NCBI GenBank assembly: GCA_025356475.1
Contig: JANXSX010000174.1
Coordinates: forward strand, 1-49,875
Origin: Isosphaeraceae bacterium
GTDB taxonomy: Bacteria; Planctomycetota; Planctomycetia; Isosphaerales; Isosphaeraceae
DNA length: 49,875 nt
Direction: 5' to 3'
Part shown: one piece after another, positions 1-49,875 of the stretch
Position numbering within the stretch: the first letter of the stretch is position 1
Layout: each line of letters opens with the position of its first letter
Position numbers and translations under genes: made by a program
The notes under the pieces: generated by a model
The model's database searches: none
What the model was told of the DNA's origin: nothing
The model's input: only the letters and a program-made list of their open reading frames with translations

Positions 1-167
1 GCAGTTGGTGCGCGCGTTTGGATTCGTCCGGAGTTGCTCAAGGCCCCCAGGACACCCCGAACTACCAGTTCAGGCCATAGATTGCCTTTCCAGACAGCGA
101 TCTTTACCCAAATTCGCGCACCAACTGCCGATCGCTCAGAAAATCTTCGATGTCAAGCGAATTTTCC

Positions 168-196
168 TTGGAATTGTGGTCGTGATTGAGTATAGT
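168..196 (+). promoter_or_regulatory. Candidate sigma70-type promoter upstream of rpoC
   Basis: A -35-like TTGGAA (168-173) and a -10-like TATAGT (191-196) are separated by exactly 17 bases. Transcription would begin near 203, giving rpoC a leader of about 370 nt. The rest of 1-576 holds no convincing gene; short open frames there have no family resemblance. Whether rpoB lies just upstream cannot be seen. The call rests on hexamer match and spacing only. Confidence 0.4.
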
Positions 197-222
197 TCAT
201 GTTGATCGGCTCCCTCAGTAGG

Positions 223-236
223 CTAGCTTCGGCTAG
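223..236 (+). other. UUCG-tetraloop hairpin in the rpoC leader
   Basis: CTAGC (223-227), loop TTCG (228-231) and GCTAG (232-236) form a 5-bp stem capped by a C(UUCG)G tetraloop, an exceptionally stable RNA loop. It lies about 20 nt after the predicted transcription start of the rpoC leader. It could protect the 5' end or pause polymerase; no function is shown by sequence alone. Confidence 0.4.
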
Positions 237-576
237 TGAACTTGAGTTTGCGCCCTGTGTCATGAGGTCTCCGGGCTTGCATCTTGGAGTCACTACCATC
301 GGTCCATGGAGGCTGCCGGATTGTTATCACCGGCCAGGACGGTCGTTTTCCCGCGCTGGTTCGCCCGACCTAAGGCGGATCATTTCGCGGGTATCCTCGT
401 TTCACGACCTTTCGAGTTTGCTTTCGACTTGGTCATGGTTTGCGCTTGAAGATCTGTTGCGGCCCCTGCGCCGCCATCGATTGTCGTTTACCTAAAAACT
501 ATCGAACGCCAGCGTTGACGTTCCCCCGAAACCAACCCGCTTCGGCACCCCCACGGCGTGCAGAGGAGAGTGTCTC

Positions 577-4833
<4,257 letters not shown>

Positions 4834-4846
4834 GTCGAGGCTCAGA

Positions 4847-4874
4847 ACGAGTTCGGAATCGACTCCGAACTCGT
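4847..4874 (+). repeat. Perfect 11-bp hairpin just after rpoC
   Basis: ACGAGTTCGGA (4847-4857) and TCCGAACTCGT (4864-4874) are perfect inverted copies with a 6-nt loop, starting 14 bases after the rpoC stop. There is no T-tract, so it is probably not the terminator. It sits 20 bp before the real terminator and may stabilise the 3' end of the mRNA. Confidence 0.6.
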
Positions 4875-4894
4875 GCGACTCTCAACCAAAAGCA

Positions 4895-4941
4895 CGGCCC
4901 GCCTTCTCCTCTCTACGAGGGGAAGGCGGGCCGTTTCTGTT
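4895..4941. terminator. Bidirectional Rho-independent terminator between rpoC and a convergent glycosyltransferase
   Basis: A 16-bp stem (left arm 4895-4910, right arm 4918-4933, one G-T wobble, loop 4911-4917) is followed on the plus strand by TTTCTGTT. On the minus strand it is followed by a GCTTTTGGTT run. It lies between convergent genes ending at 4833 (+) and 4980 (-), so it can serve both. Confidence 0.85.
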
Positions 4942-4979
4942 AAGCGTGGGATCTTCAATCTCCGGTCGATCCACAGGCT

Positions 4980-6173
4980 TCAGGACTTGTTGCGAAGGGC
5001 ATCAATGAGCATCTGTGTGGATCGATCCCACTGGAACGTCAGAGCTCGCTCATGGCCTAGGTTGACTCGGCGTTGTCGTTCGACTGTGTCATCAAGCAGG
5101 TTGCGGAGAACTGCAAGCAAATGATCATCACTCGTGGGATCAAAATACCACGCAGCATCGCCGCCCACTTCGGGCAAGGCGGTCGAGTTAGAGAGAGCAA
5201 CAGGGCAGCCGACCGCCATCGCCTCGATCGCTGGGATCCCGAAGCTTTCGCATAAGGACGGGAAGACCAGGGCGACCGCTTCCGAATAGGCCGCGCGAAG
5301 GACCGTGTTCTGACGATATCCGGGCATCCGGATCAGGGCTTTAGGACCTGCGTTGCTCGCCACCCTGCGCAACATCTCAGACTCCTCCGTTGACCCCGAG
5401 CCAAGCAGGACCAGGGCGAGTTCACCTCGCTGGACTTCCGGAAGGCGAGCTGTGGTTCGGATCAATCGTTCGAGGTTCTTCCTACGCTGGAAGTTAGCGA
5501 CCGAGAGGAGATAGGGCATCCCCAAAGGTAGGCCCAGATCGGCCCGGATTGTTGCCCGTTCGCGGTCGGTGGCCGGCTTGAAGAAGAGATCATCCGCACC
5601 GTTAGGGACCTGAGCAATCTTACCTCGCGACATCGGAAAGTGTTCACGCAAGCGTTCGGTATTGAAATGGGAAACCGAGAGAATCAGATCGGCCTCACTA
5701 AACACCTTGCCGAGCAGTTGCTTTCGCCGATCGCTACCATAGGTTGCATCCTGGAGGGCGTCATGACTCGTCACCGCCCGACGCGCGGTCTTGGTCGGTA
5801 GTACGTATTCCGCAGGCGAGTAGACCCAATCAACGGGACCAGTCCACCACTCAAGCGGCGGCCAGTTGGCGATCCGCCAGAGCCTGAGTGCGTCGCGAGT
5901 CCGAATAGGAAGTTCCCTACGAGGCAGGTTGCCCAGAGACTCCCAGAACGCCAGTCCGTCCGGCTCTTGAATTCGTCCCGATACCACATGAAGCTCGATA
6001 TCTGCACATTTCGACAACCGAATGAGTTGAGCCAGGGCGTGTCGGGTCACGCCGGTCGCATCTTTACAGGCATTGAGGTCGTAGACAAGCCCCAAACGCA
6101 TGCGAGTTTCTGCACTGTTTGGAATGTTCACGTTGATCGTTGTGGTTGGTCGGGGGACGCGTGACTGACTCAT
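4980..6173 (-). CDS. GT4 family (group 1) glycosyltransferase
   Basis: This is a predicted retaining nucleotide-sugar glycosyltransferase with GT-B fold, 397 aa from the chosen start. The N-terminal domain begins MRLGLVYDLNACKDATGVTR. The C-terminal donor-binding half has the typical GT4 signature CESFGIPAIEAMAVG with the EX7E arrangement, followed by the GCPVALSN and LPEVGGDAAWYFDP segments. The start is the ATG at 6171-6173, whose ATGA overlaps the stop of the upstream zinc-ribbon gene, implying translational coupling. An in-frame start 28 codons upstream would run deep into that gene and is not preferred. With the GT2 gene it suggests a glycan or polysaccharide role; the acceptor is unknown. 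Confidence 0.88.
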   Translation of the reverse strand: MSQSRVPRPTTTINVNIPNSAETRMRLGLVYDLNACKDATGVTRHALAQLIRLSKCADIELHVVSGRIQEPDGLAFWESLGNLPRRELPIRTRDALRLWRIANWPPLEWWTGPVDWVYSPAEYVLPTKTARRAVTSHDALQDATYGSDRRKQLLGKVFSEADLILSVSHFNTERLREHFPMSRGKIAQVPNGADDLFFKPATDRERATIRADLGLPLGMPYLLSVANFQRRKNLERLIRTTARLPEVQRGELALVLLGSGSTEESEMLRRVASNAGPKALIRMPGYRQNTVLRAAYSEAVALVFPSLCESFGIPAIEAMAVGCPVALSNSTALPEVGGDAAWYFDPTSDDHLLAVLRNLLDDTVERQRRVNLGHERALTFQWDRSTQMLIDALRNKS

Positions 6174-6520
6174 CGACCGAACATCCATGTCCAGACTCCA
6201 ACAAAATTGACATAGAAGATCGGCAGAAGGGCAAGAAGCACCCCGATCACAACCCAAGACGGCTTCCGGTTGGGTTGCGAGCGATCCTCACGTGAGAGAT
6301 ACTTCCGGCACGACGGACACCACTCCGCGTCGTCGTAAATCTCCTCACTACAGAACGGGCATGGCTGGGTTGAGGTCTCGTCCTCCTCGTCCCATGACCC
6401 ATCGCCGACATCTGATCCACACGAAGGACACCTTTCGTCATCCTCGTCGATTTTGACCCCACATTGGGGGCAAGAGTAGACCGACTCCCCCTCACGGAGT
6501 TGAAAGCAACTGCGACCCAT
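6170..6520 (-). CDS. Double zinc-ribbon, single-span membrane protein
   Basis: This 116-aa protein has two zinc-ribbon units: SCPQCGVKIDEDDERCPSCG in the first 40 residues and PCPFCSEEIYDDAEWCPSCRK in the middle. Each has two CxxC pairs. They are separated by an acidic linker (GDGSWDEEDETS). The C-terminus has one hydrophobic helix (WVVIGVLLALLPIFYVNFVGVW) ending at residue 116. This is a common layout for membrane-tethered zinc-ribbon proteins of unknown function. It lies 72 bp after the GT2 gene and its stop overlaps the start of the GT4 gene by four bases, so all three are probably one transcript. The role is unknown; the zinc ribbons may mediate protein-protein contact. Confidence 0.8.
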   Translation of the reverse strand: MGRSCFQLREGESVYSCPQCGVKIDEDDERCPSCGSDVGDGSWDEEDETSTQPCPFCSEEIYDDAEWCPSCRKYLSREDRSQPNRKPSWVVIGVLLALLPIFYVNFVGVWTWMFGR

Positions 6521-6592
6521 CGCCCTCGCCTCCCAGTAAGGTGTGGAACCACTCGAGGACTGAATCGATAAGGTGGATGACTCGGGAGATTG

Positions 6593-7441
6593 TCAATCAC
6601 CGAACGCATAACGAACAATGCACCAGAGGGCCTGGAAGCCATCTTTGATGCCAATATGTTTGCCTTCGCTGTAGTCTCTGCCGTTATAACTACAGGGGAC
6701 TTCGTAGATGCGACACTTGCGCGCGGGACGACCTTCAAGTTCGGGGAGTCGCAACCGAGCGACCTTGGCAGTCACTTCAGGCTCGAAGCCGAACCGATCA
6801 CTCTTCAGGGTGATCCGCTGCAAGACCTCACGACGGAAAACTTTGTAACATACTTCCATATCTGTCAAGTTTAGATCTGTAAACATGTTGGAGAGTAGGG
6901 TGAGAAATTGGTTGCCCATTGAGTGCCAGAAGTGGAGCACCCGGTGGTTTTCTCCTCCTGCGAACCGAGACCCGTAGACCACATCAGCATAGCCTTCGAC
7001 GATCGGTTGGATGAGTTTGAGATATTCCGAGGGGTCGTATTCCAGGTCGGCATCCTGAACGATCACAAGGTTGCCGGTCGCGTGCTTGAATCCGGTCCGG
7101 AGCGCAGCCCCTTTACCTTGGTTCACCGTATGGAACAGAATGGTCAGATCCGTTTCGGTCTTCTGCCACTCTTGTAGAAGTTCGCGGGTGCCGTCGGTTG
7201 AGCAGTCATCGACCAGAATGATCTGCTTCTTGATCGGGACCGCGCGGACTCGCCGGAGAATCTCGTGGATGGTCCGCATTTCTTTATAGACAGGAATCAC
7301 AACCGATAGGACCAGATCTTCAGGGATTTGATAGAGCCCTAGTCTTCGACACGTTCCCTCCCCAAGCCAAGCGGTCAGTTGCTCAATGCGGTCGCGTTCA
7401 TCAGCCGGAACGCCAGGATTCGAGGGAGTTCGTGAGTCCAT
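6593..7441 (-). CDS. GT2 family glycosyltransferase (dolichyl-phosphate mannosyltransferase-like)
   Basis: This 282-aa inverting glycosyltransferase with GT-A fold shows the family core in order: [46 protein letters not shown], and the metal-binding DADLEYDP. These are followed by VYGSRFAGG and the C-terminal [12 protein letters not shown] and [12 protein letters not shown] segments seen in DPM1/polyprenyl-phosphate glycosyltransferases. There is no C-terminal membrane domain, so it is the short soluble type. It probably loads a sugar onto a lipid carrier. It is the first gene of the minus-strand unit with the zinc-ribbon and GT4 genes. Confidence 0.92.
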
Positions 7442-7752
7442 CGCGGAAGCAACCTCCGAAGCAGCAAAAATCGAACGAACTTACGCTCAAATCTGGCTCT
7501 GAGTCGAGTTCAACGAGGTCCCATCATACCGATCGGACGCCGTCTCGGGAAAGGACCTCTGGGTCCTGAGCACGGCGGTTTCTTCCTCATGGTCAGGATA
7601 TGGAGATCGAGGCTGGGTATCTTTCACGTCAACGTTTCCAGGAATGCCGGCCCATAGCCGGTGGTCAAGCGAGGAAGGAGCGATACCACCGGACGAGCTG
7701 ACACCTTCAAAAATCGGACCCCACCGCAACGTCATGGAGGCTGGCAATCGAT

Positions 7753-7810
7753 AAAAACACGACAACCTGCCAGCCCCACCGCAAATGCGGAGAGCTGTCA
7801 GGTCGTCGTG
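7753..7810 (-). terminator. Rho-independent terminator of the Cys/Tyr-rich lipoprotein gene
   Basis: On the minus strand a 16-bp near-perfect stem (arms 7795-7810 and 7758-7773, two mismatches) contains a smaller inner CCGC/GCGG hairpin and ends in TTTTT (7757-7753). It begins 32 bp after the lipoprotein stop. The stretch 7442-7752 between it and the GT2 start holds nothing I recognise. Confidence 0.8.
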
Positions 7811-7841
7811 TTGATCGCTGTGCATCTAAGTCTAAATAGAC

Positions 7842-8498
7842 TCAGATGTTGGGATTGACGGCGGGTACGGCGGGTACAGCCGGAACCTTCAGCTCAGTGG
7901 CTGGGACCGTTCCGGCGGGGGCGGGGTCGCCGGCGGGGGCAGCGTCACCAGCGGGCGGGGGCATCGGAACTTCGGTCGCCGGGGCGGCGGGGACCTGAGC
8001 AGCCGGGGCCATGGCGGGAGCGAACGACTGGGGGGTTCCTTTCGTGGCGGGAACGGCAGCGGGCATCATTTTGGTCGTGGTCAGCGGGGTGCTGTACGAC
8101 TGGGTGCTAGCCATCGGGCTCTGCGCGGCGGCGTACACCGGAGCGGAGTACGAAACCGAGCTGTAGCAGCCGTAAACGGCCGGGGCCGGGGAGCAAACAT
8201 CGCACGAAGCGACTACGGCAGGAGCGCAGTGAGCCCGCTTCTTGTGATGGAACAGGCCACCGAACATCTTCTTGTGGCCATGCTTGCTGGTGTGGCAAGA
8301 GCTGTAGCAGCTATCGCTATAGCAAGATGAGCTGTAGCAGCTATCGCTATAGCAGCTCGCCACAACCGTGGTGTAGCTCACGCTGTTGCATGAGCTGTAG
8401 CAGCTCGAATGACATGAGGCGACGGGGGTTACGTCGCAGCTCTTGTGCTTGCAGCCCAGGCTCGTCAGGGCCATGAGCATCACAATCGTTCCCTGCAT
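7842..8498 (-). CDS. Ser/Cys/Tyr-rich putative lipoprotein
   Basis: This 218-aa protein has no recognised enzymatic domain. It starts at the ATG at 8498, preceded by TTGGAGAGAACACCG, which gives a short lipoprotein signal MQGTIVMLMALTSLGC with cleavage before the Cys. Residues after the lipobox form a low-complexity zone dominated by SCYS units, including two near-identical 10-residue repeats (SCYSDSCYSS). A Lys/His-rich stretch (KHGHKKMFGGLFHHKKRAH) follows, and the tail is long and rich in Pro, Ala and Val with PAG and PAVPAV repeats. It is probably an exposed cell-envelope protein. The many cysteines suggest disulfide cross-linking or metal binding; this is inference. A longer in-frame version to 8621 lacks a signal peptide. 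Confidence 0.7.
   Translation of the reverse strand: MQGTIVMLMALTSLGCKHKSCDVTPVASCHSSCYSSCNSVSYTTVVASCYSDSCYSSSCYSDSCYSSCHTSKHGHKKMFGGLFHHKKRAHCAPAVVASCDVCSPAPAVYGCYSSVSYSAPVYAAAQSPMASTQSYSTPLTTTKMMPAAVPATKGTPQSFAPAMAPAAQVPAAPATEVPMPPPAGDAAPAGDPAPAGTVPATELKVPAVPAVPAVNPNI
8299..8354 (-). repeat. 30-bp tandem duplication encoding the SCYSDSCYSS repeats
   Basis: The same 26-base sequence occurs at 8299-8324 and 8329-8354, a period of 30 bp or ten codons, inside the Cys/Tyr-rich lipoprotein gene. It shows recent expansion of the Ser-Cys-Tyr zone. Confidence 0.85.
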
Positions 8499-9208
8499 CG
8501 GTGTTCTCTCCAAGGTGTGGTCAAAGGATCCATCAGACAAAACAGCCAACTGCGAAAATCGCGCCGGACAGTAGCAGTAGGGACCAAATCCCAGCCCGAC
8601 AACGGTGACCCGAGCGATCAACTGCAGGTCATTCGAGGCGTCGAGTTCATCTGCACAGGCCGTATCTCTTATTTAGATACCCCAAACTCTAAACCCTAAA
8701 CGATCGAGAAGCAATTCCAAACGGCAAAATGGACCAAAAAACCAGCCAAGGCGAACTGGATTGACTTTTCTGATTTGATGTTCTTTGCCGTTTCACTCGA
8801 GTCACTCCACTCGCAAATTGAAGGGCAATCGGGTCCGGCTTAGAGGACAAGCCTGCCTTGCCTTACCCATGTATCTAACCCATTTCCACTCAGATTTAAC
8901 GGTAGCTATTCAGCGAGCAACGGAATCTGGATCTAGATTTCGAGTCTAGATGGGATCAAAGTGGCCCCGATCTTCCTCATCTTGCGCAATCGACAGACCG
9001 GTTCGTGGTCTTCACGGCGCTTGCATGCCTCAGTTGGCCGTTAACGTCGCCTCGGGATTGGCGTGCGGCACTCACCAGCGGACATCGAGCGGTCTCCAAT
9101 TTCGTTACTCAACGGGATCGGAATGGACCAGGTCGTTCGAAAGCACCCGTTCTAGGCATCGCTTGATCGATCGGCTAGAATTCCAGAATACAAGTCTGGA
9201 GGGCGATC
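8499..9208. other. Intergenic region between divergent genes
   Basis: No gene is visible in these 710 bases. It must hold the promoters of the minus-strand lipoprotein gene and the plus-strand membrane-protein unit. The one clear symmetry is ATCTAGA (8931-8937) with TCTAGAT (8945-8951), a 7-bp inverted repeat with a 7-nt spacer that could be an operator. Confidence 0.5.
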
Positions 9209-9847
9209 GTGGGCCGAAATCACAGCCGTGCATCCGAGATGACCAGCGATTCCGCATCGACTGAGAGCAACCTGCCGCTCTGGGCGACCCGCCTAATCTC
9301 ACTTGGGCTCCTCTTTCATCTCACTGCGATCGTCGCAGGAGTCCTGGCTGCCCCGCCAGCCTCGGACCTACAGAGGGGCGTTGCCGACCTGTTTGCGCCC
9401 TACTATGGCTGGATTGACCAGGGGTATTCCTACCGTTACTACTCCCCGGCCCCCCCGCCAACGCCTGTGATCAAGGCGATTGTTCATTATGCCGACGGTC
9501 GGTCGGACGAAACGGTGCGGATTCCCGATCGCAACCTTAAGCCTCGCTTGAGATATCAACGTCAGCTTGCGATTACGAATGCACTCGCTTCGGAATTGGG
9601 GAGTGCTAGGCACCAGGAGGATGGCGAGCCGGTCACCTGGGCCTGGGCTCCCGCCTTCGCTCGTCATATCGGCAGATCCCACCCAGGGGCAGTGAGTGTG
9701 ACACTCACCCTGGAACAACACCTGATTCCCGATCCCGACCTGATCGCCGAGGAGATTGCTCGCACCGGCCGGTCAATCGACCTCGACGATCCTCGCTTTT
9801 ACACGGTGCCTCAAAGGATCGGAGACTTTCCATGCGAAGGCTCGTGA
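9209..9847 (+). CDS. Membrane-anchored hypothetical protein preceding the HTTM gene
   Basis: This 212-aa protein of unknown family has one hydrophobic segment near residues 25-48 (LWATRLISLGLLFHLTAIVAGVLAA). A mainly extracytoplasmic domain of about 160 residues follows, with an APYYGWIDQGYSYRYYSP motif. The start is a GTG at 9209, six bases after GGAGG; the ATG at 9239 is the weaker alternative. Its last 16 bases overlap the start of the HTTM gene. Small proteins of this type often precede HTTM genes in planctomycetes (from memory), so it is probably a partner of that enzyme. Confidence 0.75.
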   Translation: MGRNHSRASEMTSDSASTESNLPLWATRLISLGLLFHLTAIVAGVLAAPPASDLQRGVADLFAPYYGWIDQGYSYRYYSPAPPPTPVIKAIVHYADGRSDETVRIPDRNLKPRLRYQRQLAITNALASELGSARHQEDGEPVTWAWAPAFARHIGRSHPGAVSVTLTLEQHLIPDPDLIAEEIARTGRSIDLDDPRFYTVPQRIGDFPCEGS

Positions 9848-11274
9848 CCGGTCCTTTCGCGTATCTGTTGGAACTCACCAGGGCGATTCGCCAAGGATGG
9901 GACCGTTTCTTCTTTAGCCCGGTCGATCCCACGCCTCTCGGCCTAATCCGGCTTGGAACCGGAGCGCTCCTGTTCTGGAGCCTCGCGGTCGCCGGTTTCG
10001 ATCTCCAAGCCTATTTCGGTAAGACGGGCTGGGCGAATACCGACTACGTCCGTGCAAGGTTGGCCGAGCAGTCCCCGACGGCCTGGTCGTTCTGGTTCTT
10101 CGTTCCGGACAACGCCCTCTTACCGGTCTGGGTCGGTTGCTTGGTGGTCCTTGCGTTCTACACCGTTGGGCTCTGGAGCCGAGTGTCCGCGATCCTGGCC
10201 TGGGTGATCGCAGTCTCGACCGCTCGACGGACACCGTATTTGCTCTACGGGTTTGACCAGGTTGTCGCAATCTGGGCGCTCTATTTGGCCGCCAGTGGGG
10301 CCAGTGGCCAGGCGGTTTCGCTCGACCGATGGATCGCTCGATTTCGAAGTTCTCGGGCGGAGGCTGCACGTCTTAAGAAGGACGGGAAATTCGTGATCCC
10401 GGCAGGGGTCCCCGAGTCATCGGTCTCCGCGAACCTCGGTATCCGACTGATCCAGATTCATCTCGTTCTGATCTATGGGATGGCCGGGCTAGCGAAGCTT
10501 CGTGGAGAGCCCTGGTGGGATGGATCGGCAGGCTGGGGCCTCGTGGCTGCTGGCGAGTTTCGGCTCTTCGACCTGACCTGGCTCGCCAGCTTCCCTCTGC
10601 TCCTTCAACTCGGGACCCACCTCGGGTTACTGATGGAATTGTCCTATCCGATCGCCATCTGGATTCCCCAAATTCGCCCGCTTATGATGGCGCTGGTCGT
10701 CCTGATGCACCTGGCGATCGGATTCACGTTGGGGCTTGTCGAATTTTCCCTGGCCATGATTGTCGGGAACATTGCGTTCGCCTCGGGAGCCTGGCTGCGG
10801 AGCCTGGCTGCAGGGCAGGGGAGTGGTTCCTATGCCCGTGTCTTATATGATGGCGCGTGCCCTCGCTGTCGAGCTTCGATCGCCCTATTCACCGCTGGAG
10901 ACCCAGCCCGCCTGATCGAGCCAATCGACTTGACTGCCGTTGATGTGAAGTCCATCAACCCCAGTCTCACCCCTGAAGCGTGCATGCGATCCATGCATGT
11001 TGTTCGGACGGATGGGCGAGTCTTTGAGGGTTTTGAGGCCGTCCTTCAGGTCGCGCGATGTGCTCCAATGTTCTGGCCGCTTGCTCTGTTTGGCGTGGTC
11101 CCAGGGGTCACCTTTGTGGGACGACGGATCTATCATCGAATCGCGGCGTCAAGACCTCGTGATGTCGTCTGTAACGACGAGGTCTGCGCATTGCCCACAG
11201 CCACTGCGCCAAAGTCGTCGACATCCGGGAGGTCCACCGATGAGTCTGAAAGGCCGCGATCCGTCCGACATTGA
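9832..11274 (+). CDS. HTTM domain membrane protein fused to a DCC (DUF393) thiol-oxidoreductase-like domain
   Basis: The N-terminal 310 or so residues of this 480-aa protein are a multi-span HTTM domain, the membrane fold of vitamin K-dependent gamma-carboxylase. Hydrophobic helices include PLGLIRLGTGALLFWSLAVA, VWVGCLVVLAFYTVGLW, IQIHLVLIYGMAGLAKL and MMALVVLMHLAIGFTLG. From residue 335 a DCC/DUF393 domain begins, with the signature YDGACPRC at 339-346 holding the CxxC pair C343/C346. HTTM and DCC proteins are often neighbours; here they form one chain. The start is the ATG at 9832 after GGATCGGAG, overlapping the previous gene by 16 bp. The substrate is unknown, but the fusion suggests a membrane redox role, perhaps quinone-linked (inference). 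Confidence 0.85.
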   Translation: MRRLVTGPFAYLLELTRAIRQGWDRFFFSPVDPTPLGLIRLGTGALLFWSLAVAGFDLQAYFGKTGWANTDYVRARLAEQSPTAWSFWFFVPDNALLPVWVGCLVVLAFYTVGLWSRVSAILAWVIAVSTARRTPYLLYGFDQVVAIWALYLAASGASGQAVSLDRWIARFRSSRAEAARLKKDGKFVIPAGVPESSVSANLGIRLIQIHLVLIYGMAGLAKLRGEPWWDGSAGWGLVAAGEFRLFDLTWLASFPLLLQLGTHLGLLMELSYPIAIWIPQIRPLMMALVVLMHLAIGFTLGLVEFSLAMIVGNIAFASGAWLRSLAAGQGSGSYARVLYDGACPRCRASIALFTAGDPARLIEPIDLTAVDVKSINPSLTPEACMRSMHVVRTDGRVFEGFEAVLQVARCAPMFWPLALFGVVPGVTFVGRRIYHRIAASRPRDVVCNDEVCALPTATAPKSSTSGRSTDESERPRSVRH

Positions 11275-11584
11275 GTCCAACTCTCAGCCCGAACCACGTA
11301 GGCTCTTCCTTCACGAACCTGGTTGGCAGGTGGGGCTTAAGGTCGGAAGTATCCGTGAAAATTGCTACCAGATGGCACCCGGTCAAGAGTACTACCATCG
11401 CCTATCCGACGGCGAAATCTACATTGCACGTGCGGATGAGAAGCTCTGCCTAGCATGCGCAGCCCGTCGAGGCTTGCTCTCCTCCGAGGCGAAAAGCCTT
11501 CGCGAGGCGATTGCCAGCTTTGAATACGTCGCGCACCTCGACTCGAATCCCGACATCGAACTAGGCCCGGCACCCACGGATTGA
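11240..11584 (+). CDS. Hypothetical protein in the HTTM unit
   Basis: This 114-aa protein has no family I recognise. The start is the ATG at 11240, preceded by GGGAGG at 11227-11232; it overlaps the end of the HTTM-DCC gene by 35 bp, so it belongs to that transcript. No signal peptide or membrane helix is visible. The middle has a compact segment GWQVGLKVGSIRENCYQM and then a CLAC pair (EKLCLACAARRG) in a basic context, possibly half of a metal site. A longer in-frame version starting inside the upstream gene is not supported. Confidence 0.65.
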   Translation: MSLKGRDPSDIESNSQPEPRRLFLHEPGWQVGLKVGSIRENCYQMAPGQEYYHRLSDGEIYIARADEKLCLACAARRGLLSSEAKSLREAIASFEYVAHLDSNPDIELGPAPTD

Positions 11585-11831
11585 CGCATCTTGCTCCCAG
11601 CCGATCAAAAATGGGCTCGAATTGCTGCGCGAGATTCCCCGGGCCGATTCAGCCTGGCATTGAGCGGCGAACGGAGACGTGCTGCGCCATACCCACTTGG
11701 TACAGGTCCTTGCACTGCATGCAGCATTTGAGTCGGAGCGGGAAGGATCACGTTCGAGGACTTCGGGAGCACGATCCGACTTCCGAGTCCCGTCGTAGAG
11801 TAAAGCGGCTTTGGCTATGTCTGCGACCATC

Positions 11832-11871
11832 TTGACTTCTCCTGTCGAAATAGGGATGATTCCTCCTGTCG
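11832..11871 (+). promoter_or_regulatory. Candidate promoter and operator of the Rrf2-sulfate transporter unit
   Basis: TTGACT (11832-11837), a 17-bp spacer and GATGAT (11855-11860) form a plausible promoter ending 27 bp before the Rrf2 start. CTCCTGTCG occurs twice, at 11839-11847 and 11863-11871, 24 bp apart. One copy lies in the -35/-10 spacer and the other over the expected start point. That placement fits an autorepression operator for the Rrf2 protein. The bases 11585-11831 hold no recognised gene. Confidence 0.4.
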
Positions 11872-11887
11872 GAGTGGAAAGGCCGCA

Positions 11888-12337
11888 ATGAGCGTCTCCT
11901 CGAAGTGTTACTATGCGCTCAGGGCGATCTACGCCCTCGCCCAGCACGATCGTCCCGAACCGATGAAGATTGCCGAGATTGCCGAGCAGGAGAAAATCCC
12001 GATTCGGTTTCTCGAAGTGATCCTCGCTCAGTTGAAGGGGGGCGGGTTCGTGCAGAGCCGCAGAGGGGCTGACGGAGGCTATCGATTGGCTCGGCCTGCG
12101 GAAAGCTTGACGGTGGGCGAGATCATGCGGTACGTCGATGGCCCGATTGCCCCGGTCGATTGTGTCAGCCAGATGCGCCCCAAGGAATGTGAATTCCACG
12201 GTGAGTGTCACTTCTTCGGATTCTGGGGGCGGGTTCGCCAAGCCATCAGCGATGTCGTGGACAAGACAACATTCGCCGACCTGATCCAGGAGGCGAAAAA
12301 TCGCCAGCATGGCTATGTCGGTGACTGGACGATATGA
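11888..12337 (+). CDS. Rrf2 family transcriptional regulator with a three-cysteine motif
   Basis: This 149-aa winged-helix regulator has the length and layout of Rrf2 proteins. The N-terminus SSKCYYALRAIYALAQ is the first helix. IAEQEKIPIRFLEVILAQLKGGGFVQSRRGADGGYRLAR is the DNA-binding wing. Three cysteines, C92, C101 and C107 (C-x8-C-x5-C), sit where IscR, NsrR and RsrR carry their Fe-S ligands, though the spacing is not the IscR one. It lies directly ahead of a sulfate/thiosulfate importer. It is therefore probably a sulfur or cysteine status regulator, like CymR in Firmicutes, or an Fe-S sensor. Its stop is 9 bases before the next start. Confidence 0.88.
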   Translation: MSVSSKCYYALRAIYALAQHDRPEPMKIAEIAEQEKIPIRFLEVILAQLKGGGFVQSRRGADGGYRLARPAESLTVGEIMRYVDGPIAPVDCVSQMRPKECEFHGECHFFGFWGRVRQAISDVVDKTTFADLIQEAKNRQHGYVGDWTI

Positions 12338-12346
12338 GGGAATGGC

Positions 12347-13429
12347 TTGAACTATTGCATGCTAATATCTCATGAACACCATATACGTCGTGCTAGAGCG
12401 ATTTCAGGGCCGCTCACTACAGCACTTGTTTTGATGACGCAGGTTTTGCTCTCAGGTTGCGGGTCCTCCGGTCCAACGCCGAGTGGGGCGGACACTCTGA
12501 CCATCGGCGCGTACTCGGTCGTCCGCGAGGCGCTCCACGATGGCATTCTTCCCGCCTTTCGAGCTCAATGGAAGGCAAGAACAGGCCGCGAGGTCCGTTT
12601 CGAAGAGTCGTATAACGCCTCGGGGGCTCAAGCGCGAGCGATCAGATCGGGGTTCGACGCCGATATTGCCATTCTCTCGCTCGAAGGGGATATGACCCTC
12701 CTCGTCAAGCAGGGTCTTGTCAAGGAGAGCTGGGACAAGGGACCGAATCGGGGAATGGTCACTCGAAGTCTGGTCGTGATCGGCGTCCGGGACGGGAACC
12801 CCAAGGCGATCGTCGATTGGTCGGACCTCGCCAGGGAAGGGGTTGCCGTGCTTTATCCCGACCCGAAGTCGTCGGGAGGTGCCCGCTGGAACATCAACGC
12901 GATCTATGGCTCGGGACTGCTCGCGGCTCAGGGCGATCGGGCCGCAGGTCTCGCTCAACTGGCGAGTGTCCAGAAAAATGTTGTGAATATGGATGCATCC
13001 GGTCGTCAGAGTATGGCGACATTCGACCGTGGGACAGGCGATGCTGTGGTCACTTACGAAAACGAATTGCTTCTCCAGCGCAAGCTCGGGCGAGGCGCAG
13101 CCCCTTATGTCGTTCCCAACTCAACGTTGTTGATCGAGAGTCCCGCAGCGTTGGTCGAGGCCTCGATCGAGCGTCATCGCAATCGCCAACTGGCCGAGGC
13201 ATTCCTTGAATTTCTCACAAGTAACGAGGGTCAAGAGGTCCTCGTCAAATACGGGTTCCGGCCACTTGATCCGTCGATCGATAATCCAGCTCGACCCCCA
13301 CTCCCTACAGGGCTCTTTACGATGAAGGATCTTGGGGGTTGGCCGAAGATCAAGAAAGACGTGTACGACGCTGGAGGGATCTGGGATTCCTTATTCATTG
13401 GCTCCCAAGTGACGAACAGGGGGAAGTGA
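12347..13429 (+). CDS. sbp: Sulfate/thiosulfate ABC transporter substrate-binding protein
   Basis: This periplasmic binding protein captures sulfate or thiosulfate for the CysTWA importer. It has 360 aa with a lipoprotein signal ending ALVLMTQVLLSGC. The mature part starts TLTIGAYSVVREALHDGILPAF. Family hallmarks include ESYNASGAQARAI, DADIAILSLEGDM, YPDPKSSGGARWNINAIYG, GDAVVTYENE and FLEFLTSNEGQEVLVKYGFRP. The start is a TTG at 12347, six bases after GAGGG; an ATG at 12359 gives a protein four codons shorter. The cognate permeases begin 4 bases downstream. Confidence 0.93.
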   Translation: MNYCMLISHEHHIRRARAISGPLTTALVLMTQVLLSGCGSSGPTPSGADTLTIGAYSVVREALHDGILPAFRAQWKARTGREVRFEESYNASGAQARAIRSGFDADIAILSLEGDMTLLVKQGLVKESWDKGPNRGMVTRSLVVIGVRDGNPKAIVDWSDLAREGVAVLYPDPKSSGGARWNINAIYGSGLLAAQGDRAAGLAQLASVQKNVVNMDASGRQSMATFDRGTGDAVVTYENELLLQRKLGRGAAPYVVPNSTLLIESPAALVEASIERHRNRQLAEAFLEFLTSNEGQEVLVKYGFRPLDPSIDNPARPPLPTGLFTMKDLGGWPKIKKDVYDAGGIWDSLFIGSQVTNRGK

Positions 13430-13433
13430 AACG

Positions 13434-14264
13434 ATGTCCAGACATGGAATCCCGCATAACTCCTGGACATCGTTAAGCATCAGAACAGGATCACTTCTTT
13501 ATTTAGCAGTGATGGTCATACTCCCACTTGTGGCTTTGGGTGTCCAAGCCGCCGAGCCCGGCCCTTGGGCGTTCTGGAATGAGTTCACGAATCCGTTTGC
13601 TTGGCACGCACTCAAATTGACCTTCACGACCGCTCTGGCGATGGTGGCGATCAATGCGATTACGGGAACGGCGACCGCTTGGGTTCTTGTACGTTATGAC
13701 TTCCCTGGCAAGGGATTCATGAACGCTCTCATCGACCTGCCATTCGCGGTCCCAACGGTGGTCACAGGCATCATGTTGGTCGCGTTATATGGTCCTACGA
13801 GTACCTTAGGCGCGATCATGGGCCAGTCTGGGTTCGCCGTCATTTATCAGGTGCCTGGAATTATCTTGGCACTGTTGTTTGTTACATATCCGTTTGTGAT
13901 ACGCAGTGTCCAGCCTGTGTTGTACGAAATGGATCGTGCCGAAGAGGAAGCCGCAGCGACCTTGGGTGCCGACGACTGGACAATTTTCTGGAGGGTGACT
14001 CTGCCGACCCTTTGGCCTGCGATCGTAACAGGGTCCGCTCTGTCCTTCAGCCGAGCGCTCGGTGAATTCGGCAGTGTCGTCATGGTGGCGGGTAATCGCC
14101 CCTTGGCCACCAAAACCGGACCGATGTACATCTTCGGAGAAATTGAGAGTGGAAACCGTCATGGTGCAATGGTGGTTTCCGTAGTATTACTCACATGTTC
14201 ACTCGGAATCTTGATTGTGCTTAATCGTCTTCAGCGACGCGGGGATGAATCGCATGGTCGGTAA
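13434..14264 (+). CDS. cysT: Sulfate ABC transporter permease CysT
   Basis: One of two inner-membrane permeases of the sulfate/thiosulfate importer, 276 aa with about six membrane helices. The segment ALIDLPFAVPTVVTGIMLVALYG is typical of CysT. The EAA loop contacting CysA reads EEEAAATLGADDWTIFWRVTLP, followed by ALSFSRALGEFGSVVMVAGN. It starts 4 bases after the binding-protein gene and its end overlaps the cysW start, so the pair is translationally coupled. Confidence 0.95.
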   Translation: MSRHGIPHNSWTSLSIRTGSLLYLAVMVILPLVALGVQAAEPGPWAFWNEFTNPFAWHALKLTFTTALAMVAINAITGTATAWVLVRYDFPGKGFMNALIDLPFAVPTVVTGIMLVALYGPTSTLGAIMGQSGFAVIYQVPGIILALLFVTYPFVIRSVQPVLYEMDRAEEEAAATLGADDWTIFWRVTLPTLWPAIVTGSALSFSRALGEFGSVVMVAGNRPLATKTGPMYIFGEIESGNRHGAMVVSVVLLTCSLGILIVLNRLQRRGDESHGR

Positions 14265-15084
14265 ACCCCGGTTCGGGTCACTGGGGCGATCGCTCCTCAT
14301 CCTAGCGGTTGTCGGCTGGTTCGCACTCCTGATTCTTGTGCCAAGTCTGGCCTTGTTCCGAGCGGCGATCTCGGGAGGCGTGGGGGCATTTTGGAGGGCT
14401 CTCACCTCTCCAGAGGCGCTGACATCGTTCCAACTGACAATTGGGATTACTCTCATTGCAACTGTGGTCAACACAGTGATGGGACTATTACTTGCACTGG
14501 TGCTGACGCGTCATCGATTTCCAGGCCAAACCTTTGTTGATGGTCTTGTCGACTTGCCGTTTGCCGTCTCGCCGATCGTGGCCGGGCTCATGCTTGTGGT
14601 CGTCTACGGCCCCAACGGTTGGCTCGGCATACCGCTTAATGCGATCGGCTTCCAGGTTGTCTACGCATGGCCTGGGATGGTTCTTGCCACGATCTTTGTA
14701 ACCCTCCCGTTCGTGGTGCGCGAGGTTGTACCGGTCCTCCGCGAGTTCGGTGTTGATCAGGAGGAAGTGGCGTACACACTCGGAGCTGGCAGGTGGCGAA
14801 CCTTCCGAAAGGTGACGTGGCCCTCGATTCGCTGGGGGCTCGCCTATGGAGTGACCCTTACTGTCGCACGCTCCCTGGGTGAGTTTGGGGCGTTACTGGT
14901 CGTCTCAGGGAATATTCTGGGACGCACTCAAACGACAACGCTGTATGTTCACGATAGCATCGAAAGCTTCAACACCGAGGGCGCGTATGCAGCCAGTCTG
15001 GCGCTCGCAGCGGTCTCCTTCATACTCCTGATCGGCATGGAGTCGCTTCGCCGTCGTGTGGCAATCCGCGAAGGAACCGAGTAA
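14254..15084 (+). CDS. cysW: Sulfate ABC transporter permease CysW
   Basis: The second permease of the importer, 276 aa from the chosen ATG at 14254, which follows a GGGGATG element; the ATG at 14245 is equally possible. Core segments are FVDGLVDLPFAVSPIVAGLMLVVVYG and the EAA loop QEEVAYTLGAGRWRTFRKVTWP, followed by TVARSLGEFGALLVVSGN. It overlaps the end of cysT by 11 bp. The cysA gene follows after a 115-bp gap in which I see no other gene. Confidence 0.94.
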   Translation: MVGKPRFGSLGRSLLILAVVGWFALLILVPSLALFRAAISGGVGAFWRALTSPEALTSFQLTIGITLIATVVNTVMGLLLALVLTRHRFPGQTFVDGLVDLPFAVSPIVAGLMLVVVYGPNGWLGIPLNAIGFQVVYAWPGMVLATIFVTLPFVVREVVPVLREFGVDQEEVAYTLGAGRWRTFRKVTWPSIRWGLAYGVTLTVARSLGEFGALLVVSGNILGRTQTTTLYVHDSIESFNTEGAYAASLALAAVSFILLIGMESLRRRVAIREGTE

Positions 15085-15199
15085 CGCAGCCTAACTGACT
15101 CTGCCCCCCGTTCAAGGTTGTCCGTGTCTGGGGAGTTTCCCCGCAGCACACTTTTCTGTTCAATTACCTGGCAATCTCCAATGGAAGGGTCAAAAATCA

Positions 15200-16276
15200 G
15201 TGGGAATCCTGGTCCGCAACCTCACAAAGAAGTATGGCGACTTTCAGGCCGTCAATGGGGTCACATTCGAGGTGCCTGCAGGTCAACTCGTTGCTCTGCT
15301 CGGACCGTCCGGGTCGGGTAAGAGTTCGATCTTACGGATCATCGCCGGACTAGAGCTTGCCGATACCGGTTCGGTTGAATTGACAGGCGAAGACGCGACC
15401 CATGTCCCCGTCCAGCGCCGGGGCGTCGGATTCGTATTCCAACATTATGCCTTGTTTCGCCACATGACGATTCGCGAAAATGTCGCGTTTGGTCTTGAGC
15501 TGCGGCGTCCTAAACCGAACAAAGACGAAATTCGCGCCCGGGTCGATGAGTTGCTGGGTCTTGTACAGCTTATGGGCCATGCCGAGCGGTATCCTTCGCA
15601 ACTTTCGGGCGGGCAACGCCAGCGAGTGGCCCTGGCCCGTGCGCTTGCTCCTAAGCCCAAAGTCCTGCTCCTGGATGAGCCGTTCGGGGCCCTTGATGCG
15701 AAGGTTCGCGACGAACTCCGGGCCTGGCTGCGGAGGTTACATGACGAGGATCACATGACGACCTTGTTCGTAACCCATGACCAGCAAGAAGCGTTCGAGG
15801 TTGCGGATCAAGTCATCGTCCTGAACCACGGCAAAGTCGAGCAGATGGGGCCTCCCCAGTGGCTCTACGAGCGGCCTGCGACCCCATTCGTGACGGAGTT
15901 CCTTGGGTCGGTGAATGTCTTGAATGTCGAAACTGTCCTCACCATGGATCAGCACGGCGATGAAGTCCCGCTGTCGCTCGACCTGCCCGGCTCCGAGGGT
16001 GGGAGGGCGGTCTATGTTCGGCCTCATGATCTCGAGGTCCAGCGTCACCGGGATGGGAGACCGTGTTGGCCGGCGCGAATTCGCAGATTGACACCGTTGG
16101 GGGGGCTAGCGAGATTGGTCCTGACGCTCCACGACGGAACCGATATTCAAGTTCAGCTCACCCGCCAGCGCTGCCTGGAATTATCACTTGCGCAGGGTGA
16201 CGATGTCTTTGTGTTGCCAAAAGACCTGAAGGTCTTTCATCAACCTGGCAACTTCGTTGAAAACTATATGATTTGA
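15200..16276 (+). CDS. cysA: Sulfate/thiosulfate ABC transporter ATP-binding protein CysA
   Basis: The ATPase that powers sulfate uptake, 358 aa. Walker A is GPSGSGKS at 35-42. The Q-loop is FVFQHYALF near 79-87. The ABC signature is LSGGQ at 135-139, and Walker B is LLLDEP with D159/E160. The switch His is in [17 protein letters not shown]-terminal TOBE-like domain follows from about residue 270 ([11 protein letters not shown]), as in CysA/MalK-type subunits. The start is a GTG at 15200 with AAGGG 11 bases upstream. It closes the Rrf2-sbp-cysTWA unit; the DUF421 gene begins 16 bp later. Confidence 0.95.
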
Positions 16277-16292
16277 GTGAGGGGAAGATCTC

Positions 16293-16901
16293 ATGAGTTT
16301 CAGCAGCGCGACGATGTGGCAAGACATGTTCGCCCTCTCTCTGCCGATCGCCGAGAAAATCGTCCGACCGATCTTCGTCTATTTGTTCTTGATCTTCTTG
16401 CTGAGAATCTTTGGGAAACGCGAGCTCGCGCAGTTGAATCCGTTCGACCTGGTGGTGCTGATTCTCCTGTCGAACACCGTCCAAAATGGGATGATTGGCC
16501 AGGACAATTCGGTCACTGGGGGTTTAATCGGCGCTGCGTCGTTGTGTGGATTTAATTATGTCGTTGTCCGTTTCCTCTTTCACCATCGTCGTCTCGACCA
16601 GATTGTCGAAGGGCGACCCACCGTCTTGATCAAAGAGGGGGTGATTCAGAGGCGGGCCTTGGCTCGCGAGCTGATTACACGATCTGAACTATCGACGATC
16701 GCCCATCGTCAGGGTTTTGCCCACCTGAACGAGATCCACCATTGTGTCCTCGAACCCGGCGGTACATTCTTGATTGTGGGGAATGAGCCTCGAATCTCGG
16801 AACTGCACCATGGCGACCTTGTTGAGCGGCTCGATCGATTGGAGAAGCAAATCTCCATACTCGTTCAGGCCCTGATGCCGACAAATCCGAAGACGAAGTA
16901 G
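16293..16901 (+). CDS. DUF421 (YetF/YcaP-like) membrane protein
   Basis: This 202-aa protein has three membrane helices in the first 100 residues (IFVYLFLIFLLRIFGKRELAQLNPFDLVVLILLSNTVQNGMIG, GGLIGAASLCGFNYVVVRFLF). The cytoplasmic DUF421 domain follows, with the signature VEGRPTVLIKEGVI. The family is known from Bacillus YetF and E. coli YcaP, of unclear function and sometimes linked to sporulation or envelope. It follows cysA by 16 bp and precedes the Rpn-like gene by 7 bp, so co-transcription is likely, but no functional link to sulfate uptake is evident. Confidence 0.85.
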   Translation: MSFSSATMWQDMFALSLPIAEKIVRPIFVYLFLIFLLRIFGKRELAQLNPFDLVVLILLSNTVQNGMIGQDNSVTGGLIGAASLCGFNYVVVRFLFHHRRLDQIVEGRPTVLIKEGVIQRRALARELITRSELSTIAHRQGFAHLNEIHHCVLEPGGTFLIVGNEPRISELHHGDLVERLDRLEKQISILVQALMPTNPKTK

Positions 16902-16908
16902 GGCTCGC

Positions 16909-17835
16909 ATGTCCAAACCGTTCGACGCCGCCTCGAAACAGTTGTTGGAGACGGACCCGACCTCATGGCTAATCTATGCCGGTTTCACCCCGAACGGCCC
17001 CGTCACGGTGATCGACGCGGATCTCTCGACAGTGACGGCAGAAGCCGATAAAGTTTTTTTGGTGGAGGCATCCGAGCCCTGGATCGCTCACCTGGAGATC
17101 CAGGCAAGCCGAGACGTCTCGCTCCCGGAGCGGATGTTGAGGTATCATGTTCTCTTACGGAGCCGTCATAAGATGCCGGTCAGGAGTGTCGCTATCCTGC
17201 TTCGCTCCCAGGCCGATGGAATGGAGCTTTCCGGTCGACTCACGATTGGTTTTCCCGAGGAGCCACCAACCCTCGAATTCGGTTACCGCGTTGTTCGGAC
17301 CTGGCAACAACCCGTCGAAATCTTCCTGGAAGGTGGCCGCGGGACCCTGCCTCTGGCTCCACTCGCCAAGGTCACCGAATCTGAGATCCCGGAGATTCTT
17401 TGGCGGGTCAATGACCGGCTTCGTCGCGAGTTCCCAACCGAGGAAGGCGATATACTCTGGTCAGCGACATCAATTCTGCTCGGGCTGAGGTTCTCGAAGG
17501 CAAGGGTCTCCGAACTTCTTGAAGGAGGTCGAGGCATGGGTATTCATGGGTTGGAAGAGTCCACGACATACACCGCTGTGATGGATGCACTGCGAGCAAG
17601 GTTTGAAGGGCGAGAACAGGGCAGGGAAGAGGAGAGGGTAGCGAATCGACGTGATTTCCTGAGACGTACCCAGCTTGCACTACTCCGAAATGGTCAACTT
17701 GTCTTCGGCGAGCCGACTCCATATATCGTGGCCACGATTGAGTCGATCGACGACCTCGAACGCTTGGACATGCTCGGTTACCTGCTCCTGAAAGTTTCGA
17801 GTTGGGACGAGCTGATGGCCAACACCTCAGCGTGA
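16909..17835 (+). CDS. Rpn-like (PD-(D/E)XK nuclease-fold) hypothetical protein
   Basis: This 308-aa protein resembles the Rpn/DUF4351 group of PD-(D/E)XK recombination-promoting nucleases or transposase-like proteins. It opens PFDAASKQLLETDPTSWL and has VIDADLSTVTAEADKVFLVE (D36, D38, D47), then the E-x-Q core HLEIQAS (E63, Q65) and LPERMLRYHVLLRSRH. The central and C-terminal parts carry the acidic/basic helices usual in this family (FEGREQGREEERVA). Such genes are abundant in planctomycete and cyanobacterial genomes. It sits 7 bp after the DUF421 gene. Nuclease activity is a family-level prediction. Confidence 0.75.
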   Translation: MSKPFDAASKQLLETDPTSWLIYAGFTPNGPVTVIDADLSTVTAEADKVFLVEASEPWIAHLEIQASRDVSLPERMLRYHVLLRSRHKMPVRSVAILLRSQADGMELSGRLTIGFPEEPPTLEFGYRVVRTWQQPVEIFLEGGRGTLPLAPLAKVTESEIPEILWRVNDRLRREFPTEEGDILWSATSILLGLRFSKARVSELLEGGRGMGIHGLEESTTYTAVMDALRARFEGREQGREEERVANRRDFLRRTQLALLRNGQLVFGEPTPYIVATIESIDDLERLDMLGYLLLKVSSWDELMANTSA

Positions 17836-17990
17836 TCGCCAGCAATTTACCGACTCCTACAACCCGCATGTGGACGCTGGTACGGGAAATGGGCTAGAAC
17901 AGATCATCCTCACCTCGGCGGATCTCACGCCTTTTCGTGCGTGGACCATGCCGACATGCTTGCACACCTCCCTCCTGGAGCAACACCTTG

Positions 17991-20846
17991 ATGAAGGCCC
18001 TTCCTCTCTGGCGCGCCAGTCTGGCGACCCTCCTTCTCGCCGTCACTGCGCACTCGGCGGACCGTGAACCACAGGTCCCCAATCTCAAGGTCGAGAAGTA
18101 CACCCTCCCGAATGGCCTGGAAGTCATCCTCCATGAGGACCACACCACCCCGGTCGTGGGGGTGAACCTCTGGTATAAGGTCGGTTCGAAGAACGAGGTG
18201 ACAGGCCGAACCGGCTTCGCACACCTGTTCGAACATATGATGTTCCAGGGGTCGAAGAATCACGATACCGACTACTTCGGCCCCATCGAGAAGGCGGGCG
18301 CGACCATCAACGGTAGCACCACCGAAGACCGGACCAATTACTTCGAGACCTTGCCCTCAAACGGCCTGGAATTGGCACTTTGGCTTGAGTCCGATCGCAT
18401 GGGCTTTCTGCTCCCCTCACTCACGCAGAAGAAGCTCGATAACCAGCGAGATGTCGTCAAGAACGAGCGACGTCAGCGAGTCGATAACGTCCCTTACGGC
18501 CAGGCTCAGGAGAAGATGAGCCAGGCGATGTATCCCCCCGACCATCCGTATTACCACAGCGTGATCGGTTCGATGGCCGATCTCTCAGCAGCTAGCATCG
18601 ACGATGTCTCGAACTTCTTCCGCACCTACTATGTTCCCAATAATGCAAGCCTCTGCATCGCCGGTGACTTTAATCCCGCTGAAGCCAAGAAGCTGGTCGA
18701 GAAGTACTTTGGTTCGATTCCCTCTGGGCCGAACGTCGCCAAGATCTCGCCTCAGGTTCCAATTCTGACTTCGCCTAAGACAATCACGATGACCGACAAG
18801 GTCGCACTTTCTCGAACCACTCTCGCTTGGCCGACCGTCCCGCGTGGCCATGTGGATGAAGAGCCTCTTGAAGTATTGGCAGCGGTCCTCGGCCAACTTC
18901 CCAAAGAGAACCGACTCTTTCAGGCCTTGCAATACAAGAAGCCGCTGGCAACCCAGTCGATGTCGTTCCATCGAACCTCGGATCTTTCCGGGAACTTCGA
19001 CGTTGTGATCTCCCCCAGACCTGGTCAGAAGCTTGACGACCTGATCGCAATCGCAGACGCTGAGATCGAACGGCTCAAGGCGGAAGGTCCGACCGAAGAT
19101 GAAGTCGCCAAGGTTCAGACCGAGACTGAGACCCGCCTGGTCCTGCGCCTCCAAGCGACCGGTGCCAAGGCCGATTTCCTCAACGCCAACAACGTCGAGT
19201 CCGGCGATCCTCTTGCCTATAAGCATGACATGGCGAAACTGTTCGCAGTTAAGCCTGCCGATGTGAAGAGGGTCGCGAATACCTATCTCACCGCAAATCG
19301 CATTCGTCTCGACGTCAATCCAGGTGCTCCCACCGAACGGGCACCAGAGGCGACGGTTGACCGCTCGAAACAGGGTGACCTCAAGAGCCAACCCATCAGT
19401 GAGATCAAGGATAACTTCGATCGCTCGAAGATTCCCATCCTCGGTGCTAACCCGAAATTCACACCGCCCCCCGTCGTGCGACGCAAGTTGTCGAATGGCC
19501 TGGAAGTCCTGGTGAGCGAGCGTCACGAACTGCCGATCCTCTCGATCAGTCTCGTTGTCAAAGGGGGCGAGGTCCTTGAGCCGAACGGCAAGCAAGGGCT
19601 CGCGAACCTGACCGGGGACCTGATGAACGAGGGGACAACCAGCCGGGACTCGATCGAATTGGCTGGCGAACTTGCCAAGATCGGTACTTCGCTTAACGCC
19701 AATATCGGGCTCGAATCGGGTGCAGTCTCGTTGACGACTCTGACCAAACACACCAAGAAGGCCCTCGAACTGTTCACGGATGTCGTACTGAACCCCTCTT
19801 TCCCCGAAAAAGAACTTGCCCGCCTCAAGTTCCGCCGCTCGGCCCAGCTCCTCCAGCGGGCAGACAGCGCCGACGGGATCGCCGGAGTGGTCTTCCCCAA
19901 GCTCCTTTATGGGGCCGACCATCCCTACGGACGCTCTGAGACTGCCGACTCGATCAAAGCGGTCACACGCGATGAGATCGTGGCATTTCATAAGAGCATG
20001 TTCGTTCCTAACAATGCCGCAATCGTCATTGTTGGCGATATCACAGCCGACGCTATCGTGGCTGAACTTGAGTCTACCCTCAAGGCTTGGAAGCCGGGCG
20101 AGGTGCCACAGGCAACCCTGCCCAAGCCAACGGGCATGAAGGCCGGAGTCTACTTCGTCGACAAGCCCGCAGCCGCGCAGTCGGTCCTCAACGTTGGTCA
20201 GGTGGGAGTCGATCGGCGCACGCCCGACTACTTCGCGATCAACGTGATGAACGGGCTGCTCGGGGGCCAGTTCTCGAGTCGGATCAACCTCAACCTACGT
20301 GAAGACAAGGGATATACTTATGGTGCTCGGTCGAGTTTCTCGTTCCGCCAAGGGGCAGGCCCATTCGATGCCGGTGCTCCGGTCCAGACCGATGTGACCA
20401 AGGAAGCCCTCGCGGAACTGATGCGAGAGCTAACCGACATCACGGGCCCGCGAACTGCGACCGAGTCCGAAATGGAGTTCGCCAAGGATCGCCTGGTCAA
20501 GGGTTTCCCGGCACGGTTTGAAACCGTAGCAGCCGGTGGCGGTCGTGGTCCACGGGGCGGTGGTGGAGGCGTTGGCAGTACGATCGCCGAGCTCTACCTC
20601 TACGGATTGCCCAATGATTACTTCACAACCTATCAGGCCAAAGTCGAGGCTGTGACCAAGACCGAAGTCGATCGGGTTGCCGCCAAGTACATCAATCCAT
20701 CGAGCATGACGATCCTGATCGTCGGCGACAGGTCGAAGGTTGAGTCAACCCTCAAGAGCCTGCCGTTCGCGACAACCATCACAATTCTCGACTCCAAAGG
20801 CGACCCAGTTAGCCCCGGGACTTCGACTTCGGGCGGCGGTCGCTAG
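17991..20846 (+). CDS. Exported two-lobed M16 family zinc metallopeptidase
   Basis: This 951-aa protein is a pitrilysin/insulinase-type peptidase. The start is the ATG at 17991 after CTGGAG, giving the signal peptide MKALPLWRASLATLLLAVTAHSA; an earlier in-frame ATG would bury it. The first M16 lobe has the inverted zinc motif HLFEH (H78, E81, H82) and the third ligand E159 in DVVKNERRQR. The second lobe starts near residue 485 (VVRRKLSNGLEVLVSERHELP) and has LTGDL where HxxEH would be, so it is non-catalytic, as is usual for the second half. A Gly-rich insert (GGGRGPRGGGGG) sits near the C-terminus. It probably degrades peptides in the periplasm. Confidence 0.93.
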   Translation: MKALPLWRASLATLLLAVTAHSADREPQVPNLKVEKYTLPNGLEVILHEDHTTPVVGVNLWYKVGSKNEVTGRTGFAHLFEHMMFQGSKNHDTDYFGPIEKAGATINGSTTEDRTNYFETLPSNGLELALWLESDRMGFLLPSLTQKKLDNQRDVVKNERRQRVDNVPYGQAQEKMSQAMYPPDHPYYHSVIGSMADLSAASIDDVSNFFRTYYVPNNASLCIAGDFNPAEAKKLVEKYFGSIPSGPNVAKISPQVPILTSPKTITMTDKVALSRTTLAWPTVPRGHVDEEPLEVLAAVLGQLPKENRLFQALQYKKPLATQSMSFHRTSDLSGNFDVVISPRPGQKLDDLIAIADAEIERLKAEGPTEDEVAKVQTETETRLVLRLQATGAKADFLNANNVESGDPLAYKHDMAKLFAVKPADVKRVANTYLTANRIRLDVNPGAPTERAPEATVDRSKQGDLKSQPISEIKDNFDRSKIPILGANPKFTPPPVVRRKLSNGLEVLVSERHELPILSISLVVKGGEVLEPNGKQGLANLTGDLMNEGTTSRDSIELAGELAKIGTSLNANIGLESGAVSLTTLTKHTKKALELFTDVVLNPSFPEKELARLKFRRSAQLLQRADSADGIAGVVFPKLLYGADHPYGRSETADSIKAVTRDEIVAFHKSMFVPNNAAIVIVGDITADAIVAELESTLKAWKPGEVPQATLPKPTGMKAGVYFVDKPAAAQSVLNVGQVGVDRRTPDYFAINVMNGLLGGQFSSRINLNLREDKGYTYGARSSFSFRQGAGPFDAGAPVQTDVTKEALAELMRELTDITGPRTATESEMEFAKDRLVKGFPARFETVAAGGGRGPRGGGGGVGSTIAELYLYGLPNDYFTTYQAKVEAVTKTEVDRVAAKYINPSSMTILIVGDRSKVESTLKSLPFATTITILDSKGDPVSPGTSTSGGGR

Positions 20847-20866
20847 TCGTGAGCGGGTCCGAATGG

Positions 20867-20905
20867 GATTCGCAGGGACTTCACGAAACAGAGTCCCTGC
20901 GAATC
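20867..20905. terminator. Long palindrome after the M16 gene, probable terminator
   Basis: A perfect 14-bp stem (20867-20880 with 20892-20905) with an 11-nt loop begins 20 bp after the M16 stop. The T-run that follows is poor (CGTTCGGTGTTC), so termination strength is uncertain. It lies between the plus-strand peptidase and the convergent antitoxin-like gene. Confidence 0.6.
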
Positions 20906-20991
20906 GTTCGGTGTTCAAGGGATGCCAGCGCCACGCATTGAGATCACCCCAACCTAGGCAGGTCATCGGTTCAAAACGAAAACGGGCCGAT

Positions 20992-21013
20992 CAAGGGGGA
21001 GGAATCCCCCTTG
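20992..21013. repeat. GC-rich 9-bp hairpin with GGAA tetraloop
   Basis: CAAGGGGGA (20992-21000), GGAA, and TCCCCCTTG (21005-21013) form a perfect stem with a GNRA-type loop. It lies downstream of the antitoxin-like gene on the minus strand and could help end that transcript. There is no T-tract. Confidence 0.5.
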
Positions 21014-21079
21014 GCCGCCCAAGTCATGTATCGGAAGAGCCGGACGTGTGTGGCGAATGAGATTCGCCCAGAGAGCCGG

Positions 21080-21370
21080 TTAGACCGAGGCCCCGACCAG
21101 CTCTGGTTCGGCAACGGTGTCCGTTTCGGTCGCTGTCGAGGACTCTAGGCCTTGAACCAAGGCACCGAGCTGGAGGGCGAGCAAGCGGTCGGCCTGGGTG
21201 TGTCCGCGAAGCAGTTCCAGAAAGGCTTCCGCGCCGATCAGGACGGCTTTGGGCTTGCTGTGAATCGTCAAGACAAAACGAGCGGTGGGATCTTCTAGGC
21301 TTTCGAGGACCTTGGGGAGGTCACGGTGTAGCTCGCGGCTGCCAATGAAGCGGACGCGGGACTGCGGCAT
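21080..21370 (-). CDS. Phd/YefM-type antitoxin-like protein
   Basis: This 96-aa protein begins at the ATG at 21370, preceded by GAGGATGAA. The N-terminal 60 residues (RVRFIGSRELHRDLPKVLESLEDPTARFVLTIHSKPKAVLIGAEAFLELL) match the Phd/YefM antitoxin fold: a short DNA-binding/dimer domain where a beta strand carrying KAVLIG leads into a helix. The acidic C-terminal tail (TATETDTVAEPELVG) would be the toxin-neutralising region. No toxin gene is adjacent on either side, so it is an orphan or serves another role. It follows the kinase gene by 192 bp on the same strand. Confidence 0.7.
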   Translation of the reverse strand: MPQSRVRFIGSRELHRDLPKVLESLEDPTARFVLTIHSKPKAVLIGAEAFLELLRGHTQADRLLALQLGALVQGLESSTATETDTVAEPELVGASV

Positions 21371-21562
21371 TTCATCCTCGGGGCCAAATAGGCCGATCAT
21401 TTTGGGGAAGTTGAGGCGGGCAGAATTGAAGCCGCCTCGGTCATGACATGAGATTATTAAACTAACCAACAAAGAGGTCTCTGTCAATCAATGAAAACCA
21501 CGATTCGACGCTTTCTCCGAACTTCTTCGGACCTTCATGGAGGACTCAACTCGTACTCTTTC

Positions 21563-23200
21563 TTAGGGGGCAACCGGCGGTGTCGACCCCGTCATGCCGA
21601 GCTTGACAAGCTCGACATGATCCGACAGATAGGGAAATCTTGCGAATCGATCGACAAACTCGCGTCGGGATCGCAGAGCCTGTTCGGGGAGTCTCGCAGT
21701 CTCGGCGGCGACGATCATTTGCATGGCGTCCTCAGCCTCGCGTCGGCGGCGGGTGACCGCCTGCTCGAGTTCCTCGGCTCGATTTAGAGCTAGCAGTCGC
21801 CAGCCTCGCGCAACCGGCTCAGGCGACTTGGAATACTTCTCCGCCAGGTCACGCCAGTGGATTGCAGAGCCGATTTCATCATTTCTTAACAAATTATCTT
21901 TGATCCGAGCAGTTGTTTCTTTATACGCGCGTTCCAGGTCGGTTCGGGGACTTCCCCCAACGCCACCCGAGTCGAGGTAACCAGAACGTGCCTCGGCATC
22001 CTTGTGATAAATTCGGTCGCGCCAGGTGGTGACCTGTTCCGTGTATGGGTGGTTCGGGTGCTGTGCATCGAGCGGGTCAAGGAACTCTTCTCGGGCTCGG
22101 TTCCAGTCAGCCCTCTGGTCAGAAGCCATCAAGGTCTCAGCATGTGTGTAGAGATAACCTGCGCTTGCCGGCCAGAACTGGTATCCCAAGAAAACGAAGA
22201 TCGCCACGAGTGCGAGGAGAAGAACACCCGTCTCGACTTTATGTCCTTCCAAAGTCTCCAGCCATCCGTAAGCCGCCGACTTTTGTCTCTTCTTCAACTT
22301 GACCTTGGTCCCGATACGAGTGGGGTTGGCGAGTTCCCCATCGGTGGTAGCCCACACCATGGGGATCGGCTCTTTGCGTTCGGCCTTGTCGCGAAGTTCG
22401 CCGAGGATCACGCCGACAGCCGCAGCGTCCCAAGGCCGTTCGCTAGGGGTCTTGGCCAGCAGAGTTGGAACGAGGTCGTTCAGCACGATCGGGATGTCGG
22501 TGATCTTGTCGCTCACGCGAGGTGGAGTTTCGTTCATGTGCGAGTTCATGATCGAAATCGCCGTGTTACCTCGGAATGGGGTCTTACCGGTGAGCATTTC
22601 GAAGAGGACGACGCCAAGTGCATAGAGGTCGATCTTGTGGCTGATCTCGGTCGTGCCTCGGATCTGCTCCGGAGCCATATACGCGGCGGTCCCGATCGTC
22701 TTACCAGGTGCGGTGAGGGCCGTCGCTTCCAGGTCTTTGGCGATCCCGAAGTCCGTAAGCTTCACTCGCCCATCATGGGTGATCATCAAGTTCGACGGTT
22801 TGAGGTCGCGGTGAACGACCCCTCGTTCGTGGGCGTAGTGGAGTGCATCGCAGATCTGGGTCCCGAGTTCGACGACATCACGCCACGGCATAGGCGTGTT
22901 CTCATCGATCAGGCAATCGAGTGTCTTGCCTTTGATGTACTCCATCGCGAAGTACGATCGCCCGTTATAGCGTCCCACCGCGAGGAGGCGGACGATGTTC
23001 GGGTGTCGGAACTGCTGAAGGATCGCCATCTCGCGCTGGAATCGCTCGGAGGCGTTTCCTTTGGCTCCCTGGTCATTGATCATGACCTTTAGCGCGACTT
23101 CACGTCCGGAACCCTCTTGAATTGCGCGATAGACGACTCCCATCGCGCCTGAGCCAAGAATCGCTTCAATCTTATACGAGCCAAGTTTCTCGCCGATCAT
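21563..23200 (-). CDS. Transmembrane Ser/Thr protein kinase (PknB-like)
   Basis: This 545-aa Hanks-type kinase has a complete catalytic domain: glycine loop GSGAMG at 16-21, catalytic Lys K38 in VALKVM, HRD at 130-132 (VVHRDLKPSN), DFG at 150-152 (LTDFGIAKDL) and MAPEQ in the activation segment. A basic linker (KLKKRQK) leads to one membrane helix at about 325-345. The roughly 200-residue extracytoplasmic part has helical, TPR-like character and no PASTA repeats. Planctomycetes carry many such kinases. Substrates are unknown. It may share a transcript with the antitoxin-like gene downstream. Confidence 0.94.
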   Translation of the reverse strand: MIGEKLGSYKIEAILGSGAMGVVYRAIQEGSGREVALKVMINDQGAKGNASERFQREMAILQQFRHPNIVRLLAVGRYNGRSYFAMEYIKGKTLDCLIDENTPMPWRDVVELGTQICDALHYAHERGVVHRDLKPSNLMITHDGRVKLTDFGIAKDLEATALTAPGKTIGTAAYMAPEQIRGTTEISHKIDLYALGVVLFEMLTGKTPFRGNTAISIMNSHMNETPPRVSDKITDIPIVLNDLVPTLLAKTPSERPWDAAAVGVILGELRDKAERKEPIPMVWATTDGELANPTRIGTKVKLKKRQKSAAYGWLETLEGHKVETGVLLLALVAIFVFLGYQFWPASAGYLYTHAETLMASDQRADWNRAREEFLDPLDAQHPNHPYTEQVTTWRDRIYHKDAEARSGYLDSGGVGGSPRTDLERAYKETTARIKDNLLRNDEIGSAIHWRDLAEKYSKSPEPVARGWRLLALNRAEELEQAVTRRRREAEDAMQMIVAAETARLPEQALRSRREFVDRFARFPYLSDHVELVKLGMTGSTPPVAP

Positions 23201-23314
23201 CGGACATGCCCCCAGGCCGCGACTCGTGTCGGCCTCAATACGTCTCGAAGTGATCGAAAGGGACAGACTCTGTGCACAAGAAAGTCTGCCCCCGTTCGTT
23301 CACAGTCGATCAGT

Positions 23315-25459
23315 CTACGACCGAGGCATCACACACGACATCCCCAAAGCGGCGGGAAGGTAACAGTTTTGGACGTAGTCCATCACCATTCGGTCGGCAT
23401 TGAATCGCCACGCCATGCTTCGGAACCCCGACTTTTGCCGGGCGATCCACTCGCGAGGCAATCCACTCATGTCGCGTTTATAATAGAGGGGAATCACTTC
23501 CTCATTGAGCGTCTTGAGGAGATCCCTGCTATCGCGTTCATCCTGGACGGAGGGGACCGAGTTACATTGCCCTGTGCCGATTGCGAAGCCGTTGCTGCCG
23601 TCGTATGCCTCAGCCCACCAGCCGTCTAGGATTGAAAAATTGAGCCCGCCGTTAAGTAGGACCTTCTCGCCCGACGTGCCGCTCGCCTCCTGGGGACGGC
23701 GAGGGTTGTTCAGCCAGACATCCACGCCTTGAACAAGTTGGCGGGCAACGTTCATGTCATAGTCTTCGACGAAGACCAGCCGGTGTTCGAATCTGGAGTC
23801 CCGGCTCAACTTGACAATATTCTGGATCAGTTCCTTGCCGAATCGGTCCTCGGGGTGGGCTTTCCCTGCGAAGATCAACTGAATCGGCTGGTCGATTGAG
23901 CTAAGCATCGCGGTCAAGCGTTCCACGTCCTGAAGGACCAGGTTGGCCCGTTTGTAGGTGGCGAATCGCCGGGCGAACCCGATCGTAAGGATGTTCAGAT
24001 CAAGTGCCGAGCCGAGCTTGGCCTTCGCGGCTTCGGGCTCGCCGCGCTTCACGGCTTGCTCCACCAGACGATTACGAACGAAGTCGATCAGCCTGGCCTT
24101 GAGGACCTGCTGAGTCTCCCAAAGTTCGGCATCATCGACCGTGTCGATCGCCGCCCAAGTCTCTGGGTAACGCATCTTCTCGGGCCAATCCACGCCCAGG
24201 TGTCGATCAAAAATCAGGCGCATCTGGGGTGCGACCCACGTTCCGACGTGGACCCCGTTGGTGATGTGGCCGATCGGTACTTCTTCGACGGTCTTATTCG
24301 GAAACAGGGGCTGCCACATCCGCCGGGAAACCTGACCGTGAAGCGCACTTACGCCGTTGGCATGCCGCGAGAGCTTCAAGGCAATGACCGTCATGCAGTA
24401 GAGTTCGTTCATATCGCTGGGGTAAACCCGACCCAGCCCCATGAAGTCGTCATAGGAGAGGTGGAGTTCCTCACGAAGCTTGCCGAGATGCTCTTCAACG
24501 AGCTGCGACGGGAATCGGTCATGTCCGGCGGCGACCGGGGTATGCGTGGTGAAGACAGTCATCGCCGCAACGTCCTGAGCGGCTTCGCCGAACGGGACAC
24601 TCTCGGTCTCCATCTTCCAACGGATCATTTCGAGCGTGGCGAAGGCGCTATGTCCTTCATTAAGATGGAGGACGGATGGATGATATCCCAGAGCATGCAA
24701 GGCACGAACGCCACCGACGCCCAGGAGCAATTCTTGACGGATGCGAACCTTGGCGTCACCGCCGTAGAGACGTGAGGTCAGCGCGCGGTCACTCGCGGAA
24801 TTCGCGGCGACGTTCGAGTCAAGTAGATACAGGTTGATCCGACCAACCTCGACCTTCCAGAGCTGAGCCTGGAGCACTCCAGAGTGCGTATCGATATTAA
24901 TCTTCAGCGGTTCGCCCGACTTGTCGAGCACAGGCTCGATCGGCAATAGGTCCGGGTCGGCGTTCAGGTAGGATTCCTGTTGCCAGCCGTTTGAATCGAT
25001 GGACTGCCGGAAATAGCCCTGGTCGTACAACAGTCCAACAGCGACCAGCGGGATCCCCAGGTCGCTAGAACTCTTCAAGTGGTCGCCGGCAAGGACGCCC
25101 AAGCCACCGGAATAGATTGGCAGGCTCTCGTGAAGTCCGAATTCGGCCGAGAAGTAGGCAACTGGACGGACTCGGAGGTTGGATGCATGGATTGCACCCC
25201 AACTTGCCTTGTTCTCGAGGTACTCGTTGAGGCGCCTGAAGGCATAATCAATCCGCGAGTCGAGAGCCATATCGGCAGCCTGCTTGATCAGACGCGACGG
25301 GTCGATCTTTTGCAGGAACGCGATCGGATTGTGATCAGTCTCATGCCATAGAGCTGGGTCGAGCTCGCGGAAGAGGCTGATCACCCCAGGCTGCCAAGTC
25401 CACCAGAGATTTCGCCCAAGTTCCTTCAGCTTCTCGATCGTCTGAGCCTGACCAACCAT
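23315..25459 (-). CDS. glgP: Alpha-glucan (glycogen) phosphorylase, GT35
   Basis: It degrades glycogen or maltodextrin by phosphorolysis to glucose 1-phosphate. The 714-aa protein belongs to the shorter, divergent GlgP group rather than the ~800-aa classical type. The start is the ATG at 25459 after GAGGGG; an in-frame extension to 25612 is not needed. Features in order are the N-terminal DUF3417-like segment (LKELGRNLWWTWQPG), YFSAEFGLHESLPIYSGGLGVLAGDHLKSSSDLG, HLNEGHSAF, ITNGVHVGTWVAP and FAGKAHPED. The PLP-binding region is EASGTSGEKVLLNGGLNFSILDGWW, with the Schiff-base Lys in GEK. The family usually has Met or Tyr before that Lys; here it is Glu. Confidence 0.94.
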   Translation of the reverse strand: MVGQAQTIEKLKELGRNLWWTWQPGVISLFRELDPALWHETDHNPIAFLQKIDPSRLIKQAADMALDSRIDYAFRRLNEYLENKASWGAIHASNLRVRPVAYFSAEFGLHESLPIYSGGLGVLAGDHLKSSSDLGIPLVAVGLLYDQGYFRQSIDSNGWQQESYLNADPDLLPIEPVLDKSGEPLKINIDTHSGVLQAQLWKVEVGRINLYLLDSNVAANSASDRALTSRLYGGDAKVRIRQELLLGVGGVRALHALGYHPSVLHLNEGHSAFATLEMIRWKMETESVPFGEAAQDVAAMTVFTTHTPVAAGHDRFPSQLVEEHLGKLREELHLSYDDFMGLGRVYPSDMNELYCMTVIALKLSRHANGVSALHGQVSRRMWQPLFPNKTVEEVPIGHITNGVHVGTWVAPQMRLIFDRHLGVDWPEKMRYPETWAAIDTVDDAELWETQQVLKARLIDFVRNRLVEQAVKRGEPEAAKAKLGSALDLNILTIGFARRFATYKRANLVLQDVERLTAMLSSIDQPIQLIFAGKAHPEDRFGKELIQNIVKLSRDSRFEHRLVFVEDYDMNVARQLVQGVDVWLNNPRRPQEASGTSGEKVLLNGGLNFSILDGWWAEAYDGSNGFAIGTGQCNSVPSVQDERDSRDLLKTLNEEVIPLYYKRDMSGLPREWIARQKSGFRSMAWRFNADRMVMDYVQNCYLPAALGMSCVMPRS

Positions 25460-26092
25460 GGACCCCTCACTTTCCAACGGGACACAGTGCGCGTGGCGCA
25501 ACACACGCCCCGCCATTGCTTCACGCAAAGGAACTTTAGTATCCGACTTTTCACGCAACGGGCAAGCCTCTACCCCTCGTTTGCAGCTAAGAGTCTTGCA
25601 GACGTTCACCAAAGCTTAGGACAGAATCGGGCCGGATGGGGAGTCGAGCCCAGATTCAACGCACAAATTAGCGCGGCACACGAGTTGGGATGCGCAGGGC
25701 TGTTGAGATGAGCAAATACGAAGTCGATGTATTCTTTGGCACGACTGGATCGTTTGAGACCTTCGCTTGTGGCGGTTACCGATCTGGGAGAAGCCCTTGT
25801 CGTGAACGATCGTAAGGTCGTCAGAACGAAACACCACAGGAATGATGCGCTGGAAGCACACTTCCCGTCTGAGAAATGCCAGGGCTTCCCGGCAAATACA
25901 TCGGGATCGATCTACGCAAAAACTTTCGAACGGACCGTATCGATTAGCCACGTTGGAGGAGGACCTGCTTCCGCACGGTGAAAGCGCGGGGTCGTTGGCA
26001 GCGCAGGGGGCTCGGGCTGAGAAGGTGATGAGTTCCCGTTCTCCAACCTTTGCGTGTGAGGTATAGTCCGTTCCAACAAGGAGGAACAACCC
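25460..26092. other. Intergenic region with no recognisable gene
   Basis: The short open frames on both strands here have no family resemblance and no good ribosome-binding sites. A TATAGT at 26062-26067, 25 bases before the 26093 start, is a possible -10 box, but no good -35 is seen. Confidence 0.5.
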
Positions 26093-26230
26093 ATGGCCGT
26101 AACCGTGCAACTCTCCGATGCCGCGATCGCCGTGCTCCGGTTCGAGATCAAGGGATACCGATCCAAACGGCCAGGTCGCCGGCTAGGAGCCTATCGCGAG
26201 TTGGCCGAAGCCGGGACCGCTTCCCCGTAG
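26093..26230 (+). CDS. Small, possibly truncated hypothetical protein
   Basis: This 45-aa reading frame has one of the best ribosome-binding sites in the window (AAGGAGG, seven bases before the ATG). It encodes MAVTVQLSDAAIAVLRF, then a basic stretch (KGYRSKRPGRR), and ends LGAYRELAEAGTASP. From memory, longer planctomycete proteins begin with the same pattern (V-Q-L-S-D-x-A-I-A-V-L-R-F ... YRELAEAG) and continue well beyond this point. This may therefore be the surviving N-terminus of a broken gene. No continuation is clear in other frames. Function is unknown. Confidence 0.5.
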   Translation: MAVTVQLSDAAIAVLRFEIKGYRSKRPGRRLGAYRELAEAGTASP

Positions 26231-26666
26231 TGTGTTCTTTCATTCAGCCCGATGACTTCGGCATGAAATTCTAGATCGAGTACTCCCGAATTAACATTCA
26301 GCCTGCCGCCTGTCGAGTTGCCGCCCCCGTCTCGCTCGTGGGGGTTGTGATCGGGTGAACCGATCTGATTGTCCGGAATGCCCAGATCTTCCATCCGATG
26401 CTAGGGAACTCACGCCCGGATAATGGCAGCATAGTTTCCGAACCATCGTCTTGCCGCTGAGAAACCGCGACGCTACGATGTAATAAGAAACGGACTTAAT
26501 GTGATCACGTGTTAAATTGTCTCACGCTGATATGCGTCAATCCGAAATGATCCTCTCGAAGCAAGAGTCCTTGTCGCTCTGGTTCATTCCTACCGGAACT
26601 GGTATTTCGTAAACACTCATCCTAATCGCTCCAACTGTTCCCCCGACCAGGCAGGATCTTTTCAAC
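26231..26666. other. Intergenic region before the lactonase gene
   Basis: No gene, RNA or strong repeat is visible in these 436 bases. They are more AT-rich toward 26480-26530 and presumably contain the promoter of the downstream gene. They may also include decayed coding sequence continuing from the 26093 gene. Confidence 0.4.
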
Positions 26667-27938
26667 ATGAATCGTCCCGACAGTTCCCGGCGTTCGTTTT
26701 TGAAGACTACGGCGACACTTGCGGGAACAACACCCCTCATGGAGGGTTTGCTGCAAGCGCAAGCGGCGAAAGCGGTCGGACCACTGCTCGCCTATGTGGG
26801 AACTTTCAGTTCTCCACTGCGCGATGTGTTACCAACCCAGGTCGACCTCCCGCCTGGCAACGGTCGCGGCATTCACATTTTTCAGGTGGATCGGACGAGT
26901 GGGGCGATGACGCCCGCCGGGATCCAGGAGATGGGCACGAGCCCGAGTTGCTTGGCTTTGAATACCTCCGGAACCTGCCTCTACTCCGCCAACGAAACGG
27001 ATCGGGTGGGGGATGACAAGGAGGGGACGGTCAGTGCCTTCGCCATCAATCGAGCGAACGGAACATTAACGCAGCTCAACACCATTCGTTCCGGTGGCGC
27101 GGGTCCTACGTTCGTGAGCGTCCACCCGGCCGGACGGTTTCTATTAGTGGCCAATTATTTCGGGGGTTCGGTTGCGGTACTCCCGATTCTTGCCGATGGC
27201 CGCCTGGGTCCTCCCACCGATATCAAGAACGATGCCGGCACACTCGGCCCCACAAAGGCTAAAAACGCTCCACCGGGCAGCTTTGCGTTCAGCGGTCATG
27301 ATCGAACTCACGCCCATATGATTCAGGCCGATCCCTCTGGACGGTTCGTCCTTCATGTGGACCTGGGCCTGGATCAAATCTTCGTCTGGAAGTTCGACGA
27401 CCAGAAGGGGGTTCTGACTCCGAGCGAATCGCCCTCCATCTCGCTCCCGCCAGGTGATGGGCCCCGGCATTTCCATTTTCACCCCAATGGACGTTGGTTT
27501 TACTCCATCCAGGAGGAGGCATCGAACGTCGTCTTGTTTGACTATGATGCCGCGACAGCTAAGCTCGCCTCACGACAGACGATTTCGACGCTTCCACCCG
27601 GATTTGCCGGGACTAACTTCTGCTCCGAGATCCTGGTTTCCGCCGATGGCCGGTTTGTCTTCGCCGGCAACCGGCTACACGATAGCATCGGGATCTTTTC
27701 CATAGGCGCGAACGGCATGTTGGCATACGTCGGAGAAGAATGGACACGCGGGGATTATCCGCGCAGTTTCAACTTCGACCCCACTGGCGAGTTCCTGTAC
27801 TGTTGCAATCAGCGAGGTGACAACATCACCGTCTTCCGAGTCGATCGCAAAACCGGCGGCCTCAACTTCACAGGCCACTATACCCCGGTCGGCAACCCTT
27901 CAAGCATCGTTTTCCTCGACCTCGCAAAAGGGAATTAG
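26667..27938 (+). CDS. Tat-exported lactonase-family seven-bladed beta-propeller protein (6-phosphogluconolactonase-like)
   Basis: This 423-aa protein has a twin-arginine signal in the first 25 residues (SRRSFLKTTATLAG). A Lactonase/YbhE-type beta-propeller follows: LLAYVGTFSSP, GRGIHIFQVDRTSGAMTP, GTCLYSANE, GAGPTFVSVHPAGRFLLVANYFGGSVAVLPI, FSGHDRTHAHMIQADPSGRFVLHVDLGLDQIFVWKF, GDGPRHFHFHPNGRWFYSIQEEASNVVLF and GEFLYCCNQRGDNITVFRVD. The family includes cytoplasmic 6-phosphogluconolactonase Pgl, but this copy is exported, so it probably acts on another lactone or sugar in the periplasm. Confidence 0.9.
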   Translation: MNRPDSSRRSFLKTTATLAGTTPLMEGLLQAQAAKAVGPLLAYVGTFSSPLRDVLPTQVDLPPGNGRGIHIFQVDRTSGAMTPAGIQEMGTSPSCLALNTSGTCLYSANETDRVGDDKEGTVSAFAINRANGTLTQLNTIRSGGAGPTFVSVHPAGRFLLVANYFGGSVAVLPILADGRLGPPTDIKNDAGTLGPTKAKNAPPGSFAFSGHDRTHAHMIQADPSGRFVLHVDLGLDQIFVWKFDDQKGVLTPSESPSISLPPGDGPRHFHFHPNGRWFYSIQEEASNVVLFDYDAATAKLASRQTISTLPPGFAGTNFCSEILVSADGRFVFAGNRLHDSIGIFSIGANGMLAYVGEEWTRGDYPRSFNFDPTGEFLYCCNQRGDNITVFRVDRKTGGLNFTGHYTPVGNPSSIVFLDLAKGN

Positions 27939-27974
27939 AACTTCTGCCACTCGGGGTGTCCCCATAGCTTGCAC

Positions 27975-28184
27975 TCAATCTGTGAATAGCCCTGGTTCGG
28001 TGTCTTGCATGGGTGCGTCGTTAACGGTTATGTTATTTTTATCACTGAAACCGAATCGATCGTGTCCGCCCTCTCCGGCGGCTGCTGTTCGGCGATGATA
28101 TCCAACCTGCTGGGTTTCCGCCTCGTGGCCCTCTAATGTCGCACGGCAGCGAATTGCAATCTCTTCGAATCGCCAACGAATCAA
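27975..28184 (-). pseudogene. Possible WD40-repeat gene remnant
   Basis: In the minus-strand frame across 28184-27975 the translation contains ATLEGHEAETQQVGYHRRT and then TAAAGEGGHDRF. This resembles one WD40 blade (TLEGHEAxVxxVxxSPDGRTxAxGGxD). No start, no second intact blade and no propeller length are present, so it would be a decayed fragment. The left arm of a 25-bp inverted repeat lies inside it. Low confidence. Confidence 0.25.
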
Positions 28185-28382
28185 GACTCAACAGCTTTCT
28201 CAGCCGAATTTCGTCGAGTCGCGTCTCATCCACGACGCCATTCGAAATAGGACGAATTACCGGATAGAACATTTCGGCACAATCGTCTCATTTTCCCCAA
28301 ATCCAAGGCTCATTGAGGCTTACGAGTTCAACCCCAAACGCTTGGAATCGAATCGTTGTGCGACATTAGAGGGCCACGAGGC
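28120..28382. repeat. 25-bp perfect inverted repeat bounding a 263-bp segment
   Basis: Bases 28120-28144 and 28358-28382 are exact reverse complements over 25 bp, ending sharply at both sides, with 213 bp between. No flanking target-site duplication is visible. The right arm ends at the point where similarity of the downstream gene to membrane-bound dehydrogenases begins. It may be the ends of a small non-autonomous element or the scar of an inversion. Confidence 0.8.
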
Positions 28383-28387
28383 TCGCG

Positions 28388-30001
28388 TTGCTCATGGGGT
28401 TAAATGAGTCCCTCAAGGGACGCCGACAGGTGCCGATGCCCACCACCTGGCCAAAATTGGCGGATAGCCTCGTTCGTTCGAGCGACTCAAAGCTTCGTTC
28501 ACAGGCATTGGCTCTAGCGCTGACATTCGGTGATGTGACAGCTATTTCGACCATGCGAGCTATTCTGATCGACAATGCCGTCGACCTGGCTCTAAGACGT
28601 GAGGCCCTGGATGCGTTACTCAAGGTCAAGGCCGTTGACCTCGCCCCCGCCCTTCAGGCTCTGATCGCCCAGCCTGAGCTGCGAGGTCAAGCCTTACGCG
28701 GGTTAGCGAGTGTCGACGATGCCAAGACTCCCGTTGCGATTCTTCAACTCTACAAGAGGTTCAGTGCCGATGATCGTCGCGATGCGTTGAACACACTCGC
28801 CTCCCGGCCTTCGTTCGCTCGTGCATTGGTGGCGGCAGTTGAGAGCAACTCGGTCGCCTCTGCCGATCTCTCCGCCGATCTGGTACGTCAGCTTCGCAAT
28901 CTGGGAGATGGCGACCTCATCGATCGTGTGGGGAAAGTCTGGGGCCAGATCCGCGAGACCTCGGCCGATCGGACCAAGAGGATCGCTGACTACCGGAACC
29001 GGATTATGCAGGTCAGTGGTCCGGCTGCCGATCCGTCCTTAGGCCGCGCTGTCTATGCGAAGACGTGTCAACAATGTCACACGTTATTCGGCGTCGGCGG
29101 CAAAGTTGGTCCTGAGCTGACTGGCTCAAATCGTCGCGACTTGAGCTACATATTGGAGAATGTCCTCGACCCAAGTGCGCTCATTGGCAAGGATTATCTG
29201 GCCCATGTGATCGCCACGACCGACGGTCGTACTCTCACCGGGATCGTTCAATCCGAAGATAAGGATGCGATCACCCTAGTGACTGCCAATGAAACACTAG
29301 TCTTGCCACTAGCAGAAGTTGAAGAGAGGAAGCCAAGCACATCTTCAATGATGCCCGAAGATCTCTGGTCCAATCTCTCCGACACGGAGATCCGGGCCCT
29401 CGTCGCATATCTCGCCCAGCCGACTCAGGTACCGATCCTTGCAACTCCCGACAATATTGCAGGGCTCTTCAACGGTCGCGATTTGACCGGTTGGCAAGGC
29501 GATTTGACGGTCTGGTCGGTCGAGAGCGGCGAGATTGTTGGCCGCACCAAGATGGGTCTCGCTCAGAATACCTGGCTCCGCTCTGATCTCTTACTCCGCG
29601 ACTTCCGGCTCACCCTTCAGGTCAAGCTCGTTGCAAATCTAGGCAACAGCGGCATCCAATTCCGGAGCGTCGTCCTGCCCGATGCCGAGGTCAAAGGCAA
29701 CCAGGCCGACGTCGGTCCCGGCTGGTGGGGAAAGCTATATGAAGAGCATGGTCGAGGTCTGCTTTGGGACAAGTCGGGGGAAGCCCATGTCAAGATCGGT
29801 GATTGGAATACCTACGAGATTCTGGCGATCGGTTCCAAAATCGTTACTAAACTCAACGGCAAGGTCTGTGTCGATCTTGACGATCCTGCCGGGCTGAGAG
29901 TGGGCATCACGGCACTCCAACTCCATTCTGGGGGCCCTACCGAGGTTCGGTTCAAGGAACTGAAGCTCGAACTCAATCCGCCACTCGATCCCAGCCCGTG
30001 A
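28388..30001 (+). pseudogene. 5'-truncated PVC-type membrane-bound dehydrogenase: HEAT, cytochrome c and DUF1080 part
   Basis: This 537-codon open frame matches the C-terminal half of a large planctomycete protein family. HEAT-like helices occupy about 1-200 (beginning GLNESLKGRRQVPMP). A cytochrome c domain has CQQCH at 227-231 and the heme-region end SMMPEDLW. A C-terminal DUF1080 domain runs from about residue 355 (GLFNGRDLTGWQGDLTVWSVESGEIVGR to the end). The N-terminal propeller/dehydrogenase domain and signal peptide are missing. The first codon is a TTG with no ribosome-binding site, and a heme domain without an export signal would not mature. The break coincides with the right arm of the inverted repeat. 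The remaining frame is intact, so the damage is recent, or a fragment is still made. Confidence 0.75.
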
Positions 30002-30159
30002 TCGCCGCTGTGAGTGGATTGTTGTTTAGGATTGGGGACCACGAACAGTTCCTCTGCGAGAGACGGAGCCTCACGTTAAGCCTTGACACTGTCGGAAAGA
30101 CAAAACTCGCACTGTATTCATATTCAACCTTCGTGTTTGACACTCGGACAATCAACGAC

Positions 30160-30185
30160 AAGGCCTCGACTTGCGTCGAGGCCTT
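30160..30185. terminator. Hairpin between the convergent dehydrogenase fragment and tRNA-Ser
   Basis: A perfect 11-bp stem, AAGGCCTCGAC (30160-30170) with GTCGAGGCCTT (30175-30185), has a TTGC loop. It lies 78 bp beyond the tRNA-Ser 3' end and 158 bp beyond the plus-strand gene. T-runs are weak on both strands. The remaining bases of 30002-30262 hold no gene. Confidence 0.6.
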
Positions 30186-30262
30186 GATTCTCAACATGTT
30201 ATTGACCAGCGATTTAGGCACGGCATGTCAGCCGTTGTCGTCGCCTGTCACCACACGAACAG

Positions 30263-30350
30263 CGGAGGAGGTGGGATTCGAACCCACGGAACCGGAGACC
30301 GGTTCGCCGGTTTTCGAGACCGGTCCTTTCGACCACTCAGGCACCCCTCC
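30263..30350 (-). tRNA. tRNA-Ser(CGA)
   Basis: This is an 88-nt class II tRNA on the minus strand. The acceptor stem is GGAGGGG/CTCCTCC with discriminator G. The D-arm is followed by the anticodon arm CCGGT-CTCGAAA-ACCGG with anticodon CGA, reading UCG. The long variable arm (CGAACCGGTCTCCGGTTC) and long class II form identify serine. The T-arm is GTGGG-TTCGAAT-CCCAC. CCA is not encoded. It lies 27 bp downstream of tadA on the same strand, so the two are probably co-transcribed. Confidence 0.96.
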
Positions 30351-30377
30351 GTAGGGTGATCTTCTCGTAAAGATCGT

Positions 30378-30851
30378 TCATACTCGGCGTCGTTCTTGAA
30401 AGAAAGTCTTGAGAACTTCGGAACACTCCTCGGAAAGAACGCCACCAACAACTTGTGGACGATGGTTGAGACGAAGATCGGAAGTGAGGCGGTAGAGGCT
30501 TTGACAGGCACCGGCTTTAGGGTCGGTCGCTCCGTAAACGACTCGGTCGATTCTCGAAAGGACAATCGCTCCAGCGCACATTGCACAGGGTTCGAGTGTC
30601 ACGTACAACGTGCAACCCGAAAGTCGCCAGGTGTTCAAGACTCGCCCCGCGAGGGCCAGAGCGAGTCGCTCGGCGTGTGCGGTGGGATCGCTGAGGGTCT
30701 CTCGCAAGTTGAAGGCTTGCGAGAGAATCCTGTCGCCTCGGGCAACTAACGCTCCAACCGGTACTTCTCCGAGTGTGCCTGCTTCTCTTGCCAGAGCAAG
30801 CGCGACCCGCATCAGGGAGATGTCCACGGGATCGTCAGTTCGAGCTCCCAA
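30378..30851 (-). CDS. tadA: tRNA-specific adenosine deaminase TadA
   Basis: It converts the wobble adenosine of tRNA-Arg(ACG) to inosine. The 157-aa protein has the cytidine/adenosine deaminase zinc motif: HAE at 59-61 with catalytic E61, and PCAMC at 88-92 with C89 and C92. EVPVGALVARGDRIL and VVYGATDPKAGACQSLYRL are also typical. The listed start is a TTG; a GTG eight codons or an ATG thirteen codons further in are alternatives, and none has a strong ribosome-binding site. The tRNA-Ser(CGA) gene follows 27 bp later. Confidence 0.95.
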   Translation of the reverse strand: MGARTDDPVDISLMRVALALAREAGTLGEVPVGALVARGDRILSQAFNLRETLSDPTAHAERLALALAGRVLNTWRLSGCTLYVTLEPCAMCAGAIVLSRIDRVVYGATDPKAGACQSLYRLTSDLRLNHRPQVVGGVLSEECSEVLKTFFQERRRV

Positions 30852-31016
30852 AGTTCACCGAACCACGCCCTTACTGTCCTGATCCCGACTTCTCATTTCA
30901 ATTACAATAACCGGGACTCCACCCGATTGCAACGCTCGCTCTTGCGAGGCTCACCCAATTGTCGACGTCATCCTGAGCTCGATCGCGTTTCAAACGCCGA
31001 GCCAGGCCTCATCGGC

Positions 31017-31838
31017 TCAATTGGGCGCGGACGGACGGGCTTCGAGAGAACGGATCTCGACGTTGCGGAAGTCAATCTCCGCTGCCTCAATTTCCAGTGC
31101 GATTCGACCTCGGGTCACAGGTCGGGATGGCCCGGTCCCTTCGGGTTCGAGGACCCGGACGAACTTGCCACGATTGAGAACTCGTCCATTAAGAATGTGC
31201 GTAACCGTATCCCCGCTAGCGATGATTTCGGCGGTGTTCCATCCCTCGACTTCGTGGTCGCCGAAGAGGTGCTTCTGGTAAGCAATCCCCTTGCCACCCA
31301 TCACTCGAGGAGCACCACCCTCCTTAACGTCAAGGAACGTGGGTTGGCTCTCCTTAATTGTCTTGGGATCGGTGGTTGTATCGAGTTGGAAGCCGTGCAG
31401 GGCGATCAAATCACCGACGTTCGATTCCTCAACCTGAAATTGAAGCGCACGGGGCCAGACGGCATCTGGGCCAATGATATGATAGTACAAGCCTGCATCA
31501 CGCTTGAGAGCATATCGAGGTTCAAACTTCTTTGTACCCCAACGGTACTGAAAACGAAGATGATAATCGCCATACTCCTTCTCCGTAGCGATGTAACCCA
31601 TCATCACAAGTTTTCCATCGGTTGCATTTCGATAAAGTCGGATCATCCCGTCTTCAAGAGTGATGATCTTGTCCGGGTCCGAATTCTTGCCGTGTTTCTG
31701 GAGGAAAGTGTACCACCCCGAGAGGTCCTTTCCATTGAAAAGCGGTGTGAACTTGGCGTCCGACGCTGTGGTCGTGGCCTCTCCAAGCTGTCCCAGAGTG
31801 GACAGGGAGATTGTGATTGCAAGTGCAATAGTGAGCAT
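31017..31838 (-). CDS. Exported DUF1080 (3-keto-disaccharide hydrolase-like) protein
   Basis: The start is the ATG at 31838, giving a signal peptide MLTIALAITISLSTLGQLGEA and a 273-aa protein. The mature part is a single DUF1080/3-keto-disaccharide hydrolase domain with concanavalin-like jelly-roll features. Its segments are FTPLFNGKDLSGWYTFL, ITLEDGMIRL, YGDYHLRFQYRWG, RDAGLYYHIIGPDAVWPRALQFQVEE and WNTAEIIASGDTVTHILNGRVLNRG, and then a final strand block. Relatives cleave 3-keto glycosides; many planctomycete paralogues are untested. It is transcribed divergently from the PSCyt1 gene at 32051. Confidence 0.9.
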   Translation of the reverse strand: MLTIALAITISLSTLGQLGEATTTASDAKFTPLFNGKDLSGWYTFLQKHGKNSDPDKIITLEDGMIRLYRNATDGKLVMMGYIATEKEYGDYHLRFQYRWGTKKFEPRYALKRDAGLYYHIIGPDAVWPRALQFQVEESNVGDLIALHGFQLDTTTDPKTIKESQPTFLDVKEGGAPRVMGGKGIAYQKHLFGDHEVEGWNTAEIIASGDTVTHILNGRVLNRGKFVRVLEPEGTGPSRPVTRGRIALEIEAAEIDFRNVEIRSLEARPSAPN

Positions 31839-32050
31839 GCGATGCTTTCTAAGGAGAGGTGCCAATGATGCTACCAGCCACGAAGCGATTCGATGTAACC
31901 TACCGCGTTGGTGGATCCTCGGGAAGGAGCTTGATGGTTATGGTGATCACTAGCTATTCCGAACCGGAGGTGATTTTGATAGAGGCACGCCGACTTGTAA
32001 ACCGGTAGAATGAACTTCGGCACGAGAACACTTCGGATTTGGTGGCGACT

Positions 32051-34558
32051 ATGCGTAAGATTACGCTCTTGACGGCTGTATGCCTTGGGCTGGGTGCATG
32101 CGTGAACCTTGCCCATGCAGGGTCGGTAGACCCCGCCGTGAATTTCGACCTTCACGTCAAGCCGCTTCTGCAGGCCAAGTGTCTTTCTTGCCATTCGCGC
32201 GGAAAGACCAAGGGGGGGCTCTCGTTGGAAACTCGCGAGGCGATCCTTCAAGGGGGAGAAGATGGTCCGGCGGCCATCCTTGGCAAGGGAACCGAGAGTC
32301 TGCTGATTCAACTGGTCGAAGGGCGTGAAGAAGGTCGGAGGATGCCTGAAAAAGGGGACCCGCTCACTGGCGAACAAATTCAGCACTTGCGGGCCTGGAT
32401 CGATCAGGGGATGACCTGGCCCGAAGGCTTCACGTTCGGGTTCCTGAAGGCTCCGATCGCTCCGCGACGCCCAGAACTTCCTCCCAAGCCGACCGGGTCG
32501 CCGATTGTGAACCCGATCGACCGCTTCTTAGCAGTCGGGGGAGCTCAAGGGGACGGACCGAGCGTCGCCGACCGAGTCTTCGTGCGCCGGGTGTCGCTCG
32601 ACCTGGTGGGAATGCTTCCGACGCCTGAACAGTTGAAACAGTTCGAAGGCGACCACCGCGCTGATAAAAGGGATCGGTTCGTGGCATCGCTACTTCAAGA
32701 CCGTGCCGCCTATGCTCAGCATTGGCTCTCGTTCTGGAACGATGCGCTTCGCAATTCCTATCGAGGCACAGGTTTCATCGATGGAGGTCGGATCACTCTG
32801 ACGCGTTGGCTCTTCCAATCGCTCTATGACAACAAGCCCTACAATCAATTCGTCCGCGAGTTGATCAGTCCCGTTCCCGGTTCAGAAGGCTTCACCAAAG
32901 GGATCGTCTGGCGAGGTGTGGTTAACGCCAGCCAGGTGCCTCCGGTCCAGGCCGCTCAGAACATCGCACAGGTATTTCTGGGAACGAACCTCAAGTGTGC
33001 CAGTTGTCACGACAGCTTCGTCAACGCCTGGAAGCTTACCGATTCGTACGCCTTGGCAAGTGTCTTTGCCGAAAAACCACTTGAAATCAATCGGTGTGAC
33101 AAGCCCACAGGCAAGATTTCGTCGGTCGGGTTCATCTACCCGGAGCTGGGTTCTATCGACCCGAACGCGTCCCGATCGGAGCGCATGGCTCAACTCGCGG
33201 AGATTATCATCAAGCCCGCAAATGGTCGTTTCACACGCACGATCGTTAACCGGCTATGGGCTCATCTTATGGGACGCGGAATCGTCGAGCCGCTTGATGA
33301 CATGGATCAGCCTGCCTGGAATCAAGATCTGCTGGACTGGCTGGCCGATGATTTCACGACCAACGGCTACGACATTCAGCATACGTTGACCTTAATCGCA
33401 ACTTCGCGGGCCTATCAGCGTGCGTCCGTCGGGAGTCCCAACCCCGAATCCAAAGAAGCGTACATTTTTCGAGGCCCCTCTACCAAGCGAATGTCGGCTG
33501 AACAATTTGCGGATGCGATTTCATCAGTCACAGGGATTTGGCCGCAGGCAGTGGCCGATATGACGAGCGTGGATGGTCGAGGGCAGGGGGGGCAGGTCGC
33601 TTCGATTCGTGCAGTGCTTGCCGGAGCAGCCAAGGCCGGCAATCAAGCTGCACCTCTGGAGATCGAGGCCCGTTGGATCTGGAGTCACGACAATGCCGAA
33701 CGCGATCTCGGCGGGCGGATACTTCTTCGAAAGGTCCTCAGGCTCGACAAACTTCCCTCCCGCGCTGTCATTGTCGGCACCTGTGATAATGAGTTAGTCC
33801 TTTATGTAAATGGTCAGAAAGTGGCCTCGGGTGTCGACTGGACCAAACCGGTCTCGGCCGACATCACCTCACGTCTTAAGATGGGCGACAACGTGATCGC
33901 GATCGAGGCGACCAACTGGCCAGACCCTGACCACAAGAAAGGGACAGACGTCAAAGGGGCCAACCCGGCGGCTCTGATCGCTTGGGTCGGTGGCTTTGAG
34001 GGTGACCGGCTGGCCTGGGCCGTCGGAAGCGATGCCACGTGGCTTTGGGCCAAATCGGCAAGCCGCGACTGGAAGAACACGACAGCGATTACGAATGGAT
34101 GGCACCACGCGGTCGAATTGCCTCATGCAGCTCGTCTTTACGCCTCGGTCAATCTGGCGAAAGCGGTCACGCAATCGGGTTCGCTTGCCGATCCTGGACC
34201 GATCCGCGCTGCGTTGCTGTTCGATGACTCGCTGCTCGTCGCGCTCGGTCGGACCAGTCGGGAGCAGGTCGTCACCCGTCGCGAGTCGCTCGCGTCGACG
34301 CTTCAGGCCCTCGAATTGAGCAATGGATTGACGCTCGATGCGAAGCTCCGCGAGGGGGCGAAGCATCGGATGGAGGTCGATGGAACAGTTGCCGACCGAC
34401 TGATTGAGTCTCTCTTTTTCGACACTCTAGGCCGTAAGCCGGTTCCGACAGAGGCGTCGGCCGCAAGAGACCTGCTCGGCATACCAGTGACCGTCGAAGG
34501 GGTCCAAGACCTGCTCTGGGCGGTCGTGATGCTCCCAGAATTCCAATTAATTCGTTAA
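32051..34558 (+). CDS. PSCyt1 cytochrome c with DUF1549 and DUF1553 domains
   Basis: This 835-aa exported protein is of a family almost confined to Planctomycetes and relatives. The signal peptide is in MRKITLLTAVCLGLGACVNLAHA. The Planctomycete cytochrome C domain has the heme motif CLSCH at 44-48 and RRMPEKGDPLTGEQIQHLRAWIDQG. DUF1549 follows from about 150 (NPIDRFLA, RRVSLDLVGMLPTPEQL) and includes a second CASCH motif (NLKCASCHDSF). DUF1553 follows (NGRFTRTIVNRLWAHLMGRGIVEP, WLADDFTTNGYDIQHTLTLIATSRAYQ). Between them, around residues 525-690, is an inserted beta-rich segment not usual for the shorter family members. It pairs with the DUF1501 gene downstream. Proposed roles involve periplasmic electron transfer in polysaccharide breakdown; unproven. 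Confidence 0.94.
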   Translation: MRKITLLTAVCLGLGACVNLAHAGSVDPAVNFDLHVKPLLQAKCLSCHSRGKTKGGLSLETREAILQGGEDGPAAILGKGTESLLIQLVEGREEGRRMPEKGDPLTGEQIQHLRAWIDQGMTWPEGFTFGFLKAPIAPRRPELPPKPTGSPIVNPIDRFLAVGGAQGDGPSVADRVFVRRVSLDLVGMLPTPEQLKQFEGDHRADKRDRFVASLLQDRAAYAQHWLSFWNDALRNSYRGTGFIDGGRITLTRWLFQSLYDNKPYNQFVRELISPVPGSEGFTKGIVWRGVVNASQVPPVQAAQNIAQVFLGTNLKCASCHDSFVNAWKLTDSYALASVFAEKPLEINRCDKPTGKISSVGFIYPELGSIDPNASRSERMAQLAEIIIKPANGRFTRTIVNRLWAHLMGRGIVEPLDDMDQPAWNQDLLDWLADDFTTNGYDIQHTLTLIATSRAYQRASVGSPNPESKEAYIFRGPSTKRMSAEQFADAISSVTGIWPQAVADMTSVDGRGQGGQVASIRAVLAGAAKAGNQAAPLEIEARWIWSHDNAERDLGGRILLRKVLRLDKLPSRAVIVGTCDNELVLYVNGQKVASGVDWTKPVSADITSRLKMGDNVIAIEATNWPDPDHKKGTDVKGANPAALIAWVGGFEGDRLAWAVGSDATWLWAKSASRDWKNTTAITNGWHHAVELPHAARLYASVNLAKAVTQSGSLADPGPIRAALLFDDSLLVALGRTSREQVVTRRESLASTLQALELSNGLTLDAKLREGAKHRMEVDGTVADRLIESLFFDTLGRKPVPTEASAARDLLGIPVTVEGVQDLLWAVVMLPEFQLIR

Positions 34559-34598
34559 TGATCACGTCGATATTTTCCATAAGTCGGAGTCTTGGTTG

Positions 34599-36029
34599 AT
34601 GCAACGAGATTGGCCACGCCGCGACTTCCTTAAGGCTGCAAGTCTCGCCACCCTCTCCTCGCTGGCTGCGAGCCCGATCCGGCCTGTTCTTGCTGCGGAC
34701 GAGATCGATCGCATGAAGCGGGCTGCCAAGGCCGACTCTGTGATCATCCTCTGGATGGGGGGTGGAATGGCCCATGCCGAGACTTTCGACCCCAAACGAC
34801 TCACACCGTTCACCACGGGGATGAAAGCCCAGGACGTTGCCAGCACGTTTTCCGCTGTCCCAACCGTGGTGGATGGCATCAGATTTAGCGAAGGCTTGGA
34901 GAAGATTGGCAAGGTGATGGATCGCGGAACACTGATCCGAACGGCGATCTCCGCCGACCTCGGGGCGATCCTTCACTCGCGTCATCAATACCATTGGCAC
35001 ACCGGTTACGAGCCCCCTGTTAATGTCGCTGCGCCTCACCTTGGGGCCTGGCTCTCGTATGCTCTCGGCTCTCTAAACCCGGCGGTGCCTGCGTATATCG
35101 ACATCGGTCAGCGCCTTGAAGGCAATGGCGAAGCCGAGGAAATTAAGGCGTTCCAGACAGGAGGGGTGCTCGGGACTGAGTTCGGCCCGTTCCGGATCGC
35201 CAACCCAGCCGATGCCAGCTCGACCGTTCGCCCTCCGGCAGGGATGACCTTGGCCCGCTTCCAGAATCGGGCCAAGGGCTATAAACGACTTGTTGATGCG
35301 AGCCCCATCGCGCAACACGCCTCCGACTATCAACGAGAGTCACTCCTCCGCTCGCTAGAAAACGCCGATCGCTTGCTCAATTCCGATGCTTCCAAGGCGT
35401 TTGACCTCAGCCTAGAACCGAGTAAGAGTTATGACATCTACAACACAGGACGTTTCGGTCTGGGCTGTTTACTGGCCCGACGCTTGATTGAGGTGGGAGC
35501 AAGGTGTGCTGAGGTGACAACCGAGTACATCCCGTTCTTCAACTGGGATACGCACGACAATGGTCACACTCGGCTTGTCGACCTGAAACGACAGATTGAT
35601 GCCCCGATCGCACAGCTTGTGCTTGATCTTGAGGAGCGGGGGATGCTCGACCGAACCTTGATTGTCCTGGCGAGCGAGTTCAGCCGTTCTGTTCTGATTG
35701 AAGGCAAATCCGACCGATTGGTCCCCGGCCAGGTCGACCAGCCCAACGTCCTCGCGACGCTGGCCCATTACGGTCATCATCGCCACTTTACAGGTGCGGG
35801 CTCAGTGTTACTTTTCGGCGGCGGAGTGAAACGCGGGTTCGCCTATGGGGAAACCAGTGACGAATCTCCATTCGGTACGATCAAAAACCCAGTCACGGTC
35901 ACCGATCTGCACGCAACGATTTATCATCAACTCGGGCTCAGCCCCAAGTTTGGCGTCATGACCGAGGAACGACCGTTCTACGTCACCAAGGACGGCATCG
36001 GAAAGCCGCTTCAAGCTCTTATTTCATGA
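34599..36029 (+). CDS. Tat-exported DUF1501 protein
   Basis: This 476-aa protein starts at the ATG at 34599. A twin-arginine signal WPRRDFLKAASLATLSSLAAS fills residues 5-25. The DUF1501 domain has an alkaline phosphatase/sulfatase-like fold: SVIILWMGGGMAHAETFDPK, HSRHQYHWHTGYEP, FGLGCLLARRLIEVGARCAEVTTEYIP, WDTHDNGHTRL, LIVLASEFSR and VTVTDLHATIYHQLGLSP. DUF1501 genes almost always follow PSCyt1/DUF1549/DUF1553 genes; here they are 40 bp apart. The substrate is unknown. Confidence 0.95.
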   Translation: MQRDWPRRDFLKAASLATLSSLAASPIRPVLAADEIDRMKRAAKADSVIILWMGGGMAHAETFDPKRLTPFTTGMKAQDVASTFSAVPTVVDGIRFSEGLEKIGKVMDRGTLIRTAISADLGAILHSRHQYHWHTGYEPPVNVAAPHLGAWLSYALGSLNPAVPAYIDIGQRLEGNGEAEEIKAFQTGGVLGTEFGPFRIANPADASSTVRPPAGMTLARFQNRAKGYKRLVDASPIAQHASDYQRESLLRSLENADRLLNSDASKAFDLSLEPSKSYDIYNTGRFGLGCLLARRLIEVGARCAEVTTEYIPFFNWDTHDNGHTRLVDLKRQIDAPIAQLVLDLEERGMLDRTLIVLASEFSRSVLIEGKSDRLVPGQVDQPNVLATLAHYGHHRHFTGAGSVLLFGGGVKRGFAYGETSDESPFGTIKNPVTVTDLHATIYHQLGLSPKFGVMTEERPFYVTKDGIGKPLQALIS

Positions 36030-36052
36030 TCTCTAAAACCTCGCATGTAAGT

Positions 36053-36538
36053 TTATATGTCTTTCGGCGGTTCAGGCGGCGGAACTCGGCGTTGAGCCCG
36101 TTTCAGCGACTGAATCGTCTGGTCGAGTTTGGCGAGATAATTCGATCGATCTCTCGCTGAGAATGGGGGTGGGCCTCCACCGATCGTTCCCCCTTGGCGA
36201 AGCATCTCCATCAGTGCGCGGGTCGCCAGTGCTTCACCAATACTGTCCTCAGAAAACGGCTCGCCTCGGGGACCTAAGACTCGGGCACCTCGAATGAGAC
36301 AGCGCTCGGCGAGCGGAATGTCTGCCGTGATCGCGATATCCTCGGGGCCGATCCGCTCGGCGATCCAATCATCGGCGGCATCGAACCCGTGCTTGACGAC
36401 GACCATGACGATGAGAGGGTCGGGCGGAACCCGCAAGGCGGCATTGGCTACCACATGCACGGTGAGCCCATACCGGCGCGCAACTTTATAGGTCTCGTCC
36501 TTGACCGGGCAACCATCCGCATCCAGATATAATTCCAT
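36053..36538 (-). CDS. YaiI/YqxD family protein (DUF188)
   Basis: This 161-aa protein matches the DUF188 family: [38 protein letters not shown], then [54 protein letters not shown], and a C-terminal [14 protein letters not shown]. The fold is NYN/PIN-like, and the conserved acidic residues ([14 protein letters not shown]) suggest RNA-related nuclease activity, untested. The start is the ATG at 36538; a TTG two codons earlier is possible. It lies immediately after the broken GT4 gene on the same strand, two bases from that gene's old stop. Confidence 0.93.
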
Positions 36539-36540
36539 AG

Positions 36541-36916
36541 TCAAATCAAGATCAGCATGAGTGGGCGATCAGGTCCGGGTCGGGTGTATGGTTCTTGCTG
36601 GTTCCGTCGTCGGTAGTAGGCGAGATAGCGCTAGGCGACCTGCGAGGCGGAGTAACGCTCATGATACCGATCGCGGCTGGCATCTCCCAGGGCCTTGCGC
36701 CAACCGGGTGCAGCGCAGAGGTCGCGGATCGCCCGGGCCCAGCCTGCGATATCGGCTTCGTTGACGATCAGGCCCACGCCATCGACCAGGTAGGGAATCT
36801 CGCCTGAGTCGGATCCAATCACCGGAATACCCGTGGCGAACGCTTCGACGATCACCCGACCTATTCAGCTCCACGCGATACGAGTGTCCCACACTCAGGA
36901 TTCGCAATGGTCGCAT
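36541..36916 (-). pseudogene. GT4 glycosyltransferase pseudogene with a large internal deletion
   Basis: The minus strand from 36916 begins MRPLRILSVGHSYRVELN, a good GT4 N-terminus. It then joins, near 36860 and with a frame change, directly to IVEAFATGIPVIGSDSGEIPYLVDG, the donor-binding C-terminal motif. A normal GT4 protein has roughly 250 residues between these. The C-terminal part runs to a TAG at 36633-36631, and beyond that the same frame continues RYLAYYRRRNQQEP to TGA at 36543-36541. It therefore has an internal deletion, a frameshift and a nonsense codon. The old stop lies two bases before the yaiI-like start, so the intact gene once headed that unit. Confidence 0.85.
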
Positions 36917-37170
36917 TAGAGACTTGCTCCGTGAGATCGTCGTCTTTCGGGGTCGTCCAGGCCACACGTCCCGACATCACTCAGAGTCGCATCCAACCAA
37001 CCCTGCCTGACAAATTCTGCTTGGTCAAGGCACAAGCCCATTGATTTTCAGGATAGAATAGAAATGCGCGTCATGGACGGAAATTTGTGAAGGAACGATG
37101 AAGCCTGGGCTCTGGAACTCTCCCTCATATGAAACCAGGCTCCCTGCGGAAAGTGTCGCCACAAGCCATG

Positions 37171-37207
37171 AAAAAGGGCAGGTCCGAGAATGACTCGGCC
37201 TGCCCTT
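37171..37207 (-). terminator. Rho-independent terminator of the DUF4340 gene
   Basis: On the minus strand AAGGGCAGGCCGAG pairs with CTCGGACCTGCCCTT (one bulged base, loop TCATT) and runs into TTTTT (37175-37171). It begins 33 bp after the DUF4340 stop. The stretch 36917-37170 beyond it holds nothing recognised. Confidence 0.9.
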
Positions 37208-37239
37208 CGTCGCGGTTATGGTTGGGTATCAGTCTGTGC

Positions 37240-38778
37240 TCAATGGGGAGAACCTGGCGGGAAGAGTCCTGGGGGTAGACCTGGCGGGCCGGAGCCTGGG
37301 CTTCCTCCGGCCGGTGCGGGAGCACGCTCAAGAGAAGCCCGATCCATGATGAGCTTACGGAAGCTCTCCCCGGGGGTCACGTAATACCAGGCATTGAACC
37401 GGTTGGTCAGGTCCTGGACGAGTTTCTGACCATCCTCGATTCGTTTCTGTTCCGCCTTCGCTTTCGCGTCTGCCTTGTCCGCACGTGCTTTTTCTTCCGC
37501 GACCCGTTTGGGATCGTCGGGGGCACGCTCGAACACGTCGTCGGGGTTCTCGGGAATGGAGAACGATCCATCGGCGGCTGAGGGGCTAGGTTCAGGGGGA
37601 GGAGGTGGGATCAAGGAAGGATCGAAGGCGACCGTCACGAGCAAGAAGCGGTTCTCACCGGCCCCTTCGGGCTTCTTGGGAGTCTCTTCACCTGGCTTCG
37701 GCTCGGCGGTCGCATCATCCCCGGCTGTCAGAGCGTCGCCCGTATTGAACGTCACCTCGCCATAACGTAATGTGTACACTGCTCCGTCGACAGTGGAGAC
37801 GATCAAATCTCCCTGGTTCGAGAGCAGACTGCCATCCTTGAGGACGTAGAAGCCCCGTTCTTGGAGCGAGCGCCGAGCCTGCTGGCTGAGCCCTTGCCCC
37901 GTTTTCAGGTCGCGGGTCAGACCAGGGGGTTTGGGTCGGACTCCTACAATCTTCAGTTCGGCAAGGGCGGCTGTCAGCTCGTTGATTTTGGCGGTATCGA
38001 GTTCCTTGCCGTCGGGCAAAGTGCCATCAATGGTCCATGGGGCTGTCGCATCTTTTCGCGAGAGGTTGATGACGTCGATCTTCTCGAGTGTGCCCCGCTC
38101 AGGGTCCACTTTATGATTGTCGATCGTGATCGAGCGGATCTTATCGGCGGTGAGCTTGAGCAGGTTGGTCTCGATCCAGTCGGCGAACTTGCTGGACAGG
38201 TCGGCCTTGATCTCGACGCCATAAGTTCGCTTCTGCCCGGGAATCCGCACATAGCGCAGGGTCGAGCCATCACGCGGAGGGGCTTCACCCTCTTTGCGAA
38301 CTTCTTTACCAATGATCAGATCGGCAAGGATTTTATCCGAAGTATCCTTGAGGGTCACCCGCTTGCCGCGCCCTTTGAGCGTGATGACCTTGGTGTCGAG
38401 CGGATCGACCACCCCGAACGCCTCGTGATCCTCAGCACGGTCGGAACGGATTGTATCCTTGGTCAAACCGATCACCCCAGCCGAAGTTTTGGCGAGCCTG
38501 TCCTTGGCATCGGCAGCGTAATTGTGGTGCGAGGGGATCACCCACTGACCTTCCTGGAGTTTCACCTGGAAGGGCAGGGGCCTGGCTGTTTTTTCATCGT
38601 AGTCGATCACCTCCATTGAGGTGGCCGCGTACGGATCGGCAAACTCGGGGAAGAAGGCCTTGCCTTGCTCGAAGAACTCAGCGTCAGAGGGTGCGCGACT
38701 CGGAGCGGTCACAATCGCCGCGCCCCCCAGGACAACGGCCACAGCGACAAAAGCAAGCGTCTTATTGAGGTCGGTCAT
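37240..38778 (-). CDS. DUF4340 domain protein of the GldAFG-like exporter locus
   Basis: This 512-aa protein has an N-terminal membrane anchor (LAFVAVAVVLGGAAIVTA). Two or more DUF4340 units follow: MEVIDYDEKTARPLPFQVKLQEGQWVIPSHHNYAADAKDRL and GVEIKADLSSKFADWIETNLLKLTADKIRSITIDNH, the latter ending in WTIDGTLPDGKELDTAKINELTAAL. The C-terminus is charged (a KADAKAKAEQKR coiled segment) and ends in a Pro/Gly-rich tail (PGSGPPGLPPGLFPPG). DUF4340 proteins regularly follow GldG-like genes, and here it follows one by 73 bp. It probably works on the extracytoplasmic side of the ABC complex. The substrate is unknown. Confidence 0.88.
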   Translation of the reverse strand: MTDLNKTLAFVAVAVVLGGAAIVTAPSRAPSDAEFFEQGKAFFPEFADPYAATSMEVIDYDEKTARPLPFQVKLQEGQWVIPSHHNYAADAKDRLAKTSAGVIGLTKDTIRSDRAEDHEAFGVVDPLDTKVITLKGRGKRVTLKDTSDKILADLIIGKEVRKEGEAPPRDGSTLRYVRIPGQKRTYGVEIKADLSSKFADWIETNLLKLTADKIRSITIDNHKVDPERGTLEKIDVINLSRKDATAPWTIDGTLPDGKELDTAKINELTAALAELKIVGVRPKPPGLTRDLKTGQGLSQQARRSLQERGFYVLKDGSLLSNQGDLIVSTVDGAVYTLRYGEVTFNTGDALTAGDDATAEPKPGEETPKKPEGAGENRFLLVTVAFDPSLIPPPPPEPSPSAADGSFSIPENPDDVFERAPDDPKRVAEEKARADKADAKAKAEQKRIEDGQKLVQDLTNRFNAWYYVTPGESFRKLIMDRASLERAPAPAGGSPGSGPPGLPPGLFPPGSPH

Positions 38779-38851
38779 GGTTGTGTCGAATCCATCGATA
38801 GGAAAATCTTATCGGGATAATTTACATTCATAAATGAGTAAATTGCGGGCA

Positions 38852-41596
38852 TCACACCAGTCGACCTGGTGTGGCCCCTTGGTTTTCGCGACGGAGCCGG
38901 ATCGCAAAGACGCCCAGGCCAAGGATCAAGGCCGGCAGTGGAGGAACAACGATTGCCAGGCTGCGCACCCGGTTCTCGATCCCGCGAATCTGCCGTTCCA
39001 TCTCGACTTTGCTCTCGGCGATCTTGGCCTTCTTCTGGTCCTCGATATTGGTCGTCTCGACGGCGAGCCGGCGGTTCTCGACCTCTTGCAACTGGCCGAC
39101 CATGATCGCCGAAGTTCGCTCATCCACATCTTTGCGAGCGGTGACCGCGTTGACCTTCTCGGTCAGCCGCTTCTTGGCCTGGTCGAGCTGTTCGGTGGCC
39201 TTATCCTCGGCGGTCTTAGCCTGATCCTGACTGGCGGAGATAAAGGATTTCGCCTGCGACTCGAGTCGAGTCAAGGTCCGGTGGATCGGTCGACGCGACC
39301 GGAGGCCGACGAAGGTCTGATCACCCGCGAGCACATCGACGCAATTGAGCACAAACGTCACGTTATCAAATTCCAAGTTCTCGCGCTTCTGACTCCGAAG
39401 TTGGAAGAATTGGTCGGAGATCACATCAAGGTCGGCGACGACAATTGCGTTGACCGTACCAGCGGGCTCATTGGGCCCCTTGGGCGTGGCCGGCTGGCGA
39501 ACCTCGCCTGCCTTGCCGGTGAGCCGCGCGGCGAGTGTGTACGAACTCCGCGACGGGAAGTGAGGACGGTTCGGGCGAATCCCGCCAACCGGTCCGAACA
39601 TCCCCGGCGAGATCGCGTCGCGGAAGCTCAGTGTGCCCCCTTCGCTCCCCGTCTTTAACAAGGGGATGAATTCCGGTCCAGCCCCCCCGCGTGGGCGAAG
39701 CCGGCCCGCAAACATCATGACCACTTCTTGGAGGTTTACAGTGGCAGGTTGATCGGGATTGAATGCCTCGCGACCAGCATCACCTCGACTCACGAAAATG
39801 ATTTCGGGGGCCATGTCGGCGAACTGGCGGTGAGGATTGTAAGGATCCCAAACAATGTCGGTTGTCGGCCAGTCAATGCCCAGCGTCTCCATCAACTGAG
39901 TGATATCTCCCTTGGGAACCGGAGGCTGCCCGCCACCGAACGGCCCGCCGGGAGCCTGCTTAGGGACCTCGGGTGCAAGACTCGGGTCTGCCAACGGTAG
40001 GGGATCAACCATCAACAGAGTCGCACCACCCGCCTTGACGTGTGTGACCAGGTTGTCGATCTGAGGTTGGGTCAGGCTCGACGGTTGAGCGACGAGCAAT
40101 ACGTCCAAGTCGGTCGGAATCGGCGCGTCGGGCGTCACCGAACTGACGTCGTACTGCTTCTTCAGCTCGGTAACGATCGCCCATTCCGGGTTCTGGCCCA
40201 TGCTCTGGAAGTTGAAACCACCGAGCAGCTTCGCATCCGTCCCAAGAATCCCGACCTTCTTACGCGCGATCTTCGACACGACGCGGATCGATCGGGTCAG
40301 CTCATACTCGACGGGAAGACCACGCTCGAAGAAGGGAATGACAACTTCTTCAGTCCCTGATGTGAACGCAACACCGAGCAAGATTTCGCTGGCGTTCGAC
40401 TTCGCCTCGTCCATGCTGATCACACGTCGTGGCTCGATTCCGAACCGTTTTTGAGCTTCGCGTGCCTCATCACTATAGAGGTCGGCCTCGACCAGGTTGA
40501 GCCTGATCTTCGAGCCCCCCCGCGCCGCATACTGCCGGAGCAGGCTGATGAGATCATTCTTGGTCTGAACATACTCGCGAGGCACTTCGGGACTATAGTA
40601 GGCTTGAATATAGATGGGTCGATCGGTCGAGAGGTTCTTAAGGGTGTCTCTCGACTCGTTCGAGAGCGTGTTCAAGCCCTCTTCGCTGAGGTCAACGCCG
40701 AGTCCACTCCGCGCGACCAGAACGTTCAGGCTTACGATCGCCACGATGAGCGAAATGACCTGAACTGTACCGTGGATCCAGCGCCCATTGCTGTTCGTCC
40801 CTCCGCTCCAGTGCCTTCGCCCGAGCAGAACCACGTTCAGGTAGATCATCAACCACGTAAGCGACTTGAAATAAACAAGTCCTGATAGCGTGACTAACCC
40901 TGCGCCAAAGTCTTTGAACTGGGCAGGGATCGAAAGCATTTCAACCTGTCGGCGAGCGGTGGACCCGAGCGGAGCCCCCAGCAGTTCCAGGAACACCGGG
41001 ATCGCGCAGAAGACCGCACCCAGGATGAACGCCACAGTCACATTGGTGGCGACCATTGAGGCGACAAGGCTGATCGAGATCATCGCGGACCCCATCATCC
41101 AGTAACCCAAGTAGTTGGCGGCCATCACGCCCAGGTCGGGCCGACCTAGCCAGGTAAGCAGAACCACATGGGTGAGCGAAAAAAGCAGTGCCACTGTGTA
41201 AATACCAAACGCAGCAAGATATTTACCCATCACCAGTTCAAAGTCGTACGCCGGGAGAGTAAGCAAAAGCTCTTCAGTCCCCTGGCGACGCTCCTCAGCC
41301 CAAGCGGTCATGGTGATTGCAGGGATGAAGAACAGGAGCAAATAGGGCATCCGCTCGTTGAGCGTCTCGAGGTTCGCCAGATTGTTCGTGAAGAACGCAG
41401 GCTGCCAGAAGGCGACCCACGATGAAATCAAGACGAACAAGAAGATAAAGACATATCCTGCGGGGTTACTAAAATAACCTGAGAAGTTGCGACCGCAAAC
41501 AGCCGAGATCACATTGAGTCGAATGAGAGATCGCGGTGTCGGCGTAACCTGAGGCCGAGGCGAGGCCCCGGTCGGTTTCTTCTGGAGTGTAGCCAC
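38852..41596 (-). CDS. ABC-2 permease fused to a GldG-like auxiliary domain (GldF-GldG fusion)
   Basis: This 914-aa protein joins two parts. Residues 30-265 are a GldF-like ABC-2 permease with about six helices (AGYVFIFLFVLISSWVAFW, ERMPYLLLFFIPAITMTAWAEERRQGTEELLLTLP). A helix near 280-300 (VISLIVAIVSLNVLVARSG) then starts the GldG-like domain: DLSEEGLNTLSNESRDTLKNLSTDRPIYIQAYYSPEVP, EPRRVISMDEAKSNASEILLGVAF, LDVLLVAQPSSLTQPQIDNLVTHVKAGGATLLMVDPLP. It ends with a charged coiled coil (about 780-870) and a C-terminal membrane helix (SLAIVVPPLPALILGLGVFAIRLRRENQ). In Bacteroidetes GldF and GldG are separate and support gliding; here they form one chain, presumably with the ATPase encoded upstream. 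Confidence 0.92.
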   Translation of the reverse strand: MATLQKKPTGASPRPQVTPTPRSLIRLNVISAVCGRNFSGYFSNPAGYVFIFLFVLISSWVAFWQPAFFTNNLANLETLNERMPYLLLFFIPAITMTAWAEERRQGTEELLLTLPAYDFELVMGKYLAAFGIYTVALLFSLTHVVLLTWLGRPDLGVMAANYLGYWMMGSAMISISLVASMVATNVTVAFILGAVFCAIPVFLELLGAPLGSTARRQVEMLSIPAQFKDFGAGLVTLSGLVYFKSLTWLMIYLNVVLLGRRHWSGGTNSNGRWIHGTVQVISLIVAIVSLNVLVARSGLGVDLSEEGLNTLSNESRDTLKNLSTDRPIYIQAYYSPEVPREYVQTKNDLISLLRQYAARGGSKIRLNLVEADLYSDEAREAQKRFGIEPRRVISMDEAKSNASEILLGVAFTSGTEEVVIPFFERGLPVEYELTRSIRVVSKIARKKVGILGTDAKLLGGFNFQSMGQNPEWAIVTELKKQYDVSSVTPDAPIPTDLDVLLVAQPSSLTQPQIDNLVTHVKAGGATLLMVDPLPLADPSLAPEVPKQAPGGPFGGGQPPVPKGDITQLMETLGIDWPTTDIVWDPYNPHRQFADMAPEIIFVSRGDAGREAFNPDQPATVNLQEVVMMFAGRLRPRGGAGPEFIPLLKTGSEGGTLSFRDAISPGMFGPVGGIRPNRPHFPSRSSYTLAARLTGKAGEVRQPATPKGPNEPAGTVNAIVVADLDVISDQFFQLRSQKRENLEFDNVTFVLNCVDVLAGDQTFVGLRSRRPIHRTLTRLESQAKSFISASQDQAKTAEDKATEQLDQAKKRLTEKVNAVTARKDVDERTSAIMVGQLQEVENRRLAVETTNIEDQKKAKIAESKVEMERQIRGIENRVRSLAIVVPPLPALILGLGVFAIRLRRENQGATPGRLV

Positions 41597-41882
41597 GAGT
41601 GGTGAAGCTCCCTGGAGAGAATGTCAAGCGGGGTAGTGCCGGTGATTCGCCGGGCACAAGACCCAGAGCCGTTCTATTCTCATCTTTTAGGCAGGCAGCG
41701 GAGGAAATGACTCGGGGTGTACTCGCCCGGTGTCTGTCCCCTGGACCCACCCGGAATTGGAACCTGTCCGCAATTCCGAGGCAGACGAAAAATGGAATGG
41801 CTCTGGCACAATAGGAAAGCCCTCACCCAGCGCGGGAAAGGGAGAATGCAAGCGAAATCGTGTGGGCGTAGGATCTAGCGGA

Positions 41883-42611
41883 TTAAGCGGGCTGGGCAGT
41901 CAGCGTGTGGAACTGCTGTTCGAGGCTCTTGCCGCCGGCGGTCAGTTTGGCGGGTGGACCATCGAATACAATCCGACCGTCGTGAATGAACAGGACGCGG
42001 TCAGAGACCGGCTCGACTTCCTGCAAAATGTGAGTCGAGACCAGGATTGTCTTGGATCGACCGAGTTCCCGGATCAGTTGCCGAACGCCCCGGATCTGGT
42101 TGGGGTCCAGCCCGCTGGTGGGTTCGTCCATAATCAGGACGCCGGGGTCGTGCAGCAGAGCGATTGCCATCGAAACGCGTTGGCGAAAACCCTTCGAGAG
42201 CTTGCCAACGGGCTTCCTCGCGACCGTAGTGAGATCGCATTGGGCGATCACCGCTTCGATCCGACTCGAGAGCTTCGCCCCGGTGATTCCCCGCGCCGCC
42301 CCGAAGAATTTCAGGTGACCAATCGGGGTCATATCCAGGTAGAGCGGGCCGTTCTCAGGCAAATAACCGAGGTGTTCGGCTGCGCTGATCCGATCAGTTT
42401 GGACGTCGATTCCGGCGATCCGAGCCGAGCCCTTTGTAGGGGCAACGAAGCCGGTCAGCAGCCTCATTGTGGTCGTTTTCCCCGCGCCGTTCGGGCCGAG
42501 AAATGCAACAACCTGTCCCTGAGGAACCGAAAACGTGACTTCGCGAACTGCCATGAACTGGCCGTACTGTTTTGTCAGGCCCTCAGCCTCAATCATGGCG
42601 GGCGTACTCAT
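41883..42611 (-). CDS. ABC transporter ATP-binding protein (GldA-like)
   Basis: The ATPase of the ABC-2 exporter, 242 aa from the ATG at 42611 (GGAGGAACAGCGGAGC just upstream; the in-frame starts at 42629 and 42653 are alternatives). Walker A is GPNGAGKTT at 39-47. The Q-loop lies in LGYLPENGPLY. The signature is LSKGFRQRVSMAIALLHDP and Walker B is VLIMDEPTSGLDP. The switch His is in ILVSTHILQEVE. The KQYG...F-GPNGAGK layout and SKG signature are typical of GldA/CcmA-type exporters. It is 286 bp upstream of the GldFG fusion; I see no gene in that gap. Confidence 0.94.
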   Translation of the reverse strand: MSTPAMIEAEGLTKQYGQFMAVREVTFSVPQGQVVAFLGPNGAGKTTTMRLLTGFVAPTKGSARIAGIDVQTDRISAAEHLGYLPENGPLYLDMTPIGHLKFFGAARGITGAKLSSRIEAVIAQCDLTTVARKPVGKLSKGFRQRVSMAIALLHDPGVLIMDEPTSGLDPNQIRGVRQLIRELGRSKTILVSTHILQEVEPVSDRVLFIHDGRIVFDGPPAKLTAGGKSLEQQFHTLTAQPA

Positions 42612-43419
42612 GCTCCGCTGTTCCTCCATCAAACAATGCGAGCGGCCCCACACGCCAGGACCACTGTCCCGTCAGCGAGCCGCCGTTCTGTCCCGATTGC
42701 GTATTATGACCCGAACCGTACTCCGAAATCAATCGTCGAGAATTCACAGACCCAGAGCCGATTGCATTCCCAACTCAAGATCACCCCTCAGCCAGATTGG
42801 CAGAGATTCCAGGGCAGAGCCTCCAGAACCTATCCAGAGCTTACGATCCTACGTATTAGAAAATCAGCAATAGTTGACTTATTGCAAAATTGCACGATGA
42901 TGAAAATGTCCCGAAGCCTTATCCATCCGGTCGCCGAAACATCATCCCCTCGATTGCCAATCTTGGTGGAGTGAGTCTCTTGATCATCGGAGACTCCACT
43001 TCTTGGCGAATTCATCGCAACCGGACTTGAGTTCACGGGGATTGCCATGAAACCGATCGTTGAACGAGTGCCCGCTTTCGCCCCGGGCAAGACTCACGGC
43101 CTGACCGCTTCTATGAAATCCCAGCACGGTCCCGGCCAATCACGTCGGGACAATCCGCTGATGAGGAAAGAAGGGCCGGGAACACGCTTGATCCGCAGCT
43201 CTCGCCACAAGGTCTCGCTCAGGTAGCAACCATCATCCTCGGTGGTGCTGACAAATGGTCGGCGGAGGTAAGCTGAGCCGCGTTAGTCGGTCGCGGTGCG
43301 AGTCCTGGGTATCGCGTTGCCTCAACCCCGGCTCGATCTTACTGGCCACATCGCCTACCCATCACCCGAGGAATTGTCCAGAACGAGCCATGATCAACGC
43401 CTCATTTTCGGTCCTTCGT
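42612..43419. other. Long region without a recognisable gene left of the attachment-site-like tRNA fragment
   Basis: About 800 bases carry no convincing gene on either strand. A hairpin-forming segment is present near 42966-42999 (GTGGAG...CTCCAC with inner GTCTC/GAGAC). Several short open frames lack ribosome-binding sites. As chromosome flanking an inferred insertion site, it may contain decayed genes. Confidence 0.5.
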
Positions 43420-43454
43420 AAAACGACACAACCCCCTGTGTAATGAGGGGGTTG
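43420..43454 (-). terminator. Hairpin terminator after the tRNA-Arg 3' fragment
   Basis: On the minus strand CAACCCCCT (43454-43446) pairs with AGGGGGTTG (43437-43429), loop CATTACAC, followed by TGTCGTTTT. It begins 7 bases past the tRNA 3' end and is probably the original terminator of the tRNA-Arg gene. Confidence 0.7.
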
Positions 43455-43739
43455 GCGTCAATGCACCCGATAGGATTCGAACCTATAACCTTCGGTTCCG
43501 TAGGCCGATGTGGGATTGACGGAACGTGCTTAGCCGATAGCGACTTGCGTCGCGAACAGAATCTCGGTTGCAGTCCTGGTTGCAGGGACGGCTGTGCGCC
43601 AAAGGCTCCTAATGGCAGCAGGAGTCAGGACAAGTCCCTTCGAGAAGAACTGGCTCAGCTCGTCGCCATTTGGCCCGAATTGCCCATTCCGGTACGTGAG
43701 GCGATGCTCACTCTCGCCCGAGCGAGTTTGCGGTCCTAA
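43443..43739 (+). pseudogene. Integrase-associated tail-like reading frame at the inferred island edge
   Basis: This 98-codon frame begins in the tRNA complement (HPIGFEPITFG is translated antisense T-loop, a common artefact). It ends REELAQLVAIWPELPIPVREAMLTLARAS. From memory, planctomycete tyrosine-recombinase genes and the small frames after them often end in a very similar W-P-x-L-P-x-x-x-[RK]-x-[AG]-[IM]-x-x-[ML] tail. It is probably a leftover of an integrase module and not a working protein. No integrase core is present in the window. Confidence 0.4.
43462..43509 (-). pseudogene. 3' half of tRNA-Arg(ACG), probable attachment-site copy
   Basis: The minus strand carries a good tRNA 3' half. 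An anticodon arm TCGGC-CTACGGA-ACCGA has anticodon ACG and one C-A mismatch at the stem base next to the loop. It is followed by AAGGTT, a perfect T-arm ATAGG-TTCGAAT-CCTAT, the acceptor strand CGGGTGC and discriminator A. No D-arm or 5' acceptor strand (expected GCACCCG) is found upstream. It is therefore only the half that integrases duplicate on insertion. Confidence 0.8.
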
Positions 43740-43922
43740 ACGAATGGCACGTAGTTACGGCATACTTGTGACGGACCGAAACCTTCAGGATCGAAAGCTA
43801 CACCCCACAGCCTTAGAGCGGTTGCGGGACGCTTGTTCCGGTCGGTCTCATGCGTGAAGATGGACTGGCCTGATTTAGGTGCTCTTGGTCCGGTGCCCTC
43901 ACGACGCCATCGCCGCATCGAG

Positions 43923-45158
43923 ATGGATATGAAGTATTACGTCCGGGACTCAAAAGGTCGGGTCGCCGGCCCGTTCAGCGTGGAAGACCTCAAGAAAGCC
44001 GCCCGGGAGGGCAGAATCCAGCCCTCCTGGGAATTAAGCTCAACGCAGCAGAAATGGACACTTGCGGCGAAAGTGCCTGACCTTTTCGATTCTGTTGACA
44101 GCGCACTTGCGGCCGAGGTCTCGCACGTCAACAGGTATCGGGATCTGACAAGGGAGGAACAGGTCGTACTCTTTGTTGATAAGTTCGTTTTCAATAACGA
44201 GCACTTTAAGGACTCGATGCCCTGGCTCCAGAACGCTCGGGCCTGGTGGGCAAAGCTGACGCTCCCGACCAAGGGGTTCGTGATCGCTGAGATCACCCCG
44301 ACCGGCATCAAGCACGTCCGATATGACTTCGAGAACGAGCGGGCTTCGGATGTCCGGCAGGACCAATTCGAGCAGGAACTCAGCGCGGGCATTCGACAAT
44401 CAAACTGGTTTGCCGGCTTCTCAATAGCCGTGGCCTTAGTTTGGGGCGTGTGGACCGTTGTGGATTTCGCGGGTCAGTTCAGCCTGACGTTCGGTACACT
44501 GAAATTCGTTCTTTTCATGATCTTGATAGTGCTGGGTTACATCTACAAAACGAAGCGTACCAAGGTATTCATTGGTTACGTCCTCGCACCAGAGGCTGAG
44601 GCGAAGCTCAATCAGTTGCTGAGCGCGTTCGTAACGCTACGCCGTTGCAGCGGCGTATGGGCCTACGAGGTGCGTGAAAACGTGAACGATAAGCAGTGGA
44701 AATACAATGCGGGAGGGCTCTTTTCGGTCGCCAAGCTGCCCATCGCGATATTTAATCGACCGATGCCCAACATAGAAACCAACATTAATGTTTGCGGTGT
44801 GGCATACCGTCGATTAGCGATCTACTTTCTCCCTGAGAAACTGCTGGTCATCGAGGGGACGGAAATCCGCCACATACCCTATAGCCAGTTGCGAATTACT
44901 CGGACCCACTTGGAATATGTCGAAACACAAGGACACGTATTCTCCGACTCGATGATCATCGAGCATCGCTGGAAGTTTATCAATCGCGACGGATCGCCGG
45001 ACAGGCGGTTCAAGGCGAACGTTCAGGTGCCCGTCGTTCGTTGCGGAATTCTCAATCTCGACGTGTCCGACTTTCCAGTAAGCCTACTGACGACCGATCC
45101 GAATGCACCCGAGTCATTTTGTCAGACCTTGCCGAAGCTTGACAGCATGACTCGCTAA
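43923..45158 (+). CDS. GYF_2-domain membrane protein with a C-terminal PH-like region
   Basis: This 411-aa protein starts at the ATG at 43923 (43929 is possible). Residues 3-55 are a GYF_2/DUF4339 domain (YYVRDSKGRVAGPFSVEDLKKAAREGRIQPSWELSS), a small peptide-binding module. After about 100 residues come two membrane helices (WFAGFSIAVALVWGVWTVVDFA and LKFVLFMILIVLGYIY, about 160-205). The C-terminal domain contains NAGGLFSVAKLPIAIFNRPMPNIETNINV and RLAIYFLPEKLLVIEGTEIRHIPYSQL. From memory this recurs in uncharacterised bacterial proteins and looks like a PH/GRAM-type beta fold. It precedes the TerY-P triad by 115 bp on the same strand and may be its fourth component. Confidence 0.75.
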   Translation: MDMKYYVRDSKGRVAGPFSVEDLKKAAREGRIQPSWELSSTQQKWTLAAKVPDLFDSVDSALAAEVSHVNRYRDLTREEQVVLFVDKFVFNNEHFKDSMPWLQNARAWWAKLTLPTKGFVIAEITPTGIKHVRYDFENERASDVRQDQFEQELSAGIRQSNWFAGFSIAVALVWGVWTVVDFAGQFSLTFGTLKFVLFMILIVLGYIYKTKRTKVFIGYVLAPEAEAKLNQLLSAFVTLRRCSGVWAYEVRENVNDKQWKYNAGGLFSVAKLPIAIFNRPMPNIETNINVCGVAYRRLAIYFLPEKLLVIEGTEIRHIPYSQLRITRTHLEYVETQGHVFSDSMIIEHRWKFINRDGSPDRRFKANVQVPVVRCGILNLDVSDFPVSLLTTDPNAPESFCQTLPKLDSMTR

Positions 45159-45193
45159 GCGACTCTGTAGGCCGTCTCGAACGGAGCAGACCC

Positions 45194-45222
45194 TTGGTTC
45201 CATCACTCGCTTAAGTTATTTT
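45194..45222 (+). promoter_or_regulatory. Candidate promoter ahead of the TerY-P triad
   Basis: TTGGTT (45194-45199), a 17-bp spacer and TATTTT (45217-45222) lie in an AT-rich gap 50 bp before the vWA gene. This would give the triad its own transcript, separate from the GYF gene. Hexamer matches are moderate. Confidence 0.3.
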
Positions 45223-45273
45223 AGATTTCTATATTGATTTCGGTGCGAGGAACCCCGTGCAGGTACTAGCCGT

Positions 45274-46029
45274 ATGAGCGACCAGATCGAATATGCGGGG
45301 TTCGAGGCGAGCGAATTCGCCGACAATCCCGAGCCCCGCGTCCCTTGCCTACTCTTGCTGGATACGTCGGGCTCAATGGCCGAGATAGTCGCCGATGCGG
45401 GTGAGGATACTGGCCAAACTGTGCAGCAAGACGGGCAGACCTATCGGATTGTCTCCGGTGGAACGACGCGAATCGACCTTCTGAATGAAGGCCTTATCAC
45501 GCTTAAACACACGCTCGCCGCCGATACCCTAGCCAGCAAGCGGGCCGAGATCGCCATCGTGACCTTCGGCGGCTCGGTCAACACGGTTCAGGACTTCGTC
45601 ACGGCCGAGCACTTCCAGCCGCCGCAATTGAGGGCCTCGGGCAGCACGCCTATGGGCCAGGCGATCATGCAAGGCCTTGGGATGATCGCCCAACGGAAGG
45701 CCACCTACCGCACCAACGGCATCTCCTATTACCGCCCGTGGGTATTCCTGATTACCGACGGCGGACCGGACCCCGGCGATCCCTGGCAGGCCGCTGCCGT
45801 TCAAGTCAAGCAGGGCGAGGCGGCGAAGTCGTTTGCCTTCTTCACGGTCGGTGTTGAGGGCGCCAATCTCGACGTGCTGGCCCAGATCGCTACGCGGGCA
45901 CCGGTGAAGCTCAAGGGGCTCAACTTCCGCGACATGTTCCTCTGGCTGTCGCAGTCGATGCAGGCGGTCTCCCAGTCCTCTCCCGGCGACAAGGTCGCCC
46001 TCGCGCCCGCCGGTTGGGCCGAAATCTGA
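45274..46029 (+). CDS. TerY/YegL-like von Willebrand factor A protein
   Basis: This 251-aa protein is a single cytoplasmic vWA domain with the MIDAS metal site DTSGS at 30-34 (LLLLDTSGSMAEI), the Thr/Ser loop GSTPMGQAI and the third MIDAS Asp in FLITDGGPDP. The segment KRAEIAIVTFGGSV and the end GLNFRDMFLWLSQSMQAVSQS, whose RDMFLWLSQSM helix is characteristic, place it in the TerY/YegL group. It is the first gene of the TerY-P triad, 12 bp before the PP2C gene. In this system it is expected to scaffold or be regulated by the kinase and phosphatase. Confidence 0.92.
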   Translation: MSDQIEYAGFEASEFADNPEPRVPCLLLLDTSGSMAEIVADAGEDTGQTVQQDGQTYRIVSGGTTRIDLLNEGLITLKHTLAADTLASKRAEIAIVTFGGSVNTVQDFVTAEHFQPPQLRASGSTPMGQAIMQGLGMIAQRKATYRTNGISYYRPWVFLITDGGPDPGDPWQAAAVQVKQGEAAKSFAFFTVGVEGANLDVLAQIATRAPVKLKGLNFRDMFLWLSQSMQAVSQSSPGDKVALAPAGWAEI

Positions 46030-46041
46030 CCGGGGGCCGCC

Positions 46042-46800
46042 ATGTGGAAGATCGTCTTCGGTAGCGTGCAGGGCACGTCCCACGTCCAATCCGGGAAGCC
46101 CTGCCAGGATTTCTGCGATGGGGCCGTCGTCGGCACATCCGCTGTGGCCGTGTGCGCCGACGGAGCGGGTAGTGCCGAGTTGTCGCACCTAGGCTCGAAG
46201 GCGGCGGTCGAGCGCTTTATGGAAGTAGCCACGGTCGAATCCGCCCCGACACGTGAGCAAATTGAATCCTGGGTCGATGCCGCCCGGGCTCGGGTCCTTG
46301 AGGAAGCGGCGGCCAATGAGACGCCGCTGCGGCAGCTCGCCTGCACGCTCCTGGTGGCGATCGTCGGCGAGACCTGGGCCGCCTTCGCCCAGATCGGCGA
46401 CGGGGTAATCGTCTTTGACGGGCCGGAGGGCTATGAGGTCGCCTTCTGGCCGGACAACGGCGAGTACGCCAACACCACGCGCTTCCTGACCGATGAAGCT
46501 TACCGCCAGCACCTGCGGATCGAGATCGTCGAGCGGCAGGTCATAGAGCTTGCCCTCCTCACCGACGGCCTCCAGATGCTCGCCCTCGATTTCGGCCAGG
46601 CCAAGGTTCACGACCGCTTCTTCGCACCGCTGTTTAAGACGGTGCGTAACGGCCCGGACACGGAGCTGCTTCACGCCTCCCTTCTGGAATTCATGGACTC
46701 GAAGCGGGTCAACGACCGCACCGACGACGACAAGACACTCCTCCTCGCTACACGAAACGCCACCGATGTCGCGCCCAGCCTACCCGACCCAACTCCATGA
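46042..46800 (+). CDS. PP2C-type Ser/Thr phosphatase of the TerY-P triad (YegK/PphC-like)
   Basis: This 252-aa metal-dependent phosphatase belongs to the PP2C_2 group. It starts FGSVQGTSHVQSGKPCQDFCD, as in YegK/PphC. Metal-site aspartates are visible in CADGAGS (D40), IGDGVIVF (D120), LLTDG (D175) and RTDDDKTLLLA (228-230). The start is the ATG at 46042 after a GGGGG run. Its last 35 bases overlap the kinase gene, so the two are translationally coupled. It should reverse the phosphorylation done by the neighbouring kinase. Confidence 0.92.
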   Translation: MWKIVFGSVQGTSHVQSGKPCQDFCDGAVVGTSAVAVCADGAGSAELSHLGSKAAVERFMEVATVESAPTREQIESWVDAARARVLEEAAANETPLRQLACTLLVAIVGETWAAFAQIGDGVIVFDGPEGYEVAFWPDNGEYANTTRFLTDEAYRQHLRIEIVERQVIELALLTDGLQMLALDFGQAKVHDRFFAPLFKTVRNGPDTELLHASLLEFMDSKRVNDRTDDDKTLLLATRNATDVAPSLPDPTP

Positions 46801-49711
46801 CCATCTGGGGAACGACGTCCGTCTCTCAGCCAAGCCCTTCGCGGTCGGCGGCGAGGGTGCGGTCTTCGACGTCCTGGGCAAGCCCGACCTTGTTGCGAAG
46901 CTTTACAGCAAGCCGCAGAGCAAGGAACGCTGTGACAAGCTCCGGGCGATGGCCAAGCTGTGCAGCCCCGACCTGCTCAAGATCGCGGCCTGGCCGACGG
47001 CCACGCTGAGCAACGGCAACCCCGCGCTCGTCGAGGGCATCCTGATGCCCAGGATCGTCGACCACAAGGAGATCCACCACCTCTACAGTGTCGCTCAACG
47101 CAAGAAGGACTTCCCCGAAGTTGACTGGGGCTTCCTGCTTCATACCGCGAGGAACTGCGCGATCGCCTTCGAGGCGGTCCACGGTCACGGGCATGTGGTC
47201 GGCGACGTCAACCAAAAAAACGTGATGGTGTCGAAGAAGGGCATCGTCGCCCTGGTCGACTGCGACTCGTTCCAGATCGCGCAAGGCTCGCGCATCTTCC
47301 GCTGCGGGGTGGGCGTGCCCGAATATACTCCGCCCGAGCTGCACGGAAAGAACTTCGGCACGCTGGATCGGACGGCCGACCACGACCTATTCGGCTTGGC
47401 TGTGCTGGTTTTCCACTTGCTAATGATGGGCCGCCATCCGTTCTCGGGGGTCCCGCTGGTCCAGGCCGATATCCCCATCGAGAAGGCCATCCAGAACGGC
47501 CTCTACGCCTACACGCGCAACCCGACCAAGCTCAAGCCGCCGCCGAACGTCCCTCCGGTGACGATGCTCGACGCGGCTACCATCGACCTCTTCGAGCGGG
47601 CGTTCGGCTCGCCGCTACGCCCCACGGCCACCGAATGGCGCAACGCGCTCGACGCGTCGATGAAGCGGCTCAGCCGCTGCAAGAACGACCCCAAGCACTC
47701 ATATCCAGCGGCAGCGGGCAAATGTCCGTGGTGCCAGTTGATCGCGGTCGCGCGGCTGATGTTTTTCCTGCCAGGTCACGGGGCTACGGGCGCGACGTTC
47801 CGGCCGGAGGACATCGACCAGCTCATCCGCAAGCTTGCGGGGATGCAGATCATCGTCTCCGCCTATGTGCAGCCCAAAGCCGTCCTGCCTGTCCAAGTGT
47901 CACTCCCGCCGGGGCTGCGCTCGATCCAAAAGCCAAAGCTCCTGAACCACCCGGCCCCGCCCGCACCGGTGCAGAAGCCGACTTTGGCACCATCTCCCCC
48001 GCCGCCGGTCCTGTTGCCGAGGTCAATGCTCAAGCCGTTGCCGAGTGCGCCGTTGCTGGCCCCGAAGCCGCCGCTTACGCCACATCCAACAGCGCGTCCG
48101 CCGGTACAAAAACCGGCCCTGACGCCTCCGCCGGCCTATCAGCCGCTCCCCAGGCCTCCGCTCAAGCCCCACCCTCTGCCCCCGGTCGTGCCACTTCGCC
48201 CCAGACCTCATCCCGTCCCACTGCCGCCAGTCTATCCGCCGATTCCGACGCCCGGGCCGCCCGACCCGTTCCTGGCGAGGCTCTGCATCGCCGGAATTTT
48301 CGCAGGATTGTTGGTGTTCCTCGTTGCCAGACCGGTGGGCGTGATCGTCATGATCGCGTTCGCCGCATGGTGGGCCATCCTGACAACCACCGAGAACCAG
48401 CGGCGGGAAATGGCCCGCAAGTCACTAAAATCGGCTCACGAGTACGACTGCGAACGCATGGACGAAGAATATGCCGAGCAAATCGAGCCGATCGAAGAGG
48501 CGAATAAACAATTGACAGACGCATGGCAGGCCAGCAAAGCGGCCATGACCGCGAAATACCAGAGACTATGCAAGGGAATCGACGACGAGAATTACCGTCC
48601 GCTCGCAGCATGGGAGGCGGCGGATGCGGTGCGAAAGGCTGAACACGATCGGGCGTCTATGGAAATCAACGCCGCCAATCAACGCCTGATGATGGAATGG
48701 GATGGGGTAGACTCCCTTCGAAGGGCTGAACATCACCGCGTCTGCGAAATCGTGGACGCCAGAAACCGCCAAGTGCTCGAGGAATGGGATGCCAAAAACG
48801 CCGAGACTATGGCAGCGCATGAACGGGTCCGCGATGAGCTCGAACAAGCGAATCGCCGCGTCCTTTCGGCCTGGGAAGGCGAAAACGTCTCCCGCCAGGC
48901 GGCCTATGACAAGGCACGCCTGGAAATCGAGCAGAAAAACCAGCGCCTGACCTCGGCATGGGAAGCGCTGACGGCTTCCCGCCAGGCGGGGCATGACCGT
49001 GGCCGCCGAGACATCGACGCGAAAAACCGCCAACTGGTCGCCGACTGGGAGGCAGCGAACGCGCCCTGGGTCGCCGAGGTGAAGCGCTGGCGCGACCGGG
49101 CGGCAGTGGCCGAGGCCGAAATCAGGCGGTTGGAGACCGAAGTCAACGCCGAGCGTTCGGCGAGTAGGCTACGATTCCAGCAGCGGAAGGACGAGGCCGA
49201 CGGGATCGTTGCGAGCCACAGCCAAGCCAAGCTCGATTACGAGAAGGAGCTTCGCCAGGCTGAGTTGGACTCCAAGAAGATTCAGACGGAGGAGCATCTC
49301 GACAAGTTCTTCATCCGCGATGCAAAGCTCAAGGGCATCACCGGCGACCGCCTCCTCTCACTGGTATCCTTCGGCATCGAGACGGCCAAGGACGTTCAAC
49401 TACTGAGCAACCAAAAGGTGCCCGGGATCGCGAAGGTCCTGACGAGTCGGTTATTCGAGTGGCGGGATAGTCTGGCGTCATCCTTCAGGCCCAAGCAAGG
49501 GCTGCCAGACTCGGAGAAGAGCCGCGTCGCCAGCCGCTACGCGCCGGTCATGCTCCCCCTGGGGCAGTCGATCCAGGGAGCGATCAACGACCTAGACACG
49601 ATCGCCATGTCACATCGCGCCCGCGAGGCGGAAATTATTAACGCCATAGCCGCAACTGTGCAGAACTTCGCTATTGCAGAAGCGCACGTAAATGCGATGA
49701 AGGTGGCATAG
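46766..49711 (+). CDS. Membrane-anchored YegI-like protein kinase with zinc-ribbon, proline-rich, tandem-repeat and HhH regions
   Basis: This 981-aa third member of the TerY-P triad starts at the ATG at 46766, overlapping the phosphatase gene by 35 bp. The kinase domain (about 15-300) has a glycine loop GGEGAVFDV near 28, Lys45, a divergent catalytic loop GDVNQKN (D147, N152) in place of HRD, and LVDCDSF (D165) in place of DFG. A C-x5-H-x8-C-x2-C cluster follows (C305, H311, C320, C323). A proline-rich linker spans 380-500. Hydrophobic residues 507-540, interrupted by R522-P523, may form a membrane hairpin. Seven 29-residue repeats occupy 580-782 and a coiled coil follows. A helix-hairpin-helix region lies near 850-905 (LKGITGDRLLSLVSFGIETAKDVQ). 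E. coli YegI is about 650 aa (from memory) with the same order but lacks this length of linker and repeats. Confidence 0.9.
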   Translation: MSRPAYPTQLHDHLGNDVRLSAKPFAVGGEGAVFDVLGKPDLVAKLYSKPQSKERCDKLRAMAKLCSPDLLKIAAWPTATLSNGNPALVEGILMPRIVDHKEIHHLYSVAQRKKDFPEVDWGFLLHTARNCAIAFEAVHGHGHVVGDVNQKNVMVSKKGIVALVDCDSFQIAQGSRIFRCGVGVPEYTPPELHGKNFGTLDRTADHDLFGLAVLVFHLLMMGRHPFSGVPLVQADIPIEKAIQNGLYAYTRNPTKLKPPPNVPPVTMLDAATIDLFERAFGSPLRPTATEWRNALDASMKRLSRCKNDPKHSYPAAAGKCPWCQLIAVARLMFFLPGHGATGATFRPEDIDQLIRKLAGMQIIVSAYVQPKAVLPVQVSLPPGLRSIQKPKLLNHPAPPAPVQKPTLAPSPPPPVLLPRSMLKPLPSAPLLAPKPPLTPHPTARPPVQKPALTPPPAYQPLPRPPLKPHPLPPVVPLRPRPHPVPLPPVYPPIPTPGPPDPFLARLCIAGIFAGLLVFLVARPVGVIVMIAFAAWWAILTTTENQRREMARKSLKSAHEYDCERMDEEYAEQIEPIEEANKQLTDAWQASKAAMTAKYQRLCKGIDDENYRPLAAWEAADAVRKAEHDRASMEINAANQRLMMEWDGVDSLRRAEHHRVCEIVDARNRQVLEEWDAKNAETMAAHERVRDELEQANRRVLSAWEGENVSRQAAYDKARLEIEQKNQRLTSAWEALTASRQAGHDRGRRDIDAKNRQLVADWEAANAPWVAEVKRWRDRAAVAEAEIRRLETEVNAERSASRLRFQQRKDEADGIVASHSQAKLDYEKELRQAELDSKKIQTEEHLDKFFIRDAKLKGITGDRLLSLVSFGIETAKDVQLLSNQKVPGIAKVLTSRLFEWRDSLASSFRPKQGLPDSEKSRVASRYAPVMLPLGQSIQGAINDLDTIAMSHRAREAEIINAIAATVQNFAIAEAHVNAMKVA
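48503..49111 (+). repeat. Seven tandem 87-bp (29-residue) repeats in the kinase gene
   Basis: Units start at 48503, 48590, 48677, 48764, 48851, 48938 and 49025. Each encodes exactly 29 residues starting with Asn, with Trp at position 8 followed by E/D/Q, Ala near 17, a basic residue near 21, and an acidic/aliphatic end. DNA identity between units is modest, so the repeats are old or diversified while length and key residues are fixed. They fall between the membrane segment and the HhH region. Confidence 0.9.
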
Positions 49712-49875
49712 TCTCGGGGAGGGTTGGGGCGTAATCTAGATGTCCGTTTCGTAAATTCCTAGCCAGTTTTCTTGACCGCACGGTTGTACGGTCTCGCCGG
49801 ATAGAGTTCTCGCTCAAAACGCATCGGTCGTGGGCTGAACCACGCACGTCCTTTGCGTTGTTGGCGGCGAGTCTG

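What the first reader, a model, noticed from the sequence alone, without database searches (positions are those of the whole stretch)
43923..49711. Four-gene TerY-P (YegL-YegK-YegI) signalling module with an added GYF/PH-like membrane protein on an inferred island
The sequence shows a vWA protein, a PP2C phosphatase and a YegI-like kinase in a 12-bp/overlap arrangement. This is the TerY-P triad known from comparative genomics and the E. coli yegL-yegK-yegI genes. Upstream, same strand, is a GYF_2 plus two-helix plus PH-like protein not part of the classical triad. All are to the right of a tRNA half-site. The combination (peptide-binding sensor, metal-site scaffold, kinase/phosphatase pair, HhH nucleic-acid module) fits a stress or phage response system. 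The defence role is inference.
Basis: partly seen in the sequence, partly recalled or inferred. Interest (0 to 1): 0.8.

Follow-up and report, generated by a model that had tools for sequence, protein, structure and literature searches.

The report
YegI-type kinase triad with GYF partner
A mobile DNA island in a planctomycete bacterium carries a known three-gene protein-phosphorylation switch (relatives of E. coli YegL, YegK and YegI) plus an unusual fourth membrane protein with a GYF domain, which may plug into the kinase; the switch is known, the partner is not.

Summary
In detail: GYF protein (43923-45158), vWA (45274-46029), PP2C (46042-46800) and YegI-like kinase (46766-49711), all on the + strand. 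The triad is homologous to E. coli YegL (50%), PphC/YegK (35%) and YegI (43% over the kinase domain, plus the HhH region). The island is real: 51 bp at 43460-43510 repeat, with one mismatch, the 3' part of an intact tRNA-Arg(ACG) on contig C19, beside a truncated tyrosine recombinase. The GYF gene is a rare accessory: full-length in 3 of 45 family genomes, each time next to the triad, while 4 of the 7 genomes with a close kinase lack it. Two of those four carry a TM/TerB-like/HNH protein in the same slot. The close planctomycete kinases have a very proline-rich linker (35-47% Pro per 60 aa; at most 28% in the 73 other loci measured). I propose that the GYF domain docks there. The PH-like fold is not supported. 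A defence role is plausible, since TerY-P triads are antiphage in print, but it is unproven here: the E. coli triad is core (5342 of 5426 genomes). New variant of a known kind.

The parts
43429..43454 (-). terminator-like hairpin directly downstream of the tRNA-Arg 3' fragment; probably the original terminator of the tRNA gene, left outside the island
   Evidence: consensus match only; 6 terminator-like sites found in the region against 5.8 in shuffles; position relative to the tRNA fragment is by reading
43460..43510 (-). left attachment site: 51-bp duplicate of the 3' part of tRNA-Arg(ACG) (the outermost base lies just outside the tRNA)
   Evidence: 50 of 51 identical to C19:792-842, where the tRNA is intact at 793-868
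43923..45158 (+). GYF protein, 411 aa: GYF_2 (aa 5-54), two hydrophobic segments (aa 162-210), C-terminal domain with the 'W-x-x-x-N-x-x-G-x-P-D-R-R-F' motif
43935..44084 (+). GYF_2 domain; the only GYF_2 match (E 0.001 or better) in the held genome
44565..45122 (+). C-terminal domain shared with DUF4236- or TerB-bearing membrane proteins; fold unknown
45274..46029 (+). vWA protein, YegL/TerY-like, 251 aa, MIDAS-type residues present
   Evidence: PADLOC TerY, weak, 0.0026; 50% to YegL
46042..46800 (+). PP2C phosphatase, YegK/PphC-like, 252 aa
   Evidence: (35% to PphC)
46766..49711 (+). YegI-like kinase, 981 aa: kinase domain, C-x5-H..CPWC motif, Pro-rich linker, 43-aa hydrophobic stretch, coiled coil, HhH-type tip
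47678..47734 (+). zinc-ribbon-like motif (C305, H311, C320, C323), invariant in the 10 aligned kinases
47861..48280 (+). proline-rich linker with one PPGLRS, the proposed GYF docking site
48992..49711 (+). antiparallel coiled-coil hairpin with a helical HhH-type tip (about 49343-49480)
   Evidence: mean pLDDT 95

Best explanation
This is a YegL-YegK-YegI type TerY-P triad: a membrane-anchored Ser/Thr kinase, a PP2C phosphatase that resets it, and a vWA adaptor. It was brought into this Isosphaeraceae genome by a tRNA-Arg-integrating element and carries an optional, triad-linked membrane accessory. Most likely working: the kinase sits on the inner face of the membrane through its hydrophobic stretch; its coiled-coil/HhH arm reads a nucleic-acid or stress state; the PP2C removes the phosphates; the vWA protein scaffolds. 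The GYF protein, also membrane-bound, docks through its GYF domain on the kinase's long proline-rich linker, placing its C-terminal domain next to the kinase as a sensor or substrate. Shown: genes, homology, motifs, island edge, patchy distribution, linkage of GYF to the triad, the Pro-rich linker of the close kinases, and (in E. coli, in print) YegI autophosphorylation and PphC dephosphorylating it. Inferred: GYF-linker docking, sensing by HhH, membrane topology, biological output (stress or phage response).
For: Homology to YegL/PphC/YegI. All three triad genes found in 72 of 80 named loci, adjacent (gaps under 500 bp) in 70. tRNA-Arg duplication and recombinase remnant. Close triads lie in different flanks: among 11 loci only a DUF1501-like and ABC-like matches were shared (names by reading). 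GYF_2 occurs once in this genome and sits 115 bp from the triad; the full-length GYF protein is next to the triad in all three family genomes that have it. Close planctomycete kinases: 35-47% Pro linkers in 7 of 7 measured loci and the window, against 28% or less in the other 73 loci and 15% in YegI. Another kinase of that group, Schlesneria L091, has a different two-GYF protein about 1 kb downstream. YegI membrane kinase and PphC action are cited in PMC13232886 (passages).
Against: Four of seven genomes with the close kinase lack the GYF gene, including the nearest by kinase and vWA (G017; 82% and 88%), where 5.8 kb upstream of the vWA gene are sequenced and hold no GYF gene. The Pro-rich linker is also present where GYF is absent, and the PPG-hydrophobic motif is in the window's kinase but not in the two other GYF-bearing genomes. 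The GYF gene's G+C (0.536) differs from the triad's (0.63-0.64), although it is 0.60 in the relatives. GYF adjacency against Pro-rich linker was not significant at the threshold first set (2 of 13 against 1 of 67 loci, p = 0.067). The grouping of the close kinases was tested against two outgroup kinases only.
Confidence: 0.5

Rival explanations
1. Antiphage TerY-P system: the module senses infection and the kinase triggers an arrest or a nuclease; the accessory slot (GYF protein here, TerB-like/HNH protein in two relatives) holds the effector.
For: TerY-P is reported as an antiphage system against T7-like phages (PMC7699616, passage), and a TerY-P protected P. aeruginosa (PMC10889362, passages). 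Two relatives carry a TM/TerB-like/HNH protein in the slot (HNH E 9e-13 and 4e-12). One close locus (Pirellula L092) lies next to Type I methyltransferase and specificity genes. The triad lies on an island here.
Against: The antiphage form cited in PMC11090510 has an OB-fold kinase; this one has a zinc-ribbon/HhH tail and matches PADLOC STK_OB only at 0.012. The E. coli homologue is core, 5342 of 5426 genomes. Around 8 close loci clear defence neighbours are few, and no matched control was run.
Confidence: 0.35
2. General envelope or DNA-damage stress switch, not aimed at phages; it is cargo by chance.
For: The YegLKI triad is core in E. coli, with reported kinase and phosphatase activities but no condition known that induces it (PMC13232886). 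A Pseudomonas plasmid triad starts 1.3 kb after an S24 peptidase/Y-family polymerase pair.
Against: In Isosphaeraceae the close type is patchy (7 of 45 genomes) and its loci share no specific flanks, unlike a housekeeping switch.
Confidence: 0.4
3. The GYF gene is an unrelated passenger of the island that happens to sit upstream of the triad.
For: 115-bp gap, different G+C, absent beside most triads.
Against: Adjacency kept in three genera with different flanks; single GYF_2 copy in this genome; 82% identical between this genome and Singulisphaera, against 79% for PP2C and 74% for vWA, the latter lowered by a gap of about 27 residues.
Confidence: 0.2

Closest known systems
E. coli yegL-pphC(yegK)-yegI
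   Same: Same three families in the same order; kinase with CPWC motif and C-terminal HhH region
   Different: Kinase 981 aa instead of 648, with a 140-aa Pro-rich linker; on an island instead of core; extra GYF gene upstream; nothing between PP2C and kinase, where K-12 has yegJ
TerY-P triad (Anantharaman et al. 2012; OB-fold form of Gao et al. 2020), both known to me only through PMC11090510 and PMC7699616
   Same: vWA + PP2C + kinase with zinc ribbon; linked to mobile and DNA-processing genes
   Different: No OB-fold match of weight; HhH/coiled-coil tail; no GYF accessory in the passages read
Planctomycete conflict systems with GYF pairs (PMC7159879)
   Same: GYF-domain protein with TM region next to signalling genes; kinase-PP2C-vWA genes are also described there, in actinobacteria (passages)
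   Different: There the GYF pairs go with GAP1-N2 GTPase systems and trypsin or TM-rich regions; here a single GYF beside a YegI-type triad
Membrane proteins with DUF4236 (L031, L089) or TerB (L087; weak in L034)
   Same: Share the C-terminal 'NxxGxPDRRF' domain of the GYF protein
   Different: No GYF domain; no triad gene found in the stretches fetched

Membership tests
TerY-P triad | adjacent vWA, PP2C and Ser/Thr kinase genes | tested here: met
TerY-P triad | vWA with MIDAS residues | tested here: met
   (DTSGS, STP, ITDG; motif also given in PMC11090510)
TerY-P triad | kinase fused to a zinc ribbon or OB-fold | tested here: met
   zinc-ribbon-like C-x5-H-x8-CPWC, invariant in 10 aligned kinases; metal binding itself not testable
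Antiphage TerY-P (PADLOC/Gao type) | kinase with C-terminal OB-fold (STK_OB) | tested here: not met
   PADLOC STK_OB E 0.012, on the kinase part only; the modelled tail is coiled coil with an HhH-type tip
Antiphage TerY-P (PADLOC/Gao type) | protection against phage | not testable with these tools
   needs a plaque assay
YegLKI type | homology of all three proteins to E. coli YegL, PphC, YegI | tested here: met
   50%, 35%, 43%; E 3e-75, 4e-39, 1e-78
YegLKI type | HhH region and TM segments in the kinase | tested here: met
   C-terminal alignment to YegI; HHH_5 in 6 of 37 tails, best 6.7e-06, none in the window's own tail; helical tip in the model; hydrophobic 500-542
GYF_2 domain | Pfam GYF_2 profile match | tested here: met
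   E 1e-05, 25.7 bits against 25.8 (just under); 29.6 bits, over the cut-off, in the genome search
PH-like domain | PH fold of the C-terminal domain | tested here: inconclusive
   no profile or PDB sequence hit; model unusable, pLDDT 37
tRNA-integrated genomic island | duplicated tRNA 3' end, integrase next to the tRNA | tested here: met
   the recombinase is a C-terminal remnant with stops in frame before it, and the stretch between the two contigs is not assembled

The most novel reading that the evidence does not exclude
A distinct planctomycete branch of the YegI-type triad has turned its kinase linker into a long proline-rich docking strip and uses an exchangeable membrane partner slot: a GYF-TM protein in some genomes (GYF binds the strip), a TM-TerB-like-HNH protein in others. 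The two partners do not resemble each other directly, but each matches a different part of one bridging protein family ('NxxGxPDRRF' domain followed by a TerB-like region), so the slot would be filled from one modular Ter-linked membrane family. This would make the triad a swappable-output phospho-switch.
Probability: 0.3. Interest if true: 0.62.

Novelty: new variant of a known kind. Interest (0 to 1): 0.42.

Why it matters
The YegI/YegK/YegL switch is nearly universal in E. coli, yet its trigger and output are not known to me from the passages read. A natural version with a dedicated membrane partner, and a concrete docking hypothesis (GYF domain on a proline-rich linker), gives a testable handle on how this widespread kinase is wired. 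The slot-swapping between a GYF protein and a TerB-like/HNH protein would link the switch to the Ter stress/defence repertoire.

Tried and rejected
PH-like fold of the GYF protein: AlphaFold on two sequences gave pLDDT 37; A3 as a profile had no PDB hit; searches of viral contigs for more relatives found none (with the GYF protein; with three other members of the C-terminal family). The fold stays open.

Empty-site test: the C19 gene next to the intact tRNA was sought in 45 family genomes; it belongs to a large family, and no tRNA was found in the fetched stretches of the 19 relatives scanned. The empty site was not shown.

Remnant ORF between the attachment site and the GYF gene (43443-43739): no convincing relative in the genome beyond the shared tRNA stretch.

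GYF adjacency elsewhere: a GYF-domain model found 3 ORFs in 82 loci: L090 (the same gene), L091 (two GYF, about 1 kb downstream) and L166, which by reading is a GspE-like ATPase and probably incidental. GYF_2 occurs in 52 of 119 phylum genomes, so L091 is suggestive, not proof.

Defence neighbours: 72 ORFs around 8 close loci and 41 ORFs from window and C19 as a control were scanned with PADLOC. Traced to a locus: Type I RM genes and a Cas4-like nuclease in L092, a helicase-like gene in L097, a PDC-M63A match in L094. A PD-Lambda-1 match (6.2e-103) among the 72 was not traced. The control also gave 50 families, many of them generic kinases. No enrichment is claimed. A conjugative coupling protein lies near the G436 kinase (L077).

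Fold search of the HhH tail: the 50 matches shown are mostly coiled-coil structures, best E 0.031, none at 0.001 or below; the HhH assignment rests on homology.

G439 holds only remnants: a GYF fragment and kinase fragments 3.3 Mb apart.

Limits: at most 18 first-look candidates per genome were scored, so absence of a kinase is not absolute.

Full report
Check of the observation. The four genes are there, intact, on the + strand: GYF protein 43923-45158, vWA 45274-46029, PP2C 46042-46800, kinase 46766-49711. Gaps are 115 bp and 12 bp, then a 35-bp overlap. The expected metal and catalytic residues are present in vWA, PP2C and kinase (motif meanings recalled). The window is one whole contig (C215) of a 5.9-Mb genome in 232 contigs.

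Island. Bases 43460-43510 match 50 of 51 bases of C19:792-842, the 3' part of tRNA-Arg(ACG), which is intact there at 793-868 on the minus strand. Identity stops at both ends of the 51 bp. Left of the intact tRNA on C19 lies a tyrosine-recombinase C-terminal half (Phage_integrase 4.4e-10, profile 82-168 of 172) with stop codons in frame before it. A terminator-like hairpin sits just outside the copy in the window. This is the pattern of an element that integrated into the tRNA 3' end: copy at the left, restored tRNA at the right. The element seems decayed, and what lies between window position 49875 and C19:1 is unassembled.

Triad identity. Pairwise BLASTP to E. coli K-12: vWA/YegL 50%, PP2C/PphC 35%, kinase/YegI 43% over 328 aa plus a second alignment over the HhH region. 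A zinc-ribbon-like C-x5-H-x8-CPWC motif follows the kinase domain. The last 239 aa, modelled with 37 sequences, give mean pLDDT 95: a long antiparallel coiled coil with a small helical tip. HHH_5 is matched by 6 of 37 tails (best 6.7e-06), not by the window's own. PDB fold search gave no match at E 0.001 or below.

Distribution. With a kinase profile, 80 named loci were kept of 360 confirmed; 72 of the 80 have all three genes detected, 70 of them with gaps under 500 bp; most of the other 8 are near contig ends. In the family, a kinase relative occurs in 13 of 45 genomes: seven with the close type (G000, G008, G006, G017, G428, G429 with two in tandem, G436), one with remnants (G439) and five more distant (39-42% identity). 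The flanks of 11 close loci (some short) shared only a DUF1501-like and ABC-like pairs (names by reading). In E. coli, by contrast, yegL-pphC-yegI is core: 5342 of 5426 genomes at 80% coverage or more. Kinase relatives were found in 47 of 72,556 plasmid records at 1e-20 (some records are chromosome-sized), 1 of 50,697 phage records and 2 viral contigs; for these only the kinase was the query.

GYF protein. It is the only GYF_2 match in this genome. Full-length relatives: G008 82%, G006 49%; a fragment in G439. All three full-length genes are directly upstream of a triad's vWA gene; in G006 vWA and the start of PP2C are on that contig and the kinase on another. In an even draw of 392 phylum genomes no further full-length relative was found, only C-terminal matches in three genomes at 1e-8. 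Four of the seven close triads lack it: G017 and G428 (both about 77% complete), G429 and G436 (99%). At G017 and G436, 5.9 and 8.4 kb upstream of vWA are sequenced and hold no GYF gene. So GYF implies the triad, but the triad does not imply GYF. G+C is 0.536 against 0.63-0.64 for the triad.

What sits in the slot instead. In G428 and G429 the gene upstream of vWA encodes an N-terminal hydrophobic segment (by reading), a repeat region and an HNH nuclease domain (9.2e-13 and 4.1e-12). The repeat region matches Pfam Tic110 (1.2e-08 and 4.3e-10) better than TerB (3.9e-06 and 1.3e-05), so I call it TerB-like. This protein has no direct similarity to the GYF protein. But both match different parts of the same ORFs. 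L034 (G008, a second locus) and L089 (G431) match the GYF protein's C-terminal domain and, further along the same ORF, the TerB-like region of the HNH protein (coordinates for L034). Against a strict slot: two further long HNH-type matches (G432, G425) have no triad gene in the stretches fetched, and no kinase was found in those genomes (with at most 18 candidates scored per genome).

A proline-rich kinase group. Over 80 loci that could be measured (of 82), plus window, G006, G008 and E. coli YegI, the highest proline fraction in any 60-aa window after the CPWC motif is 0.35-0.47 in seven close planctomycete loci and 0.47 in the window, 0.28 or less in the 73 others, and 0.15 in YegI. L097 (G436) is cut in the kinase and was not measurable. 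In kinase and vWA trees these proteins stand apart from two more distant planctomycete triads (100/100); that is only two outgroup rows, and the inner order is poorly resolved. The group includes Isosphaeraceae and one Pirellula and one Schlesneria MAG. The Schlesneria member (L091) has a different protein with two GYF domains about 1 kb downstream. GYF domains are known as binders of proline-rich peptides (recalled). The window's linker holds one PPGLRS, but the kinases of G008 and G006 have no such motif. At the threshold first set (0.25) the association of GYF adjacency with a Pro-rich linker is 2 of 13 against 1 of 67 loci, Fisher p = 0.067; at the natural gap (chosen afterwards) it is 2 of 7 against 1 of 73, and one of those two is the GYF gene itself. 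It is a lead, not proof.

Mechanism. Committed reading: a membrane phospho-switch. The kinase is anchored by a hydrophobic stretch; its HhH/coiled-coil arm is the likely nucleic-acid-side sensor; PP2C resets; vWA scaffolds; the GYF protein, also membrane-bound, docks on the Pro-rich linker. In E. coli, YegI is a membrane Ser/Thr kinase that autophosphorylates, and PphC dephosphorylates it (as cited in PMC13232886, passages; the original papers were not held). Output: stress or anti-phage, undecided. For defence: TerY-P reported antiphage (PMC7699616 passage; PMC10889362 passages; PMC11090510 passages), the island, HNH in the slot of two relatives, Type I RM genes beside L092. Against: a different kinase tail from the OB-fold type, and core status in E. 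coli.

Known or new. The triad and its presence on islands are known (PMC4978471 passages describe a TerY-P island in H. pylori). Planctomycete GYF proteins beside conflict systems are known (PMC7159879 passages). In eight searches no listing showed a paper that puts a GYF protein with a TerY-P/YegI triad; the library is partial and I read passages of six papers only. Hence: new variant of a known kind.

Noticed in passing
24 of the 82 triad loci, e.g. L099:12014-12619, L103:12022-12624: A small gene that reads like a TetR-family regulator (by eye, no profile run) lies just downstream of the kinase in 24 loci; 18 of the 24 are named Competibacteraceae, Competibacter or Contendobacter: another lineage-specific fourth gene.
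   Followed up: partly
L075:7284-13146 (G429): Two YegI-like kinases in tandem behind one vWA and one PP2C gene.
   Followed up: no
L084:3600-5612 (G002): A distant kinase of the triad type whose C-terminus reads like a formylglycine-generating-enzyme (FGE-sulfatase) domain (by eye).
   Followed up: no
L034:10261-11442, L089:7394-9208, L031:74-1711, L087:8432-9937: Membrane proteins with a 'TWxFxNKxGxPDRRF' domain combined with DUF4236 (L031, L089) or TerB (L087; weak in L034); fold and function unknown.
   Followed up: partly
window 45274-46029; L028, L074, L075, L076, L078: The vWA proteins of the window, G017 and G006 (250-253 aa) have about 27 extra residues right after the DxSGS motif that G008, G428, G429, G436 (222-224 aa) and E. 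coli YegL lack; not correlated with GYF.
   Followed up: no
L092 and L115: One Pirellula MAG (PNKZ01) carries two different triads, one of the Pro-rich group and one distant.
   Followed up: no
L207:3667-11805 (G425): A TerB-like/HNH protein without a triad sits near genes that read like DUF4062 and an AAA/OLD-like pair (by eye), perhaps another defence neighbourhood.
   Followed up: no
L209:3614-9944: On Pseudomonas fulva plasmid pVIM-24-ZDHY316 a vWA-PP2C-kinase triad starts 1.3 kb after an S24 peptidase and Y-family polymerase pair.
   Followed up: no
window 21563-23200 (-): A Hanks-type kinase gene by reading, elsewhere in the contig; probably what matches PD-T4-6 models in the control scan.
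   Followed up: no
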